From NCBI GenBank assembly GCA_001298575.1, contig LJCV01000099.1, forward strand, positions 153,839 to 217,838: DNA of 64,000 bases, given 5' to 3'. The notes beneath the pieces are model-generated. The model was not told the origin of the DNA, did not search any database, and saw only the letters and a program-made list of their open reading frames with translations. Source of the stretch: Actinobacteria bacterium OK074 (lineage in GTDB: Bacteria; Actinomycetota; Actinomycetes; Streptomycetales; Streptomycetaceae). The position numbers and the translations under genes are program-made. Below, piece after piece: positions 1 to 64,000 of this stretch. The first letter of the stretch is position 1. The number at the start of each line of letters is the position of its first letter.

Positions 1-1253
1 AGGCAGCGCCCCCCCCCGTACCGCCGCCGGACGCCCCCCCCCCGCCACGCCCGCGCCGCACGACGACGGAGCCGAACGGCCTGGTACGGCCGTACTCCAC
101 CGCTCCGTGGCGCCCTTCGACCGCGTCGGCCGGTACGGGAAACGCGGGAAGCACGGGGAGCGCAGGGAACAACGGGGAGGCACAGCCCCGTCCCGACACG
201 GCGCCGAAGAACCGCCCGGCCGCGCCCGTACCCGCGCCGCCGCCCCCGCCCCCCTCCGCACGCTTCCCCGACACCCCACCGCCCGGCGGTGCGGCCCGCG
301 CGAACCGTTCCGACGGCATCGTCGAGGTCACCGGGCGGCACGAACAGCCCGCCGCGCCCCGGCCGTTCGTCACGCTCGGGCAGCCCGAGACGTACGACGA
401 GCGGATCGGGCGGTCCCGGCCGCTCGGCCTCGGCCTCGGTGCCCGCGTGCGGCCCCGCATCGCCGGTGCCGCCGCCTGCCTGGTGCTCGGGCTCGGGCTC
501 ATCGGCGGTGCGGTGACCGGGAGTTGGCTCACCGGGGACGGCTCGGCGGACTCCGGTTCCGGCACCGCCTACACCGCCGCCGGGCAGCTGTGGCACAGCG
601 TCCCCGTCGGCACCCTCTTCCCGGCCACCGTCGACGGCACCGGCGCGGGCCCCGGCGGCGCCGACCGCACCTGGACCCGAATCGGCGTCGCCCCCGACAC
701 CAACTGCGCCGACGCCTTCGACCCGCTGCTGCGCAAGGCCCTCGCCCCCGTCGGCTGCCTGCGCCTGCTGCGCGCGACGTACACGGACGCGACCCAGAGC
801 CACGTCATCACCGTCGGCCTGCTGTTCACCAAGGCCGACGCGCCCGCCATGAGCGCCCTCGCCACCCGCTTCAAGAACGAGAACCTCGCCGCCCGCACCG
901 ACCTCATGCCCCGCCCCTACGCGGTGAAGGGCACCGTCGCCGCCGGGTTCGGCGACGACCAGCGGGCCTCCTGGACGCTCTCGATCCTCACGGACGCCCC
1001 CGTCGTCGTCTACGCCGTCTCCGGGTTCGCCGACGGCCGCGCCGTCACCGACCCGCAGCCCGCCGCGGCGGCCATGCAGACCGGCGCCACCACCGACGTC
1101 GCCCAGGCCGGTCTCGGCCAGGAGGCCCAGGGCCTCGCCGACCGCGTCGAGCGCGGCCTGAACCAGTCGGCCGACCAGGGCTCCTCCGGCCGGCCGTACG
1201 ACACCGACGGATCCGACGGGGCGGCGGAATCGGGCACGGTGCAGTCCTCATGA
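1..1253 (+). CDS. Hypothetical membrane-anchored protein, 5' truncated by window edge
   Basis: I do not recognise the family. The reading frame is open from base 3 to the TGA at 1251-1253, so the start lies before the window and at least 416 residues are visible. The first ~150 residues are Pro/Ala/Gly-rich and low complexity, as in cytoplasmic tails. One hydrophobic segment follows at about residues 152-175 (IAGAAACLVLGLGLIGGAV), then an extracytoplasmic domain of ~240 residues. That layout is a single-pass protein with its C-terminus outside. A GTG at 447 gives a shorter form beginning just before the membrane segment, but the uninterrupted upstream frame argues against it. The mycosin-like protease gene follows on the same strand, so the two may act together at the membrane; this is inference. 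Confidence 0.7.
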   Translation, partial: AAPPPVPPPDAPPPPRPRRTTTEPNGLVRPYSTAPWRPSTASAGTGNAGSTGSAGNNGEAQPRPDTAPKNRPAAPVPAPPPPPPSARFPDTPPPGGAARANRSDGIVEVTGRHEQPAAPRPFVTLGQPETYDERIGRSRPLGLGLGARVRPRIAGAAACLVLGLGLIGGAVTGSWLTGDGSADSGSGTAYTAAGQLWHSVPVGTLFPATVDGTGAGPGGADRTWTRIGVAPDTNCADAFDPLLRKALAPVGCLRLLRATYTDATQSHVITVGLLFTKADAPAMSALATRFKNENLAARTDLMPRPYAVKGTVAAGFGDDQRASWTLSILTDAPVVVYAVSGFADGRAVTDPQPAAAAMQTGATTDVAQAGLGQEAQGLADRVERGLNQSADQGSSGRPYDTDGSDGAAESGTVQSS

Positions 1254-1276
1254 CGGGCACGGTGCAGTCCTCATGA
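1231..1276. repeat. Perfect tandem duplication, 2 x 23 bp
   Basis: Bases 1231-1253 are repeated exactly at 1254-1276. Each copy ends in TCATGA. The first copy supplies the stop codon of the upstream gene. The second contains an ATG at 1273 in frame with the protease gene. Because 23 is not a multiple of three, the duplication separates what looks like a former ATGA stop/start overlap. Confidence 0.95.
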
Positions 1277-1380
1277 ACCGACCGGGCCGCACCGCCCGTA
1301 TGAGACGGGTGCACTTCACGAGCCAGCAGAACCCGACGCCCGCCGACCCGGGCAAGAGCCGCGAGAGCCACAAACACCGT

Positions 1381-2604
1381 ATGAACCAAGCGAGTCGCGC
1401 CACCGGAGCCCGCCCGCGCCGCCGTGCCCGGCTGCTGCCCCTCCTCCTCGCCACCACCCTCTCCGGCTCCCTCGCCCTGCTGCCCGCCACCACCGCGCAG
1501 GCCGACTCCATCCGCGCCCAGCAGTGGGCCCTGGACGCCCTGCACATGCAGGAGGCGTGGCAGACCACCAAGGGCAAGGGCATCACCGTCGCCGTCCTGG
1601 ACACGGGCGTCGACGACCAGCACCCCGACCTCGTCGGCAACGTCCTCGCGGGCAAGGACATGGTCGGCTTCGGCGCACAGCGCGGCGACCGGGCCTGGGC
1701 CCGGCACGGCACCGCCATGGCCGGCATCATCGCGGGCCACGGACACGGCCCCGACGACGGCGACGGCGTCATGGGCATCGCACCCGAGGCCAAGATCCTC
1801 CCCGTCCGCGTCATCCTGGAGGACGGCGACCCCGCCCGCACCAAGGCCCGCAACACCCGCGGCAACGCGCTGGCCGAGGGCATCCGCTGGGCCACCGACC
1901 ACGGCGCCGACGTCATCAACCTCTCCCTCGGCGACGACTCCAAGTCCGCCCACCCGGAGGCCGCCGAGGACGAGGCCGTCCAGTACGCCCTGAAGAAGGG
2001 CACGGTCGTCGTCGCCTCGGCCGGCAACGGCGGCAAGACCGGTGACCCCATCTCCTACCCGGCCGCCTACCCCGGCGTCATCGCGGCGACCGCCGTCGAC
2101 AGGTACGGCATCCGCGCCTCCTTCTCCACCCGCCACTGGTACGCCACCGTCAGTGCCCCCGGCGACGACGTCGTCATCGCCGACCCGGACCAGAAGTACT
2201 ACGAGGGCTGGGGCACGAGCGCGGCCTCGGCCTTCGTCTCGGGCGCGGTCGCCCTGATCAAGGCGGCCCGCCCCGGCCTGACCCCCGCCCAGATCAAACA
2301 ACTCCTCGAAGACACCGCCGAAAACGCCCCCACGGGCGGCCGGGACGACTCCCGCGGCTACGGCTTCATCAACCCGGCGGCAGCGCTCAAAGCCGCGAAG
2401 AAACTCCAGCCGGAGAAACTCCACGCCGCGTCCTACGCCAAGAAATACTTCGGCCCCGGCCCCGAAAAATCCTCCGACGACTCCGGCTCCCCGGACTGGG
2501 CGGCACCCTTGGCGGGCGGGGCGGGGGTGGCGTTGCTGGCGGCGGCGGTTTTCCTGTGGCGGGGCCGCCGTTTCACGGAACGTTTCTCACGAAACGTGAC
2601 GTGA
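1381..2604 (+). CDS. Mycosin-like subtilisin-family (S8) serine protease
   Basis: A secreted, membrane-tethered subtilase. The catalytic triad is visible: Asp74 in AVLDTGVDDQHPDL, His109 in RHGTAMAGIIAGH and Ser280 in WGTSAASAFVSG. A signal peptide occupies residues ~1-41, with Arg-rich start, hydrophobic core and TTAQA end. A C-terminal transmembrane helix (GGAGVALLAAAVFLW) precedes a short Arg-rich tail. This is the mycosin architecture associated with type VII secretion, but no EccB/C/D or WXG100 gene is nearby, so that link is by family only. I chose ATG 1381 because the signal peptide begins directly there. In-frame ATGs at 1273 and 1300 would add an N-terminus with no signal character. 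A small inverted repeat (ACGTTTC-TCAC-GAAACGT, 2580-2597) lies at the 3' end. Confidence 0.88.
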   Translation: MNQASRATGARPRRRARLLPLLLATTLSGSLALLPATTAQADSIRAQQWALDALHMQEAWQTTKGKGITVAVLDTGVDDQHPDLVGNVLAGKDMVGFGAQRGDRAWARHGTAMAGIIAGHGHGPDDGDGVMGIAPEAKILPVRVILEDGDPARTKARNTRGNALAEGIRWATDHGADVINLSLGDDSKSAHPEAAEDEAVQYALKKGTVVVASAGNGGKTGDPISYPAAYPGVIAATAVDRYGIRASFSTRHWYATVSAPGDDVVIADPDQKYYEGWGTSAASAFVSGAVALIKAARPGLTPAQIKQLLEDTAENAPTGGRDDSRGYGFINPAAALKAAKKLQPEKLHAASYAKKYFGPGPEKSSDDSGSPDWAAPLAGGAGVALLAAAVFLWRGRRFTERFSRNVT

Positions 2605-2652
2605 GTCAAGGCGAGGGCAACTTAATCAGCAAGGGCTCACTGCGCGCTTTTA

Positions 2653-2682
2653 AGGGGCGCGGGGAACTGCGCGACCAGCCAC
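2653..2682 (+). repeat. Dispersed intergenic repeat, copy 1 (short form)
   Basis: Contains the core GCGCGGGGAACTGCGCGA followed by a CCAGCCAC tail. It lies between the convergent protease and serine hydrolase genes. Seven related copies occur elsewhere in the window. Confidence 0.8.
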
Positions 2683-2713
2683 ATACAGCCCGCAGCCTAA
2701 AGCGAACCGCCCC

Positions 2714-3658
2714 TTAAACGGCGCTCAGAACCGGCACCGCAACTTTCGCCGCATCCTCCACCAAAGAAATCCCCGCAGCCTCCGTAGCACTCCCCTTGGA
2801 CAACGCGGCGACCAAGTAATCCTTCCCGCCCACGCTGACCCGCCCAATACTGTTGACATCCCACAATCCGGTCGCAGACCGCTGCAACCACCCATTCTTC
2901 AAAGCGAATTCAGACCCGCCGGCCGCAGCGGAAACCCCCCACTGCTGATCGGCCTCTATCGTCCCCATCAACCCCTGGATGTACGTCTGCGAAGCACTAC
3001 TCAGCTTCGAGTCGTCCCCGAACACCTGCTGAAGCAGAGCGATCTGATCCGCGGCCGTGGTCTGCGTGAGCCCCCACAACTCCCCGTCCCCACCGGACGT
3101 CCCCGTCAGCCCGAACGTCTTGTTCGCCGCGTTCAGCGCGCTCGCCCCGCCGATCTCGTCCCACAGCGCGGACGCCGCCGTGTTGTCGCTGTTCTGGATC
3201 ATCGTCGTGGCGTACGACTTCTCCTGCGCCGTCAACTGCCGGTTGGCGTCCTGGGCCTGGAGGAGCAGCGTCGCGAGGATGTCGACCTTCACGATGCTCG
3301 CCGTGTCGAACGCGGCGTCGCCGTACGTGGCGCTCTCCCCGGAGCCGAGGTCGAGGACCGCCACGGACACCTTCTCGCCGCTCTTCACGGTCACCGACTT
3401 CATCGCCTTGGCCAGCAGCGCGTCGTAGTCGACGGAGGGCTCCTCCACGGGCTCGACCGACGCCTCCTGGCTCGGCGAGGCGGAGGCCGACGGCGACGCC
3501 GAGGAGGACGCGGTGACACCGCCCCCGTCGGAGTGCGCCTGTGCCTTCACGTACGCGCCCGCCGCCGTACCGCCGACGACGGCGACGGAGGCGAACGCGG
3601 TGTAGAGGAACAGACGGCGCCGGGTGGGGCGGGCGCGACGAGCTCTGTGAGACTCCAT
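2714..3658 (-). CDS. Exported class A beta-lactamase-like serine hydrolase
   Basis: A 314-residue serine hydrolase of the class A beta-lactamase/penicillin-binding fold. The three family boxes are visible: SxxK as Ser121-IVK124, SDN at residues 157-159, and a KNG at 254-256 in place of KTG. The N-terminus has an Arg-rich stretch (RRARPTRRRLFLY) before a hydrophobic core at residues ~17-37, suggesting Sec or Tat export. A Ser/Pro/Ala-rich linker follows at ~49-70. The substitution in the third box and weak match outside the motifs mean that real beta-lactamase activity cannot be assumed; a peptidoglycan or ester substrate is equally possible. It is convergent with the mycosin gene and divergent from the SseB gene. 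Confidence 0.85.
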   Translation of the reverse strand: MESHRARRARPTRRRLFLYTAFASVAVVGGTAAGAYVKAQAHSDGGGVTASSSASPSASASPSQEASVEPVEEPSVDYDALLAKAMKSVTVKSGEKVSVAVLDLGSGESATYGDAAFDTASIVKVDILATLLLQAQDANRQLTAQEKSYATTMIQNSDNTAASALWDEIGGASALNAANKTFGLTGTSGGDGELWGLTQTTAADQIALLQQVFGDDSKLSSASQTYIQGLMGTIEADQQWGVSAAAGGSEFALKNGWLQRSATGLWDVNSIGRVSVGGKDYLVAALSKGSATEAAGISLVEDAAKVAVPVLSAV

Positions 3659-3808
3659 GCCCGCGATGCTCCGACCGCTGCCTGTGCGATTCGTTAGCCG
3701 CGTGTTAGAGACAGGTCAGGGAAATCTGAGAAACCCGTGAATCCCGTCAACAACAGGTTTCCGGCCCCGCACAACCGCAGCAGCATCCCCCCGATAAGGT
3801 CGGTGACC

Positions 3809-4546
3809 GTGGCGAACAAGAACATTCCCGACCCAGGCTTCTCCGCCGACGACGGCTCCGCCGACCCCCGGCTGAGCGCGGCGCTCGCCGCCTGGGCCGA
3901 GGACCGCACGGCACACGGCCCCGTCCTCGCGGCCCTCAAGGGCGCCCGGCTGCTCGTCCCCGTGGTCGCCGTCCTCGGCGAGGTCGAGGAGGACGAGAGC
4001 ACCGGACTGCGCCGCGAGAAGACCAGCGACATGGCGGTACCGACCCTGAAGGCCGGCGGCCGTACCGCGCTGCCCGCCTTCACCTCCACCGACACGCTGG
4101 CCCGCTGGGACCCGTCCGCCCGCCCCGTCGCCGTCCCCCTGCACCAGGCGTTGCGGGCGGCGGCGCACGAGAAGGCGGACACGATCGTGCTGGACCTGGC
4201 CGGTCCGGTGCCGTACGAGCTGACCGGCGCCGCGCTGCTCGCGCTCGCCGAGGGGCGCACCAGCACCGACCCGCTGGCCGACCCCGCGGTCGTCGACGCC
4301 GTACGCGCCGCCGTCGCCGCCGAACCCGCCGTGCTCCGCGCCCACCTGGGTCCCGGCCGCGCGGACGGCACCCTCGCACTCGTCCTGGACCCGGCGGCCG
4401 GACGCCCCGAGGCCGCCGCCCGCACGGTCGCCGAACGCCTGGCCGCCGACGAGACGCTCCGGGCCCGCCTGGTCCAGGGCCTCGACCTGGCCCTGCTGCC
4501 CGCGGAGTCGGCACTGCCGGGGAAGCCGTTGTACGTACGGTCCTGA
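3809..4546 (+). CDS. SseB-family protein
   Basis: A soluble protein of about 245 residues resembling the SseB N-terminal domain family widespread in actinobacteria, whose biochemical role is unknown. Family-like features are the early ALAAWAEDRTAHGPVLAAL segment, the strand LLVPVVAVLGEVE and the internal LPAFTSTDTLARW motif. I chose GTG 3809 (MANKNIPDPGF) because AAGG at 3796-3799 sits 9 nt upstream. An in-frame GTG at 3803 would be too close to that site. No signal peptide or membrane segment is visible. It points away from the serine hydrolase and converges on the DUF1844 gene. Confidence 0.85.
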   Translation: MANKNIPDPGFSADDGSADPRLSAALAAWAEDRTAHGPVLAALKGARLLVPVVAVLGEVEEDESTGLRREKTSDMAVPTLKAGGRTALPAFTSTDTLARWDPSARPVAVPLHQALRAAAHEKADTIVLDLAGPVPYELTGAALLALAEGRTSTDPLADPAVVDAVRAAVAAEPAVLRAHLGPGRADGTLALVLDPAAGRPEAAARTVAERLAADETLRARLVQGLDLALLPAESALPGKPLYVRS

Positions 4547-4565
4547 GACCGCGGTCCCGGGTGTG

Positions 4566-4940
4566 CTAGCCGTAGACCGGACCCGTGTACTTCTCGCCCG
4601 GCCCCTGACCCGGCTCGTCCGGCACGATCGACGCCTCGCGGAAGGCCAGCTGGAGCGACTTCAGGCCGTCGCGCAGCGGGGCCGCGTGGAAGGAGCTGAT
4701 CTCGGTCGCGCTCGCGTCGAGCAGCCCGGCCAGCGCGTGCACCAGCTTGCGGGCCTCGTCGAGGTCCTTGTACTTGTCGCCGTCCTCATCCTGGGGGGAG
4801 AGGCCGAGCTTCACGGCGGCGGCGCTCATCAGGTTGACGGCGACCGTCACGATCACCTCGACCGCCGGGACCTCCGCGATGTCGCGGGTCATGGCGTCGA
4901 AGTCGGCGGGCGCGGCGGACGCGGGGGAGGTGTCACTCAT
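4566..4940 (-). CDS. DUF1844 family protein
   Basis: A 124-residue cytoplasmic protein matching DUF1844. The conserved core is visible as FDAMTRDIAEVPAVEVIVTVAVNLMSAAAVKLGL, written here in two parts: an N-terminal helix with VEVIVTVAVNLM and a following LGLSP. The helix LDEARKLVHALAGLLD comes after it. In Streptomyces genomes a DUF1844 gene commonly lies beside infC, and it is divergent from infC here. The function of the family is unknown. I placed the start at ATG 4940 (MSDTSPASA); the longer open frame upstream overlaps the infC promoter region and does not look like coding sequence. Confidence 0.88.
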   Translation of the reverse strand: MSDTSPASAAPADFDAMTRDIAEVPAVEVIVTVAVNLMSAAAVKLGLSPQDEDGDKYKDLDEARKLVHALAGLLDASATEISSFHAAPLRDGLKSLQLAFREASIVPDEPGQGPGEKYTGPVYG

Positions 4941-5002
4941 GCCCCACACGATAGGGCCCGGCGCGTGTCCCCTTGACAGCAGGAAGTGGGGGCGGCAGCG
5001 GA

Positions 5003-5032
5003 TTAGCGCCCGCGTCCCCGAGCTGTTAGCCT
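5003..5032 (+). promoter_or_regulatory. Candidate promoter of the infC-rpmI-rplT operon
   Basis: TTAGCG at 5003-5008 and TAGCCT at 5027-5032 are separated by 18 nt and resemble a Streptomyces housekeeping promoter. A second -35-like TTGACA lies at 4973-4978. If this is correct, the infC mRNA has a leader of about 300 nt. That is long enough for autoregulatory RNA structure of the kind known for IF3/L20 operons in other bacteria. Confidence 0.4.
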
Positions 5033-5289
5033 TAAGAGACGACCGGCCGAACACTGCTGTGCTCGGCCCACAAGTGGAGGCTCCGATCTCCCACCTGACC
5101 GTCCCCCCGGGGCGGCGGGTCACCGGTCAGGCGGCCGCCACCGTTCCGTACGGACGGTGGAGTCGCCCGATGTGCGCCCCGCGGGTCACCGCGGCGGTGC
5201 TCCGGCATTCTCGGAGTCCCGCCTGTGTCCTGTCCGGGGCATTTTTCATGCGCCGTGATGGTTGGTCTCCCATGTCATCCAGACATACG

Positions 5290-5310
5290 CGGCTGTCCGC
5301 CAGACAGCCG
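5290..5310 (+). promoter_or_regulatory. Stem-loop in the infC leader, before the ribosome site
   Basis: CGGCTGTC and GACAGCCG form a perfect 8-bp stem with a CGCCA loop. It ends 12 nt before the GAGGAGG ribosome-binding site at 5323-5329. A folded hairpin here could affect access to that site. A regulatory role is inference. Confidence 0.45.
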
Positions 5311-5333
5311 TGTGGTGCTACCGAGGAGGATCC

Positions 5334-6014
5334 ATCAGCACCGAGCCCCGCATCAACGACCGGATTCGCGTTCCCGAGGTGCGACTTGTCGGTCCCAGCG
5401 GCGAGCAGGTGGGCATTGTCCCGCTCGCCAAGGCCCTCGAGCTTGCGCAGGAGTACGACCTCGACCTGGTCGAGGTGGCGGCGACCGCCCGTCCGCCGGT
5501 CTGCAAGCTCATGGACTACGGGAAGTTCAAGTACGAGTCGGCCATGAAGGCCCGTGAGGCGCGCAAGAACCAGGCGCACACGGTCATCAAGGAGATGAAG
5601 CTCCGGCCGAAGATCGACCCGCACGACTATGACACCAAGAAGGGTCACGTCGTCCGGTTCCTCAAGCAGGGCGACAAGGTCAAGATCACGATCATGTTCC
5701 GTGGTCGCGAGCAGTCCCGGCCGGAACTCGGCTACCGGCTGCTCCAGCGGCTCGCCTCGGACGTCGAGGACCTCGGGTTCATCGAGTCGAACCCGAAGCA
5801 GGACGGCCGAAACATGATCATGGTTCTCGGTCCGCACAAGAAGAAGACCGAGGCGATGGCCGAGGCCCGTGAGGCCCAGGCGGCTCGCAAGGCGGAGGCG
5901 AAGGCCAACCCGGGCAAGTCGCAGAACGCCGCGGAGTCCGACCTCGCCGACGAGGACATCGTCGACGCGGTCGAGACCGTCGAGGCCCCGGCCGAGGCTC
6001 CCGCCGAAGCCTGA
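5334..6014 (+). CDS. infC: Translation initiation factor IF-3 (probable AUC start)
   Basis: IF-3 binds the 30S subunit, keeps it apart from 50S and checks the start codon-initiator tRNA pair. The N-domain ([22 protein letters not shown]) and C-domain ([28 protein letters not shown]) are complete. An Ala/Glu-rich tail of ~45 residues follows, as in other streptomycetes. The best ribosome site, GAGGAGG at 5323-5329, precedes an ATC at 5334 that begins ISTEPRIN. No ATG or GTG is suitably placed after it. A GTG at 5310 would add eight residues but has no clear ribosome site. An AUC start would parallel the unusual AUU start of E. coli infC, which supports autoregulation. It is followed by rpmI and rplT. 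Confidence 0.93.
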
Positions 6015-6122
6015 GTCCCCGGACGCGAGTCCAGGGACACCACCGATACCAGTACGACGTTCCACCGTGCCCGGTTTCACGACCGGGCACCGGAACGCCA
6101 CCGACGAGGAGATAACGGCGCT

Positions 6123-6317
6123 ATGCCGAAGAACAAGTCGCACAGCGGTGCCAGCAAGCGCTTCAAGATCACCGGCTCCGGCAAGGTGCTCCGCGAGCGT
6201 GCCGGCAAGCGCCACCTGCTCGAGCACAAGTCGTCCCGCGTGACGCGTCGCCTCACCGGCAACGCCGAGATGGCCCCGGGCGACGCCGCGAAGATCAAGA
6301 AGCTTCTCGGCAAGTGA
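6123..6317 (+). CDS. rpmI: 50S ribosomal protein L35
   Basis: A 64-residue basic protein with the L35 pattern: [21 protein letters not shown] at the start (split here as [14 protein letters not shown] then KITGSGK), and [15 protein letters not shown] in the middle. It is part of the large ribosomal subunit. A GAGGAG site precedes the ATG at good spacing. The gene lies 108 bp after infC and 101 bp before rplT, the standard order of this operon. Confidence 0.97.
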
Positions 6318-6418
6318 CGTCGGCGGCGCTCCACCTGAGCGCCGTACGTCTGGACCGGGACCCCATCGATTCCGGGCCGTGTGAGTCCAACCACGGCCCC
6401 GCTACAAGGAGTTAAAAA

Positions 6419-6802
6419 GTGGCACGCGTCAAGCGGGCAGTCAACGCCCACAAGAAGCGCCGGGCGATCCTCGAAGCCGCCTCCGGCTACCGCGGTCAGC
6501 GTTCGCGCCTGTACCGCAAGGCCAAGGAGCAGGTCACCCACTCGCTGGTCTACAACTACAACGACCGCAAGAAGCGCAAGGGTGACTTCCGCCAGCTGTG
6601 GATCCAGCGCATCAACGCCGCTGCCCGCGCGAACGGCATCACGTACAACCGCTTCATCCAGGGTCTGAAGGCCGCGAACATCGAGGTCGACCGCAAGATC
6701 CTGGCCGAGCTCGCGGTCAACGACGCGAACGCGTTCGCCGCGCTCGTCGAGGTGGCCCAGAAGGCGCTGCCGAGCGACGTGAACGCGCCGAAGGCCGCGT
6801 GA
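6419..6802 (+). CDS. rplT: 50S ribosomal protein L20
   Basis: A 127-residue basic protein needed for early 50S assembly. It binds 23S rRNA and in many bacteria also represses its own operon. The sequence is typical: [18 protein letters not shown], then [16 protein letters not shown] and [15 protein letters not shown], with the helical C-terminal domain after residue ~60. The start is GTG, preceded by AAGGAG at 6406-6411. A strong intrinsic terminator follows 30 bp after the stop, so this is the last gene of the infC operon. Confidence 0.97.
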
Positions 6803-6832
6803 CGCTGCGTCGGCGCTAGCCGGATGCGATAC

Positions 6833-6869
6833 GGACCCGCAGGCCGAGGGCCTGCGGGTCCTGTTTGTA
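6833..6869 (+). terminator. Intrinsic terminator after rplT
   Basis: A perfect 13-bp stem (6833-6845 with 6849-6861, GGACCCGCAGGCC on the left arm) closes a GAG loop and is followed by a T-rich run, TGTTTGTATT. It ends the infC-rpmI-rplT transcript. Confidence 0.9.
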
Positions 6870-6928
6870 TTGCCGCGGGTCGACACGAGCACCGGCGGGT
6901 TTGAGCACGAGTACCGAAGGTGAAGAAC

Positions 6929-7816
6929 ATGCCCCCCGGCACCCCCGACCTGATCTCCCCCCGCTCCGCCCGCGTCGCCGCCGCCCGGCGGCTGGCCCGG
7001 CGGAACTTCCGCGGCAAGGAGGGGCTCTTCCTCGCCGAGGGGCCACAGGCCGTGCGGGAGGCGGCACTTCACCGCGGCGGTACGCGGAGCGGCATGAGCG
7101 GCGGCCCGGGAGGCGGCACGCTCACCGAACTGTTCGCCACGCCTGACGCCGCCGAGCGGTACGCCGACATCGTCCAGGAGGCCCGCTCCGCCGGCGTCCG
7201 GGTGCACCTCGCCGCCGAGGACGTGATCGCGGACATCTCCACCACCGTCACCCCGCAGGGGCTCGTCGGGGTCTGCCGGTTCGTCGACACCCCGTTCGAC
7301 GACATCCTCGCCGCCCGGCCCCGGCTGGTCGCCGTGCTGGCGCACGTCCGTGACCCCGGCAACGCCGGCACCGTCCTGCGGTGCGCGGACGCCGCCGGGG
7401 CCGACGCCGTCGTCCTCACCGACGCCTCCGTCGACCTGTACAACCCCAAGGCCGTGCGCGCCTCCGTCGGATCGCTGTTCCATCTGCCCGTCGCCGTCGG
7501 CGTCCCCGTCGAGCGGGCCGTGGCCGGGCTGAAGGACATCGGCGTCCGCGTCCTTGCCGCCGACGGGGCAGGCGACCGCGACCTCGACGACGAACTCGAC
7601 CACGGCCGCATGGGCACCCCCACCGCCTGGGTCTTCGGCAACGAGGCGTGGGGGCTGCCCGAGGAGACCAGGGCCCTCACCGACGCCGTGGTCCGGGTGC
7701 CCATCCACGGAAAGGCCGAGAGTCTGAACCTCGCGACCGCCGCCGCCGTATGTCTCTACGCGTCCGCCCGTGCACAGCGCGCCCCCACAGGGTGCCGCTC
7801 TGTCACATGCGGCTAG
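6929..7816 (+). CDS. TrmH/SpoU-family RNA 2'-O-methyltransferase
   Basis: A knotted SPOUT methyltransferase using S-adenosylmethionine to methylate a ribose 2'-OH in rRNA or tRNA. The N-terminal substrate-binding domain (NFRGKEGLFLAEGPQAVREA) is followed by the catalytic domain. SpoU motif 1 is HVRDPGNAGTVLRCADAAG, motif 2 is WVFGNEAWGLPEE, and motif 3 is VRVPIHGKAESLNLATA. I chose ATG 6929 because AAGG at 6917-6920 lies 8 nt before it; an in-frame GTG at 6920 overlaps that site. The length of 295 residues is normal. The exact RNA target cannot be read from sequence. A homologue lies at 60596-61414. Confidence 0.9.
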   Translation: MPPGTPDLISPRSARVAAARRLARRNFRGKEGLFLAEGPQAVREAALHRGGTRSGMSGGPGGGTLTELFATPDAAERYADIVQEARSAGVRVHLAAEDVIADISTTVTPQGLVGVCRFVDTPFDDILAARPRLVAVLAHVRDPGNAGTVLRCADAAGADAVVLTDASVDLYNPKAVRASVGSLFHLPVAVGVPVERAVAGLKDIGVRVLAADGAGDRDLDDELDHGRMGTPTAWVFGNEAWGLPEETRALTDAVVRVPIHGKAESLNLATAAAVCLYASARAQRAPTGCRSVTCG

Positions 7817-7919
7817 TAGGGTGACGGCCCCGGGAGCCCTCCGCCCAGGTCTCGGCTCCGTTCGAGCGGGGGACCCCAGGCCGAGGATTCCATTGGCCCA
7901 AGAGAGGTGGGGAGCGGGG

Positions 7920-9077
7920 ATGAGTGTCGGCACGAGCAGGGCACCGGGGGCGAGCAACCTGCGGGACGCCCGCGCGTCCCGGCCCGGTGACCTCCCCGCG
8001 GGCGACGACCTCGCCGAACTCGGCCTCGGCCCGGACGACCTCCCCGACGGCCTCGTCGTGGCCGACGAACACGGCCGCGTCGTCGTCTTCAACACCGCCG
8101 CCGAACGCATCACCGCCCTGCGCGCCGCCGACGCCCTCGGCCGCCGCCTGGAACAGGTCCTGCCGTTAGAGGACCTGGAGGGCCGCCGCTGGTGGCAGCT
8201 GACCGACCCCTACGGGGGCCTGGCCATCCGCTCCCGCCAGCCCGAGCGCAACCTCCTGCTGCCCGGCGGCCACGAGGTCCTCGTCTCCGCCCGCTACGTG
8301 CGCACGCACCCCACCGGCCCCGTCCGCCGCGTCGTCGTCGCCCTGCGCGACACCGAGGCCCGCCGCCGCACCGAACGCAGCCACGCCGAACTGATCGCCA
8401 TCGTGGCCCACGAACTGCGCTCCCCGCTGACCTCCGTGAAGGGCTTCACCGCGACCCTCCTGGCCAAGTGGGAACGGTTCACCGACGACCAGAAGCGCCT
8501 CATGCTGGAGACCGTCGACGCCGACGCCGACCGTGTCACCCGCCTCATCGCCGAACTCCTCGACATCTCGCGCATCGACTCCGGCCGGCTCGAAGTGCGC
8601 CGCCAGCCCGTCGACATCGGCGCCGCCGTCGGCCGTCACATCCAGGCGTACGTCGCCGCCGGACAGCCCGTCGACCGGTTCCTGCTCCGCATCGAACAGC
8701 CGCTGCCCGACCTGTGGGCCGACCCGGACAAGGTCGACCAGGTACTCGGCAACCTCCTCGAAAACGCGGTGCGCCACGGCGAGGGAACCGTCACGATAGA
8801 CGTCAGGCCCTCGGAGTCCTTCCGCGAAGGCGAGGACGTCTGCACGTCGGTCACCGTGAGCGACGAGGGGCCCGGCATCCCGGAGGAGTCCATGAACCGC
8901 GTCTTCACCCGCTTCTGGCGGGGCAGCAAGCGCGGCGGCACCGGCCTCGGGCTCTACATCGTCAAGGGCATCGTCGAGGCCCACGGCGGCACCATCACGG
9001 TCGGCCGCGCCCCCGGCGGCGGCGCCGAGTTCCGATTTACGTTGCCCGTGGGGGCACCGGCCTACCTGGCCTTGTAG
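7920..9077 (+). CDS. Soluble PAS-domain sensor histidine kinase (contains a TTA codon)
   Basis: A 385-residue cytoplasmic kinase. A PAS domain spans about residues 42-150 (LPDGLVVADEHGRVVVFN). The HisKA box has the phospho-acceptor in IVAHELRSPLTSVKGF. The ATPase domain shows NLLENAVRHG (N box), DEGPGIPEE (G1) and GGTGLGLYIVKGI (G2). There is no transmembrane segment and no response regulator gene beside it, so it is an orphan sensing an internal signal. ATG 7920 is chosen because GGAGCGGGG precedes it and the PAS fold begins soon after. Leu83 is encoded by TTA (8166-8168), so translation probably needs the bldA tRNA and may be developmentally timed. Confidence 0.9.
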   Translation: MSVGTSRAPGASNLRDARASRPGDLPAGDDLAELGLGPDDLPDGLVVADEHGRVVVFNTAAERITALRAADALGRRLEQVLPLEDLEGRRWWQLTDPYGGLAIRSRQPERNLLLPGGHEVLVSARYVRTHPTGPVRRVVVALRDTEARRRTERSHAELIAIVAHELRSPLTSVKGFTATLLAKWERFTDDQKRLMLETVDADADRVTRLIAELLDISRIDSGRLEVRRQPVDIGAAVGRHIQAYVAAGQPVDRFLLRIEQPLPDLWADPDKVDQVLGNLLENAVRHGEGTVTIDVRPSESFREGEDVCTSVTVSDEGPGIPEESMNRVFTRFWRGSKRGGTGLGLYIVKGIVEAHGGTITVGRAPGGGAEFRFTLPVGAPAYLAL

Positions 9078-9212
9078 CCCACGGGCGCGTTCGCACACCG
9101 CCACCCCGTTAGACTCGGCCTTTGGCACCTTTGTGTCCCGCAAACCAAGACGCACTGTCCAAGAGCCGGTGACGGGGACCTTCAGCCAGCCCAATCGGAA
9201 GCACGGGAAGAG

Positions 9213-10340
9213 ATGTCCGCACCCAATAAGTCGTACGACCCGGTCGAGGTCGAGACGTTGAAACCGGAAGAGATCGAGCGCATGCGGGACGAGGCGCTCG
9301 CCGCCTTCGCCACCGCGGACTCGCTCGAAGCACTCCAGGAGGCCAAGGTCGCCCACACCGGCGGCACCTCCCCGCTGGCCCTCGCCAACCGCGAGATCGG
9401 CGCCCTGCCACCCCAGGCCAAGGCCGCCGCCGGCAAGCTCGTCGGCATGGCCCGCGGCGCCGTCAACAAGGCGCTGGCCGCCCGCCAGACGGAGCTGGAG
9501 GCCGAGCGGGACGCGCGCGTGCTCGTCGAGGAGGCCGTCGACGTCACGCTGCCGTACGACCGCGTGCCCGCCGGTGCCCGCCACCCGCTGACCACGTTCA
9601 TGGAGCGGGTCGCCGACGTCTTCGTCGCCATGGGCTACGAGATCGCCGAGGGCCCCGAGGTCGAGGCGGAGTGGTTCAACTTCGACGCCCTCAACTTCAC
9701 GCCCGACCACCCCGCCCGGCAGATGCAGGACACCTTCTTCGTCCAAGGCCCGAAGGGCGCCGTCGGCGACGAGTCCGGGGTCGTGCTGCGCACCCACACC
9801 TCGCCCGTGCAGGCCCGCTCGCTGCTGGACCGGGAGCCGCCGGTCTACATCGTGTGCCCCGGCCGCGTGTACCGCACCGACGAGCTGGACGCCACGCACA
9901 CCCCCGTCTTCCACCAGATCGAACTGCTGGCCGTCGACGAGGGCCTGACCATGGCCGACCTCAAGGGCACCCTCGACCACATGGTCCAGTCCCTGTTCGG
10001 CTCGGACATGAAGACCCGGCTGCGCCCGAACTACTTCCCCTTCACCGAGCCGTCCGCCGAGATGGACATGCTCTGCTACGTCTGCAAGGGCACCTCCGTC
10101 GGCAACCCCGACCGCCCCTGCCGCACCTGCTCCTCCGAGGGCTGGATCGAGCTGGGCGGCTGCGGCATGGTCAACCCCCGTGTCCTCGTCGCCTGCGGGG
10201 TGGACCCGGACAAGTACAGCGGATTCGCCTTCGGGTTCGGCATCGAGCGGATGCTGATGTTCCGCCACAACGTCGAAGACATGCGAGACATGGTCGAGGG
10301 TGACGTCCGGTTCACCCGGCCGTTCGGGATGGAGATCTGA
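9213..10340 (+). CDS. pheS: Phenylalanine-tRNA ligase alpha subunit
   Basis: The catalytic subunit of the class II (alphabeta)2 synthetase that charges tRNA-Phe. The N-terminal coiled-coil tRNA-binding arm (residues ~10-100) is followed by the catalytic core. Class II motif 2 surrounds [18 protein letters not shown], and motif 3 is GFGIERMLM near the C-terminus. The length of 375 residues is slightly above the usual 330-350. The TGA at 10338-10340 overlaps the ATG of pheT by one base, so the two are translationally coupled. No T-box sequence was found in the 135-bp upstream gap; a TAGACT at 9110-9115 may be a -10 element. Confidence 0.97.
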
Positions 10341-12844
10341 TGCGGGTCCCGCTTTCCTGGCTGCGGGAGTACGTCGACCTCCCCGCCACCGAGACCGGCC
10401 GTGACGTACAGGCCAAGCTGGTGTCGGCCGGTCTGGAGGTCGAGACCGTCGAACTGCTCGGCGCCGACCTCAAGGGGCCGCTCGTCGTCGGCCAGGTGCT
10501 GACCATCGAGGAACTGGAGGGCTTCAAGAAGCCCATCCGCTTCTGCACCGTCGACGTCGGCACCGCCAACGGCACCGGCGAACCGCAGGAGATCGTCTGC
10601 GGCGCCCGCAACTTCGCCGTCGGCGACAAGGTCGTCGTCGTCCTGCCGGGCGCGGTCCTGCCCGGCAACTTCGCGATTGCCGCCCGCAAGACGTACGGCA
10701 AGACCTCGCACGGCATGATCTGCTCCAGCGACGAACTGGGCATGGGCGACGACGGCACCAAGGGCATCATCGTCCTCACGCCCGAGCACGAGGTCGGCAC
10801 CGACGCGATCGAGCTGCTCCAGCTCGTCGACGAGGTCCTCGACATCGCCGTCACGCCCGACCGCGGCTACTGCCTGTCGATGCGCGGCATCGCCCGCGAG
10901 ACCGCCACCGCCTATGGCCTGCCGCTGCGCGACCCGGCCCTGCTCGACGTGCCGGGCCCGAACGCGTTCGGCCACCCGGTCCGGATCTCCGAGCCGCTCG
11001 GCTGTGACCGCTTCACCGCCCGTACGGTGACCGGTCTCGACCCCGAGGCCACATCCCCGATCTGGCTCAGGCGCCGTCTGCAGAAGGCCGGCATGCGCGC
11101 GGTCAACCTCTCCGTCGACGTCACCAACTACGTGATGCTCGAACTCGGCCAGCCCCTGCACGCCTACGACCGCGCCCGCGTCCAGGGCACCATCGGCGTC
11201 CGCCGGGCCGAGCAGGGCGAGAAGCTCACCACCCTCGACGGCGTCCAGCGCGTCCTGGACGCCGAGGACCTCGTCATCACCGACGACCGCGGGGCCATCG
11301 GCCTGGCCGGGGTCATGGGCGGCGCCAACACCGAGATCGACGAGACCGACGGCACCACGACGGAGGTCGTCGTCGAGGCCGCCCACTTCGACGCGCTCTC
11401 CATCGCCCGCACCGCCCGCCGGCACAAGCTGGCCTCCGAGGCGTCCAAGCGCTTCGAACGCGGCGTGGACCCGCAGGCCGCGTCGGCCGCCGCCCAGCGC
11501 ACGGTCGACCTGCTGGTCCTCCTCGCGGGCGGCACGGCGGACGCCGGTGTCACCGAGGTCATCGCCCCGTCGGCACCGCACACCATCACCATCCCGGCCG
11601 ACCACCCGGACAAGGTCGCGGGCGTCGGCTACGGCCGCGAGACCGTCGTACGCCGTCTCCAGCAGGTCGGCTGCGACGTGTACGGGCAGGACGAGCTGAT
11701 CGTCACCGTCCCGTCCTGGCGGCCCGACCTCACCGACCCGAACGACCTGGCCGAAGAGGTCATCCGGCTGGAGGGCTACGAGAACCTGCCCTCCACCCTG
11801 CCCAAGCCCCCCGCGGGCCGCGGCCTGACCGAACGGCAGCGGCTGCACCGCCGGGTCGGGCGGGTGCTGGCCGGCGCCGGGTACGTCGAGGCGCCGAACT
11901 ACCCGTTCATCGGCAGCCAGGTCCTCGACGACCTCGGCATCGACGCGGACGACCCGCGCCGCACCGTGGTCACCCTCGTCAACCCGCTCTCCGACGAGGA
12001 ACCCGCGCTGCGCACGACGCTGCTGCCGGGCCTGCTCGGCGCGCTGCGCCGCAACGACGGGCGGGGCAGCCACGACCTGGCGCTCTTCGAGACCGGCCCG
12101 GTCTTCCGGCCCACCGGCGAGGAGCGCGTCGCGGTCCGGCTGCCCGTCGACCGCCGGCCCACCGAGGAGGAACTCGCCGGTCTCGACGCCGCGTTGCCGC
12201 GTCAGCCGCGCCGCGTCGCCGTCGTACTCGCCGGTGCCCGCGAACAGGCCGGCTGGTGGGGCAAGGGGCGTTCGGGCGACTGGGCCGACGCGGTCGAGGC
12301 GGCCCGTCTCGTCGCCCGCGAGGCCGGTGTCGAACTGACCGTCCGCGGCGACCAGCACGCGCCCTGGCACCCGGGCCGGTGCGCCGCGCTGTACGCGGTG
12401 GTGGACGGCGCCCAGACGCTCGTCGGCCACGCCGGTGAGCTGCACCCGCGCGTCGTCAAGGCACTGCACCTGCCCGAGCGCACCTGCGCGATGGAGGTCG
12501 AACTCGACCTGCTGGAGGCGGCGAGCGCGGGCGTCGTGAAGGGGCCGCGGATCTCCACGTTCCCGGTGGCCACGCAGGACGTCGCGCTGGTCGTGGACCG
12601 GTCCGTGCCGCACGCCGACGTGGAAGCCGCGCTGCGCGAGGGGGCCGGTGAACTCCTCGAATCCATCCGGCTGTTCGACGTGTACGAGAGTGCGCAGCAG
12701 TTGGGGGAGGGGAAGAAGTCGCTGGCGTACGCGCTTCGGTTCCGGGCGGGGGATCGGACGTTGACCGTGGACGAGGCTTCTGCGGCTCGGGATGCGGCGG
12801 TTGCGCTGGCCGGGGAGCGTACGGGGGCTGTGCTGCGGGGCTAG
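10340..12844 (+). CDS. pheT: Phenylalanine-tRNA ligase beta subunit
   Basis: The 834-residue partner of PheS, carrying tRNA binding and editing. The domains in order are a short N-terminal segment ([15 protein letters not shown]), the EMAP/OB tRNA-binding domain (residues ~40-155, GPLVVGQVL and VCGARNF), the B3/B4 editing domain (~215-400, [17 protein letters not shown]), B5 (~415-490), the catalytic-like domain (~500-720) and the C-terminal ferredoxin-fold anticodon-binding domain ([13 protein letters not shown]). It forms one transcription unit with pheS. I see no strong hairpin directly after the stop; a dispersed repeat follows. Confidence 0.97.
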
Positions 12845-12891
12845 CTTGCCTCAAGGGCGGGGGACTGTGCGTTTGTTGGCGGCTGCGGCGT

Positions 12892-12950
12892 CGTCGTGGT
12901 TGGTCGCGCCCACGCGGCGGAGCCGCAAATGTCACAGTCCCGCGCCCCTT
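12892..12950 (-). repeat. Dispersed intergenic repeat, copy 2 (long form, reversed)
   Basis: Reads on the minus strand as a GCGCGGGAC-type core, then a GCGGCTCCGCCGCGTGGGCGCG insert (22 bases at 12906-12927 by position, key pieces GCGGCTCCGCC and GTGGGCGCG), then CCAACCAC. The GCGCCC...GGGCGC pair at 12942-12958 forms a small stem. The rest of the gap up to 13114 holds nothing else I can name. Confidence 0.7.
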
Positions 12951-13114
12951 TCGGGCGCAGCCCCGCTGACAGGCACCTCACTCGATCGGGTGAGAACTCC
13001 GGGTGATCTGGCCCGAACGGGGCATGCGGTCGACAGAATCGGACCGGCCCGGAGGCGAGAGAGGGACCCGAGGACCGTTCTGCGCAGTCAGGACTCTCCT
13101 GGGGGGCCGTCGGC

Positions 13115-14392
13115 ATGATCCGTCTCAAGGCTCGGGTTCCCTGCGGAGCACGGAGCCGGGCACAGCCACCGACGTTCCCGAAGGGGCCGCGCTTCCGGCG
13201 GAACCTGCGGTTCCTGCGGCGGCCGAGAGGCATGTGCAGGACGGCCGGGGCACCGGCCAGGGGCAGAGTCCCGGCCGACGGCGACGGCGGCCGGCGGCGC
13301 GGGCGTCCGCGCCGGGACCACCGGCGGTTCCGGCGGGCCCTGACGATCGGGCTCCCGACCGTGTGGGGCGCCACGGCGATCACGTACAAGCTGGCCTGTC
13401 CGCTCGCCCAGCAGAACGGGCTCGGGGCGCGGATCGTCACCTGTGCCGTGTTCTTCGTCGTCGGCACCGGGCTGATACTCCACGTCCGGTACACGCTGCT
13501 GGGGGAGTTGCGGCAGGCCCGCAGGGTCGCGGGCGCCGCACAGAACGTGCTGCTGCGCCCGCTGCCGCCGCGCATCGACGGGCTGGCCGTCGCCGCCGCC
13601 CAGCTCTCCGCCGACCGCGGCGCCACCGTCGGCGGTGACCTCTACGAGGCGGTCGCCACCGAGCACGGAGTGCGCGTCGTGATGGGTGACGTCCGCGGGC
13701 ACGGCCTCGCCGCCCTCGGCACCGTCGCCGCCCTGCTCGGCAGCTTCCGCGAGGCCGCGCACGACGAGCCCTCGCTGGCCCGCGTACTGCGCCGCCTCGA
13801 CCGTGCCATGGCCCGCCACCTGCGCGAGCGGGCCCGCGCCGAACACCCGTCCTGCGGGGCGCAGTTCGACTTGGGCGAGGAGGCGTACGGCCCGGTCGCC
13901 GAGGAGTTCGTCACCGTACTGCTCCTGGAGATCGGCCGGGACGGCACCGTGCACGCCCTCAACTGCGGCCACCCGTGGCCCTTCCTGATCGGCGGCGGAC
14001 GCGTCGAGCGCCTCGCCACCGTCGAACCCCTGCCGCCCCTGGGCCCGTTCGACCTCCCGGCCGACCTGACGGTCACGGACTGTGGCCGTCTCCTCCCGGG
14101 CGAGGCCCTGTGCCTCCACACGGACGGCGCGGAGGACGCGCGGAACGCACGGGGCCGCTTCTTCGCCCTGCGCGAGGCCCTGGAGGACGCGGTACGGGAC
14201 CGCCCAACTGCCGTACCGCAGGCGGTACTTGGGGCGGTGTTCACGGCGCTGCTGCACCACACGGGCGGCGATCCGACGGACGACATCGCCTTACTGGTGC
14301 TTCGAAACGATCGAGAACCCCGACTCACCTCGGGGGCGCGAGGGACCGCGCGACAAGCCACAACGAACCCGCAGCCGACAAACCACCTGTAA
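13115..14392 (+). CDS. Membrane-bound PP2C/SpoIIE-type protein phosphatase (contains a TTA codon)
   Basis: A 425-residue protein with a basic N-terminal tail, two transmembrane helices at about residues 75-125 (VWGATAITYKLACPLAQ and VTCAVFFVVGTGLILHV) and a cytoplasmic SpoIIE/PP2C domain from ~150. Metal-binding positions are seen in VGGDLYEAV, VVMGDVRGHG, LHTDGAED and PTDDIALLVL. Such phosphatases act on anti-sigma-factor antagonists or related phosphoproteins; the target here is unknown and no antagonist gene is adjacent. Leu393 is a TTA codon (14291-14293). The last ~20 codons run through a copy of the dispersed repeat, so the C-terminal tail has probably been altered by repeat insertion. 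Confidence 0.85.
   Translation: MIRLKARVPCGARSRAQPPTFPKGPRFRRNLRFLRRPRGMCRTAGAPARGRVPADGDGGRRRGRPRRDHRRFRRALTIGLPTVWGATAITYKLACPLAQQNGLGARIVTCAVFFVVGTGLILHVRYTLLGELRQARRVAGAAQNVLLRPLPPRIDGLAVAAAQLSADRGATVGGDLYEAVATEHGVRVVMGDVRGHGLAALGTVAALLGSFREAAHDEPSLARVLRRLDRAMARHLRERARAEHPSCGAQFDLGEEAYGPVAEEFVTVLLLEIGRDGTVHALNCGHPWPFLIGGGRVERLATVEPLPPLGPFDLPADLTVTDCGRLLPGEALCLHTDGAEDARNARGRFFALREALEDAVRDRPTAVPQAVLGAVFTALLHHTGGDPTDDIALLVLRNDREPRLTSGARGTARQATTNPQPTNHL
14332..14376 (+). repeat. Dispersed intergenic repeat, copy 3, inside a gene 3' end
   Basis: GGGGGCGCGAGGGACCGCGCGACAAGCCAC-like sequence, degenerate relative to the core but with the same order of GGGGCGCG, CGCGCGA and GCCAC. It encodes the final residues of the phosphatase gene (stop at 14390-14392). 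Confidence 0.6.
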
Positions 14393-14454
14393 AACCTCAC
14401 CCCTTGGTCGCTCGAAGCGGTAGCCTCACCACACCGAGTCACCGGAGGGGCCCC

Positions 14455-15798
14455 ATGCAGCCCAACACACTCCTCGACGCCATCCTCGACGAGGCCGGCA
14501 TCTCGCACGCCGGACTGGCCGCCCACGTGAACCAGGCGGGGCGCACGCGCGGTCTGGCGCTCCGCTACGAACACACCGCCGTGGCCCGCTGGTTGAAGGG
14601 CCAGCGCCCGAGGGGCCAGGTCCCGGACCTGATCTGCGAGGTGCTCGCGACCCGGCTGCACCGCCCGGTCACGCTGGACGACATCGGACTCGGCAACCCC
14701 GGTGAACCCGCGGCCCTGCCGGAGGCAACCGCCCTCTCCGGCTTCGTCGAACGCGCCCCCGCCCTGTGGCGCTCCGACCAGCAGCAGCGCCCGCACGTCC
14801 TCGACGCCCCCGCGGTCACCGGCACCCCCGCCGTGATGCCCGTGTGGGAGTGGGAGAACCCACCGGAGGACGTGGACGTCTCCCGCGGCGGACGCCACCG
14901 GGTGAGTATGGACGACATCGAGATGCTCCGCGCGGCCCGCGCCCACTACGAGCAGCTGTACCGCAAGGCGGGCGGCGTCGCGACCCGCAGCCGTATCGTC
15001 GGCTTCCTCAACGCCAAGACCGCGCCCCTGCTGCGCGGCAGCTACACCGACGCCACCGGGCGCCAACTCCACCGCGCCACCGGCGGGTTGGTGGCCGTCG
15101 CGGGCATCTGCGCCTACGACTCCGACGCCCACGGCCTCGCCCAGCGCTACTTCCACCAGGCGCTGCGGCTGGCAAAGGCCAGTGGGGACCGGGGACTTGG
15201 CGCGTACGTGATCGCGCTCCTGGTCAACCAGTCGCTGTACATGCGGGAGTACCGGCAGGCCGTCGCCTTCGCCGAAGCCGCGCTGCGGGCCGCGGGCCGG
15301 CACATCACCCCCGCCCTCGCCTCCGACCTGTACGCGATGCAGGCCAAGGCGTACGCGCACCTCGGCGACGGCACCGGCGCGCTGTCCTGCATCCGGCGGG
15401 CGGAGGCGGCCGCCGAACGCATCCGGCGCGGGCACGAGCCCGACGAGACCGGGTACGTCCAGCCGGGCCTGGTCAACGTCCAGGTGGCGGAGGCGCTGCT
15501 CAGCCTCGGCGACCTCGAAGCGGCGGGGGAGCACGCGGCTGCCGCCGTGGACACCCCGGCGCACGACCGCGGCCGGGTGCACCGGCTCGCCATGCTCAGC
15601 CAGATCGAACTGCGCCAGGGGCTGCCCGACAAGGCGTCCGTCACCGCGGTGGAGATGACCGAGCGGGCCCGGGGCATGGAGTCCCAGCGGCTGCGCGACC
15701 GGCTCCCGGCGGTCCGCGACCACCTGGTGGCCAGCGGCGGCGCGGGCACCGCCGAGGCCGCCGCGCTCATCGAGGGAGCCTTACGCGTGCCGCTGTGA
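14455..15798 (+). CDS. HTH-like and TPR-repeat regulatory protein (contains a TTA codon)
   Basis: A 447-residue protein resembling the NsdA-type regulators of Streptomyces. The first ~75 residues look like an XRE-type helix-turn-helix (LLDAILDEAGISHAGLAAHVN and AVARWLKGQRPRG). From ~150 to the end, helical TPR-like repeats are seen, such as AQRYFHQALRLAK, AVAFAEAALRAAG and ALSCIRRAEAAAE. NsdA-type proteins are known as negative regulators of sporulation and antibiotic production; extending that role to this gene is inference. ATG 14455 is preceded by GGAGGGG. The codon for Leu443 is TTA (15781-15783), five residues from the end. Confidence 0.8.
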   Translation: MQPNTLLDAILDEAGISHAGLAAHVNQAGRTRGLALRYEHTAVARWLKGQRPRGQVPDLICEVLATRLHRPVTLDDIGLGNPGEPAALPEATALSGFVERAPALWRSDQQQRPHVLDAPAVTGTPAVMPVWEWENPPEDVDVSRGGRHRVSMDDIEMLRAARAHYEQLYRKAGGVATRSRIVGFLNAKTAPLLRGSYTDATGRQLHRATGGLVAVAGICAYDSDAHGLAQRYFHQALRLAKASGDRGLGAYVIALLVNQSLYMREYRQAVAFAEAALRAAGRHITPALASDLYAMQAKAYAHLGDGTGALSCIRRAEAAAERIRRGHEPDETGYVQPGLVNVQVAEALLSLGDLEAAGEHAAAAVDTPAHDRGRVHRLAMLSQIELRQGLPDKASVTAVEMTERARGMESQRLRDRLPAVRDHLVASGGAGTAEAAALIEGALRVPL

Positions 15799-15855
15799 CC
15801 GCGCGCCGCCGCTGTGACGCCCCGGGCCCGGCCGTGCGGGCTCCGGCCCGGTGGT

Positions 15856-15900
15856 GCGTGAACCGGCCGCGCGTGAACCGGCCGTGCGTGGACCGTTCGT
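15856..15900. repeat. Three 15-bp tandem repeats between the TPR regulator and Nudix genes
   Basis: Units GCGTGAACCGGCCGC, GCGTGAACCGGCCGT and GCGTGGACCGTTCGT follow each other without gaps. The third is degenerate. They lie about 110 bp before the Nudix gene start and could be a binding array or simple replication slippage. Confidence 0.8.
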
Positions 15901-16008
15901 TTTGTGGGCAGCCGCATCCGTAGCGTGGTGCGTGCTTCGTCGTGCGCCCTGCTGTCAGACCGTTCCTGCTGCGATATTGCCACTTACTCGGTGAAAGGTG
16001 GCAGAACC

Positions 16009-16554
16009 GTGCAGTGGACGAAACAGAACGAACAAACTGTGTATGAAAACCGCTGGTTCAGCGTCAATCTCGCGGACGTAGAACTGCCGGACGGCCGGCA
16101 CCTGGACCACTTCCTCATCCGGCTGCGGCCCGTGGCCGTGGCCACCGTGGTCAATGAGGCCAACGAGGTCCTCCTGCTGTGGCGGCACCGCTTCATCACG
16201 GACAGCTGGGGGTGGGAACTGGCCGCGGGAGTCGTCGAGGACGGCGAGGAGATCGCCGTGGCGGCGGCCCGGGAACTGGAGGAGGAGACGGGGTGGCGGC
16301 CGGGACCCCTGCACCACCTCATGAGCGTCGAACCCTCCAACGGGCTGACCGACGCCGTCCATCACATCTACTGGTCCGACGCAGGCGAGTACGTCGGACA
16401 TCCCGTGGACGACTTCGAGTCCGACCGCCGGGAATGGGTGCACCTGAAGCTCGTTCCCGACATGGTCGCCCGCGGCGAGGTCCCGGCCGCGAACATGGCG
16501 GCCGCCCTGCTCCTTCTGCACCATCTCAGGTTGGGAGGGGACGACCGGTCCTGA
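16009..16554 (+). CDS. Nudix hydrolase (ADP-ribose pyrophosphatase-like)
   Basis: A 181-residue enzyme that hydrolyses a nucleoside diphosphate linked to another group. The Nudix box is complete: G-x5-E-x7-REx2EExG is read from GVVEDGEEIAVAAARELEEETGW, with the metal-binding REL-EEE core near residues 90-96. The overall pattern, with an N-terminal strand VYENRWFSVNLADVELPDG and WELAAGVVEDGE, is closest to ADP-ribose/sugar pyrophosphatases; the substrate is uncertain. I chose GTG 16009, 8 nt after AAAGGTGG (15993-16000). The upstream in-frame sequence is not coding-like. Confidence 0.9.
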   Translation: MQWTKQNEQTVYENRWFSVNLADVELPDGRHLDHFLIRLRPVAVATVVNEANEVLLLWRHRFITDSWGWELAAGVVEDGEEIAVAAARELEEETGWRPGPLHHLMSVEPSNGLTDAVHHIYWSDAGEYVGHPVDDFESDRREWVHLKLVPDMVARGEVPAANMAAALLLLHHLRLGGDDRS

Positions 16555-16595
16555 CTGAAACTCCCTGAGAACTCCCTGGGGACTCCCCGGGGTGT

Positions 16596-16853
16596 CTAAT
16601 GCCCGACGGTCTGCCAGATCGCCACGACCAGTGCCCCGGCGGCGGCGAGCAGCGCGATCGACGGGAGGGGCCAGCGCGTGTGTTCCAGCGCGCTGACCCG
16701 CAGGGACAGTTCGTCGAGATCCTTGGCCGTCTGTTCGGTGCGGTGGTTGATCAGCGTCAGCCCTCCCTCGACCCGGGCATGGGCAACGTCAAGTCGACGA
16801 CGTAACTCTGCGACTTCTCCATGGACCACGGGATGCTCGGGGTCGGCAGTCAC
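16596..16853 (-). CDS. Small membrane protein with coiled coil
   Basis: An 85-residue protein of unknown function. A heptad-like coiled coil spans about residues 12-60 (VAELRRRLDVAHARVEGGL and TEQTAKDLDELSLRVSALE). A single C-terminal transmembrane helix follows (LPSIALLAAAGALVVAIWQ). This looks like a tail-anchored protein. GTG 16853 is favoured because AAAGGAG lies 7 nt upstream; the ATG nine codons earlier overlaps that site. It is convergent with the Nudix gene and downstream of the dehydrogenase gene, separated from it by a terminator. Confidence 0.75.
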   Translation of the reverse strand: MTADPEHPVVHGEVAELRRRLDVAHARVEGGLTLINHRTEQTAKDLDELSLRVSALEHTRWPLPSIALLAAAGALVVAIWQTVGH

Positions 16854-16983
16854 GGGTCCGCTCCTTTCTGTAGTTGTCACATCCCCCGCATGCGCATGAC
16901 GAAGTCAACTCGCCTGGTGGGCGCGGGGGGAGAGTGTGCGACGGGCATATGCGGGCCCGGCGCACACACGGTGTGTGAATGCC

Positions 16984-17017
16984 GCGGGCCCGGCACCGTT
17001 TCCGGCGCCGGGCCCGC
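16984..17017 (-). terminator. GC-rich stem-loop after the dehydrogenase gene
   Basis: GCGGGCCCGGC (16984-16994) pairs perfectly with GCCGGGCCCGC (17007-17017) across a 12-nt loop. It lies 73 bp past the stop of the 17090-17959 gene, in the sense of that transcript. There is no U-tract, as is common in Streptomyces. Confidence 0.6.
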
Positions 17018-17071
17018 CGTAACCCCGGAATGTGACAGAACGTGGTCGGCGTCCGATCGCTACACGACGAA

Positions 17072-17099
17072 TACGTGATCAGTACGTGATCAGTACGTG
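17072..17099. repeat. 11-bp tandem repeat over the dehydrogenase stop codon
   Basis: Two full units of TACGTGATCAG plus a partial TACGTG. Each carries the E-box-like TACGTG and the palindrome TGATCA. The array covers the final Tyr codon and TGA of the minus-strand dehydrogenase gene. Confidence 0.85.
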
Positions 17100-17959
17100 T
17101 AGAAACCCGACCCCGACTTACGGCCCAGCCGGCCCGCGTCCACCATGCGCTGGAGCAGCGGGGGAGCGGCGTACAGGGGCTCCTTGTACTCGTCGTACAT
17201 GCTCTGCGCCACCGAGGCGACCGTGTCCAGGCCGATCAGGTCCGACAGTTTCAGCGGGCCCATCGGGTGGGCGCAGCCCAGCTCCATGCCGTTGTCGATG
17301 TCCTCGCGGCTGGCGATGCCCGACTCGAACATCCGGATCGCGGACAGCAGATACGGGATCAGCAGCGCGTTGACCACGAAGCCCGAGCGGTCCTGGGCGC
17401 GGATCGCGTGCTTGCCGAGCACCTTCTCGGCGAACAGCTGCGCCCGGCTGAGCGTGCCCTCGGACGTGGTGAGCGCCGGGATCAGCTCGACGAGCTGCTG
17501 CACCGGGGCCGGGTTGAAGAAGTGGATGCCGATGACCTGGTCGGGCCGCGAGGTGGCGACCGCGAGCTTCACCAGCGGGATCGAGGAGGTGTTGGAGGCC
17601 AGGATCGCCTCCGGGCTGGTCACCACCTGGTCGAGCACCTGGAAGATCTCCGTCTTCACCTGCTCGTTCTCCACCACGGCCTCGATCACCAGATCGCGGT
17701 CGGCGAACTCGCCCAGGTCGGTGGTGAAGCTCAGCCGCGCCTGCGTCTCGTCCCGCTCCGCCTCGGTGATCTTGCCGCGCTCGGCCGCCTTGGCCAGGGA
17801 GCCGAACAGCCGGGTCCGGCCGAACTCCAGGGCCTCGCCGGTGGTCTCGGCGACCTTCACGTCCAGTCCCGCGCGGGCGCAGACCTCCGCGATGCCCGCG
17901 CCCATCTGGCCGCAGCCCACGATCCCGACGCGCTCGACGCCTCCAAAGAAGTCCGTCAC
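17090..17959 (-). CDS. 3-hydroxybutyryl-CoA dehydrogenase
   Basis: A 289-residue NAD(P)-dependent enzyme that interconverts acetoacetyl-CoA and 3-hydroxybutyryl-CoA, feeding ethylmalonyl-CoA, butyrate or storage pathways. The Rossmann motif is VERVGIVGCGQMGAGIAEVCA. The signature IGIHFFNPAPVQQLVELIP includes the catalytic His, and SNTSSIPLVKLA and DRSGFVVNALLIPYL are also conserved. The C-terminal domain ends in the usual GRKSGSGFYTY. GTG 17959 has AAAGGGA 4-5 nt upstream. It stands alone and is divergent from the GHL10 gene. Confidence 0.93.
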   Translation of the reverse strand: MTDFFGGVERVGIVGCGQMGAGIAEVCARAGLDVKVAETTGEALEFGRTRLFGSLAKAAERGKITEAERDETQARLSFTTDLGEFADRDLVIEAVVENEQVKTEIFQVLDQVVTSPEAILASNTSSIPLVKLAVATSRPDQVIGIHFFNPAPVQQLVELIPALTTSEGTLSRAQLFAEKVLGKHAIRAQDRSGFVVNALLIPYLLSAIRMFESGIASREDIDNGMELGCAHPMGPLKLSDLIGLDTVASVAQSMYDEYKEPLYAAPPLLQRMVDAGRLGRKSGSGFYTY

Positions 17960-18005
17960 ATCGTCCCTTTCGCAGCTCATCGTTCCGCAGCTCACCGTCG
18001 GTTCA

Positions 18006-18024
18006 CCGTTCGTGCTCCGAACGG
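18006..18024. promoter_or_regulatory. Palindrome between the dehydrogenase and GHL10 genes
   Basis: CCGTTCG and CGAACGG form a perfect inverted repeat with a 5-bp spacer, in the divergent intergenic region. GTTCACC-like units with 11-bp spacing (17990, 18001) overlap it. It may be an operator for either gene; the regulator is unknown. Confidence 0.35.
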
Positions 18025-18164
18025 CAGGTTACTCCTGAGTACTCGATGATCGATCGTCCGGGTGGGGCATGCTGGCCCCGACCGATGACCTCGGACCTGG
18101 GCCCACGAACTCTCAGGTCCATCATCCGCCGCCGGGCGGATCCACGGAAGACAGGGGTGTGCGC

Positions 18165-19421
18165 ATGGGACGGGTGTCACGGCGGGCGTTCACGGTGGCC
18201 GCGCTGTCGACGCTGGTGCTCGCGGGCGACGCGAGCGCGGCCACGGCGGACACGGACGTGACCGGCGGCGCCGGACCGGACGGCCGGCGGGCCCGGCGCG
18301 AACTGCGCGGCATGTGGCTGGCCACGGTCACCAACCGGGACTGGCCCTCCGCACCCGGTCTGACCGCCGCCCAGCAGCGCACCGAACTGCTCACCCACCT
18401 CGACACCGCCGTCGAGCGCAACCTCAACGCCGTGTTCTTCCAGGTCCGCCCCACCGCCGACGCGCTGTGGCCCTCGCCGTACGAGCCGTGGTCGCAGTAC
18501 CTCACCGGCACCCAGGGCCAGGACCCCGGCTGGGACCCGCTCGGCACCGCCGTCGCGGAGGCCCACGCGCGCGGGCTGCAACTGCACGCCTGGTTCAACC
18601 CGTACCGGGTCTCGCTCCAGACGGACCCGACGAAGCTGGTCGCCTCGCACCCCGCGCGCAAGCACCCCGACTGGGTGGTCCCGTACGGCGGGAAGCTCTA
18701 CTACAACCCCGGGCTGCCCGAGGTCCGCGCGTTCGTCGAGACCGCGATGCTGGACGCGGTGCGCCACTACCGCGTCGACGGCGTCCACTTCGACGACTAC
18801 TTCTACCCGTACCCGGTCGCCGGACAGACCTTCGACGACGACGCCGCCTACGCCGAGTACGGCGCCGGCTTCCCCGACCGGGCGTCCTGGCGGCGCGACA
18901 ACATCAACCGCCTGGTCCGCGAGACCGCCGCCAAGATCCGCCGGATCCGGCCCGCCGCCTCCTTCGGCATCAGCCCCTTCGGCGTGTGGCGCAACGCCAC
19001 GACCGACCCACTCGGCTCGGACACCAGGGCGGGCGTGCAGACGTACGACGACCTGTACGCGGACACCCGGCGCTGGGTGCGGGAGAACTGGGTGGACTAC
19101 ATCTGCCCGCAGGTGTACTGGAGCATCGGCTTCGCCGCCGCCGACTACGCGAAGCTCGTGCCCTGGTGGGCCGAGGCCGCCCGGGGCACGGGCACGCACG
19201 TGTACGTCGGGGAGGCGCTCTACAAGGCGGGCGACCCGGCGCAGCCCGCCGCCTGGCAGGACCCGGCGGAGCTGTCGAAGCACCTCACCTTCGCGGCGGA
19301 CTACCCCCAGGTGCGGGGGCACGTCTTCTTCGCCGCGAAGGAGGTCGGCTCGGACCCGATCGGCGCGATGAGCCGGGTGGTCGCCGACCACTACGGGCGG
19401 CCGGTGCGGCCACCGCGCTGA
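18165..19421 (+). CDS. Exported GHL10-family glycoside hydrolase-like protein
   Basis: A 418-residue secreted protein of the GHL10 (DUF187, YngK-like) family, a TIM-barrel relative of glycoside hydrolases. A Tat-like signal peptide starts MGRVSRRAFTVAALSTLVLA. Typical motifs are RRELRGMWLATVTNRDWPS, NAVFFQVRPTADALWPS, DGVHFDDYFYPYP and ICPQVYWSIGF. The acidic pair in HFDDYFYP is the likely active-site region. The substrate of most family members is unknown; cell-wall glycans are a reasonable guess. ATG 18165 is chosen because AGGGG lies ~7 nt upstream. It converges on the DUF1918 gene. Confidence 0.88.
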   Translation: MGRVSRRAFTVAALSTLVLAGDASAATADTDVTGGAGPDGRRARRELRGMWLATVTNRDWPSAPGLTAAQQRTELLTHLDTAVERNLNAVFFQVRPTADALWPSPYEPWSQYLTGTQGQDPGWDPLGTAVAEAHARGLQLHAWFNPYRVSLQTDPTKLVASHPARKHPDWVVPYGGKLYYNPGLPEVRAFVETAMLDAVRHYRVDGVHFDDYFYPYPVAGQTFDDDAAYAEYGAGFPDRASWRRDNINRLVRETAAKIRRIRPAASFGISPFGVWRNATTDPLGSDTRAGVQTYDDLYADTRRWVRENWVDYICPQVYWSIGFAAADYAKLVPWWAEAARGTGTHVYVGEALYKAGDPAQPAAWQDPAELSKHLTFAADYPQVRGHVFFAAKEVGSDPIGAMSRVVADHYGRPVRPPR

Positions 19422-19431
19422 GCCGCCTGTA

Positions 19432-19638
19432 CTACCTGTCGAAGGGTTCGCCCATCTCCTTGCGGCGGACCTGGCAGTCCGGGCCCGGGGACATCAGCGC
19501 CTCGTGCCCGTCGCCGAAGCGGACCCGGTAGGGCGGGGTGCCCTCGGGGCCGAGCACCTCGACGATCTCGGATTCCTTGTCGTGTTGGCCGACGACCCTG
19601 CCGTGCTGCACAAGATGGTCGCCCACGGTTGCACGCAT
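19432..19638 (-). CDS. DUF1918 family protein
   Basis: A 68-residue protein common in actinobacteria. It has the DUF1918 pattern MRATVGDHLVQHGRVVGQHD, then IVEVLGPEGTPPYRVRF and GHEALMSPGPDCQV. This is an SH3-like small barrel of unknown function. AAGGAGG precedes the ATG at 19638 at a good distance. It is convergent with the GHL10 gene, with only 10 bp between the stops. Confidence 0.9.
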   Translation of the reverse strand: MRATVGDHLVQHGRVVGQHDKESEIVEVLGPEGTPPYRVRFGDGHEALMSPGPDCQVRRKEMGEPFDR

Positions 19639-19830
19639 CTGATGGGCCTCCTTCACCGTAGGGGGAAGCGGCGGCCGACGGCACACGCAGCGGTGCGGCA
19701 CCGACGACACCAGTGTGTGCAGCCACGGCGCGGGCTGCAACCGGCTGCGCACGGCAAACCGAACGCGGGCCCGGCCGGGTGATCGGAAAACTGGTCGACG
19801 TGCCGTCCACCCGGCTGCGAGGCTCGCGCC

Positions 19831-20295
19831 ATGACCGACGTGTTTCCCCTCCCCGAGGGCTACGAGTTCTCCGCCGATCCCGACCGCATCGACGTGGACC
19901 GCACCCACCACTGGATCTCCACCGACGCGTACTGGGGCCTGGGCCGCACCCGCGAAGTGCACGAACGCGCGGTCGCGGGCTCGCTCAACTTCGGTGTCTA
20001 CGACAGCGGTTCGGGCGAGCAGGTGGCGTACGCGCGCGTGGTGACCGACGGGGCGCTCTTCGGGTGGCTGTGCGACGTGTACGTCGACCCGGCGGTGCGC
20101 GGCAAGGGCGTCGGCACCGCCATGGTGCGTGAGGTGCGCGACCGGCTCGAACCCCTCGGGCTGCGCCGGGTCCTGCTCGCCACGCACGACGCGCACGGCG
20201 TCTACGCGAGGATCGGCTTCGCCCCGCTGGAGAAGCCCGACCGGTGGATGGCGCTGTACTTTGCCCCCACTGTGCAGCCGGTAACCACTGAGTAA
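19831..20295 (+). CDS. GNAT-family N-acetyltransferase
   Basis: A 154-residue acetyl-CoA-dependent transferase. The acetyl-CoA-binding motif A is CDVYVDPAVRGKGVGTAMV, with the R-G-K-G-V-G loop at about residues 90-95. The C-terminal part LLATHDAHGVYARIGF is the usual motif B region. The N-terminal IDVDRTHHWIST matches a GNAT subgroup seen in many actinobacteria, whose acceptor is unknown. It is followed closely by a phosphatase gene on the same strand (41 bp), so a two-gene operon is possible. Confidence 0.88.
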   Translation: MTDVFPLPEGYEFSADPDRIDVDRTHHWISTDAYWGLGRTREVHERAVAGSLNFGVYDSGSGEQVAYARVVTDGALFGWLCDVYVDPAVRGKGVGTAMVREVRDRLEPLGLRRVLLATHDAHGVYARIGFAPLEKPDRWMALYFAPTVQPVTTE

Positions 20296-20336
20296 CGCCT
20301 CTTGACCTGCGTACTCCCGCGGAACACGATCGCCGC

Positions 20337-20948
20337 ATGGCACTTCGCGTCACGTTCGTGGCCGCGGCGCGCAGCTCCGCGCTGCCCGCGGAATGCTTCG
20401 AGGACGACCAGTCCCTGGACCAGGCGGGCTGGGACGAGGCGCGACGGCTCGCCCCCGACCTGGCCCCGCTGGCCACGGCCGAGCAGCGCTACTGCTCACC
20501 GGCCCCGCGCAGCCGGGCCACCGGCGACGCGCTCGGCTGCGCCCCGCTGGCCCAACTCGCGCTGCGTGACTGCGACATGGGCCGCTGGCGCGGGCTGACC
20601 CTGGGCCAGGCGATGGCCCGGGACCCGGCCCAGGTGGACGCGTGGCTCGCGGATCCGCTGTCCGCGCCGCACGGCGGGGAGTCGGTGGCCGCGTTCGTGG
20701 CGCGGGTGGGCGGCTGGCTGGACACCCGCCCGGTGGGCGCGCACGCGGGGGGCGGCGGCGCCGCCCGGGTCGTCGCCGTGGCCGAGCCGTCGGTGGTCCG
20801 GGCCGCCCTCGTCCATGTGCTCCAGGCCCCGCCCGCGACCTACTGGAACATCGACGTCCGGCCCCTGTCGACGGTCACCGTGCTGGGCGGGGCGGGCCGT
20901 TGGCACCTCCGCTTCGACGACGCCCCAGGTCAGCGGGTGCGGGCGTAG
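20337..20948 (+). CDS. Histidine phosphatase superfamily protein
   Basis: A 203-residue protein like the phosphoglycerate mutase/histidine phosphatase family. The usual RHG motif near the N-terminus is not clear: the first strand reads VTFVAAARSSALPAE. The later parts fit the fold (YCSPAPRSRATGDALG, DMGRWRGLTLGQAMA, HGGESVAAFVARVGGWL). The missing RHG suggests a catalytically changed or inactive member. Its 3' end overlaps the convergent DUF6314 gene by 19 bp. Confidence 0.75.
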   Translation: MALRVTFVAAARSSALPAECFEDDQSLDQAGWDEARRLAPDLAPLATAEQRYCSPAPRSRATGDALGCAPLAQLALRDCDMGRWRGLTLGQAMARDPAQVDAWLADPLSAPHGGESVAAFVARVGGWLDTRPVGAHAGGGGAARVVAVAEPSVVRAALVHVLQAPPATYWNIDVRPLSTVTVLGGAGRWHLRFDDAPGQRVRA

Positions 20949-21379
20949 TCGGTGGTGAGCACGAGGTCCTTCGCGGGCCCCGCCACCCGCCACACCGTCC
21001 GCCAGTGGTCCGCGTCCAGCACGGTGAACTCGCCCCGGTAGAGGTCCGCGGAGCAGGGGTGGTCGGCCAGGTACCGCCCGGACGTCAGGTCCAGGTCGTG
21101 GAAGGGCCGCCCGTCCGCGAACCGTACGTCGGCGGTGGCGGGCGTCGGGCCGGGCAGGAACCGCAGCGTGCGCTCGGCGGGCCGGGGGACACCCGCCCAG
21201 GTGAACGTGCCGGACTCGTGGTGCAGCAGCCCAGAGGGATCCTCTGGCAGCGGGCCGAAGACCGTCGTGCCGGTGAACTCGCCCGCGGCGCCGGTCGCGA
21301 GGTCGCGCACGGTGCGCCGTACGCGCCAACTCCCGGACAGGTACGCCAGTACGTCCCGCACCGGCCAGAACTCGCCCAT
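20930..21379 (-). CDS. DUF6314 family protein
   Basis: A ~149-residue cytoplasmic protein resembling DUF6314: YLSGSWRVRRTVRDLATG, then GEFTGTTVFGPLPED, LHHESGTFTWAG and WRVAGPAKDLVLTTDYAR. The beta-rich pattern suggests a small lipocalin-like barrel. The function is unknown. ATG 21379 (MGEFWPVRDVLAYL) is preferred; an in-frame GTG at 21418 would add 13 residues with no ribosome site. It is divergent from the arabinofuranosidase gene. Confidence 0.75.
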   Translation of the reverse strand: MGEFWPVRDVLAYLSGSWRVRRTVRDLATGAAGEFTGTTVFGPLPEDPSGLLHHESGTFTWAGVPRPAERTLRFLPGPTPATADVRFADGRPFHDLDLTSGRYLADHPCSADLYRGEFTVLDADHWRTVWRVAGPAKDLVLTTDYARTR

Positions 21380-21428
21380 CCCGCCCCGCTCTCCGTCCCG
21401 CCCGGTCGTCCCGGTCACGCACGCCCAT

Positions 21429-21457
21429 TGACGTGTCTCTTTACTCTTCCCTATCTT
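21429..21457 (+). promoter_or_regulatory. Candidate promoter of the arabinofuranosidase gene
   Basis: TTGACG (21429-21434) and TATCTT (21452-21457) are spaced by 17 nt, a good match to the vegetative consensus. It lies 72 bp before the ATG at 21529 and 50 bp from the divergent DUF6314 start. Confidence 0.55.
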
Positions 21458-21528
21458 GCCGTTCGAATTACCAACAAGTGTCCGATATTTCGAATGCCTC
21501 TACGGGGGCACAGAGCCGCGGAGTATCC

Positions 21529-24039
21529 ATGTCACGCACGCGTCCCACCCGCTGGAGACTCGGCCTCACGGCCGGCGCGCTCCTGCTGGCCTCGGTCTCC
21601 CTGCCCGCTCCCGCGGGCGCCGCCGCCTCCGCCGACAGAGCCGACAGAGCCGACAGCGCGGTCACCGACTACGCGATCACCGTCGACCCGAAGGCGACGG
21701 GCGCGACCATCGACGACACCATGTACGGCGTGTTCTTCGAGGACATCAACCGGGCCGCGGACGGCGGCCTGTACCCGGAACTCGTCCAGAACCGGTCCTT
21801 CGAGTACGCGCCCGCCGACAACTCCTCCTACACGCCGCTCACTTCGTGGACCACCACCGGCACCGCGCAGGTCCTCGACGACGCCGGACGGCTCAACTCC
21901 CGCAACCGGAACTACCTTTCGCTGGACGCCGGTTCGGCGGTCACCAACTCCGGCTACAACACCGGGCTTTCGGTCGAACGCGGCAAGGTCTACGACTTCT
22001 CGGTGTGGGCCCGCGCGGACGCGGCCACATCCTTGACCGTGACCCTCCAGGACGCCGACGGCACCCTCGCCGCCGGCCGCCGGGTCGCCGTGCGCGGCAC
22101 GTGGGCCAAGTACACGGCCAGGTTCACCGCGAGCCGCACCAGCACCACGGGACGGCTGACCGTCGCCACCGAGGGGCCGGTCGCGCTCGACATGGTCTCG
22201 CTGCTGCCCAAGGACACCTACAAGGGCCACGGCCTGCGCACGGACCTCGCCGAGAAGATCGCCGCCCTGCATCCCGGCTTCGTCCGCTTCCCCGGCGGCT
22301 GCCTGGTCAACACCGGCTCCATGGAAGGCTACGACGAGGCGTCCGGCTACCAGCGCAAGCGCTCCTACCAGTGGAAGGACACCATCGGCCCGGTCGAGCA
22401 GCGCGCCACCAACGCCAACTTCTGGGGCTACAACCAGAGTTACGGACTCGGCTACTACGAGTACCTCCAGTTCGCCGAGGACATCGGCGCGATGCCGCTG
22501 CCGGTCGTCCCGGCCCTGGTCACCGGCTGCGGTCAGAACAAGGCCGTCGACGACGACGCGCTGCTCAAGCGGCACATCCAGGACACCCTCGACCTCATCG
22601 AGTTCGCCAACGGCCCGGTGACCAGCGAGTGGGGCCACAAGCGCGCCGCGATGGGCCACCCGAAGCCCTTCCACCTCACCCACATCGAGGTCGGCAACGA
22701 GGAGAACCTCCCCACCGAGTTCTTCGCCCGCTTCCAGCAGTTCCGCACCGCCATCGCGGCCACGTACCCGGACATCACCGTCATCTCCAACTCCGGCCCC
22801 GACGACAGCGGTTCGACCTTCGACACGGCCTGGCAGCTCAACCGCGACGCCAACGTGGACATGGTCGACGAGCACTATTACAACAGCCCCCAGTGGTTCC
22901 TCCAGAACAACGACCGCTACGACTCCTACGACCGCACCGGCCCCAAGGTCTTCCTCGGCGAGTACGCCTCCGGCGGCAACACCTTCAAGAACGCGCTCGC
23001 CGAGGCCGCCTACATGACCGGCCTGGAACGCAACGCGGACGTCGTCGAACTGGCCTCCTACGCCCCGCTGTTGGCCAACGAGGACTACGTCCAGTGGCGC
23101 CCCGACATGATCTGGTTCAACAACCACGCCTCGTGGGGCTCGGCCGACTACGAGGTGCAGAAGCTGTTCATGAACAACGTCGGCGACCGGGTGGTCCCCT
23201 CCACCGCCACCACCACCCCCGACGTCAGCGGCCCGATCACCGGCGCCGTCGGCCTGTCCACCTGGGCCACCAGCGCCGCCTACGACGACGTCGAGGTCAC
23301 CGACGCGGACGGCAACTCCCTGCTCTCCGACGACTTCGGCGGCGACGCCGCGCGGTGGACCCATACGGGCGGCGGGAGTTGGAGCGTCGAGGACGGCCAG
23401 TACGTGCAGAGCGACACCGCCGCCGAGAACACCATGGTCTCGGCCGGCGACCCCTCCTGGCACGACTACGACCTGCACGTGAAGGCCACCAAGAAGGCAG
23501 GAAAGGAAGGGTTCCTGGTCGCGTTCGGCGTCAAGGACACCGGCAACTACTACTGGTGGAACCTCGGCGGCTGGAACAACACCCAGACCGCGGTCGAACA
23601 GGCCGTGGACGGCGGCAAGTCGACGCTGGTCGCCAAGCCCGGCACGATCGAGACGGGCCGCGCCTACGACGTCGACGTCAAGGTGCGGGGCCGCCAGGTG
23701 ACCCTCTACCTCGACGGCCAGGAGTGGGGCAGCTTCACCGACGACAAGCCCGCCGAGCCGTTCCGCCAGGTCGTCACCCGGGACGCGAGGACGGGCGACC
23801 TCCTCGTCAAGGTCGTCAACGCCCAGTCCGCGGCGGCCCGTACGGCGATCGACCTCGGCGGCGCGAAGGTCGCGCCGACGGCCCGCGTGACGACGCTGGC
23901 CGCCGCCCCGGACGCGGTGAACACCGAGACGGCCACGGCGGTCGCCCCGGTGACGTCCACCGTCGACTCGGTCGCCGACCGGTTCACGTACACCTTCCCG
24001 GCGAACTCGGTGACGTTCCTGCGGATCCGGCAGCGGTAG
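21529..24039 (+). CDS. Secreted alpha-L-arabinofuranosidase (GH51-type) with extra domains
   Basis: An 836-residue exported enzyme expected to release arabinose from plant polysaccharides. The signal peptide is SRTRPTRWRLGLTAGALLLA with an Ala-rich end. The GH51 start TIDDTMYGVFFEDINRAADGG is followed by an inserted carbohydrate-binding domain (~residues 90-215). The catalytic barrel has the acid/base Glu in IEVGNEENLP and the nucleophile Glu in KVFLGEYASGG. After ~residue 580 a second lectin/DUF1080-like domain interrupts the end of the catalytic unit (DDFGGDAARWTHTGGGSW to YLDGQEWGSF). The terminal GH51 beta domain then resumes. It stands alone, and a strong terminator follows. Confidence 0.9.
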   Translation: MSRTRPTRWRLGLTAGALLLASVSLPAPAGAAASADRADRADSAVTDYAITVDPKATGATIDDTMYGVFFEDINRAADGGLYPELVQNRSFEYAPADNSSYTPLTSWTTTGTAQVLDDAGRLNSRNRNYLSLDAGSAVTNSGYNTGLSVERGKVYDFSVWARADAATSLTVTLQDADGTLAAGRRVAVRGTWAKYTARFTASRTSTTGRLTVATEGPVALDMVSLLPKDTYKGHGLRTDLAEKIAALHPGFVRFPGGCLVNTGSMEGYDEASGYQRKRSYQWKDTIGPVEQRATNANFWGYNQSYGLGYYEYLQFAEDIGAMPLPVVPALVTGCGQNKAVDDDALLKRHIQDTLDLIEFANGPVTSEWGHKRAAMGHPKPFHLTHIEVGNEENLPTEFFARFQQFRTAIAATYPDITVISNSGPDDSGSTFDTAWQLNRDANVDMVDEHYYNSPQWFLQNNDRYDSYDRTGPKVFLGEYASGGNTFKNALAEAAYMTGLERNADVVELASYAPLLANEDYVQWRPDMIWFNNHASWGSADYEVQKLFMNNVGDRVVPSTATTTPDVSGPITGAVGLSTWATSAAYDDVEVTDADGNSLLSDDFGGDAARWTHTGGGSWSVEDGQYVQSDTAAENTMVSAGDPSWHDYDLHVKATKKAGKEGFLVAFGVKDTGNYYWWNLGGWNNTQTAVEQAVDGGKSTLVAKPGTIETGRAYDVDVKVRGRQVTLYLDGQEWGSFTDDKPAEPFRQVVTRDARTGDLLVKVVNAQSAAARTAIDLGGAKVAPTARVTTLAAAPDAVNTETATAVAPVTSTVDSVADRFTYTFPANSVTFLRIRQR

Positions 24040-24057
24040 GGAACCCGTCTGCCCGGA

Positions 24058-24096
24058 GCGCGTGGGCGGCCACCCCGGCGGTGGCCGCCCACGCGC
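24058..24096 (+). terminator. Strong stem-loop after the arabinofuranosidase gene
   Basis: A perfect 17-bp stem (24058-24074 with 24080-24096; GGGCGGCCACC is the centre of the left arm) closes a 5-nt CCGGC loop. It begins 18 bp past the stop codon. The remaining gap to 24352 holds a short open frame at 24150 that I do not accept as a gene. Confidence 0.85.
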
Positions 24097-24352
24097 GGGT
24101 CGTCGCAGGTGACGGCGTGCGAGCCGGGGGCGGGCCCTAACATGGGGGGATGGATCAGGAAGGGTACCCTTACTTGGGTGGGCCTCCCGTGGTCGTGGAG
24201 GCGCGGGTGGCACCGGTGGCGTCGTCCGCTGCCCGCGTGGGCGGGACCGTGTCTCCCCGGCCGCGCGCGGACGCCGTCCGTACCGCCCGCCGCGCCGCGA
24301 CCGGCCGCACCCGTCCCGACCCAGACCCCCCACCCCCCGGAGGCACCCGCCC

Positions 24353-25807
24353 ATGGCCACGTCCGTAGCCCAGCCGCCCCTGTCGCCGTGGACCAGCCGT
24401 GCCACGGACGTGCCGCGCACCGATGCCTACCCGACGGTGGACCAACTCCTCGCCTCCTTCCGGGAACTGACGGTCACTCACCCCACGCTGGTCCGCGAAC
24501 GCCGCATCGGCACCTCGCGGCTGGGCGAGCCCATCCCGTGCTTCACCGTCGCCGAACCCGGACTCGGACTCGGCGAACCCGGACCCGACGACCCGGCGAG
24601 CGCCGAACCCGGGCCGCGCGCACCGGAGTTCCTCATCGTCGGCGGCGTGCACCCCAACGAGCCCGTCGGGTACGTCACCGCGCTGCACCTCGCCACCGCC
24701 CTGTGCCAGGACCCCGCCCTGCGCGGCCACTTCGGCGCCCGCTGGCACGTGGTGCCCTGCATCGACCCGGACGGCGCCCGGCTCAACGAGGGCTGGTTCG
24801 CGACCCCGTTCGACCACCGCCGCTACGGCCGCCACTTCTACCGGCCCGCCTTCACCGAACAGGTCGAGTGGACCTTCCCGTTCGCCTACAAGGACGCCTA
24901 CTTCGACCGCGCGCTGCCCGAGACGCTCGCCCTGATGCGGCTCATCGACGACACCCGCCCGCGCTTCCTGACCACCCTCCACAACGGCGAACTGGGCGGC
25001 GTCTACTACTACGTGAGCCGCCCGCTGCCCGCCCTGCACGACACCCTGCACGCCATCCCCGCCGCCCTCGGCATCCCCCTCGAAACCGGCGAGCCCGAGG
25101 CCCCGTTCGTGCCGCGCCACGCCGAAGCCGTGTACGGCTGCATCGACATGAGGGACGCCTACGACCACCTTGAGAGCGTCGGCGTGGACCCGACCGCGGG
25201 CGCCATCGCCGGCACCTCCAGCGCCGACTACGCGGCCCGCCACGGCACGCTCTACCTCGCCACCGAGGTCCCGCAGTGGACCCACCCCGACGCCGACGAC
25301 ACCACCCCGACCGGCGAACGGTACGCCGACGCCGTACGCCGCCGGGCCGGGCTGCTGCGCGAGACGGGCACCGTCCTCGCCGGCACCCTGGCGGCCGTCG
25401 CCCCGCACCTGACCCTCGACACCCCGTTCCTGCGCGCGGTCCGGGCCTTCGTGGACTCCCTGCCCGACGCCGCCGACGGCGAGACGGCCCGCGCCGCCAC
25501 CGAGGACGGGGACCGCGTCGCGACCGTCGCCGAACGCTTCGGGTTCGAGGCCGGCGTGCACGTCGTCCGGGTCCGCTACGGCGGCATGCTGCTGCGCGCG
25601 CTGGCGGCGGAGACCGGCGCGGGCAGCGCCACCGCCGAAGTCCACCGGAACGCGAGGGAGTTGCTCGCCGTGTACGAGGGCTGGCAGGAACAGGCCGCCG
25701 CCTGGGTCGGCGAACCGCTGCCGATCGCGGCGCTGGCCGGCATCCAGTACGCGGCGATCCTCGCGACCGCCGCGACCACCCTGGACCCGACAACCCCCGC
25801 CGGGTAG
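24353..25807 (+). CDS. M14-family zinc carboxypeptidase-like protein
   Basis: A 484-residue protein of the M14 metallocarboxypeptidase fold without signal peptide. Zinc ligands are seen in GGVHPNEPVG (the HxxE motif His and Glu) and TTLHNGELGG (third-ligand His). LATEVPQWT holds a candidate catalytic Glu. The substrate is unknown; succinylglutamate-desuccinylase-like or peptide substrates are possible. The ATG at 24353 follows a GGAGG site (24341-24345) at 7 nt. The amidohydrolase gene follows after 105 bp on the same strand, so they may be co-transcribed for degradation of an amide or peptide; this is inference. Confidence 0.85.
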   Translation: MATSVAQPPLSPWTSRATDVPRTDAYPTVDQLLASFRELTVTHPTLVRERRIGTSRLGEPIPCFTVAEPGLGLGEPGPDDPASAEPGPRAPEFLIVGGVHPNEPVGYVTALHLATALCQDPALRGHFGARWHVVPCIDPDGARLNEGWFATPFDHRRYGRHFYRPAFTEQVEWTFPFAYKDAYFDRALPETLALMRLIDDTRPRFLTTLHNGELGGVYYYVSRPLPALHDTLHAIPAALGIPLETGEPEAPFVPRHAEAVYGCIDMRDAYDHLESVGVDPTAGAIAGTSSADYAARHGTLYLATEVPQWTHPDADDTTPTGERYADAVRRRAGLLRETGTVLAGTLAAVAPHLTLDTPFLRAVRAFVDSLPDAADGETARAATEDGDRVATVAERFGFEAGVHVVRVRYGGMLLRALAAETGAGSATAEVHRNARELLAVYEGWQEQAAAWVGEPLPIAALAGIQYAAILATAATTLDPTTPAG

Positions 25808-25912
25808 CCGCGAGTCGACCCCAGACATCGGCGTCAGCCGCCGCCCGCCGCGCACGACCGCCACCGCCGCGACCGGTCCCCAGCCGTCCGCCGCCCGCCC
25901 CGGGAGCCCCGC

Positions 25913-27436
25913 TTGACCAGCACCGAACCGCAGACCGAACCGCAGGCCGCACCCCGCGCCGCCGACCCGCGTCCGCTCACCCTCGTGGGCGCCCGCCTCG
26001 GCGCGGGCGCCCGGCCCGCCGACGTCCGCATCGAGCACGGCCGGATCACCGTCGTCGGCACGGACCTGCCCGCGGCCCCCGGCGAACGCCGCGTCGACCT
26101 CGACGGCCGCACCGTCCTGCCGGGCCTGTGGGACGCCCACGTGCACCTCACCCAGTGGGCGGGCCTCAGACGCCGTACGGACCTGTCGGGGACGCGTTCG
26201 GCGCGGGAGGCCGTCGAGGCCGTGCGGGCGGCGCAGCAGGGGTTGCCCGTAGGGGAACTGTTCGCCGGGTACGGCTTCCGGGACGGGCTGTGGCCCGACG
26301 TGCCGCACAAGGGGCTGCTGGACGCGGTCGCGCCCGACCGGCCCGTCGCCCTGCTCAGCGCCGACCTGCACGCGGTCTGGCTGAACTCCGCGTGCCTGGC
26401 CCTCCTCGGCCGCGCCGAGCACCCGACGGGGCTGCTGCGCGAGCACGACTGCATGGCCGCCGTCGCCGACCTGCCCGAGGCGCCCGCCGCCACCGCCGAC
26501 CGCTGGGCGGCCGAGGCGTGCGCCGCCGCCGCGGCCCGCGGCGTCACCGGCATCACCGACTTCGAGTACGCCGACAACGCCGCCGACTGGACCCGGCGCG
26601 CCGCCACCGCCCCGCCCGCCGTGCGCGTGGAGGCCGCCGTCTACCCGCACTGGCTGCCCGCCGCGATCGACCGCGGCCTGCGCACCGGCGACGTCCTGCC
26701 CGGTACCGGCGGCCGGGTCCGGTTCGGCCCGCTGAAGCTGATCACCGACGGCTCCCTCAACACCCGCACCGCCTGGTGCCACCAGCCCTACCCCGGTCTG
26801 GAGGACACCCCGGACGCGTACGGCATCGAACAGATCCCCTACGAGCAACTGGTCACCCTGATGCGGCAGGCGTCCGCCCACGGCATCGAGGCCGCCGTGC
26901 ACGCCATCGGCGACCGGGCCAACACCGCCGCCCTGGACGCCTTCGCCGCCGTCCGCTGCAAGGGCCGTATCGAACACGCCCAGCTGCTCGACCCGGCCGA
27001 CCTGCCGCGCTTCGCCGCGCTGGGCGTCACCGCCGGGGTGCAGCCCGCGCACGCCCTCGACGACCGCGACGTGGCCGACCGGCACTGGCACGGCCGCACC
27101 GCCCACGCCTTCCCCTACGCCGAGCTGCTGGCCGCGGGCGCCCGCCTCGAACTCGGCTCGGACGCGCCCGTCTCCCCGTTGGACCCCTGGCTGGGCATCG
27201 CCGCCGCGGTCAGCCGCACCGGCGACGAGCGCCCCTCCTGGCACCCCGAACAGGAGCTGACCACCGCGGCGGCCCTGGTCGCGGCGGCCCGCGGCCGACG
27301 GCTGCTGCGCGTCGGCGACACCGCCGACCTGGCCGTCGTCGACACCGACCCGCTCACCGCGGACGTCCGCACGCTGCGGGAGATGCCGGTGCATGCGACG
27401 CTGCTCGGCGGGGAATGGACGTACGGGCCGTACTGA
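25913..27436 (+). CDS. YtcJ-like metal-dependent amidohydrolase
   Basis: A 507-residue enzyme of the amidohydrolase 3 family. The N-terminal beta-sandwich part (RIEHGRITVVGTDLP) leads to the first metal motif LPGLWDAHVHLTQW. Further signatures are LITDGSLNTRTAWC, AAVHAIGDRANTAALDAF, RIEHAQLLDPADLPRF and LELGSDAPVSPLDPW, the last with the catalytic Asp. The C-terminus returns to the sandwich domain (VGDTADLAVVDTDPL). The natural substrate is unknown. TTG 25913 is preceded by GGGAG, and no ATG or GTG upstream fits. Confidence 0.88.
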   Translation: MTSTEPQTEPQAAPRAADPRPLTLVGARLGAGARPADVRIEHGRITVVGTDLPAAPGERRVDLDGRTVLPGLWDAHVHLTQWAGLRRRTDLSGTRSAREAVEAVRAAQQGLPVGELFAGYGFRDGLWPDVPHKGLLDAVAPDRPVALLSADLHAVWLNSACLALLGRAEHPTGLLREHDCMAAVADLPEAPAATADRWAAEACAAAAARGVTGITDFEYADNAADWTRRAATAPPAVRVEAAVYPHWLPAAIDRGLRTGDVLPGTGGRVRFGPLKLITDGSLNTRTAWCHQPYPGLEDTPDAYGIEQIPYEQLVTLMRQASAHGIEAAVHAIGDRANTAALDAFAAVRCKGRIEHAQLLDPADLPRFAALGVTAGVQPAHALDDRDVADRHWHGRTAHAFPYAELLAAGARLELGSDAPVSPLDPWLGIAAAVSRTGDERPSWHPEQELTTAAALVAAARGRRLLRVGDTADLAVVDTDPLTADVRTLREMPVHATLLGGEWTYGPY

Positions 27437-27508
27437 TGTTCGCCCCCGAGGGGGGGTGCCGCGGCTCCGTGCGCCCCCTTGTGTCGGTGTGCGCCCCCAC
27501 CCATGGGA

Positions 27509-28677
<1,169 letters not shown>

Positions 28678-28681
<4 letters not shown>

Positions 28682-29829
28682 GTGTCACGGCAGCAAAAGG
28701 CTTTTCCGCGGCGGGAGTTGCCGCCGGGATCAAGGCGAACGGCAACCCGGACCTGGCCCTCGTGGTCAACAACGGGCCCCGTCTCGCCGCCGCGGGCGTC
28801 TTCACCTCCAACCGGGTCAAGGCCGCCCCCGTCCTCTGGTCCGAGCAGGTCCTCAAGGGCGGCACCGTCTCCGCCGTGATCCTCAACTCCGGTGGCGCCA
28901 ACGCCTGTACGGGCCCCCAGGGCTTCCAGGACACGCACGCCACCGCCGAGAAGGTCGCCGACACGCTGGGCCTGAACGCGGCCGAGGTCGCCGTCGCCTC
29001 CACCGGCCTCATCGGCGTCCTGCTCCCGATGGACAAGCTCCTGCCCGGAGTCGAGACCGCGGCGCAGGCGCTGAGTGAGCACGGCGGTGAGAAGGCCGCC
29101 ATCGCCATCAAGACCACCGACACCGTGCACAAGACGTCCGTCGTCACCAAGGACGGCTGGAGCGTCGGCGGCATGGCCAAGGGCGCGGGCATGCTCGCCC
29201 CGGGCCTGGCCACCATGCTCGTCGTCCTCACCACGGACGCCGACCTCGACGCTTACGCCCTCGACCGGGCCCTGCGCGCCGCCACCCGCACCACCTTCGA
29301 CCGCGTCGACTCCGACGGCTGCATGTCCACCAACGACACCGTGCTGCTGCTCGCCTCCGGCGCCGCCGAAGTCACCCCGGAACACGAGGAGTTCGCCGAG
29401 GCCGTCCGGGCCGTCTGCGACGACCTCGGCCAGCAGCTGATCCGGGACGCCGAGGGCGCCAGCAAGGACATCAGGATCGAGGTCGTCAACGCCGCGAGCG
29501 AGGACGACGCCGTCGAGGTGGGCCGCTCCATCGCCCGCAACAACCTCCTCAAGTGCGCGCTGCACGGCGAAGACCCCAACTGGGGACGGGTGTTGTCCGC
29601 CATCGGCACCACGCAGGCCGCCTTCGAGGCCGACCGGCTGAACGTCGCCATCAACGGCGTGTGGGTCTGCAAGAACGGCGGCGTCGGCGAGGACCGCGAC
29701 AAGGTCGACATGCGCTACCGCGAGGTGCACATCGTCGCCGACCTCGCCGCGGGCACCGACACCGCCACCATCTGGACCAACGACCTCACCGCCGACTACG
29801 TCCACGAGAACAGCGCCTACTCATCATGA
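28678..29829 (+). CDS. argJ: Bifunctional glutamate/ornithine N-acetyltransferase
   Basis: Transfers the acetyl group from N-acetylornithine to glutamate, making the pathway cyclic, and can also use acetyl-CoA. It is 383 residues long. The autoproteolysis site Ala-Thr is visible in [19 protein letters not shown]; the Thr becomes the nucleophile of the beta subunit. [10 protein letters not shown] forms the conserved oxyanion region. GTG 28678 has AAGGAG 5 nt upstream. The TGA overlaps the ATG of argB. Confidence 0.97.
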
Positions 29830-30763
29830 GCGAGTCCATGAGCAACGGAAGCACGCGGAAGCACACCGCCCTGCCCAAGGCGAAGATCCTCATCGAAGCG
29901 CTGCCCTGGCTGACCCGCCACCACGGAAAGACCGTCGTCATCAAGTTCGGCGGAAACGCCATGGTGAACGAGGAGTTGAAGGCCGCCTTCGCGCAGGACG
30001 TGGTCTTCCTGCACCACGCCGGACTCAAGCCCGTCGTCGTGCACGGCGGCGGCCCGCAGATCAGCGCCGCCCTCGACAAGCACGGCATCGTCAGCGAGTT
30101 CAAGGCCGGCCTGCGCGTTACCACCGAGGACGCCATGGACGTCGTACGGATGGTGCTCGCCGGTCAGGTCCAGCGCGAACTGGTCGGACTGCTCAACCAA
30201 CACGGGCCGCTGGCCGTCGGGTTGACCGGCGAGGACGCGCACACCATCACCGCCACCAAGCACCAGCCCGAGATCGACGGCGAGTTGGTCGACATCGGGC
30301 GGGTCGGCGAGATCACCGAGATCGACACGGGCGTCATCGAAGCACTGCTCGCCGACGGCCGCATCCCGGTCGTCTCGTCGATCGCCCGCAGTCAGGACGA
30401 TCACCATGTCTACAACGTCAATGCTGATACGGCGGCTGCGGCACTCGCTGCGGCACTGGGCGCCGAGACCCTCATGGTCCTCACCGACGTCGAGGGCCTC
30501 TACGAGGACTGGCCCAACTCCGACGAGGTGATCAGCCGCCTCACCGCCTCCCAACTGGAGAAGCTGCTGCCGGAGTTGAGCGCCGGCATGGTGCCGAAGA
30601 TGGAGGGCTGCCTGCACGCCGTACGCGGCGGCGTGACCAACGCCCGTGTCATCGACGGCCGGGTCCAGCACTCGATCCTGCTGGAGATCTTCACCGACGA
30701 AGGCATCGGGACGATGGTCGTGCCCGACGAGCCGGAGTCCGACGCGCAAGAGGGGACTGCCGC

Positions 30764-30767
<4 letters not shown>
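29826..30767 (+). CDS. argB: Acetylglutamate kinase
   Basis: Phosphorylates N-acetylglutamate, usually the arginine-inhibited step. It has 313 residues. The amino acid kinase fold is clear: [15 protein letters not shown] (phosphate-binding Lys), [36 protein letters not shown] and [15 protein letters not shown]. Starts at ATG 29826, overlapping the argJ stop, or ATG 29838 are both possible; I use the overlapping one because of coupling. The N-terminal extension before TVVIK resembles that of arginine-sensitive enzymes. Its stop overlaps argD. Confidence 0.97.
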
Positions 30768-32005
<1,238 letters not shown>

Positions 32006-32024
32006 CCCGGAGAATGAGACGACG

Positions 32025-32564
32025 ATGAGTCAGGCGCAGGATCACGAGCAGACCGCCGGGCCTGCCGTACCGCAGACCCGCACCGCACGCCACCGCCGGA
32101 TCGTGGACATCCTCAACCGGCAACCGGTGCGGTCGCAGAGCCAGTTGGCGAAGCTGCTGTCCGACGACGGGCTGAGCGTCACCCAGGCGACGCTCTCCCG
32201 GGACCTGGACGAGCTGAACGCGGTGAAGATCCGCAACACCGACGGCGACCTGATCTACGCGGTGCCGAGCGAAGGGGGTTTCCGGACCCCGCGCGCGCCG
32301 CTGGGCGGGTCGGCGAAGGAGGAGCGGATGCGGCGGCTGTCCGCGGAGCTGCTGATCTCCGCGGAGGCTTCGGCGAATCTCGTGGTGTTGCGTACGCCGC
32401 CGGGTGCGGCACAGTTCCTGGCTTCCGCCATCGACCAGGCCGAGTTGCACGACATCCTCGGGACGATCGCGGGGGATGACACGTTGTTGTTGATCAGCCG
32501 GGATCCGGTGGGGGGGCAGGCGTTGGCGGATCATTTGCTGCGGTTGGCTCAGAACGTTCAGTAG
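32025..32564 (+). CDS. argR: Arginine repressor ArgR
   Basis: A 179-residue hexameric repressor that binds ARG boxes when arginine is bound. The winged-helix N-terminal domain includes [20 protein letters not shown] and [18 protein letters not shown]. The C-terminal oligomerization and arginine-binding domain includes [19 protein letters not shown] and [17 protein letters not shown]. It is the last gene of the operon, 19 bp after argD, and closes the loop with the operators before argC and argG. A terminator follows directly. Confidence 0.96.
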
Positions 32565-32578
32565 GTCTCAGCGGGGAG

Positions 32579-32617
32579 CGGCGGTGCGCCTTTGGGTGGG
32601 TGCACCGCCGTTTTTGT
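32579..32617 (+). terminator. Intrinsic terminator after argR
   Basis: CGGCGGTGC (32579-32587) pairs with GCACCGCCG (32602-32610), followed by TTTTTGT. It ends the argCJBDR transcript 15 bp past the stop. Confidence 0.88.
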
Positions 32618-32619
32618 CT

Positions 32620-32660
32620 GCGGGTGCGTCGTGGTTGCTCGCGCAGTTCCCCGCGCCCCT
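32620..32660 (-). repeat. Dispersed intergenic repeat, copy 4 (short form, reversed)
   Basis: Read on the minus strand: GCGCGGGGAACTGCGCGA then GCAACCACGAC. It sits right after the argR terminator, between the convergent argR and apbE genes. The remaining gap to 32744 has no recognised element. Confidence 0.85.
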
Positions 32661-32744
32661 CAAATGCGAGCACTCGCCCGAAGCGAAGCGTGCGCCTACC
32701 CCGCCGCAGGCAAAGGGACTGCCCCCGCCGCGAAGGCAAGGGAA

Positions 32745-33545
32745 CTACCCCAGACGCGCCGCCAACCCATCCGTACACCGCACCTCGTCCCCCGCCGTGA
32801 TCAACAACGCCTCCACGTCCGGGAGTTGTTCCAGCCACGCCAGGCCCTCCCGTGAACCCATCGCGAACGCCGCCGTCGCCCAGCAGTCCGCCCAGGTGAG
32901 GGTGGGGCCCACGACCGTGACCGCGACCAGGTCCGTCACCGCGGACTTGCCGGTGCGCGGGTCCACGATGTGGGCGCCGCGTTCCGCCGTGCCGGACGTG
33001 GCCACCGCCAACTCGTCCGCCCCGGCCGCCGACACGACCGCCGCCAGCGCCCCGGGGCGCAACGGGTCCGAGACGCCCACGCGCCACGGGCGGTGCGGGC
33101 CGGGGACGCCGTAGAGCTGGACGTCGCCGCCGCCGTTGACGCTCACCCCGCTCGCGCCGGCCGCCGCGAGGTGCCGGGCGGCCCGTTCGACCGCCCAGCC
33201 CTTGACGATGCCGGTCGGGTCGAGGCGGCCCTCGTAGCGGGTGCTGAACCAGCCGCCGCTGAGCCGCTCCGCCTCGGCGCCGAGCGCGAGCACCTCGCGC
33301 ACCTCCGGATCGCAGTCCTCGACGGCGAGTTCACCGCGGGCCAGGCGCGAGACCTGGCTGTGCTCGCGGTAGGTGCTGAACACCTCGTCCACGCGGTGGA
33401 GTCCGGCAATCGCCTCCTCCAACGCCGTCTGGACCGCCCCGGGTTCACCGCCGCGCACGTCGAAGGAGAAGACGGTGCCCATGACCTCCTCCGCGTGCCG
33501 CAGCGCGGGCGGCGCGTCCGCGGGGTCGGCCACCTGTTCAGACAC
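32745..33545 (-). CDS. apbE: FAD:protein FMN transferase (ApbE)
   Basis: A 266-residue enzyme that attaches FMN covalently to a Thr (or Ser) of target proteins, using FAD and Mg2+. Family motifs are EEVMGTVFSFDVRG, FSTYREHSQVSRLARGE, TGIVKGWAVERAARHL, SVNGGGDVQLYG and TSGTAERGAHIVDPRTG. No signal peptide or lipobox is visible, so it appears cytoplasmic, unlike many ApbE lipoproteins; cofactor attachment may precede export. Its start overlaps the end of the double FMN-binding protein gene by 8 bp, giving a direct functional link: the FMN-binding proteins upstream are its likely substrates. Confidence 0.93.
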   Translation of the reverse strand: MSEQVADPADAPPALRHAEEVMGTVFSFDVRGGEPGAVQTALEEAIAGLHRVDEVFSTYREHSQVSRLARGELAVEDCDPEVREVLALGAEAERLSGGWFSTRYEGRLDPTGIVKGWAVERAARHLAAAGASGVSVNGGGDVQLYGVPGPHRPWRVGVSDPLRPGALAAVVSAAGADELAVATSGTAERGAHIVDPRTGKSAVTDLVAVTVVGPTLTWADCWATAAFAMGSREGLAWLEQLPDVEALLITAGDEVRCTDGLAARLG

Positions 33546-34320
33546 CGGCCTTGTCCAACGCGGACTGGAGGGACTGCTTGTAGCCGTTGCTGGTGTAGGT
33601 CGCGGTCGACACGGCGTCGATGTCGGCGCTCTGGGCCGTCACCACTTCCTGGTTGAGCTTGGGCACCGCCAGCGCCGTCTTCTGGTCGCTGGTGCCGCCG
33701 CTGGGCGCCTGCACCGCCTCCGCCTTGGTGATCTTGTCGCCGCTGAGCGTCAGCCGCACCTGGACGTTGCCGTACGTCGTCTGCGCCACGTCACCGGTGA
33801 CCGTACGAGCCTGCGTGGAACCGGAGTCGGAAGAACCCGAAGAGGCCGAGGCCGCCGGTGCCGCCGCCTTCGCCTTGTCGATCGCCGACTGGAGCGACTG
33901 CTTGTAGCCGTTGCTCGTGTAGGTGGCCGTTGAGACGACGTCGATGTCCGCGCTCTGCTTGGCCACCGCCTCCTGGTTGAGCTTGGGCACCGCCAGCGCC
34001 GTCTTCTGGTCGCTGGTGCCGCCCTTGGGCGCCTGGACCGCCGCCGCCTTGGTGATCTTCCCATCGGCCATGGTGATCTGGACCTGCACGTTGCCGTACT
34101 CGGTCTGCACCACGCTGCCGGTGACGGTCTGCGTGCCGGTCTGCTGCGCGGTGCCGCCCTGCGGTGACTCCTGGGCCGCGGCCCCCGCCTGCGGTGCCGC
34201 CCCCGCGGCCTGCGCCGAGGTCGGGTCGGTCGACGGCTTGAGGGACAGCAGCAGCACGATCCCGGACACGGTGGCCGCGCCCGCGAGCACGACACGTCGG
34301 ATGGGGTGACTCTTCTTCAT
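33538..34320 (-). CDS. Secreted protein with two FMN-binding domains
   Basis: A 260-residue exported protein. The signal/anchor is RRVVLAGAATVSGIVLLLSL, then an Ala/Gln/Gly-rich linker. Two FMN_bind domains follow at about residues 62-148 and 173-260. Each ends in the same flavinylation-type sequence, DVVSTATYTSNGYKQSLQS and DAVSTATYTSNGYKQSLQS, where the Thr of TAT is the expected ApbE target. The two domains are close to 80% identical, evidence of an internal duplication. It probably carries two FMN groups outside the membrane and passes electrons from the flavocytochrome encoded just upstream. It overlaps apbE. Confidence 0.9.
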   Translation of the reverse strand: MKKSHPIRRVVLAGAATVSGIVLLLSLKPSTDPTSAQAAGAAPQAGAAAQESPQGGTAQQTGTQTVTGSVVQTEYGNVQVQITMADGKITKAAAVQAPKGGTSDQKTALAVPKLNQEAVAKQSADIDVVSTATYTSNGYKQSLQSAIDKAKAAAPAASASSGSSDSGSTQARTVTGDVAQTTYGNVQVRLTLSGDKITKAEAVQAPSGGTSDQKTALAVPKLNQEVVTAQSADIDAVSTATYTSNGYKQSLQSALDKAGV

Positions 34321-34348
34321 CGCTCCAGAACTCCCGAACTCCCGTCGC

Positions 34349-35728
34349 TCACATCTCGAACGACTCGTGATGGATGCGGCGGGCGGGGACCCCCGCGCCG
34401 CGCAGTGCTTCGTAGACCTGCTGCGCGAACCCGGGCGGCCCGCACATGAACACGTCGTGCCGGTCGATGTCCGGCAGCTTGCGGCGCAGCGTGTCCGCCG
34501 AGATGTCCGGGCGTTCGCCGTCGGGGCTGTTGACCGCGTACATCAGGCGTGCCCCGCGGTCCTCGGCGATCTGCGACAGCTCGCTCCACAGGGCCAGGTC
34601 CTGCGTGGTGTTGGCCCGGTAGAGCAGGGTCAGGTCGCCGGGCGCGCCCGGCAGCGTCTCGAACAGGGTCCGCATCGGCGTGATGCCGACGCCACCGGCC
34701 ACCAGGAGCACCTTGCCCCGGCTGCGCCGCTGCGCGGTCATCGAGCCGTACGGTCCCTCGGCCCACACCCGCACGCCCGGCCGCAGTTCGCGCAGCGCGG
34801 AGCTGTGGTCGCCGATCGCCTTGACCGTGATCCGCAGCATGTTGGGGCGGGGCGTCGCCGACAGCGAGTACGGGTGCGAGCTGAACCGCATGCCCGGGGC
34901 GAGGAACCGCCACCGGAAGAACTGTCCGGCCTCCGCGCCCATCCGGTGCAGCTTCCGCCCGGTGATCAGCACGGACACCACACCGGGCGCCTCCTCGATC
35001 ACGGCCTCCACCCGCATCCGGTGCCGCATGTTGAGCCGGATCGGGGTGAGGATCCGGTACCAGATCACCAGCGCGGTCACCGACCCGTACAGCGCGTACC
35101 AGGCGGTCTGCGCGGTCGGGGTGAGCACGAAGTCGTTGCCGGTGGACAGCTGGTGCCAGAAGGTCAGGAAGACCACCGCGTACGTCAGCAGGTGGACGTG
35201 GTACCAGAGGTCGTAGGGGATCCTCCGGCGCACGCCGCCCACGGACAGCAGGCCGATCAGTACCAGCAGACCGGTGCCGATCGACGCCTTGCCCAGGTCG
35301 GGCAGTTGGGTGACGGTGCCGATGGTCACCAGGACGATGTCCTTGAAACCCTTCCCGGCCTGGAGCGCGTAGCCCCACATCGTCAGCACCACGTGCGCGA
35401 CGACCAGGGAGATCGTGTAGCGGCCGCTCATCGAGTGCCAGCGGGCGACGCGGTCGGAGCCCACCCGGCGTTCGAGTGCGGGCACCCGCGCCATCTGGAG
35501 CACGACCAGGGCCATCAGGTAGCCGGCGAGCAGACCGGTGATCCGGCCCGCGTTGAGAATCTTGGCAGTGTTGTCCGCAAGGGACGGGGTGTTCATCCAC
35601 CAGAGCCAGACCACCGCGACCGCACCCGCCGCGACGGCGAAGAGCAGCAGAGCGGCGGGTGAGCGGCGTGGACGGATGCGGCGCAGCGTCTGGCGCCGTG
35701 CGGCGCGGCCACCGGCGATCGTGGACAC
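34349..35728 (-). CDS. Ferric-reductase-like transmembrane flavocytochrome (copy 1)
   Basis: A 459-residue membrane oxidoreductase. A ferric-reductase-like domain with about six helices (residues ~30-230) carries His in RWHSMSGRYTISLVVAHVV and WYHVHLLTYAVVFLTFWHQ, likely haem ligands. The cytoplasmic half is a ferredoxin-NADP reductase fold: FAD site HPYSLSATP, nucleotide site VAGGVGITPMRTL and CGPPGFAQQVYEAL. It should move electrons from cytoplasmic NAD(P)H across the membrane. GTG 35728 has GGAGGAG right before it. The gene has its own ECF-type promoter 55 bp upstream and is followed by the FMN-binding protein and apbE. Copy 2 is at 36306-37658. Confidence 0.9.
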   Translation of the reverse strand: MSTIAGGRAARRQTLRRIRPRRSPAALLLFAVAAGAVAVVWLWWMNTPSLADNTAKILNAGRITGLLAGYLMALVVLQMARVPALERRVGSDRVARWHSMSGRYTISLVVAHVVLTMWGYALQAGKGFKDIVLVTIGTVTQLPDLGKASIGTGLLVLIGLLSVGGVRRRIPYDLWYHVHLLTYAVVFLTFWHQLSTGNDFVLTPTAQTAWYALYGSVTALVIWYRILTPIRLNMRHRMRVEAVIEEAPGVVSVLITGRKLHRMGAEAGQFFRWRFLAPGMRFSSHPYSLSATPRPNMLRITVKAIGDHSSALRELRPGVRVWAEGPYGSMTAQRRSRGKVLLVAGGVGITPMRTLFETLPGAPGDLTLLYRANTTQDLALWSELSQIAEDRGARLMYAVNSPDGERPDISADTLRRKLPDIDRHDVFMCGPPGFAQQVYEALRGAGVPARRIHHESFEM

Positions 35729-35782
35729 GGTCTCCTCCGTGATCCTCCATGGGGCGGGTGAGGCCAGTGGCCCCCTTGGCCC

Positions 35783-35815
35783 AGAGGTACGTGGGAGAGC
35801 TGCCCGTTGTTCAAA
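35783..35815 (-). promoter_or_regulatory. ECF-type promoter of flavocytochrome copy 1
   Basis: On the minus strand: TTTGAACAACGG (35804-35815), 12 nt, CGTACCTCT (35783-35791). The AAC in -35 and CGT in -10 fit ECF sigma promoters. The same sequence with the same spacing is found before the tandem-domain secreted protein (41335-41367). The site overlaps the stop of the preceding FMN-binding gene. Confidence 0.7.
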
Positions 35816-36293
35816 GTCCCGCGGAGTCCAACGCGGACTGGAGTGACTGCCGGTAACCGTCACTGGTGTAGGTCGCGCCGGAGACCGTGTCGATCTGCGC
35901 GCTCTGCGCGGCCAGGGCCTCGCGGCGCAGCTCGGGCACCGCGTAACTGTTGATCTGCTGGTCGCGCGGATTGCCCTGCGGGTACGACAGCGCCGTCACC
36001 TCGGTCAACTTGCCGTTCTCCACGGTGACCTGGACCTGGACGGCGCCGTAACGGGTCTGGACCGAGCTGCCGGTGACGGTCTTGGTGCCGGTGGCCGACG
36101 AGCCGCCGCTGCCGGACGAGCCGCCACTGCTGCTGGACGCACTCGAACTGGTGCTGGGCGCGGGCACGGAGGCCACCGCGACCGACGGCGTGTCGTGCGG
36201 CTTCAGCGACAGCAGCAGCACCACCCCGGACACCGTGGCGGCACTGGCCAGCACGATCCGGCGCAACGGGCGGTTCTTCTTCAACGCGTGCAT
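35811..36293 (-). CDS. Secreted protein with one FMN-binding domain
   Basis: A 160-residue exported protein. The N-terminus RRIVLASAATVSGVVLLLSLKP is nearly the same as in the double-domain protein at 33538-34320, and a Ser/Gly-rich linker follows. One FMN_bind domain (residues ~70-160) ends in DTVSGATYTSDGYRQSLQS, the consensus site for covalent FMN on Thr by ApbE. It lies 12 bp after flavocytochrome copy 2, so the two form a reductase/carrier pair repeating the layout of copy 1 plus the double-domain protein. Confidence 0.9.
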   Translation of the reverse strand: MHALKKNRPLRRIVLASAATVSGVVLLLSLKPHDTPSVAVASVPAPSTSSSASSSSGGSSGSGGSSATGTKTVTGSSVQTRYGAVQVQVTVENGKLTEVTALSYPQGNPRDQQINSYAVPELRREALAAQSAQIDTVSGATYTSDGYRQSLQSALDSAGL

Positions 36294-36305
36294 ATTTCCT
36301 ACGCC

Positions 36306-37658
36306 TCACAGCTCGAAGGACTCGTGGTGGATGCGGCGGTCCGGAACCCCGGCGGCCCGCAGCGCCGCGTAGACCTCCCGGGCGAAGCCGTGCGGGCCGC
36401 ACAGGTACACGTCGTGGCCGCCGATCCCGGGCACGGCCGCGCGCAGCGACTGGGCGGTGAACTCCGGGCGTTCACCGCGCGATCCGTTCAGCGCGTACAG
36501 CACCCGGCCGCCGCGCCAGCGGGCGATTGCCTCCAACTCCCGCCCCAGGGCCAGGTCTTCGGCCGTACGCGCCCGGTACAGCAGGGTCACGTCACCGGGC
36601 AGCGTCTCGAACAGCGCGCGCAGCGGGGTCACCCCGACACCGCCCGCTATGAGCAACACCTTCTGGGCGGTGCGCCGTTCGGCGGTCAGGGCGCCGTAGG
36701 GACCCTCGGCCCACACCCGGGTGCCGGGCCGCAGCAGCGCGACGGACGCGCTGTGGTCGCCGAGCGCCTTGACGGTGATCCGCAGCCGGCCGGCCCGGGG
36801 CGGCGCGGACAGCGAGTACGGCGTCGAGGTCCACCGCATCCCCTCGGTGAGGAACCGCCACCGGAAGAACTGCCCCGACTCCGCGCCCATACGGTCGAGT
36901 TGGTGCCCGCTCATGACCACCGACCAGACCCCCGGCGCCTCCCGGTGCACCGACTCCACCCGCAGCCGGTGCCGCAGGTTCAGCCGCACCGGCGCGAGCA
37001 CCCGGAACCACAGCACCAGCGCCGTAACCCCCAAGTAGAGGGCGTACCAGGCGAGTTGGGCCGCCCGGTTGCCGGTGAAGTCGGAGCCGAGGGTGAGTTG
37101 GTGCCAGAAGGCGAGGAAGACGGCGACGTACGTCAGCAGATGGACGTAGTACCAGAACTCGTGCCCGATCCGGCGGCGGGCGGCGCGGGCCGAGGAGATG
37201 CCGACCGCGAAGAGGATCAGCGTGCCGATGGTCGCCTTCAGCATGTCCGGGTAGTCCAGGACGACCGTGACCGTCTCGTGCACCAGCGAGGCGTGGTCCT
37301 GGGCGGCGTACCCGAGCAGGATCAGCACGACGTGCGCGAGCAGCAGGCAGACCGTGTAGCGCCCGGCCATCGCGTGCCAGCGGGCCACCCGGTCCGAGCC
37401 GATCCGCCGCTCGAACAGCGGCACCCGGGCCATCAGCGCGACCAGGACGGCACAGGCGTACCCGCACAGCAGTCCGGCGATCCGCCCGGCGCCGGTCAGC
37501 CAGCCCGCGGCGCCCACGACCGAACCCGTGTCCGACCACCACAGGGCGAGCACCGCGGCGGCCCCGGCCCACAGCAGGGCCAGGACGGGGGGGGGGGGGG
37601 AGCGCCGGGGCGGCAGGGGCACATGGGTGGCCGTCCGCGGTTCGTGCACGGTCGTCAT
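36306..37658 (-). CDS. Ferric-reductase-like transmembrane flavocytochrome (copy 2)
   Basis: A 450-residue paralogue of the protein at 34349-35728 with the same domain order. The membrane domain has RWHAMAGRYTVCLLLAHVV and WYYVHLLTYVAVFLAFWHQ. The reductase part has TPYSLSAPP (FAD), IAGGVGVTPLRALFE and CGPHGFAREVY. Both copies end in RRIHHESFE. ATG 37658 follows AAAGGAC at 7 nt. Codons ~20-24 are written with a run of 14 C (37587-37600 on the plus strand), which is prone to slippage and could switch the gene off. It is the first gene of the minus-strand redox operon and is divergent from the two-component genes. Confidence 0.9.
   Translation of the reverse strand: MTTVHEPRTATHVPLPPRRSPPPPVLALLWAGAAAVLALWWSDTGSVVGAAGWLTGAGRIAGLLCGYACAVLVALMARVPLFERRIGSDRVARWHAMAGRYTVCLLLAHVVLILLGYAAQDHASLVHETVTVVLDYPDMLKATIGTLILFAVGISSARAARRRIGHEFWYYVHLLTYVAVFLAFWHQLTLGSDFTGNRAAQLAWYALYLGVTALVLWFRVLAPVRLNLRHRLRVESVHREAPGVWSVVMSGHQLDRMGAESGQFFRWRFLTEGMRWTSTPYSLSAPPRAGRLRITVKALGDHSASVALLRPGTRVWAEGPYGALTAERRTAQKVLLIAGGVGVTPLRALFETLPGDVTLLYRARTAEDLALGRELEAIARWRGGRVLYALNGSRGERPEFTAQSLRAAVPGIGGHDVYLCGPHGFAREVYAALRAAGVPDRRIHHESFEL
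37587..37600. repeat. Homopolymer G14/C14 inside a coding region
   Basis: Fourteen consecutive G on the plus strand (C on the coding strand) near the 5' end of flavocytochrome copy 2, encoding a short Pro run. Shorter G runs occur in the intergenic region at 37768-37776. Confidence 0.95.
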
Positions 37659-37701
37659 GGAGGCGTCCTTTCGGCTGTTCGGCACAACCGTGCCGCCACG
37701 A

Positions 37702-37719
37702 CTTCTGAGCTCCTTCTCA
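37702..37719 (-). promoter_or_regulatory. Direct-repeat operator candidate before flavocytochrome copy 2
   Basis: CTTCTGA (37702-37708) and CTTCTCA (37713-37719) on the plus strand are 11 bp apart, i.e. TGAGAAG and TCAGAAG on the minus strand. They resemble the TCAGAG array before the response regulator. Spacing of 11 bp, one helical turn, is typical of OmpR-family regulators. Confidence 0.5.
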
Positions 37720-37790
37720 GTACGGGGCCGCCGTCGCCGTATCGGCACAGGCCAGGAGGGGTGCGGCGGGGGGGGGTGCGGTGCCGCGGA

Positions 37791-37818
37791 TCAGAGGGGA
37801 CTCAGAGGGAACTCAGAG
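37791..37818 (+). promoter_or_regulatory. Three 11-bp-spaced TCAGAG repeats before the response regulator
   Basis: TCAGAG at 37791, 37802 and 37813, exactly 11 bp apart, 50 bp before the response regulator start. This is a likely binding array for the OmpR-type regulator it precedes, suggesting autoregulation. Confidence 0.65.
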
Positions 37819-37867
37819 CGGTATAAGGAAGCCCGCCCGCGGGCGGCGCGGCATGCTGGTGGGTGAG

Positions 37868-38617
37868 ATGAACATGCCCCGCTCCCGCGCCTCCGGCCGT
37901 CCCGCGCTCACCCGCCCCGACGGCAGCCCCGTCCGGGTCCTCGTCGTCGACGACGACCCCGACCTCGCCGAGGTGCTCTGCGGCGCCCTGCGCTACGAGG
38001 GCTGGGAGGTGCGCTCGGCCGGTGACGGGGCGAGCGCCGCGGCCGAGGCGCGCGAGCTGCTGCCCGACGCCGTCGTCCTGGACGTGATGCTCCCCGACAC
38101 CGACGGCTTCGCCGTGCTGCGCGACCTGCACACCGTGCGGCCCGAGGTCTGCGTGCTGTTCCTGACCGCGCGCGACGCCGTCGAGGACCGCATCGCGGGC
38201 ATCACCGCGGGCGGCGACGACTACGTGACCAAGCCGTTCAGCCTGGAGGAGGTCGTCGCCCGGCTGCGCGGACTGCTGCGCCGCGCGGGCATGGCCCGGC
38301 AGCTGGAGGACGGCCCCCGGCTGACCGTCGGCGACCTCGTCATGGACGAGGAGGCCCGCGAGGTCACCCGCGGCGGCGAACTCGTCGAACTCTCGCCCAC
38401 CGAGTTCGAACTCCTGCGCTTCCTCATGCGCAACCCGCGCCGCGTCCTCAGCAAGAGCCAGATCCTCGACCGCGTCTGGTCCTACGACTTCGGGGGCCGC
38501 GCCCACGTCGTCGAGCTGTACATCTCCTACCTGCGCAAGAAGGTCGACGCCGGCCGCCCGCCCATGATCCACACGGTCCGCGGCGCCGGATACGTGCTCA
38601 AGCCGGTGGCCCGATGA
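37868..38617 (+). CDS. OmpR-family response regulator
   Basis: A 249-residue regulator. The receiver domain (residues ~20-135) has the acidic pocket VLVVDDDPDLAEVL, the phosphorylated Asp in DAVVLDVMLPDTDGF and the Lys in DDYVTKPFSLEEV. The winged-helix DNA-binding domain follows (LSPTEFELLRFLMRNPRRV, then SYDFGGRAHVVELYISYLR and HTVRGAGYVLK). ATG 37868 is used; ATGs at 37853 and 37874 are alternatives. Its stop overlaps the kinase start (ATGA), so they form one operon. The position beside the redox operon and shared repeat operators suggest that it controls that operon. Confidence 0.92.
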   Translation: MNMPRSRASGRPALTRPDGSPVRVLVVDDDPDLAEVLCGALRYEGWEVRSAGDGASAAAEARELLPDAVVLDVMLPDTDGFAVLRDLHTVRPEVCVLFLTARDAVEDRIAGITAGGDDYVTKPFSLEEVVARLRGLLRRAGMARQLEDGPRLTVGDLVMDEEAREVTRGGELVELSPTEFELLRFLMRNPRRVLSKSQILDRVWSYDFGGRAHVVELYISYLRKKVDAGRPPMIHTVRGAGYVLKPVAR

Positions 38618-40101
38618 GGGCATGGCCCCCGCGGCGCTGGGCGTCGCGGCTGCCCCGGCCGCGCACCCTGCGCGCCCGGCTCACCGCGGGCCTGGTCGTG
38701 CTGCTCGCCATCAGCTGCGCCGCCGTCGGCGTGGCCGCGGTCATCGAACTCGACGGCTTCCTCACCGGCCGCCTCGACCAGCAGCTGACCGAACTGGGCA
38801 CCAGGTTCCCGGCCAGCCTGGAGCACGGCGGCAGGATCCCCCACGACGACCACGACGGCGACGAGCAGGGCGACACCCGCCGCACGGCCACCGGCACCTT
38901 CGGCGCCCGCCTCTACAAGGGCACGGTCACCAACGCGGCCGTCGTCCGCTCCGGCGACCTGACCACCGACCTGAACGTCGACCTCAGCGCAGGGGACAAG
39001 GCGAAACTGGCCGCGATCGAGGTCGACGGCGAGGGCCACACCGTCGACCTGGCCACGCTGTCGCCGTACCGGATGACGGCGTCCAAGGGGCTCGACGGCG
39101 ACATCCTGATCACCGGGCTGCCGCTGGAGCCGGTCGAGGCCACCGTGCACCGGCTGGAACTGGTCGCCGCGATCGTGTTCGGCCTGGCCCTGGCCATCAC
39201 CGGGGTCGCGGGCGCGCTGTGGGTGCGCTGGTCGCTGCGGCCGCTGATCCGGGTCGCCGACACGGCCGCCCGGGTCAGCGAACTCCCGCTCGCCAGCGGG
39301 GAGGTGGCGCTGCCGCCGCGGGCCCCCGAGTCCGACCCGCGCGGCGAGGTCGGCCGGGTCGCGACCGCCTTCAACCGGATGCTCGGCCATGTCGAGGACG
39401 CCCTGACCAAACGGCACGCGAGCGAGGAACGGCTGCGCACCTTCGCCGCCGACGCCAGCCACGAGCTGCGCACCCCGGTGGCGTCGGTGCGCGGCCACGC
39501 GGAACTGGCGCTGCTGCACCCCGGCCCGGTCCCGCCGAAGGTGACCCGCGCGCTGGAGCGGATCGCGGCGGAGTCGGCGCGCATGGGCGAGATGGTCGAC
39601 GACCTGCTGCTGCTGGCCCGCCTGGACGCGGGCCGCCCCCTGGAACGCTGCCCCGTGGACCTCACCCACCTGGTCCTGGACGCGGTGGCCGACGCCCAGG
39701 CCGCGGGCCCGGACCACCGCTGGGAACTGGACCTCCCGGAGGAGCCGGTCACCGTCCCCGGCGACGCCCATCGCCTCCAGCAGGTCCTGGCCAACCTCCT
39801 TGCCAACGCCCGTTTGCACACACCCGTTGACACGAAGGTGACGGTGACCCTGGAGACCGCCGGTACGACGACCACACTGAAGGTCCACGACAGCGGCCCG
39901 GGTGTCCCCGACGACGTCCAGCCCGGCGTCTTCGAACGCTTCACCCGGGCGGACCGCCGCCGCACGGAGGGCTCGGGCGGCGGAGCGGGGCTGGGGCTGT
40001 CGATCGTGGCGGCGGTGGTGGAGGCGCACGGGGGAGCGGTGACACTGGAGAGCCGGCCGGGGTCAACGACTTTCACGGTACGGCTGCCGGGCACTTTCTG
40101 A
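38614..40101 (+). CDS. Membrane sensor histidine kinase
   Basis: A 495-residue two-pass kinase. Transmembrane helices lie at about residues 25-45 (LTAGLVVLLAISCAAVGVAA) and 178-200 (LVAAIVFGLALAITGVAGAL). They flank an extracytoplasmic sensor domain of ~130 residues with a His/Asp-rich stretch, DDHDGDEQGD. HAMP follows, then HisKA with the phosphorylated His in DASHELRTPVASVRGHAEL, and the ATPase domain with N box NLLANARLHT, DSGPGVPDD and GGGAGLGLSIVAAV. The acidic/His stretch might bind a metal; this is inference. It pairs with the response regulator before it. Confidence 0.93.
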   Translation: MRAWPPRRWASRLPRPRTLRARLTAGLVVLLAISCAAVGVAAVIELDGFLTGRLDQQLTELGTRFPASLEHGGRIPHDDHDGDEQGDTRRTATGTFGARLYKGTVTNAAVVRSGDLTTDLNVDLSAGDKAKLAAIEVDGEGHTVDLATLSPYRMTASKGLDGDILITGLPLEPVEATVHRLELVAAIVFGLALAITGVAGALWVRWSLRPLIRVADTAARVSELPLASGEVALPPRAPESDPRGEVGRVATAFNRMLGHVEDALTKRHASEERLRTFAADASHELRTPVASVRGHAELALLHPGPVPPKVTRALERIAAESARMGEMVDDLLLLARLDAGRPLERCPVDLTHLVLDAVADAQAAGPDHRWELDLPEEPVTVPGDAHRLQQVLANLLANARLHTPVDTKVTVTLETAGTTTTLKVHDSGPGVPDDVQPGVFERFTRADRRRTEGSGGGAGLGLSIVAAVVEAHGGAVTLESRPGSTTFTVRLPGTF

Positions 40102-40196
40102 CGGCGCGGCTGCCCGGCAGCACTTTCTAGCGCTGCGGCTGGCTGGGGCGCCTTTCCAACGCTGCGGCTGCGAGGGCGCCTTCCAACGCTGCGGCG
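40078..40196. repeat. Imperfect GC-rich repeat array after the histidine kinase
   Basis: Four to five degenerate units built on GCTGCGGCTG and CTTTC(C/T)AACG/CTTTCTAGCG, with 25-30 bp periods. The first begins within the last codons of the kinase gene (CGGCTGCCGGGCACTTTC). The clearest pair is GGCGCCTTTCCAACGCTGCGG and GGCGCCTTCCAACGCTGCGG at 40147-40194. Confidence 0.65.
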
Positions 40197-40266
40197 CCCC
40201 TGCGCTTTCAGGGGCGCGGGGCTGTATCGATGTGCGGCTCCGCCGCGTGGGCGCGAGTAACCACGG
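40194..40266 (+). repeat. Dispersed intergenic repeat, copy 5 (long form) with stem-loop
   Basis: GCGCCCCTG (40194-40202) pairs with CAGGGGCGC (40209-40217). The second arm begins the repeat, which continues GGGGCTGTATCGATGTGCGG, CTCCGCCGCGTGGGCGCG and ends AGTAACCAC. The stem-loop probably terminates transcripts of the convergent kinase gene. No gene is seen from 40267 to 40387. Confidence 0.8.
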
Positions 40267-40387
40267 CCGGCCCGCACCCAACGAACAACAGTCACCCCAA
40301 CGGCGCCATTTCGGCCAACCCGGCAGGATTGCCCATGGCCGCCCCGGCCGGCGCTCGGGGCGGCCATGGCGCCTGACACGCTCAGTA

Positions 40388-41272
40388 CTACTTGTTGAGC
40401 GTGCAGGCGGCCAAGGAGTCAAGCCCGGTCGGCTTGTCAGCGGTCCGCCCGATCGCGGTGGCGATCCGATTGATCGTCGCGACCCGCTTGTCCTCCAGCG
40501 GACCGAGGATCGCGTTCTGCACGAAGTTCGCCCCGCCCTGCCCGACGGTGTCCACGAGCCGCTGGTTCGCCTCCTGGATCTGCGTGTCGAGCAGCGTCAG
40601 GTTGCGCGTGACCTCGTCCTGGGCGGACGCCGGAATCGCGGGCAACTGGGACTCGACGTCCGGGCAGGTGATCGTCCCGACGTCACTGGTGTCGGCCGCG
40701 GCCGAGTCGTCCCCGGCGGCCTCGTCCCCGGCCGCCGCGCTCGCGCTGGGGCTCGCCGAGTCGGCCGGCGTGGCCTCGGGGGACGCTCCCGCCGGGGACG
40801 CCGCACCGTCGCCCGTGGCCGTACCGCCCGCGTCCAGCGCGCACTCGGCGAGCGAGTCGAGGCCCGTCGGCTTCTCGGCGGTGCGGCCGATCGCGATGGC
40901 GATGCGGTCGATGGTCGAGGTCCGCTTGTCCGCCAGGGGGCCCAGGATCGCGTTCTGGACGAAGTTGGCGCCGCCCTGGCCCACCGTGTCCTGGAGGCGG
41001 GTGTTGGCCTCCTGGATCTGGGTGTTGAGGAGCGTGAGGTTGCGGTCGACCTCGGCCTGGGCGGACGCCGGGATGTCCGGCAGCTGCGAGGCCACGTCCG
41101 GGCAGACGATCGTGCCCGGGTCGGCCAGCGTCTTGGCGGCGGTGCCGCTGCTGTTGGACGTCTCCCCGGCGAGGGCGTTGCCGGCGATCACCGCGCCCGA
41201 CAGCACCACCGCGGCGGCGCCGCCGATGAGGACCACGCGACGCTTGTTGTACTTCGGAAGAGCCCTGGACAT
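40388..41272 (-). CDS. Secreted protein of two near-identical 88-residue domains (unknown family)
   Basis: I do not recognise this family. The 294-residue protein has a signal peptide/anchor (residues ~11-36, RRVVLIGGAAAVVLSGAVIA). Two domains follow at residues 55-146 and 201-292, with 76 of 92 positions identical by my count. Each begins with CPDV and ends with a second Cys exactly 87 residues later (Cys57-Cys144, Cys203-Cys290), suggesting a disulfide that closes each domain. Each domain is helical with the invariant stretch DTVGQGGANFVQNAILGPL. The linker is Ala/Ser/Pro/Asp-rich. The gene has the same ECF-type promoter as flavocytochrome copy 1, so it is probably co-regulated with that system. 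Confidence 0.8.
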   Translation of the reverse strand: MSRALPKYNKRRVVLIGGAAAVVLSGAVIAGNALAGETSNSSGTAAKTLADPGTIVCPDVASQLPDIPASAQAEVDRNLTLLNTQIQEANTRLQDTVGQGGANFVQNAILGPLADKRTSTIDRIAIAIGRTAEKPTGLDSLAECALDAGGTATGDGAASPAGASPEATPADSASPSASAAAGDEAAGDDSAAADTSDVGTITCPDVESQLPAIPASAQDEVTRNLTLLDTQIQEANQRLVDTVGQGGANFVQNAILGPLEDKRVATINRIATAIGRTADKPTGLDSLAACTLNK

Positions 41273-41334
41273 GCAGATGCCTCACTAGGGTCAGGGGGGT
41301 CCGTTGTTGACAAACGCGGCGCCTGCGTTCGGGG

Positions 41335-41367
41335 AGAGGTACGAGAAAGCGCGTTCCGTTGTTCAAA
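41335..41367 (-). promoter_or_regulatory. ECF-type promoter of the tandem-domain secreted protein
   Basis: On the minus strand: TTTGAACAACGG (41356-41367), 12 nt, CGTACCTCT (41335-41343). It is identical in both boxes and spacing to the site at 35783-35815. It lies 63 bp before the start codon. Confidence 0.7.
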
Positions 41368-41408
41368 CCTCTTTGGGATTTCCTTGGCACGGTCGTGACG
41401 GGGCCGAA

Positions 41409-41445
41409 TTGACGAACCATGCAGAGTGCTGCATACTCATGCATG
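41409..41445 (+). promoter_or_regulatory. argG promoter with overlapping ARG-box operator
   Basis: TTGACG (41409-41414) and CATACT (41432-41437) are spaced by 17 nt. ATGCAGAGTGCTGCATA (41419-41435) and CATGCATG (41438-41445) give ARG-box half-sites across the -10 region. It lies 28 bp before the argG start. Confidence 0.75.
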
Positions 41446-41473
41446 TCAGCGAATGCACTGTGAGGAGAAACTC

Positions 41474-42667
41474 GTGACCGAGCGCGTCGTACTCGCCTAC
41501 TCGGGCGGTCTGGACACCTCCGTCGCCATCGGCTGGATCGCCGAGGAGACGGGCGCCGAGGTCATCGCCGTCGCGGTCGACGTCGGCCAGGGTGGCGAGG
41601 ACCTGGACGTCATCCGCAAGCGCGCCCTCGCGTGCGGCGCGGTCGAGGCCGAAGTGGCCGACGCCAAGGACGAGTTCGCCGACGAGTACTGCCTCCCGGC
41701 GATCAAGGCCAACGCCCTCTACATGGACCGCTACCCGCTGGTCTCGGCCCTCTCCCGGCCCACCATCGTCAAGCACCTGGTCGCCGCCGCCCAGAAGCAC
41801 GGCGCCACCACGGTCGCCCACGGCTGCACCGGCAAGGGCAACGACCAGGTCCGCTTCGAGGCCGGCATCGTCGCGCTGGCCCCCGAGCTGAAGTGCATCG
41901 CCCCGGTCCGCGACTACGCGATGACCCGCGACAAGGCGATCGCCTTCTGCGAGCAGAAGCAGCTTCCGATCGCCACCACCAAGAAGTCCCCGTACTCCAT
42001 CGACCAGAACGTCTTCGGGCGCGCGGTCGAGACGGGCTTCCTGGAGGACATCTGGAACGCCCCGATCGAGGACATCTACGACTACACCTCCAACCCGGCC
42101 GAGCCCCGCGAGGCCGACGAGGTGATCGTCTCCTTCAAGCAGGGCGTCCCGGTCGCCATCGACGGCAAGCCCGTCACCGTCCTCCAGGCCATCCAGCAGC
42201 TCAACGAGCGTGCGGGAGCCCAGGGCATCGGCCGGATCGACATGGTCGAGGACCGCCTCGTCGGCATCAAGTCCCGCGAGGTGTACGAGGCCCCGGGCGC
42301 GATTGCGCTCATCACGGCCCACCAGGAGCTGGAGAACGTCACCGTCGAGCGCGAACTGGCCCGCTACAAGCGGCAGGTCGAGCAGCGCTGGGGCGAACTG
42401 GTCTACGACGGCCAGTGGTTCTCCCCGCTCAAGCGCGCCCTGGACGGCTTCATCAACGAGGCCAACCAGCACGTCAACGGCGACATCCGGATGACCCTGC
42501 ACGCCGGCCGCGCGGTCGTCACCGGCCGTCGCTCGGACACCTCGCTCTACGACTTCAACCTGGCCACCTACGACACGGGCGACTCGTTCGACCAGGCCGC
42601 GGCCAAGGGCTTCATCGACATCTACAGCCTGTCGTCGAAGATCGCCGCCAAGCGGGACCTCGCGTAA
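41474..42667 (+). CDS. argG: Argininosuccinate synthase
   Basis: Joins citrulline and aspartate using ATP. It has 397 residues. The P-loop-like N-type ATP pyrophosphatase motif is [17 protein letters not shown]. Further conserved parts are [29 protein letters not shown] and [16 protein letters not shown] 41474 follows GAGGAG (41462-41467) at 6 nt. It is the first gene after the redox block and is followed by argH, each with its own signals between them (a terminator at 42702-42733). An ArgR-type operator controls it. Confidence 0.97.
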
Positions 42668-44227
<1,560 letters not shown>

Positions 44228-44244
44228 TCCTTTGCGTCGAGTCC

Positions 44245-44283
44245 CGCGCCCCCGATGGGCCGCAGGCCCATTCAGGGGGCGCG
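44245..44283 (+). terminator. Stem-loop after argH, merging into the dispersed repeat
   Basis: CGCGCCCCC-GA-TGGGCC (44245-44261) pairs with GGCCCA-TTCA-GGGGGCGCG (44265-44283) around a GCA loop, an interrupted 15-bp stem. The right arm is the start of repeat copy 6. Confidence 0.7.
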
Positions 44284-44304
44284 GGGAACTGCGCGAGCAA
44301 CCAC
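44275..44304 (+). repeat. Dispersed intergenic repeat, copy 6 (short form)
   Basis: GCGCGGGGAACTGCGCGA core, then GCAACCACGAC. It matches copy 4 closely (reverse orientation). It lies in the argH-aldo/keto reductase gap, with no other element seen in that gap. Confidence 0.85.
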
Positions 44305-44413
44305 GACGCCGCCGCACCCGCAAACGCACCGTCCGGCCCGAGCTCTGAGGCGAAGGCCACTGCGGGTTACGTTGGTCGTGCACCTTTCCGGAGCCGACCA
44401 AACGGAGCCCGCG

Positions 44414-45379
44414 ATGCCCTTCGCCAGGCTGGCAGCAGCCACACCCGCCCACATCGGCCTCGGCCTGGCCGCAATCGGTCGCCCCGGCTACATCAACCTA
44501 GGTCGCGACAACGACCTCGGAGACAACCGCAGCGTCGAGTCACTCCGCACCCGCACCCACCAACTCCTCGACGCCGCCTACGCCCAGGGCGTCCGCTACT
44601 TCGACGCGGCCCGCTCGTACGGCCGTTCCGAGGAGTTCCTCGCCGACTGGCTGACCGCACGGCCCGACGTCGACGACATCGTCGTAGGCAGCAAATGGGG
44701 TTACACCTACACCGCGGACTGGACCACCGACGCCGAGAAGCACGAGGTCAAGGACCACAGCGCGGCGACGTACGAGCGTCAGCGGGCCGAGAGCGCCGAG
44801 TTGCTGGGCGACCGGCTGGACCTCTACCAGATCCACTCGGTGACCCCGGACAGCCCGGCCCTCACCGACAAGGACCTGCACGTACGGCTGGCGGAGGCGG
44901 CGGCCGAGGGGCTCACGATCGGGTTCTCCACCAGTGGCCCGGCCCAGGCGGACGCGATCCGCGCGGCGCTCGCCGTGACGGTGGACGGCGAACCCCTCTT
45001 CCGCACCGTCCAGTCCACCTACAACGCGCTGGAACGCTCCGCGGGGCCCGCGCTGGCCGAGGCGCACGGCGCGGGACTCACGGTCATCATCAAGGAGGGC
45101 ATGGCCAACGGCCGCCTGGCCGAGCCGTACGCCCCGGATGCCCTGAAGACCGTAGCGACGGAAACGTCCCTGAGTACCGACGCGGTCGCCCTGGCCCTGA
45201 TCCTGCGCGAGCCGTGGGCGGGCGTGGTCCTGTCGGGCGCGGCGACCACGGCCCAACTCGCCTCGAACCTGCACGCGGCGGCGGCCGATTTGGATGAGGA
45301 CCAGCTGAGCCGCCTGGCGACTCTCACAGAGGACCCGCGAGCGTACTGGGAGCACCGGGGCCGGCTGCCCTGGCACTGA
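44414..45379 (+). CDS. Aldo/keto reductase
   Basis: A 321-residue NAD(P)H-dependent oxidoreductase of the AKR TIM-barrel family. Typical parts are GLGLAAIGRPGYINLG, the active-site region RYFDAARSYGRSEEFLADWL (Asp and Tyr), VVGSKWGYTYTADW (Lys) and DLYQIHSVTPDSP (His). The family substrate range is broad, and nothing here narrows it. ATG 44414 has GGAG 8 nt upstream. No neighbouring gene suggests a pathway. Confidence 0.9.
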   Translation: MPFARLAAATPAHIGLGLAAIGRPGYINLGRDNDLGDNRSVESLRTRTHQLLDAAYAQGVRYFDAARSYGRSEEFLADWLTARPDVDDIVVGSKWGYTYTADWTTDAEKHEVKDHSAATYERQRAESAELLGDRLDLYQIHSVTPDSPALTDKDLHVRLAEAAAEGLTIGFSTSGPAQADAIRAALAVTVDGEPLFRTVQSTYNALERSAGPALAEAHGAGLTVIIKEGMANGRLAEPYAPDALKTVATETSLSTDAVALALILREPWAGVVLSGAATTAQLASNLHAAAADLDEDQLSRLATLTEDPRAYWEHRGRLPWH

Positions 45380-45390
45380 GGGGCTGCGAA

Positions 45391-45455
45391 GCGCCCCGGA
45401 AGGGGCGCGGGGCTGTATCGATGTGCGGCTCCGCCGCGTGGGCGCGACCAGCCAC
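45391..45455 (+). repeat. Dispersed intergenic repeat, copy 7 (long form) with stem-loop
   Basis: GCGCCCC (45391-45397) and GGGGCGC (45402-45408) form a stem with a GGAA loop just after the aldo/keto reductase stop. The repeat continues GGGGCTGTATCGATGTGCGG, CTCCGCCGCGTGGGCGCG, ACCAGCCAC. It is almost the same as copy 5. Confidence 0.85.
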
Positions 45456-45518
45456 CAACAACCAGCAGTCGCCAACGCTCCAGGCGCCCCACGGCGAAAA
45501 GGCGCCCCCGCCCAACCG

Positions 45519-46190
45519 CTACGCGGCCTTCGCCTTGGTCGCGTACATGTCCACGTACTCCTGCCCCGACAACCGCATGACCTCCGTCATCACGGAGTCC
45601 GTCACGGCCCGCAGCACATACCGATCCCGGTCCATCCCCTCGTACCGGGAGAACTCCATCGCCTCACCGAACCGCACCGTGACCCGCCCCGGCCGGGGAA
45701 TGCCACTTCCACCCGGCTGGAGCTTGTCCGTGCCGATCATCGCGAAGGGGACGACCGGCGCCCCGGTCATCAGCGTGAGGCGGGCGATGCCGGTGCGGCC
45801 GCGGTAGAGGCGGCCGTCGGGGGAGCGGGTGCCCTCGGGGTAGATCCCGAAGACCTTGCCCTCTTCGAGGATCCGGCGCCCGGTCATCAGCGCCGCGACA
45901 CCACCACTCGCACCGTCCCGGTCCACCGGGATCATGCCGACGCCGGTGAAGAACCAGGCCATGAGCCGGCCCTTGAACCCCTTGCCGGTGACGTATTCGT
46001 CCTTGCCGATGAAGAACACCTGCCGCTTGGAGACCAGCGGCAGCACGATCGAGTCGATGAACGTCAGGTGGTTGCCGGCCAGGATCACCGGGCCGTCGCC
46101 GGGGATGTGCTCCACGCCCTCCACCCGAGGGCGGAACATCAGGCGCATGATCGGTCCGAGCACTGCCTTGATGAGCGCAAAGCGGGACAA
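45519..46190 (-). CDS. PlsC-like 1-acylglycerol-3-phosphate acyltransferase
   Basis: A 223-residue membrane-associated enzyme that adds an acyl chain to lysophosphatidate or a similar acceptor. The catalytic HX4D motif is in LAGNHLTFIDSIVLP, the substrate motif in YPEGTRSPDGRLYRG, and VPVDRDGASGGV and PFAMIGTDKLQPGG are also usual. TTG 46190 (MSRFALIKAVLG) is chosen because GGAGGG lies 4-5 nt upstream; another in-frame TTG at 46208 lacks a ribosome site. It is divergent from the glycerophosphodiesterase gene, with PHO-box-like repeats between. Confidence 0.9.
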   Translation of the reverse strand: MSRFALIKAVLGPIMRLMFRPRVEGVEHIPGDGPVILAGNHLTFIDSIVLPLVSKRQVFFIGKDEYVTGKGFKGRLMAWFFTGVGMIPVDRDGASGGVAALMTGRRILEEGKVFGIYPEGTRSPDGRLYRGRTGIARLTLMTGAPVVPFAMIGTDKLQPGGSGIPRPGRVTVRFGEAMEFSRYEGMDRDRYVLRAVTDSVMTEVMRLSGQEYVDMYATKAKAA

Positions 46191-46295
46191 CGGGCCCTCC
46201 GATGCCAAGGGTTGTCAGCGGTTTGTCAGGTGCCAGGTCATAAGTCCGTGCAGGTGAGGACGATACTCGCGCATCCCGTGTGCGCGCACATCGGG

Positions 46296-46334
46296 GTTCA
46301 CCGACTGGATACGCGCCGTTGACGCTTGTTTACC
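46296..46334 (+). promoter_or_regulatory. PHO-box-like direct repeats (PhoP site candidate)
   Basis: GTTCACC (46296), a degenerate GGATACG (46307), GTTGACG (46318) and GTTTACC (46328) lie in the same orientation at 11, 11 and 10 bp steps. This matches the direct-repeat unit GTTCACC of Streptomyces PhoP boxes. It lies in the divergent region upstream of the glycerophosphodiesterase, an expected phosphate-starvation gene. The rest of this 364-bp gap shows no gene. Confidence 0.6.
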
Positions 46335-46554
46335 TGCGGTGGCCTGCGGTGATACGGCCGTCACATGCCCTCAACGGTACGGCGGAGTTGGCGCGAACCT
46401 CACACGCGAGTCTTACGTGCCCACCGTCCGACTACCCCGCACGCCCGGGTTCACGACATTCCCCGTCACCGGCGTGTTCGCCCGGCGGTCTCCCTCTCGC
46501 CATGTACACGTACATACGATCGGCGGACCGTACGGGACGGCAGGGAGGGCGCTC

Positions 46555-47772
46555 ATGACCATGCACGAGCCGCAGCACAACCACGGGACGCACGAACCGG
46601 CGCAGGCACCGGCGTCGGCACAGACGCCCGCCACCGGACGGCGGGCCCTGCTCGGCGCCGCGGTGCTCGGCGCGGGCGGAGCCGTCCTCGGCCTCCCCGG
46701 CGCCGCGAGAGCGGACGCCAAGGGCACCGGCAACGGCCGCGGCGGCCTCAAGTCCCTGCCCGTGCCGACGATCGTCGGCCACCGCGGCACCAGCGGCTAC
46801 CGCCCCGAACACACCTTCGGCTCCTACGAGTTGGCCCTCGACCTGGGCGCCGACATCGTCGAGGCGGGCGACCTGGTGCCCACCAGCGACGGCCACCTGG
46901 TCTGCCGCCACGAGCCCGAGATCGGCGGCACCACGAACGTCGCCGACCACCCCGAGTTCGCCGACCGCAGGACCACCAAGCTGCTCGACGGCGTCTCCAC
47001 CACCGGCTGGTTCACCGAGGACTTCACGCTCGCCGAGCTGAAGACCCTGCGCGCGATCGAGCGCATCCCGGCCAACCGCCCGCACAACACGCTCTACAAC
47101 GGCCGCTGGGAGATCCCCACCTTCGAGGAGGTCCTCGCGTGGCAGGACGAGCAGACCCGTAAGCGGGGCAAGCAGGTCTGGATCTACCCGGAGATGAAGC
47201 ACCCCACCTACTTCCGCAAGCGCGGGTTCGAGATGGAGAAGCTGCTCTCGAAGGCCCTGCGCAAGCACGGCAAGGACAAGCGGAACTCGCCGGTCCTCGT
47301 CCAGTCCTTCGAGCCGACCAGCATCCAGAAGATCAGCAGGCTCGTCGGCAACAACCTTGTCGTGCTGCTGTCCGGCACGGGCACCCGCCCCTTCGACTTC
47401 GTCGACCTGGGCGACCCGCGCACGGTCGACGACCTCGTCACGCCGGGGGGCCTCGCCGAGATCGCGACGTACGCGCAGGGCCTCGGCCCGACCCTCGACC
47501 TGATCATCACGAAGAACGCCGACGGCAGCCTGAACAAGGAGACGACCCTGGTCGCCGACGCGCACGCGGCGGGCCTGATCCTGCACCCCTACACCATGCG
47601 CAACGAGAACCCCTTCCTGCCGCTGGAGTACCGCAAGGGCACCGCCGTGGACGCCTACGGCGACGCGTTCGGCGCCTTCCGGCGGTACTTCGCCACCGGC
47701 ATCGACGGCGTCTTCACCGACAACGCCGACACCGGTCTGCTGGCCCGCGCGGACTTCCTCGGCCAGGGCTGA
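46555..47772 (+). CDS. Exported glycerophosphodiester phosphodiesterase
   Basis: A 405-residue enzyme releasing glycerol-3-phosphate from phospholipid head groups outside the cell. A Tat signal is visible (TGRRALLGAAVLGAGGAVLG, then AARA). The catalytic GDPD motifs are TIVGHRGTSGYRPEHTFGS (His and Arg), VCRHEPEIGGTTN and the metal-site Glu in VWIYPEMKHPTYF. The C-terminus has GIDGVFTDNADTG. The length and first-domain insert are like GlpQ-type enzymes. ATG 46555 follows GGGAGGG at 5 nt. The upstream PHO-box-like repeats suggest induction by phosphate limitation. Confidence 0.93.
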   Translation: MTMHEPQHNHGTHEPAQAPASAQTPATGRRALLGAAVLGAGGAVLGLPGAARADAKGTGNGRGGLKSLPVPTIVGHRGTSGYRPEHTFGSYELALDLGADIVEAGDLVPTSDGHLVCRHEPEIGGTTNVADHPEFADRRTTKLLDGVSTTGWFTEDFTLAELKTLRAIERIPANRPHNTLYNGRWEIPTFEEVLAWQDEQTRKRGKQVWIYPEMKHPTYFRKRGFEMEKLLSKALRKHGKDKRNSPVLVQSFEPTSIQKISRLVGNNLVVLLSGTGTRPFDFVDLGDPRTVDDLVTPGGLAEIATYAQGLGPTLDLIITKNADGSLNKETTLVADAHAAGLILHPYTMRNENPFLPLEYRKGTAVDAYGDAFGAFRRYFATGIDGVFTDNADTGLLARADFLGQG

Positions 47773-47853
47773 GCCACGGGAGCGGTTGCCCCGGACGGGT
47801 GAGTACCGGCCGGTTCGGCAACCCGGCGGCGGGGCGGGCGCGTCCCGCCGCAT

Positions 47854-48372
47854 ATGACCCACGACATGCTCACCGCCCTGCGCCCGCTGCTCGTCGCCGA
47901 AGCCTCCGCGGAGGCATATGCGATCGGCGCCGAACCGGGCGACCTCGAACAGGCGGTGTGGCTGCGCCTGCTGGAGCGGCTCGACACGGACGGCCCACCC
48001 GCCGACCCCGAGGGCTGGCTGCGCCGGGCCGTCCGTTCCGAGGTGCGCCGCACCCGCCGTACCGCCCTGCGCGAACAGGCGTACGGCGACGCGTCCGCCG
48101 TCGAGCCGGTGGACGATGCCGCGGTCTGCCCCGAGCAGCAGGTGCTCACCGCCGCCCGGCGCAGCGCACTGCGCGCGGCGGTGCGCAGGCTGCCCGGGCG
48201 TTGCCCGAGCCTGCTGGAGGCACTGCTGTCGCCCAAGGACCTGACGTATCGCGAAATCGCGGGGGAGTTGGGTATGTCACAGGGCAGTCTTGGCCCGGAA
48301 CGTTCCAGATGCCTGGGATGTCTGCGTCGTTTGCTGAACGTGGAGGTTGCGGGGCGCGAACGGCGGGGATAG
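47854..48372 (+). CDS. ECF-like RNA polymerase sigma factor
   Basis: A 172-residue protein with sigma-70 features. The region 2 part is weak (AYAIGAEPGDLEQAVWLRLL, then DPEGWLRRAVRSEVRRTRR). Region 4 is clearer (LPGRCPSLLEALLSPKDL, then TYREIAGELGMSQGSLGPER as helix-turn-helix). No anti-sigma gene is adjacent, and no strong ribosome site precedes the ATG. It is the only sigma-like gene in the window. It could be the factor for the two ECF promoters at 35.8 and 41.3 kb, but there is no direct evidence for that. Confidence 0.78.
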   Translation: MTHDMLTALRPLLVAEASAEAYAIGAEPGDLEQAVWLRLLERLDTDGPPADPEGWLRRAVRSEVRRTRRTALREQAYGDASAVEPVDDAAVCPEQQVLTAARRSALRAAVRRLPGRCPSLLEALLSPKDLTYREIAGELGMSQGSLGPERSRCLGCLRRLLNVEVAGRERRG

Positions 48373-48416
48373 GAGTGGGAACGACGGGCTATCAGGTGAG
48401 CGGGAGGCATGCGCAC

Positions 48417-48914
48417 ATGGGCATGAGCGTGACCATCTCTGGGGCGACCGAGAACGACGCCGAGCAGATCTTCAGGCTGCAGTACCTGTGCTTCCAGAGC
48501 GAAGCCGCGTTGTACGGGAACTACCGCATCGACGCCCTGGTCCAGAGCCTCGACTCCGTACGCGAGGAGGTCGTCTCGGACTGCGTCTTCGTGGCCCGGC
48601 TCGGCGACGAGGTCATCGGCTCGGTACGCGGCAGCGTGAGCGCGGACGGCGAGGCGTCCATCGGGAAGCTCTGCGTCCACCCGCGGCTCCAGGGCCACGG
48701 CATCGGCGGCCGTCTGCTGCGCGCCGCGGAGGCCGCACTGGCCGAGGAGCGCGGCGCCAAGCGCTTCCGCCTCCACACGGGCCACCGCAGTGAGGGCAAC
48801 CTGCGCCTGTACCGCCGCGTCGGCTACGAGACGGTCGGCACCTCCAAGGGCGCGGACGGGGTCCCGATGGTGGTCCTGGAGAAGCCCGCGGGGGAATACG
48901 CGAAGACGGCGTAG
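48417..48914 (+). CDS. GNAT-family N-acetyltransferase
   Basis: A 165-residue acetyltransferase. The acetyl-CoA motif is GKLCVHPRLQGHGIGGRLL, with the Q-G-H-G-I-G loop. Other GNAT parts are VARLGDEVIGSVRG and NLRLYRRVGYETVG. The acceptor is unknown. ATG 48417 is preceded by GGGAGG at 9 nt; ATG 48423 is also possible. It is 44 bp after the sigma factor gene on the same strand and might be co-transcribed. Confidence 0.88.
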   Translation: MGMSVTISGATENDAEQIFRLQYLCFQSEAALYGNYRIDALVQSLDSVREEVVSDCVFVARLGDEVIGSVRGSVSADGEASIGKLCVHPRLQGHGIGGRLLRAAEAALAEERGAKRFRLHTGHRSEGNLRLYRRVGYETVGTSKGADGVPMVVLEKPAGEYAKTA

Positions 48915-48921
48915 GTCGTGG

Positions 48922-49380
48922 TCAGGCGGTCTGCCGAGCGCGGGCCGCCCTGCGCAGCCAGTACAGGGCCGACAGCGGCAGCAGTACGGGGATGAAGACG
49001 TACCCCATGCCGTAGTCCGACCACACCGTCGCGTCGGGGAACGCGGAGCCGTCCACCAGCGTCCAGGTGCCCACGGTCAGCACGCCCACCAGCTCCACCA
49101 CGCAGCACACGAACGCCGCCCTGCGTGCCGTCTCGCCGCCCCGCACCAGCGAGTACGTGATGAACCCGTACACGAGCCCGGCCACCGCGGACAGCGAGTA
49201 CGCGAGCGGCGCCCGGTCGAACTCGGTCGCGATCTGGTACACGGAACGCGACACCGCGCCGACGACCATCACGCCGTAGAACCAGACGAGCAGGATGCCG
49301 GGCCCGCCGATGAGCCGGGCCCGCCCGTCCGGGTCGTGGGCCTGCTCCTGGTCCACCGTCTTCTCCTCCGTGGCGCTCAC
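48922..49380 (-). CDS. Four-helix membrane protein, unknown function
   Basis: A 152-residue protein I cannot assign. After a charged N-terminus (SATEEKTVDQEQAHD) there are four hydrophobic helices: ILLVWFYGVMVVGAVS, YSLSAVAGLVYGFITYSL, AAFVCCVVELVGVLTVGTW and YVFIPVLLPLSALYWL. GTG 49380 has GGGGAGG 5 nt upstream, at the end of the gene before it. It forms a pair with the membrane protein at 49382-49741. Confidence 0.78.
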   Translation of the reverse strand: MSATEEKTVDQEQAHDPDGRARLIGGPGILLVWFYGVMVVGAVSRSVYQIATEFDRAPLAYSLSAVAGLVYGFITYSLVRGGETARRAAFVCCVVELVGVLTVGTWTLVDGSAFPDATVWSDYGMGYVFIPVLLPLSALYWLRRAARARQTA

Positions 49381-49381
49381 G

Positions 49382-49741
49382 TCAGCCTCCCCAGATGTCA
49401 TAGAGCCGCACCTCCAGCACAGCCAGCACGACACCGCCGGCGGCCACCGTCACCGAACCCCAGCGCGTCCGCTCCGCCAGCGACATGAACCCGGCCGCGG
49501 GGACGCACGCGAACGCGCCCAGCAGATACGCCACGAAGATCGTCGTGCCCTGGTCCGCCTTCTCGCCCCGCGCCAGCTGCACGATCCCGACCACCAGCTG
49601 CACCACGGCCAGCAGTGTCACCACCGCCATGCCGATGAAGTGCCAGTCCTTGGTCGGCTGGTCGCGGTAGGCCGCCCAGCCGCACCACGCGGCGAGCAGC
49701 AGCGCGGCGACGGCGGTCGCGACCGTCAGGGCATCGAGCAT
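49382..49741 (-). CDS. Small four-helix membrane protein, unknown function
   Basis: A 119-residue protein with four hydrophobic segments (ALTVATAVAALLLAAWCGWA, FIGMAVVTLLAVVQLVVGI, IFVAYLLGAFACVPAAGFM and VTVAAGGVVLAVLEV). I do not recognise a family with confidence. Its stop lies one base from the start of the 48922-49380 gene, so the two are translationally linked. The gene is divergent from the methionine importer leader. Confidence 0.78.
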   Translation of the reverse strand: MLDALTVATAVAALLLAAWCGWAAYRDQPTKDWHFIGMAVVTLLAVVQLVVGIVQLARGEKADQGTTIFVAYLLGAFACVPAAGFMSLAERTRWGSVTVAAGGVVLAVLEVRLYDIWGG

Positions 49742-49862
49742 GCAGTGACCTTATTACGGCCCAAAGGGCCCGCCGTGCCCGGCCCCGGCGGCACCCGCGA
49801 GCAACGGGCCGCGGCCCCTGCGGCCACCGTGGCGTTGGCCACAACCCCCCGCTCCCGCGGCC

Positions 49863-49889
49863 TTGCCGGGTCCATACGTCTGCTTTACT
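49863..49889 (+). promoter_or_regulatory. Candidate promoter of the met leader peptide
   Basis: TTGCCG (49863-49868) and TTTACT (49884-49889) with 15 nt between, or TTACTG with 16. A start of transcription about 7 nt later would fall on the ATG at 49896, giving a leaderless message. Confidence 0.4.
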
Positions 49890-49895
49890 GAATCT

Positions 49896-49991
49896 ATGAG
49901 TACGACGAGCACCCGCACTGTTGCGACCGAGGCGATCCTGACGCCCGGTGCTCGTTGTATGTGCCGCACACGTCGAATGTGTGCCTTCTAG
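49896..49991 (+). CDS. Met/Cys-rich leader peptide before metNIQ
   Basis: A 31-codon frame beginning MSTTSTRTVATEA and ending RCMCRTRRMCAF, then TAG. Within the last 12 residues there are three Cys, two Met and four Arg. Short Cys- or Met-containing leader ORFs before sulfur-metabolism genes occur widely in actinobacteria, where ribosome stalling can couple amino-acid supply to downstream expression. No ribosome site is needed if the message is leaderless. It lies 234 bp before metN. The coding call rests on context, peptide composition and promoter position. Confidence 0.6.
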   Translation: MSTTSTRTVATEAILTPGARCMCRTRRMCAF

Positions 49992-50225
49992 GCCCGTAAC
50001 AGGGGCCACTTCCGAGTCTCGCGTCCGCCGCGGGCCTCTTGGCATGTCGTCCGTACCCCGTCGGCCGTGACCGGCCGGGTGCCGTACGTGACCGGCCCCC
50101 TCGCGCGCACGTTTCCCACCGGTCCCGCGGCCGCCCCGGGAAGAGCCACGTGCCGCGCCCCCCACCCGCATACAGCCGTGCCCGGGGCACACCCACGCCC
50201 CGCACCAGACAGTGACGGAAACCCA
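49992..50225 (+). other. Non-coding leader between the met leader peptide and metN
   Basis: 234 bp with GC-rich inverted repeats, such as GGCCCGTAACAGGGGCC (49991-50008) and the overlapping GGCCGTGACCGGCC and GTACGTGACCGGCC stretch near 50063-50095. They could form alternative hairpins for attenuation. I see no SAM-riboswitch sequence. Open frames here lack codon bias. Confidence 0.4.
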
Positions 50226-51260
50226 GTGATCACCACAACGGACCTCACCAAGGTCTACCGCTCCCGCGGACGGGAGGTCACCGCCCTCGACGGCGTCGAC
50301 CTGCATGTCCGCGAAGGGGAGGTGTACGGCGTCATCGGCCAGTCCGGCGCCGGCAAGTCCTCCCTCATCCGCTGCGTCAACCTGCTGGAGAGGCCCACCA
50401 CCGGGACGGTCACCGTCGCCGGGCAGGACCTCACCGCCCTCGCGGGCCGCGGACCGCGCGCCGGGAAGGAACTGCGCCGGGCGCGCAGCCGGATCGGCAT
50501 GGTCTTCCAGCACTTCAACCTGCTCTCCACCCGGACCGTGCGGGACAACGTCGAACTGCCGCTGGAGATCCTCGGCAGGTCCGGCAGGGACCGCTCCGCC
50601 AAGGCGCTCGAACTCCTCGACCTCGTCGGCCTCGCCGACCAGGCCGGGGCATACCCCGCGCAGCTCTCCGGCGGGCAGAAGCAGCGCGTCGGCATCGCCC
50701 GCGCGCTGGCCGGCGACCCGAAGGTGCTGCTGTCCGACGAGGCCACCAGCGCCCTCGACCCGGAGACCACCCGCTCCATCCTCCAGCTGCTGCGCGACCT
50801 GAACCGGCAGCTGGGCCTGACCGTCCTGCTCATCACCCACGAGATGGACGTCGTCAAGTCGGTCTGCGACTCCGCCGCGCTCATGGAACGCGGCCGCATC
50901 GTCGAGTCCGGCACCGTCAGCGAACTCCTCGCCACCCCCGGCTCCGAACTCGCCGCCGCGCTCTTCCCGGTGGCCGGGCAGGCGGTCGGCGAGGACCGGA
51001 CCGTCGTCGACGTCACCTTCCAGGGCGAGAGCGCGACCCGGCCGGTCGTCTCGCAGCTGTCGCGCACCTACAACATCGACATATCGATCCTCGGCGCCGC
51101 CATCGACACCGTCGGCGGCCTCCAGGTCGGCCGCATGCGCATCGAACTGCCCGGCCGCTACGAGGACAACGTCGTCCCGATCGGCTTCCTGCGCGAACAG
51201 GGGCTGCACATCGACGTGGTGGGCCAGGAGCCCGTACTGGCGAAGGAGAACGCGCGGTGA
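50226..51260 (+). CDS. metN: Methionine ABC transporter ATP-binding protein
   Basis: A 344-residue ATPase of the MetNIQ importer. Walker A is GQSGAGKSSLIRCVNLLE, the ABC signature LSGGQKQRVGIARAL, Walker B VLLSDEATSALDPETT and the switch His LLITHEMDVV. The C-terminal NIL domain (~residues 265-340, TYNIDISILGAAIDTVGG) senses methionine and inhibits transport in known homologues. GTG 50226 starts MITTTDLTKVYRSRG; its ribosome site is weak, which fits leader-linked control. Its TGA overlaps the GTG of metI. Confidence 0.95.
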   Translation: MITTTDLTKVYRSRGREVTALDGVDLHVREGEVYGVIGQSGAGKSSLIRCVNLLERPTTGTVTVAGQDLTALAGRGPRAGKELRRARSRIGMVFQHFNLLSTRTVRDNVELPLEILGRSGRDRSAKALELLDLVGLADQAGAYPAQLSGGQKQRVGIARALAGDPKVLLSDEATSALDPETTRSILQLLRDLNRQLGLTVLLITHEMDVVKSVCDSAALMERGRIVESGTVSELLATPGSELAAALFPVAGQAVGEDRTVVDVTFQGESATRPVVSQLSRTYNIDISILGAAIDTVGGLQVGRMRIELPGRYEDNVVPIGFLREQGLHIDVVGQEPVLAKENAR

Positions 51261-51991
51261 CCTGGTCCGAGATGCAGCCCCTGCTGTCCCAGGCGTGTTG
51301 GGACACCCTCTACATGGTGGGCTGGTCCACCCTCATCGCGGTCGCCGGCGGGCTGCCGCTGGGCATCCTGCTCGTCCTCACCGACCGCGGCGGACTGCTC
51401 CAGAACGTCGCCGCGGGCCGGGTCCTGGGGCAGGTCGTGAACGTCGCCCGCTCGATGCCGTTCATCATCCTGATGGTCGCGCTGATGAACTTCACCCGCT
51501 GGATCACCGGCACCACCATCGGCCGCGAGGCCGCGATCGTGCCGCTCGCCGTCGGCGCCATCCCGTTCTTCGCCCGCCTGGTCGAGACGGCCGTGCGCGA
51601 GGTGGACGGCGGACTCGTCGAGGCCGTGCAGGCGATGGGCGGCAACACCTGGACCATCGTCCGCAAGGTCCTCGTCCCGGAGTCCCTGCCCTCGCTGATC
51701 TCCAGCGCCACCACGACGGTCGTCGCCCTCATCGGCTACTCCGCGATGGCCGGCACCGTCGGCGCGGGCGGGCTCGGCGACATCGCCATCCGGTACGGCT
51801 ACCAGCGCTTCGAGACCGAACTGATGTGGATCACCGTGGCGATCCTCGCGGTCGCCATCTCCGCCCTCCAGTTCGCCGGCGACTACGCGGCCCGCTCCCT
51901 GCACCGCCGCGGCGGGCACTCGGGTCCGGCGCCGCGGCTACGGCTGCTGAAGACCAGGCGGACGGCTCCCACCGAGCAGACCGCTCCCTGA
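51257..51991 (+). CDS. metI: Methionine ABC transporter permease
   Basis: A 244-residue inner-membrane permease with about five helices. The coupling-helix EAA region reads VEAVQAMGGNTWTIVRKVL, with EAVQAMG as the core. VGWSTLIAVAGGLPLGILL and MPFIILMVALMNFTRW are membrane segments typical of MetI. It starts with a GTG overlapping metN and is followed 62 bp later by metQ. The C-terminal tail is Arg/Pro-rich. Confidence 0.95.
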   Translation: MTWSEMQPLLSQACWDTLYMVGWSTLIAVAGGLPLGILLVLTDRGGLLQNVAAGRVLGQVVNVARSMPFIILMVALMNFTRWITGTTIGREAAIVPLAVGAIPFFARLVETAVREVDGGLVEAVQAMGGNTWTIVRKVLVPESLPSLISSATTTVVALIGYSAMAGTVGAGGLGDIAIRYGYQRFETELMWITVAILAVAISALQFAGDYAARSLHRRGGHSGPAPRLRLLKTRRTAPTEQTAP

Positions 51992-52053
51992 ACTCCCCGC
52001 GCCACCCACCGCGGGGCCGATTCACCCGCAGGCCATAAGGAAAGGCACTTTTC

Positions 52054-52890
52054 GTGCGCAACGCCACCCGCATCGTCGCCACCGTCCTCGCCGCCGGCGC
52101 CCTCACCCTCGGGCTCACCGCGTGCGGTTCGGACAAGGGCTCCGCCTCCGTGTCCGCCGACTACAGCGGTCCGCTGGTCGTCGCCGCGAGTCCCACCCCG
52201 CACGCCGAGATCCTCGACTACGTCAAGGACAACCTGGCGAAGAAGGCCGGACTCGACCTGGAGGTCAAGGAGTTCACCGACTACGTGACGCCGAACACGG
52301 CCACGCAGGACGGCTCGGTGGACGCCAACTACTTCCAGAACCAGCCGTATCTCGACAACTTCAACAAGGAGAACGGCACCGACATCGTGCCCGTCGTCAC
52401 GGTGCACCTGGAGCCGCTCGGCCTCTACTCCCACCAGGCGAAGAACGTCAACGCCCTCAAGAGCGGCGCCACCATCGCCGTACCGAACGACAGTGTGAAC
52501 GAGGGCCGCGCCCTCAAGCTGCTCGCCGCGGGCGGGCTGATCACCCTCAAGGACGGCGCGGGCAACGACGCGACCCCCGCGGACATCGCGAAGAACCCGA
52601 AGAACCTGAAGTTCAAGGAGTTGGAGGCGGCCCAGACCCCGCGCTCCCTGGACGACGTCGACGCCGCCGTCATCAACGGCAACTACGCCATCGAGGCCGA
52701 CCTCTCGCCCGCGAAGGACGCCCTCGTCCTGGAGTCCGCGAAGAACAACCCCTACGGCAACTTCCTGGCCGTGAAGAAGGGCAACGAGAAGGACCCGCGC
52801 GTGAAGAAGCTCGCCAAGCTGCTCACCTCCGCCGCGGTCAAGAAGTTCATCGAGGACAAGTACGACGGCTCGGTCGTCGCCTCCTTCTGA
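52054..52890 (+). CDS. metQ: Methionine-binding lipoprotein
   Basis: A 278-residue substrate-binding lipoprotein. The signal ends in a lipobox, LTACG, with the Cys near residue 24. The NlpA/MetQ family core is visible: LVVAASPTPHAEILDYVKD, VDANYFQNQPYLDNFNKEN, IAVPNDSVNEGRALKLLA and AAVINGNYAIEADLSP. GTG 52054 follows AAGGAAAGGC at good spacing. A stem-loop terminator follows the stop, closing the metNIQ operon. Confidence 0.96.
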   Translation: MRNATRIVATVLAAGALTLGLTACGSDKGSASVSADYSGPLVVAASPTPHAEILDYVKDNLAKKAGLDLEVKEFTDYVTPNTATQDGSVDANYFQNQPYLDNFNKENGTDIVPVVTVHLEPLGLYSHQAKNVNALKSGATIAVPNDSVNEGRALKLLAAGGLITLKDGAGNDATPADIAKNPKNLKFKELEAAQTPRSLDDVDAAVINGNYAIEADLSPAKDALVLESAKNNPYGNFLAVKKGNEKDPRVKKLAKLLTSAAVKKFIEDKYDGSVVASF

Positions 52891-52901
52891 CGCGCCCTCG
52901 T

Positions 52902-52936
52902 ACGGGGTCCGCGCCGTCACCCGGTGCGGACCCCGT
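52902..52936 (+). terminator. Stem-loop after metQ
   Basis: ACGGGGTCCGC (52902-52912) pairs with GCGGACCCCGT (52926-52936), a perfect 11-bp stem with a 13-nt loop. Confidence 0.8.
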
Positions 52937-53086
52937 GGTGCGACCCGGCGGTTTCATGCTGCATGCTGGGCAGTTCAACGGGTCCCGAACGTTCCCCCGG
53001 TTCCCCCAGGAAACACAGGAAGACGGAGGCGGACGGGGGAAGACGGCGGACCGGACCCGACGGAACCGACGGCTACGGAGCGGCGC

Positions 53087-53722
53087 ATGACGAGCACCTT
53101 CCCCAACATCTCCATCAGCACGGAGCGGTTGGTGCTGCGTCCCCTCGACGAGGACGACGTGCCCGCCCTGGCCGACATGATGAACGACGAGCAGGTCGCG
53201 GCCTGGACCAGCGTCCCGCAGCCCTACACCGAGGCAGCCGCCCGCCGTTGGGTCACCGAGTACGCGCCCACCGAACGCACCGCGGGCCGCGGCATCGACT
53301 TCGCCGTCGCCGAGTTCCTCACCCAGCGCCTGGTGGGCCTCGTCCAACTGGCCAAGACGAACTGGCACGTTCGCTCGACGGAACTGTCGTACATCGTCGC
53401 CCCGTGGGCCCGCGGCGAGGGCTACGCCTCCGAGGCCGCCCTGGGCGTCGCCCAATGGCTGTTCCACGACCAGGAGTTCGAGCGCATCGAACTGCGCACC
53501 GCGGCCGACAACACCGCCTCCCAGCAGGTCGCCCAGAAGATCGGCTGCATCAGCGAGGGCGTCCTGCGCAACGCCTGCATAGCGCATGTCCGCGGCGAGG
53601 ACGGCATCTGGAGCGACGTCCGCACCGACTACATCGTGTGGAGCCTGCTCCCGGAGGACCTCGACGGCGCCACCGGCCAGCTGGCCGACACCGGTTTCAC
53701 GTCGTTCTCGGACTGGAACTAG
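53087..53722 (+). CDS. RimJ/RimL-type N-acetyltransferase
   Basis: A 211-residue GNAT protein of the RimJ/RimL subgroup. The start ISTERLVLRPLDEDDVPALA is typical. The acetyl-CoA region is LSYIVAPWARGEGYASEAAL, with WLFHDQEFERIELRTAADN and NTASQQVAQKIGCISEGVL as the usual C-terminal parts. It may acetylate a protein N-terminus or a small molecule. The gene stands alone between metQ and cobL. Confidence 0.88.
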   Translation: MTSTFPNISISTERLVLRPLDEDDVPALADMMNDEQVAAWTSVPQPYTEAAARRWVTEYAPTERTAGRGIDFAVAEFLTQRLVGLVQLAKTNWHVRSTELSYIVAPWARGEGYASEAALGVAQWLFHDQEFERIELRTAADNTASQQVAQKIGCISEGVLRNACIAHVRGEDGIWSDVRTDYIVWSLLPEDLDGATGQLADTGFTSFSDWN

Positions 53723-53849
53723 CCGTGCGCGGCGGGGACGGCCGCACGGGACCGGGCCGCGCGCCCGCCGGCCGCACCGGGTAACCTCACCAAGCCCGCT
53801 TCCGGGCCGCGCCCGCACCACCTGTGAAAACCCCTGGAGACTGACGACG

Positions 53850-55061
53850 ATGGCCGACCGGGTCACGGTGATCGGCTGGGACGGCTCGCCCCTGACCGCG
53901 GCGGCGCGCCCCGCCCTCGGCGCCGCCACGCTCGTCGCCGGCGCCGCCCACCACCTCGCCCTGCCCGAGGTGCCCGCCGCCGCCGAACGCATCCGCCTCG
54001 GCAGCGCCGCCCTCGCCGCCCGCCGCATCGCCGCCCACCGCGGCTCCGCCGTCGTCCTCGCCGACGGCGACCCCGGCTTCTTCGGTGTCGTCCGTACCCT
54101 GCGCGCCCCCGAGTTCGGCCTGGAGGTCGAGGTGGTGCCCGCCGTCTCCGCCGTCGCCGCCGCCTTCGCGCGCGCCGCGATGCCCTGGGACGACGCCCAG
54201 GTCGTCGTCGCCCACCGCCGCACCCTGCGCCGCGCCGTCAACGTGTGCCGCGCCCACACCAAGGTCGCCGTCCTCACCTCGCCCGGCGCCGGACCCGCCG
54301 AACTCGGCCTGCTCATGGACGGCGTCCACCGCACCTTCGTGGTCTGCGAGGAACTCGGCACCGCACGCGAACGGGTCTCCGTCGTCACCTCCGACAAGGC
54401 CGCCGACCACGTCTGGCGCGACCCGAACGTCGTCATCGTCATCGGCAGCCACGCCGGCGTCGCCGCGGGCGGCGGCTGGATCGCCGGCACCGACCCGTCC
54501 GCCGCCCCCCGCGGCTGGACCTTCCCCGCCGAGATCTACGGCGGCGGACTCGGCGAGGGCGAGACGGACCTGCTGCGGACCGCCCAACTCGCCCGGCTGG
54601 GACCGCGGGTGGGCGACCTCGTGTGGGACATCGGCAGCGGCAGCGGCGCCTTCGCCACCGAGGCCGGCCGCAGCGGCGCCGCCGTCATCGCCGTCGACGC
54701 GGACCCCGAGGCATGCGCCCGCACCGACGCCGCCGCCCGCCACTTCGGCGTCCAGCTCCAGATCGTCCTCGGCGCCGCCCCGCAGATCCTGGAGAACCTC
54801 CCCGAACCCGACGTCGTCCGCGTCGCCGGCGGCGGCGCCGAGGTGGTCAACGCCGTCGCCGACCGCCGCCCCCGCCGCATCGTCGCGCACGCCGCCACCC
54901 GCGACGCCGCCGAACGCCTCGGCCGGGACCTCGGCGAGCACGGGTACGACGTCGAGTGCGCCCTCCTGCAGTCCCTCGAACTCGACACGAGGACCTGGAC
55001 GGAGAAGGAACGGAGCGTCGCGTTTCTCATCGCCGCACGGCTGACCGAACGCGACCGGTGA
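53850..55061 (+). CDS. cobL: Precorrin-6Y/7 methyltransferase-decarboxylase (CbiE-CbiT fusion)
   Basis: A 403-residue bifunctional enzyme of corrin ring synthesis, methylating C5 and C15 and decarboxylating the C12 acetate. The N-terminal CbiE domain (residues ~1-190) has VTVIGWDGSPLTAAARPAL, ADGDPGFFGVVRTL and VVPAVSAVAAAFARAAMPW. The C-terminal CbiT domain (~205-400) has the SAM site VWDIGSGSGAFATEAGRSG. The fusion corresponds to CobL. The start follows TGGAGACTGACGACG, with GGAG ~12 nt upstream. It begins the cobalamin segment of the window. Confidence 0.93.
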   Translation: MADRVTVIGWDGSPLTAAARPALGAATLVAGAAHHLALPEVPAAAERIRLGSAALAARRIAAHRGSAVVLADGDPGFFGVVRTLRAPEFGLEVEVVPAVSAVAAAFARAAMPWDDAQVVVAHRRTLRRAVNVCRAHTKVAVLTSPGAGPAELGLLMDGVHRTFVVCEELGTARERVSVVTSDKAADHVWRDPNVVIVIGSHAGVAAGGGWIAGTDPSAAPRGWTFPAEIYGGGLGEGETDLLRTAQLARLGPRVGDLVWDIGSGSGAFATEAGRSGAAVIAVDADPEACARTDAAARHFGVQLQIVLGAAPQILENLPEPDVVRVAGGGAEVVNAVADRRPRRIVAHAATRDAAERLGRDLGEHGYDVECALLQSLELDTRTWTEKERSVAFLIAARLTERDR

Positions 55062-55418
55062 TCCGGTTGTCGTACCGGCGCGGTAGGCTGGCGGACTGTT
55101 GTACTGCACTCGGGTGACTCTGCGGTTCGTCAGCCAATGTCCAGAAAGCGCACCCGTTTTGGGGTGACTTCTTGGGGTGGGTGCGATACGGCGGAGCCGG
55201 AGGGTGCGCAACGTGGCGCAGTCCACAGCGGACCGTCGCGGGGCGAGCTGTCGCGACGGGGGAGTGACCGGGACAATGCCAGTTAATGGCTTTGTCGGCT
55301 TTGTTGCCGGGTCGTTCGTGCCGCTGGGCACGCGCGCTCGTTCTTCATCACGGGGCGGTCGGTGCGCCGTTCCGGTCCGGCTGGCACAGGAGCACTAACC
55401 GATGGGCGAGGGGTACGC
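55062..55418 (+). other. Intergenic leader before bluB-cobT
   Basis: 357 bp without a convincing gene. A TAGGCT at 55084-55089 may be a -10 element. CGCACCC (55149-55155) can pair either with GGGTGCG (55179-55185) or, in part, with the nearer GGGGTG (55161-55166), so alternative hairpins are possible. I find no B12-box sequence of a cobalamin riboswitch. The open frame at 55177-55398 has poor codon bias. Confidence 0.4.
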
Positions 55419-58400
55419 ATGACGGACACCGGCCAGGTCCCGGGCGAGGGACTGCCGGAGAGCGCGGGCACGGTGGAGCAGCCGGGCGGCGCCGCCCCGG
55501 CCGCGTACGCCTACCTCGACCCCTCCGACACGGACGAGGACCTCCTGCTGCTGCCCGGCCAACAGGGCGCGTGGGGCAACGAAGGGGCGCCGCCCGCCCC
55601 CGCACCCGCCCCGACCACCGTCCTGCACGAGCCGGGCCCGCACGAGACGGGTGGCCGCGACACCGGCTCCGTCGACCTCGGCGCGGTCCGCATGCAGACC
55701 CCGGCTCCCGCTCCGCAACAGGCCCCCGTACGGCGCCCGCTGCACCTCGGCCCGCCCACCCCGAACGCCTCGGCCAGCCCGGTCCGTTCACTCGCGGACC
55801 GCGGCCCGGCCGACGCCCCGACGCGCTACGCGGTCCCGACGGCGGGGCCCGAGTACCTGGACGCCACGCAACTCGGCGACGTTCCGCCGCAGGGCGGGAT
55901 GCCGTGGGGGGCGGCGGCGCAGGTGGGGGTTGTGGGCGTGGCCGCAGAAACGGTCGTTCCGGCGGAGGTTGTTCCTACGGAGGCGGTCGTTCCGGAGGGG
56001 GTCGTTCCGGAGGGGGTTGGTCCGGAGGCGGGGCTCGTCCAGGCCCCGGAGATCACGTTCGCCGCGCCCGAGCCCGTGCCGGGGGCGGAGGCGGTGTACG
56101 AGTTCGACGGTTCGCTGGATCCGCAGGAGGTGCCGGTCGCTCCCGCGGCGGTTGAGGTCGCGGAGGCCGAGGCCGAGGTCCTTCCTCCGGTTGCGGCGGA
56201 CGTGAGCGTGAACGCGGACGTGGACGTGGACGTCGTCGTACCGGCGGTGCCTGTTGTTCCGGTCGCGGAGCCGGAGGCGGTCGCGCCGGAGGTGGCGGAG
56301 AGTGGGCAACTTCCGGCGCCCGAGCCGCAGTTCGCCCCGGTCGAGGCGGCGCCTGTGGTGCAGGCGCAGCCGGAGGTGCCGGAGGCGTTGGCCGAACCCG
56401 AGCCGGTCGCGCCCGCCCCCGAGGCCGTGCAGCCGCAGGTTCCCGAAGCGGTCGAACCCGAGACGGTCGAACCCGAGACGGTCGAACCCGAGGCCGTCGT
56501 CGAGGAGGCCGTTATCGAGGTGGCCCCCGAGCCGCCCGCGGTCCAGCCGGTCGTGGAGGAACCCGCCCCGGAGCCCGCGCCCGAAGCGCTGGAAGTACCG
56601 GAAGCCCCGGAAGCCCTGGAACCGCAGCCCGTCGTGATCGACGAAGCCCCGGCCCCCGTTGTCATCGACGACGACGTTGACGAAGCCGTCGCGGAAGTGG
56701 CAGAAGCAGTCGTAGAAGTAGAAGCAGAAGCCGTGGAAGAGGCCGTCGCGGAACCCGTCGCCACTCCCGAGGCCCCCGCGCCCACCCTCGTCGAGGCAGA
56801 GGCGCCCGCCCCCGCAGCCCCGCAGCCGATCGCCCCGGCGGAACAGTCCACGGAGCCGGTGGAACCGACGGAGCTGACGGAGCCGACGGACCCCCCGCAG
56901 TCCGAGGCGCAGCCCGAAGCACAGCCCGCCCCGCAGCCCGTGGTGCAACCCGTCCCGCAGCCCGAACCCCCGCAGCCCATGGGCCAGTTCGTGCCCGTGG
57001 CGGGGCTCGTGCCGACCACCCCGCATCTGGCCCCGACCCCGCCGCACCCGCTGACCCTGCCGCCGCAGGAGTTCGCACAGGGTCCGCAGTCCGCCGACGG
57101 GAGCGCCCCGGCGCCGGTACCGTCGGCCGGGCAGCCCCTGGTGGCGGCGGAGTCCGCTCCGGTCCCCGCGCCCCGTGAGGCCGAGCCGGAGCGGGACGGC
57201 GCGACCGTACCCGTACAGCAGGCGGAGGACCTGGAGACCAGGGCCGCCGACGACGAGGAGGGTACGGCTGCCGTGACAGAGCCCCGCGAGCCGGCCGGTC
57301 CGGCGGCGCCCGGATACGCCGAGGCCGAGCGCGACGCCGTGCTGAAGGTGATGCGCGAACGCCGCGACATCCGCAACGGCTTCCGCAGCGACCCCATCCC
57401 GCACGAGGTGCTGTTGCGCGTCCTCGAAGCGGCGCACACGGCACCGTCCGTGGGCCACTCGCAGCCGTGGGACTTCGTCGTGATCCGCTCGGCGGAGACG
57501 CGCGGCGCGATGCACCAACTGGCCATGCGCCAGCGGGACGCGTACGCCAACTCGCTGCCCAAGGGCCGGGCGAAGCAGTTCAAGGAACTGAAGATCGAGG
57601 CCATCCTCGACACCCCGGTGAACATCGTCGTCACCGCCGACCCGACCCGCGGCGGTCGCCACACCCTCGGCCGCCACACCCAGCCGCAGATGGCCCCGTA
57701 CTCCTCCGCGCTCGCGGTCGAGAATCTGTGGCTGGCCGCGCGCGCGGAGGGGCTCGGCGTCGGCTGGGTCAGCTTCTTCGACGAGCGCGAGATGGTCCGC
57801 GCCCTCGGCCTGCCCGACCACCTCGAAGTCGTCGCGTACCTGTGCGTCGGATACGTCGACGAGTTCCCGGAGGAGCCCGAGCTGATGCAGGCGGGCTGGT
57901 CCAAGCGCCGCCCGCTGTCCTGGGTCGTGCACGAGGAGACCTACGGCCGTCGTGCCCTGCCCGGCGAGGAGCCGCACGACCTGCTCGCCGAGACCGTCTC
58001 CAACATCCGCCCGCTGGACGCCAAGGCGCTCGGCGAGGCGTGGGAGCGGCAGAAGCGGATGACCAAGCCGGCCGGTGCGCTCGGCATGCTGGAGATCATC
58101 TCCGCGCAGCTGTCCGGGCTGTCCCGGCAGTGCCCGCCGCCGATCCCGGAGCCCGCGGCCGTCGCGATCTTCGCGGGCGACCACGGCGTGCACGCGCAGG
58201 GGGTCACCCCGTGGCCGCAGGAGGTGACCGCCCAGATGGTCGCCAACTTCCTCGGCGGCGGCGCCGTCTGCAACGCGTTCGCCAACCAGGTCGGCGCCGA
58301 GGTCTGTGTGATCGACGTCGGCGTGGCCGGCGACCTGCCCGCCACGCCCGGCCTGCTGCCGCGCAAGGTCCGCGCGGGCACCGCGGACATGACCACCGGC

Positions 58401-59030
58401 CCCGCGCTCACCCGCGACGAGGTCAAGCTGGCCATCGAGGTCGGCATCGAGACCGCCCGCGACCTCGTGGCGGCCGGCAACAAGGCCCTGCTCACGGGCG
58501 AGATGGGCATCGCCAACACCACCGCGTCGGCCGCCCTGATCTCGATCTTCACGGGCACCGACCCCGCCAGCGTGACGGGCCGCGGAACCGGCATCAACGA
58601 CGAGACGCTCGCCCGCAAGACCGAGGTCGTCCGCCGCGCGATCGACCTCCACCAGCCCGACCCGGCCGACCCGATCGGCGTCCTCGCGGCGATCGGCGGC
58701 CTCGAACACGCGGCGATGGTCGGCCTGTTGCTCGGCGGCGCGTCCCTGCGTACGCCGGTGATCCTGGACGGCGTCAGCGCGGGCGCGGCGGCCCTGGTGG
58801 CCCGTGCCATCGCCCCCGAGGTCCTCGCGGCCTGCATCGCGGGCCACCGCAGCGCGGAACCCGGCCATGTCGCGGCCCTGCAGAAGCTCGGCCTGCGCCC
58901 CCTGGTCGACCTGGACCTCCGCCTCGGCGAGGGCACGGGCGCACTGCTGGCCCTCCCGGTGGTCCAGAGCGCGGCGCGCGCGATGCACGAGGTGGCGACG
59001 TTCGATTCGGCGGGGGTCACGGAGAAGTAG
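55419..59030 (+). CDS. cobT: BluB-CobT fusion with long disordered N-terminus
   Basis: A 1,203-residue protein in three parts. Residues 1 to ~630 are low complexity, rich in Glu, Val, Ala and Pro, with repeats such as VEPETVEPETVEPE, and look disordered. Residues ~635-845 are BluB (ERRDIRNGFRSDPIPHEVL, TAPSVGHSQPWDFVVI), which makes 5,6-dimethylbenzimidazole from FMN. Residues ~850-1203 are CobT (IFAGDHGVHAQGVTPWPQE, LLTGEMGIANTTASAAL), which activates that base as alpha-ribazole phosphate. The fusion joins making and activating the lower ligand of cobalamin. ATG 55419 follows GAGGGG at 5 nt. The N-terminal part has less extreme codon bias in places. Confidence 0.93.
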   Translation: MTDTGQVPGEGLPESAGTVEQPGGAAPAAYAYLDPSDTDEDLLLLPGQQGAWGNEGAPPAPAPAPTTVLHEPGPHETGGRDTGSVDLGAVRMQTPAPAPQQAPVRRPLHLGPPTPNASASPVRSLADRGPADAPTRYAVPTAGPEYLDATQLGDVPPQGGMPWGAAAQVGVVGVAAETVVPAEVVPTEAVVPEGVVPEGVGPEAGLVQAPEITFAAPEPVPGAEAVYEFDGSLDPQEVPVAPAAVEVAEAEAEVLPPVAADVSVNADVDVDVVVPAVPVVPVAEPEAVAPEVAESGQLPAPEPQFAPVEAAPVVQAQPEVPEALAEPEPVAPAPEAVQPQVPEAVEPETVEPETVEPEAVVEEAVIEVAPEPPAVQPVVEEPAPEPAPEALEVPEAPEALEPQPVVIDEAPAPVVIDDDVDEAVAEVAEAVVEVEAEAVEEAVAEPVATPEAPAPTLVEAEAPAPAAPQPIAPAEQSTEPVEPTELTEPTDPPQSEAQPEAQPAPQPVVQPVPQPEPPQPMGQFVPVAGLVPTTPHLAPTPPHPLTLPPQEFAQGPQSADGSAPAPVPSAGQPLVAAESAPVPAPREAEPERDGATVPVQQAEDLETRAADDEEGTAAVTEPREPAGPAAPGYAEAERDAVLKVMRERRDIRNGFRSDPIPHEVLLRVLEAAHTAPSVGHSQPWDFVVIRSAETRGAMHQLAMRQRDAYANSLPKGRAKQFKELKIEAILDTPVNIVVTADPTRGGRHTLGRHTQPQMAPYSSALAVENLWLAARAEGLGVGWVSFFDEREMVRALGLPDHLEVVAYLCVGYVDEFPEEPELMQAGWSKRRPLSWVVHEETYGRRALPGEEPHDLLAETVSNIRPLDAKALGEAWERQKRMTKPAGALGMLEIISAQLSGLSRQCPPPIPEPAAVAIFAGDHGVHAQGVTPWPQEVTAQMVANFLGGGAVCNAFANQVGAEVCVIDVGVAGDLPATPGLLPRKVRAGTADMTTGPALTRDEVKLAIEVGIETARDLVAAGNKALLTGEMGIANTTASAALISIFTGTDPASVTGRGTGINDETLARKTEVVRRAIDLHQPDPADPIGVLAAIGGLEHAAMVGLLLGGASLRTPVILDGVSAGAAALVARAIAPEVLAACIAGHRSAEPGHVAALQKLGLRPLVDLDLRLGEGTGALLALPVVQSAARAMHEVATFDSAGVTEK

Positions 59031-59057
59031 GGGGCGGGGCGGGGCGGGTCGGCCCGC

Positions 59058-59138
59058 GCGGTCTGTGGGCAGGCGTTCCGCTGGGGGTCCCCCCAGGCCC
59101 TTTAGGCACTGGGGGAGGAACGGGTGGGCACAGACCGC
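59058..59138 (+). terminator. Long stem-loop between cobT and the SUMT gene
   Basis: GCGGTCTGTG (59058-59067) pairs with CACAGACCGC (59129-59138), and CGTTCC (59074-59079) with GGAACG (59117-59122). Inside is CTGGGGGTCCCCCCAG, which can fold by itself. It starts 28 bp after the cobT stop. Confidence 0.7.
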
Positions 59139-59276
59139 CATGGCGCCGCACCCGGCAACGCACCCCAACCACCCACCACCCCGCACCGCCCAACCACCAC
59201 GCACCTTAGAATCCCCACGTCAGGGCCACTCCACCGCCGCAGGGCCGACCCACCGCCGACGAGGAGCCGCACCTCC

Positions 59277-60509
59277 ATGGCCGCACACCCCCCCTACCCC
59301 GTAGGTCTCCGCCTCACCGGCCGCCGAGTCGTCGTCCTCGGTGGCGGCCAGGTCGCCCAGCGCCGCCTGCCCGCGCTGATCGCGGCGGGCGCGGACGTCC
59401 ACCTGATCTCCCCGGAGGCCACCGCGTCCGTGGAGGCGATGGCCACCGCGGGCGAGATCACCTGGACCCGGCGCCCGTACGCGGACGGCGACCTCGCCGA
59501 CGCCTGGTACGCCCTGATCGCCACCAGCGACCCCGGCGCGAACACCGCCGCGTCCGCGGAGGGGGAGCGCACGCGCGTGTGGTGCGTCCGCTCCGACGAC
59601 GCCGACGAGGCCACGGCCTGGACCCCCGCCACCGGCCACAGCGAGGGCGTCACGGTCGCCGTCCTCACCACGGACGCCCGCGGTCGCGACCCCCGGCACA
59701 CCGCCGCCATCCGCGACGCGGTCGTCGAGGGCCTGCGCGACGGCACCCTCGTCGCCCCGCACCACCGCACCCGCACCCCCGGCGTCGCCCTCGTCGGCGG
59801 CGGCCCGGGCGACCCGGACCTCATCACCGTCCGCGGGCGCCGCCTCCTCGCCGAGGCCGACGTCGTCATCGCCGACCGCCTCGGCCCGCGCGACCTGCTC
59901 GCCGAACTCCCGCCGCACGTCGAGGTCATCGACGCCGCGAAGATCCCCTACGGCCGTTCGATGGCCCAGGAAGCCATCAACGACGCCCTGATCGAACACG
60001 CCAAACAGGGCAAGGCGGTCGTACGGCTCAAGGGCGGCGACCCCTTCGTCTACGGCCGCGGCATGGAGGAGGTCCAGGCGCTGGCCGAGGCGGGCATCCC
60101 GTGCACGGTCGTCCCCGGCATCTCCAGCTCGATCTCGGTCCCGGGCGCGGCGGGCATCCCCGTCACCCACCGGGGGATCGCCCACGAGTTCACCGTGGTC
60201 AGCGGGCATGTCGCCCCCGACGACGAGCGCTCGCTGGTCGACTGGCCGGCGCTCGCGAAGCTGCGCGGCACACTCGTGATCCTGATGGGCGTCGACAAGA
60301 TCGGGAAGATCGCCGAGACCCTGATCGCGCACGGCAAGCCGGCGGACACCCCCGTCGCCCTGGTCCAGGAGGGCACGACGGCCGCCCAGCGCCGCGTGGA
60401 CGCGACGCTCGCCACGGTCGGTGCCACGGCCGTGGCCGAGGCGGTGAAGCCGCCGGCGGTCATCGTGATCGGCGAGGTCGTGAACACGGGGCCGCGCCCG
60501 TCCGTCTGA
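59277..60509 (+). CDS. cobA: Uroporphyrinogen-III C-methyltransferase with Met8-like domain
   Basis: A 410-residue enzyme at the branch to sirohaem and cobalamin. The N-terminal domain (residues ~10-150) resembles precorrin-2 dehydrogenase (VVVLGGGQVAQRRLPALIAAG). The C-terminal SUMT domain (~165-405) methylates uroporphyrinogen III at C2 and C7 to precorrin-2; its motifs are VGGGPGDPDLITVRGRRLL, VVRLKGGDPFVYGRG and GIPVTHRGIAHEF. It is CysG-like with the order seen in actinobacteria. ATG 59277 has GAGGAG 10 nt upstream. It lies downstream of cobT but after a terminator. Confidence 0.93.
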   Translation: MAAHPPYPVGLRLTGRRVVVLGGGQVAQRRLPALIAAGADVHLISPEATASVEAMATAGEITWTRRPYADGDLADAWYALIATSDPGANTAASAEGERTRVWCVRSDDADEATAWTPATGHSEGVTVAVLTTDARGRDPRHTAAIRDAVVEGLRDGTLVAPHHRTRTPGVALVGGGPGDPDLITVRGRRLLAEADVVIADRLGPRDLLAELPPHVEVIDAAKIPYGRSMAQEAINDALIEHAKQGKAVVRLKGGDPFVYGRGMEEVQALAEAGIPCTVVPGISSSISVPGAAGIPVTHRGIAHEFTVVSGHVAPDDERSLVDWPALAKLRGTLVILMGVDKIGKIAETLIAHGKPADTPVALVQEGTTAAQRRVDATLATVGATAVAEAVKPPAVIVIGEVVNTGPRPSV

Positions 60510-60595
60510 CGGCGGGACGCCTCTTGTGTAACCCGGGGTAACACAGCCCCTCCCAAGCCGTTGGCACCGTACTCAGGACAAGGCAGTATCACCCT

Positions 60596-61414
60596 GTGGC
60601 CGATCTCATCACCGTCGAGGATCCGGACGACCCGCGCCTGCGCGACTACACGGGCCTGACCGACGTGGAGCTGCGCCGCAGGCGCGAACCCGCCGAGGGC
60701 CTGTTCATCGCCGAGGGCGAGAAGGTCATCAGACGGGCCAAGGACGCCGGGTACGAGATGCGTTCGATGCTGCTGTCCGCCAAGTGGGTCGACGTCATGC
60801 GGGACGTCATCGACGAACTGCCCGCCCCGGTGTACGCGGTCAGCCCGGAACTCGCCGAACGCGTCACCGGCTACCACGTGCACCGCGGCGCCCTCGCCTC
60901 CATGCAGCGCAAGCCGCTGCCCACGGCGGACCAGCTCCTCGCGGACGCCCGGCGAGTCGTGATCATGGAGTCGGTCAACGACCATACAAACATCGGTGCG
61001 ATCTTCCGTTCCGCCGCCGCGCTCGGCATGGACGCGGTCCTGCTGTCACCGGACTGCGCCGACCCGCTCTACCGCCGGAGCGTCAAGGTCTCGATGGGTG
61101 CCGTGTTCTCGGTGCCGTACGCCCGCCTGGACCGCTGGCCCAAGGGCCTGGAGGCGGTGCGCGAGGCCGGGTTCACGCTCCTCGCCCTCACCCCCGACGA
61201 GAAGGCCAAGACCCTCGACGAGACCGCCGCGCACCGCATGGAACGGGTCGCGCTGATGCTGGGGGCGGAGGGGGACGGACTGTCGACGAAGGCGCTGATG
61301 GCGGCCGACGAATGGGTCCGGATCCCGATGGCCCATGGGGTGGACTCGCTGAACGTGGGGGCGGCGGCCGCGGTCGCGTTCTATGCGGTGACCGCGGGGC
61401 GGCCGGGGGCGTAG
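60596..61414 (+). CDS. TrmH/SpoU-family RNA 2'-O-methyltransferase
   Basis: A 272-residue SPOUT enzyme. The N-terminal domain has RRRREPAEGLFIAEGEKVIRRA (key piece LFIAEGEKVIRRA). The SpoU motifs are VNDHTNIGAIFRSAAALG, LMLGAEGDGLSTKAL and VRIPMAHGVDSLNVGAAAA. It differs from the homologue at 6929-7816 mainly in the first domain. The target RNA is unknown. The start is GTG 60596, with AAGGCAG ~10 nt upstream. A weak inverted repeat, TGTGTAACCC and GGGTAACACA, lies at 60525-60545. Confidence 0.9.
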   Translation: MADLITVEDPDDPRLRDYTGLTDVELRRRREPAEGLFIAEGEKVIRRAKDAGYEMRSMLLSAKWVDVMRDVIDELPAPVYAVSPELAERVTGYHVHRGALASMQRKPLPTADQLLADARRVVIMESVNDHTNIGAIFRSAAALGMDAVLLSPDCADPLYRRSVKVSMGAVFSVPYARLDRWPKGLEAVREAGFTLLALTPDEKAKTLDETAAHRMERVALMLGAEGDGLSTKALMAADEWVRIPMAHGVDSLNVGAAAAVAFYAVTAGRPGA

Positions 61415-61460
61415 GTAGTTGCGCTTGTCGGTGGGGGCGGGCACGGAGCCGCCCGTCTGA

Positions 61461-62786
61461 CTAGTAGTCGTGCGGGTTCGGGGCCTGGGGGGCCGGGGGC
61501 AGCTGCCGGGAGTGCGTCTGGCCCACTCCTGTGCCGGTGTCCGGTCCCAGCCCGCGGGTCGCCGCCGTGCAGCCTTGCAGCAGCGCGATGCCGACGGCCA
61601 CCAGCAGGGTCACCACGACGAACACGAACAGCCGTTGGCGCAGCAGGCGCGGGTTGGCGGGGCGGCGGCCGGTCCCGGTGGTGCGGGGTCCCGGGCGGCC
61701 GGCACCGCTGCGCGGAGCGGGGCGCGGACCCGAACGGGAACCTCCGGTACCGGGACCGCGCTGCGCGGGCGTCGGCCGCGCGCCCGGCCGGGAACCGGTA
61801 CCGGTGAGCGGGCGGGTCGCCGGGGGCTGGCTCGGCGGGGCGCCCTGCGGACGCCGCTGGGTGCGCTGTTCGGCGTACTGCTCCGCCAGCCGGCCCGAGG
61901 GCCGCTCCGGACGGTCGGGCTCGCCGCGCTGGGCCGGTGGCCGCAGCTCCGTGAGCCCCTGGCCCTCGCGGGCCGCGATCTCCTTGAGCCGCAGCGAGAG
62001 CTGGAGCGTGCTGGGCCGTTCCTCCGGGTCCTTCGCGAGACACGCGCGGACCAGGGGGGCCAGCGCGTCGGGGACGCCTTGCAGGTGCGGTTCCTCGTGC
62101 ACCACGCGGTACAGCATCACCTCGGAACTGCCGTGCCCGAAGGGGGAGTCGCCGGTCGCCGCGTACGCGAGCGTCGCGCCGAGCGAGAACACGTCCGTGG
62201 CCGGGGTGACGGCGGCACCGCGCACCTGTTCGGGCGCGAGGAAGCCGGGGGAGCCGACGGCCGTGCCGACGTGCGTGAGCGTCGAGGCGCCGGTCGCCCA
62301 GGCGATGCCGAAGTCGATGATCCGCGGCCCCTTCGGGGAGAGCAGGATGTTCGACGGCTTCAGGTCGCGGTGGACGACACCGGCCTCATGCACCGCCACC
62401 AGCCCCTCGGAGAGGGCGGCGCCCACGGAGGCCACCTCCACGGCCGCCATCGGGCCGTCGTCGGCCACCCGGTCGTGCAGCGAGGGGCCGGGTACGTACT
62501 GGGTGGCGAACCAGGGCCGGTCGGCCTCCAGGTCCGCGGCCACCAGCCGTGCCGTGCAGCCGCCGCGGATCCGGCGGGCCGCGGAGACCTCGCGCGCGAA
62601 CCGCGACCGGAACTCCTGATCCTCCGCCAGGTCGGGCCGGATCACCTTGAGCGCGACCCGCTGGCCCTTCCGGTCGGAGCCCAGGTAGACCACGCCCATC
62701 CCGCCCGCGCCGAGCCGCCGGTGCAGCCTGAACGAGCCGACGACACGCGGGTCCTCACGCCTCAGGCGCATCATCGCCATGTCCAT
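61461..62786 (-). CDS. Membrane-anchored Ser/Thr protein kinase
   Basis: A 441-residue Hanks-type kinase. The kinase domain (residues ~15-270) shows the glycine loop RLGAGGMGVVYLGSD, the Lys in VALKVIRPDLAED, the catalytic loop VVHRDLKPSNILLS, DFGIAWATG in place of the metal DFG and a P+1 region GSPGFLAPEQVRG. A Pro/Arg/Gly-rich linker of ~90 residues precedes one transmembrane helix (LFVFVVVTLLVAVGIALLQ). A short extracellular tail follows, with no PASTA repeats. ATG 62786 is used; a longer frame upstream is less likely. It is divergent from the 62984 gene. Confidence 0.9.
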   Translation of the reverse strand: MDMAMMRLRREDPRVVGSFRLHRRLGAGGMGVVYLGSDRKGQRVALKVIRPDLAEDQEFRSRFAREVSAARRIRGGCTARLVAADLEADRPWFATQYVPGPSLHDRVADDGPMAAVEVASVGAALSEGLVAVHEAGVVHRDLKPSNILLSPKGPRIIDFGIAWATGASTLTHVGTAVGSPGFLAPEQVRGAAVTPATDVFSLGATLAYAATGDSPFGHGSSEVMLYRVVHEEPHLQGVPDALAPLVRACLAKDPEERPSTLQLSLRLKEIAAREGQGLTELRPPAQRGEPDRPERPSGRLAEQYAEQRTQRRPQGAPPSQPPATRPLTGTGSRPGARPTPAQRGPGTGGSRSGPRPAPRSGAGRPGPRTTGTGRRPANPRLLRQRLFVFVVVTLLVAVGIALLQGCTAATRGLGPDTGTGVGQTHSRQLPPAPQAPNPHDY

Positions 62787-62983
62787 CCCCGCTGCCCGCT
62801 CCCGTATGACGTGCCACAGCTTACGTTTCCGCGGCCGGGTGCGCGCAGAGGCCGCGCCCTCTGGTCCCGACGGATTGTCAGTGGTGGGTGTCAGACTTGA
62901 AAAGTGGTCAGAAGGCGTACGGGCAGGACGCCTTCGCACCGCCGGTGATCCCAACCGGCCGTAGGAGGAGGGGGATTGGACCC

Positions 62984-63310
62984 GTGAAGGGTGATCGCGT
63001 GGAGATAGTCGTGGACGCCGGGGACACGACGCGTACGTACGAGGTGGTGGCGAGCCGGGCGGGGCGCCGGGTGGAGACGGCGGTACGCAGGGGAGTCGTG
63101 GAAGTGAGCGAAGTCACCAGGAACGGGGCGGTGGTGCGGACGGCTCGGTTCATGGCCACCCGGGTGCTGGCGCTGGTCGAGCAGCCGGTGCCGCGGGAGG
63201 ACGGGGCGGAGCGGGCGGAGCGGCGGCGAGTGGAGGGGGCGGAGCGGGCAGAGAGGGCGGAGCGGGCGGGGCATATCGGGCGTCCCCTCCGGGAAGACCC
63301 TGAGACCTAG
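62984..63310 (+). CDS. Small protein with Arg/Glu-rich tail, unknown function
   Basis: A 108-residue protein I cannot assign. Its first ~70 residues could form a compact beta domain (VEIVVDAGDTTRTYEVVAS, then GVVEVSEVTRNGAVVRTAR). The tail consists of repeats such as ERAERRRVEGAERAERAERA. GTG 62984 has GGAGGAGGGGG about 10 nt upstream. It is divergent from the kinase gene, with a shared promoter region, and could be a kinase partner; this is only position. Confidence 0.65.
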   Translation: MKGDRVEIVVDAGDTTRTYEVVASRAGRRVETAVRRGVVEVSEVTRNGAVVRTARFMATRVLALVEQPVPREDGAERAERRRVEGAERAERAERAGHIGRPLREDPET

Positions 63311-63509
63311 GCCGTCGTCTCCACCCAGGGGAGTACTCCGCAGGTCATGGCTCATCCTCCGGGAGGCCAGCCAATCGGTACGAGGGCATGACGACCGGGG
63401 CGGGGGGCGCGCCTAGATTTGAGGTCAAGCGGCGGGTGCAGCACTCGTCCCCCGAGGTCAGACACCCGCCGCTGCCAACGACACATGTGATTCGGTCAGG
63501 AGAGGGACC

Positions 63510-63719
63510 ATGGCTCAGACGGCACCGCGGGCACAGCTCCGCACGCAGGGACGCAAGGCATACGCCGCCGCGTTCGGCACTCGCCGCGAGGGTCGTCGCC
63601 ACCCACTGGTGGCGACCGCGATGGTTCTTCCGCTGGCGGCCCTGCTTGTCTACGCCTTCGGTGGGTGGGAAGCGGTGGTCACACAAGCGTCGTCCGTGGG
63701 CGTGATGCTGGGGCGCTGA
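63510..63719 (+). CDS. Small single-pass membrane protein, unknown function
   Basis: A 69-residue protein with a basic first half (QLRTQGRKAYAAAFGTRRE) and one hydrophobic helix (LVATAMVLPLAALLVYAFG), ending in VGVMLGR. The family is not recognised. The ATG follows GGAGAGGGACC with a suitable spacing. A strong intrinsic terminator lies 87 bp after the stop, supporting it as an expressed unit. Confidence 0.7.
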   Translation: MAQTAPRAQLRTQGRKAYAAAFGTRREGRRHPLVATAMVLPLAALLVYAFGGWEAVVTQASSVGVMLGR

Positions 63720-63806
63720 GCGGCGCCCCAGGCCCGGAAGAGCGGTCCGGGCGGGGACATCCGGCCATGAAACCCCGTGGGGACGGGGGTGCGGCGGACG
63801 GCACAG

Positions 63807-63847
63807 GTGCCGGCGCAGCTGGGGAGCTGCGCCGGCACTAATTTTTT
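63807..63847 (+). terminator. Strong intrinsic terminator
   Basis: GTGCCGGCGCAGCT (63807-63820) pairs perfectly with AGCTGCGCCGGCAC (63825-63838) around GGGG, followed by TAATTTTTTG. It ends the transcript of the small membrane protein gene. Confidence 0.93.
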
Positions 63848-63861
63848 GTCTGACGGCGAGT

Positions 63862-63892
63862 GGGGGTTGCTCGCGCAGTTCCCCGCGCCCCT
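63862..63892 (-). repeat. Dispersed intergenic repeat, copy 8 (short form, reversed)
   Basis: On the minus strand: GCGCGGGGAACTGCGCGA, then GCAACCCCC. It lies right after a terminator, as copy 4 does. The last ~110 bp of the window show nothing recognisable. Confidence 0.8.
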
Positions 63893-64000
63893 TGTGGGGG
63901 TGACGGTCTGTCTTCGGCTGTCTGCCGTCGGTGGATCGCCTGGGGGCGGGTGGGGTGTCGGTGCCGGTACGGGGGTATCCGTCCTCGGTCTGGCGCGGAG

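Follow-up and report, generated by a model that had tools for sequence, protein, structure and literature searches.

Predicted ECF-class promoters, TGAAC-N17-CGTA, precede a flavocytochrome operon and the gene of a predicted exported tandem-domain protein and are likely read by SigU

We analyzed a window of 64,000 nucleotides (the whole stretch of DNA studied) from Actinobacteria bacterium OK074 and concluded, with good confidence, that two of its sites represent a single class of ECF promoter, with predicted -35 and -10 boxes of the form TGAAC-N17-CGTA. RNA polymerase with SigU likely reads these promoters; the gene for this ECF sigma factor, which is already known to favor protein secretion, lies elsewhere in the genome. 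The boxes keep a fixed spacing, are conserved in relatives, are absent before the neighboring genes and recur before the proposed sigU gene. Both sites belong to a minus-strand cluster in the argG/argH-argR interval, which comprises the tandem-domain gene, flavocytochrome 1 and its neighboring FMN-binding gene, and flavocytochrome 2, accompanied by a gene for a protein with two FMN-binding domains and by apbE; response regulator and histidine kinase genes lie between these on the plus strand. The features are given below.

32745..33545, minus strand: ApbE-type flavin transferase, the next gene downstream of the two-domain FMN-binding gene (Pfam)
33538..34320, minus strand: protein with two FMN_bind domains, next downstream of flavocytochrome 2 (Pfam, two stretches)
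34349..35728, minus strand: flavocytochrome 2, Ferric_reduct membrane domain plus FAD and NAD(P) binding domains (Pfam)
35783..35815, minus strand: predicted promoter of the second flavocytochrome operon (exact pattern; core in 76/76 loci including the window)
35809-35813 and 35788-35791, minus strand: its -35 box TGAAC and -10 box CGTA, with a 17-base spacer
35811..36293, minus strand: FMN_bind protein 1, adjoining flavocytochrome 1 (Pfam)
36306..37658, minus strand: flavocytochrome 1, a paralog without the core upstream, used as control (Pfam; core 0/33)
40388..41272, minus strand: tandem-domain protein, predicted to be exported, 294 aa (ORF)
41316..41330, minus strand: conserved block GAACGCAGGCGCCGC just 3' of the tandem-gene -10 (13 of 15 positions at ≥95% in 80 sequences)
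41335..41367, minus strand: predicted promoter of the tandem-domain gene (exact pattern; core in 80/80 relatives)
41361-41365 and 41340-41343, minus strand: its -35 box TGAAC and -10 box CGTA, with a 17-base spacer

The tandem-domain protein repeats a domain of ∼88 aa, and each of the two copies runs between cysteines (C57-C144 and C203-C290) that are invariant in 32 sequences. It gave no Pfam family above cut-off and no NCBIfam match. In the AlphaFold model (pTM 0.39) the domains, mostly at pLDDT 78-92, form helical hairpins closed by short strands, and a Foldseek search with this model returned no significant solved structure (best E 2.2). By prediction the protein consists of two disulfide-bounded helical hairpins. 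The same domain is also the N-terminal part of DUF1996 proteins (homolog L251 carries DUF1996); a search of the available literature for DUF1996 together with Streptomyces gave a single paper, on fungi.

The first-pass annotation had described the sites as an exact minus-strand pair with a 12-nt gap, 55-65 bp before start codons, and as ECF-type promoters alike far beyond chance. A pattern search of the window found TTTGAACAACGG-N12-CGTACCTCT exactly at 35783-35815 and 41335-41367, both on the minus strand, with no third copy in the window when up to three mismatches were allowed, and 100 shuffles gave 0 matches to this pattern. From the site end to the start codon we counted 54 bases for flavocytochrome 2 (GTG 35728) and 62 bases for the tandem gene (ATG 41272); the flavocytochrome 2 promoter and the stop codon of the FMN-binding gene before it overlap. 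The annotation had also proposed scanning the genome for the boxes, and the 10.7-Mb genome holds exact copies of TGAACAAC-N14-CGTACCT at these two sites only. A one-mismatch genome match before an NlpC/P60 gene was set aside, its -10 being CGTT and not CGTA. The shorter core TGAAC-N17-CGTA is what relatives keep, the AACGG that follows TGAAC being variable; the 21-base identity between the window sites is partly local. The core occurs twice more in the window, at 7725-7750 and 31866-31891 on the plus strand, and by our reading both matches lie within coding sequence. The former was rejected as a promoter and counted as coding because its spacer is nearly unvaried across the five genomes in which it recurs and because it reads as protein (LNLATAAAVCLY).

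Conservation was examined in 80 relatives of the tandem locus, all named Streptomyces. Within 260 bases upstream of the tandem gene TGAAC-N17-CGTA was present in 80/80, spacings from 12 to 22 other than 17 occurred in at most 2/80, and the core was found on the reverse strand in 0/80. Upstream of flavocytochrome 2 it was present in 76/76 loci (75 relatives plus the window; five of the 80 lack the gene in the available DNA and were left out of this count), with no other spacing. Both sets thus have AAC in the -35 box, CGT in the -10 box, a fixed spacing of the 16-17 base kind and a position before a start codon, which bears out the reading as an ECF-type pair. None of the control regions carried the core: flavocytochrome 1 (0/33), response regulator (0/36), histidine kinase (0/37) and argG (0/35), as well as fmn1 (0/34), fmn2 (0/75) and apbE (0/73), the last three being weaker controls because their upstream regions lie largely within the preceding gene.

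Conservation at the tandem gene reaches past the boxes to part of the spacer (AAACCGCTT) and to the leader beyond the -10 (80 sequences), and the flavocytochrome 2 leader (TGGGCCAAGGG) is likewise conserved. The conserved spacer and leader of the tandem gene are not explained by sigma boxes alone, and they would suit a repressor or activator operator. That the shared sequence is such an operator and not a promoter is nevertheless very improbable: the shared part comprises two short boxes, set a fixed 17 bases apart and oriented with the gene that follows (reverse strand 0/80), and the same boxes also precede an ECF sigma gene.

The pattern YTGAAC-N17-CGTAY was scanned in five genomes. The own genome has 26 sites vs 1 for the reversed pattern, and the four relatives have 30:1, 29:3, 21:1, and 23:1. 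There are thus 24 own-genome sites beyond the two in question, ∼15 of which are in promoter position by our reading, many of them before genes for exported proteins. The first-pass annotation had predicted a dedicated sigma factor and had taken the shared promoter to tie the unknown protein to the flavin redox system. A sigma factor can indeed be proposed, but with 24 further sites it is not a dedicated one, and, because ∼15 of these are in promoter position and many precede exported proteins, the promoter ties the tandem gene to a broad exported-protein regulon and not to the flavin system specifically. What connects the two genes is best read as predicted common regulation, as part of a broad response that involves exported proteins. 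The annotation had further held that a motif scattered at random inside genes would speak against a promoter. Some own-genome sites do lie inside genes, which tells against our reading; gene families that recur downstream of the sites across genomes tell in its favor.

Comparison of 129 sites from the five genomes gave 23 clusters spanning at least two genomes, with target family names taken from Pfam, except guaB (named by eye). In 5/5 genomes the core precedes the tandem protein and DUF1996-type relatives (13 sites), trypsin-like proteases (7 sites), a CDP-alcohol phosphatidyltransferase, a PTPS-type gene, an aminotransferase, and the proposed sigU itself; a cluster before a histidine kinase, also in 5/5, was read as coding. 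In 4/5 genomes it precedes flavocytochrome 2, DUF4142, guaB, and a secreted Rieske protein. Orthologs were confirmed for the DUF4142, PTPS, CDP-alcohol and Rieske targets, which lie 51-98 bases from the site start. In relative G101 the flavocytochrome 2 gene and the core are both present; the YTGAAC pattern misses this site because A precedes TGAAC. Ten of the 26 own-genome sites have no partner in the four relatives; among them is the site of a small lipoprotein (L247), whose assignment as a cupredoxin was dropped, Pfam giving no family. A number of the recurring clusters give their best alignment on the opposite strand and may represent coding sequence.

We scanned the 600 bases before the domain in each of the 51 Sigma70_r2 matches (E ≤ 1e-5) of the own genome and found TGAAC-N17-CGTA before only one gene. 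This gene is followed by a zf-HC2 anti-sigma gene and then by a helicase gene with UvrD domains, the best NCBIfam matches of which are HelR/HelD models, all below cut-offs. In S. coelicolor, SCO2954 is SigU, SCO2953 is RsuA, and SCO2952 is a HelD, and the order of sigma, anti-sigma and HelD-type genes here is that of sigU-rsuA-helD. On the gene order of SCO2954-2952 and on the papers, we take the sigma gene to be the probable sigU. The proposed sigU operon keeps TTGAAC-N17-CGTA upstream in 30/30 loci, one from the own genome and the others from 29 relatives; these 30 were the best of the 91 genomes, out of 121, that gave a match. All 37 of the 121 genomes with a tandem-gene match (E ≤ 1e-50) carry the sigma gene, as do 54 of the 84 without such a match; the co-occurrence (Fisher p 4.6e-6) ignores kinship and is confounded by it.

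The window has a sigma-like gene of its own (47854-48372), which the first-pass annotation had put forward as the candidate. It is 6.5 kb away and scores just above the general NCBIfam sigma70-ECF model (45.0 vs 42.9 bits), but both of its Pfam sigma regions fall below cut-off and its 300 upstream bases contain no GAAC-N15..19-CGT; it is very likely not the sigma factor concerned, and we give its being a dedicated one hardly any chance. A stronger, though still unlikely, alternative is that another ECF factor such as SigE reads these promoters, either by itself or alongside SigU. Different ECF factors use overlapping sets of promoters, SigE promoters likewise combine AAC with a -10 spaced at 16-17 bases, and sco6178-6177 in the table of putative SigE promoters fits TGAAC-N17-CGTA by our reading (PMC6767563). 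It is, however, the only tabled promoter with a -10 CGTA; by the same reading most have TC, as in CGTCT, and all sites here have CGTA. The presence of the core before only one of the 51 sigma matches likewise argues against another ECF factor and for SigU.

Modeled on the published SigL/RslA and SigU/RsuA systems, the RsuA anti-sigma factor would hold SigU until an envelope signal releases it; region 4 of SigU would then bind TGAAC and region 2 CGTA. Transcription by SigU would then cover the sigU-rsuA operon itself and, at the same time, the flavocytochrome 2/FMN-binding/ApbE genes, the tandem-domain gene, the genes of the DUF1996 relatives and those of further exported proteins. Electrons from cytosolic NAD(P)H would cross the membrane through the flavocytochrome and reach the flavinylated exported protein, and the tandem protein would act outside the membrane. 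A tentative extension, possible though doubtful, is that SigU-RsuA acts as a redox switch for the Streptomyces envelope: once its zinc site is oxidized, RsuA would let go of SigU, which would build a route for electron transfer outside the cytosol (flavocytochrome, flavinylated protein, ApbE and secreted Rieske protein) together with the disulfide-bounded helical-hairpin family that this route serves or protects.

The 2008 study of Gordon and colleagues reportedly found that sigU regulates itself, gave a promoter sequence and put the likely targets at 22. The promoter class would therefore already be in print, and so, probably, is one of the two genes. The SigU regulon takes in proteins annotated as secreted, and proteases, with SCO1573 among them (Gordon et al., 2008, as cited in PMC6295645), and loss of rsuA raises secretion (PMC6295645). 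With argH as SCO1570 and argR as SCO1576, SCO1573 falls in the argH-argR interval, where the present cluster sits; counting back from argR in locus L084 (apbE, FMN-binding gene, flavocytochrome) suggests that it is the flavocytochrome. On sequence grounds, our results would extend a known regulon, with the tandem-domain gene as an added member. TGAAC-N17-CGTA provides a testable rule by which a flavinylation cluster and a family of uncharacterized exported domains are tied to a single sigma factor in many Streptomyces species; in S. coelicolor, the signal for SigU and what the tandem-domain and DUF1996 proteins do can now be put to direct test.

The SigU-RsuA regulon of S. coelicolor (Gehring, 2001; Gordon, 2008, via PMC6295645) shares with the present system a sigma gene followed by anti-sigma and HelD-type genes, targets that are secreted proteins and proteases, and the location of SCO1573 within argH-argR. 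It is known from another species, S. coelicolor, and the accessible part of PMC6295645 does not name the tandem-domain gene.

The best solved relative of the sigma protein is M. tuberculosis SigL (6dv9, E 9.5e-35), whose SigL-RslA system has the same start of the -10, C-G and then T. In SigL, G is the preferred base after CGT, a preference to which Asp60 contributes (PMC6372665). Three of the four known SigL promoters have this G. Here the position after CGT is A in all tandem-gene and flavocytochrome 2 sites. The residue aligned to SigL Asp60 is Arg in 30/30 sigma loci, the own one included; among 116 parsed of 120 homologs it is Arg in 76, Gly in 25 and Asp in 0. Arg in place of Asp60 may explain the changed -10 preference, with which it fits without amounting to proof. 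RslA is redox-sensitive through its CXXC (PMC2877774). The anti-sigma protein encoded here has HX3CX2C, as in a zinc-binding anti-sigma factor, in 30/30 loci including the own genome, which would allow redox sensing by RsuA rather than demonstrate it.

The flavocytochrome 2 operon resembles the MsrQ-like flavinylation clusters, which combine a PF01794 membrane protein carrying a PF00175 NAD domain with an FMN-binding gene and apbE and are widely kept in Actinobacteria (PMC8238504); by Pfam, the PF01794 gene here likewise adjoins FMN_bind and ApbE genes. In the accessible part of PMC8238504 the MsrQ-like class is not linked to an ECF sigma factor, whereas here the cluster has an ECF-type predicted promoter.

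The core TGAAC-N17-CGTA, a predicted ECF -35/-10 pair likely read by SigU, was also found before other genes in the OK074 genome and its Streptomyces relatives. A gene reading as guaB (IMP dehydrogenase) carries it upstream in four of the five genomes scanned (locus L242; L301, L333, and L312 in relatives). Two core sites ∼1 kb apart on opposite strands, present in all five genomes (L244, L245, and relatives), precede genes for a CDP-alcohol phosphatidyltransferase and a PTPS-type protein, and a copy with one mismatch (CGTT for CGTA) is located 37 bases 5' of an NlpC/P60 gene (L003:1501-1529). The core match at 7725-7750 (+) recurs in five genomes; because its spacer is readable as protein, we rejected it as a promoter and assigned it to coding sequence. 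This case cautions that motif conservation alone is insufficient for counting sites.

Two conserved segments adjoin the predicted promoters, and the first-pass annotation had proposed a sigma-like gene as a candidate for the cognate factor:

35773-35783, minus strand: conserved leader TGGGCCAAGGG, 3' of the flavocytochrome 2 -10 in most of 76 loci
41316-41330, minus strand: conserved block GAACGCAGGCGCCGC, 3' of the -10 of the tandem gene (predicted exported two-domain protein)
47854-48372, plus strand: weak sigma-like gene, both sigma regions under Pfam cut-offs

The spacer of the predicted tandem-gene promoter (41335-41367, minus strand) contains a conserved element, AAACCGCTT in relatives. 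At L117 and L138, the block at the GAACGCAGGCGCCGC position resembles another -35/-10 pair and can be read as TGAAC-N16-CGTA.

Flavocytochrome 1 and the FMN-binding gene beside it (35811-37658, minus strand), like the response regulator/kinase pair (37868-40101, plus strand), were found in only 33-37 of 81 loci, a set that includes some truncated loci, and this cassette therefore seems optional.

The putative SigE promoter of SCO6178-6177, listed in a table of PMC6767563, matches TGAAC-N17-CGTA. Judged by this fit between promoter sequences, SigE and SigU may possibly overlap.
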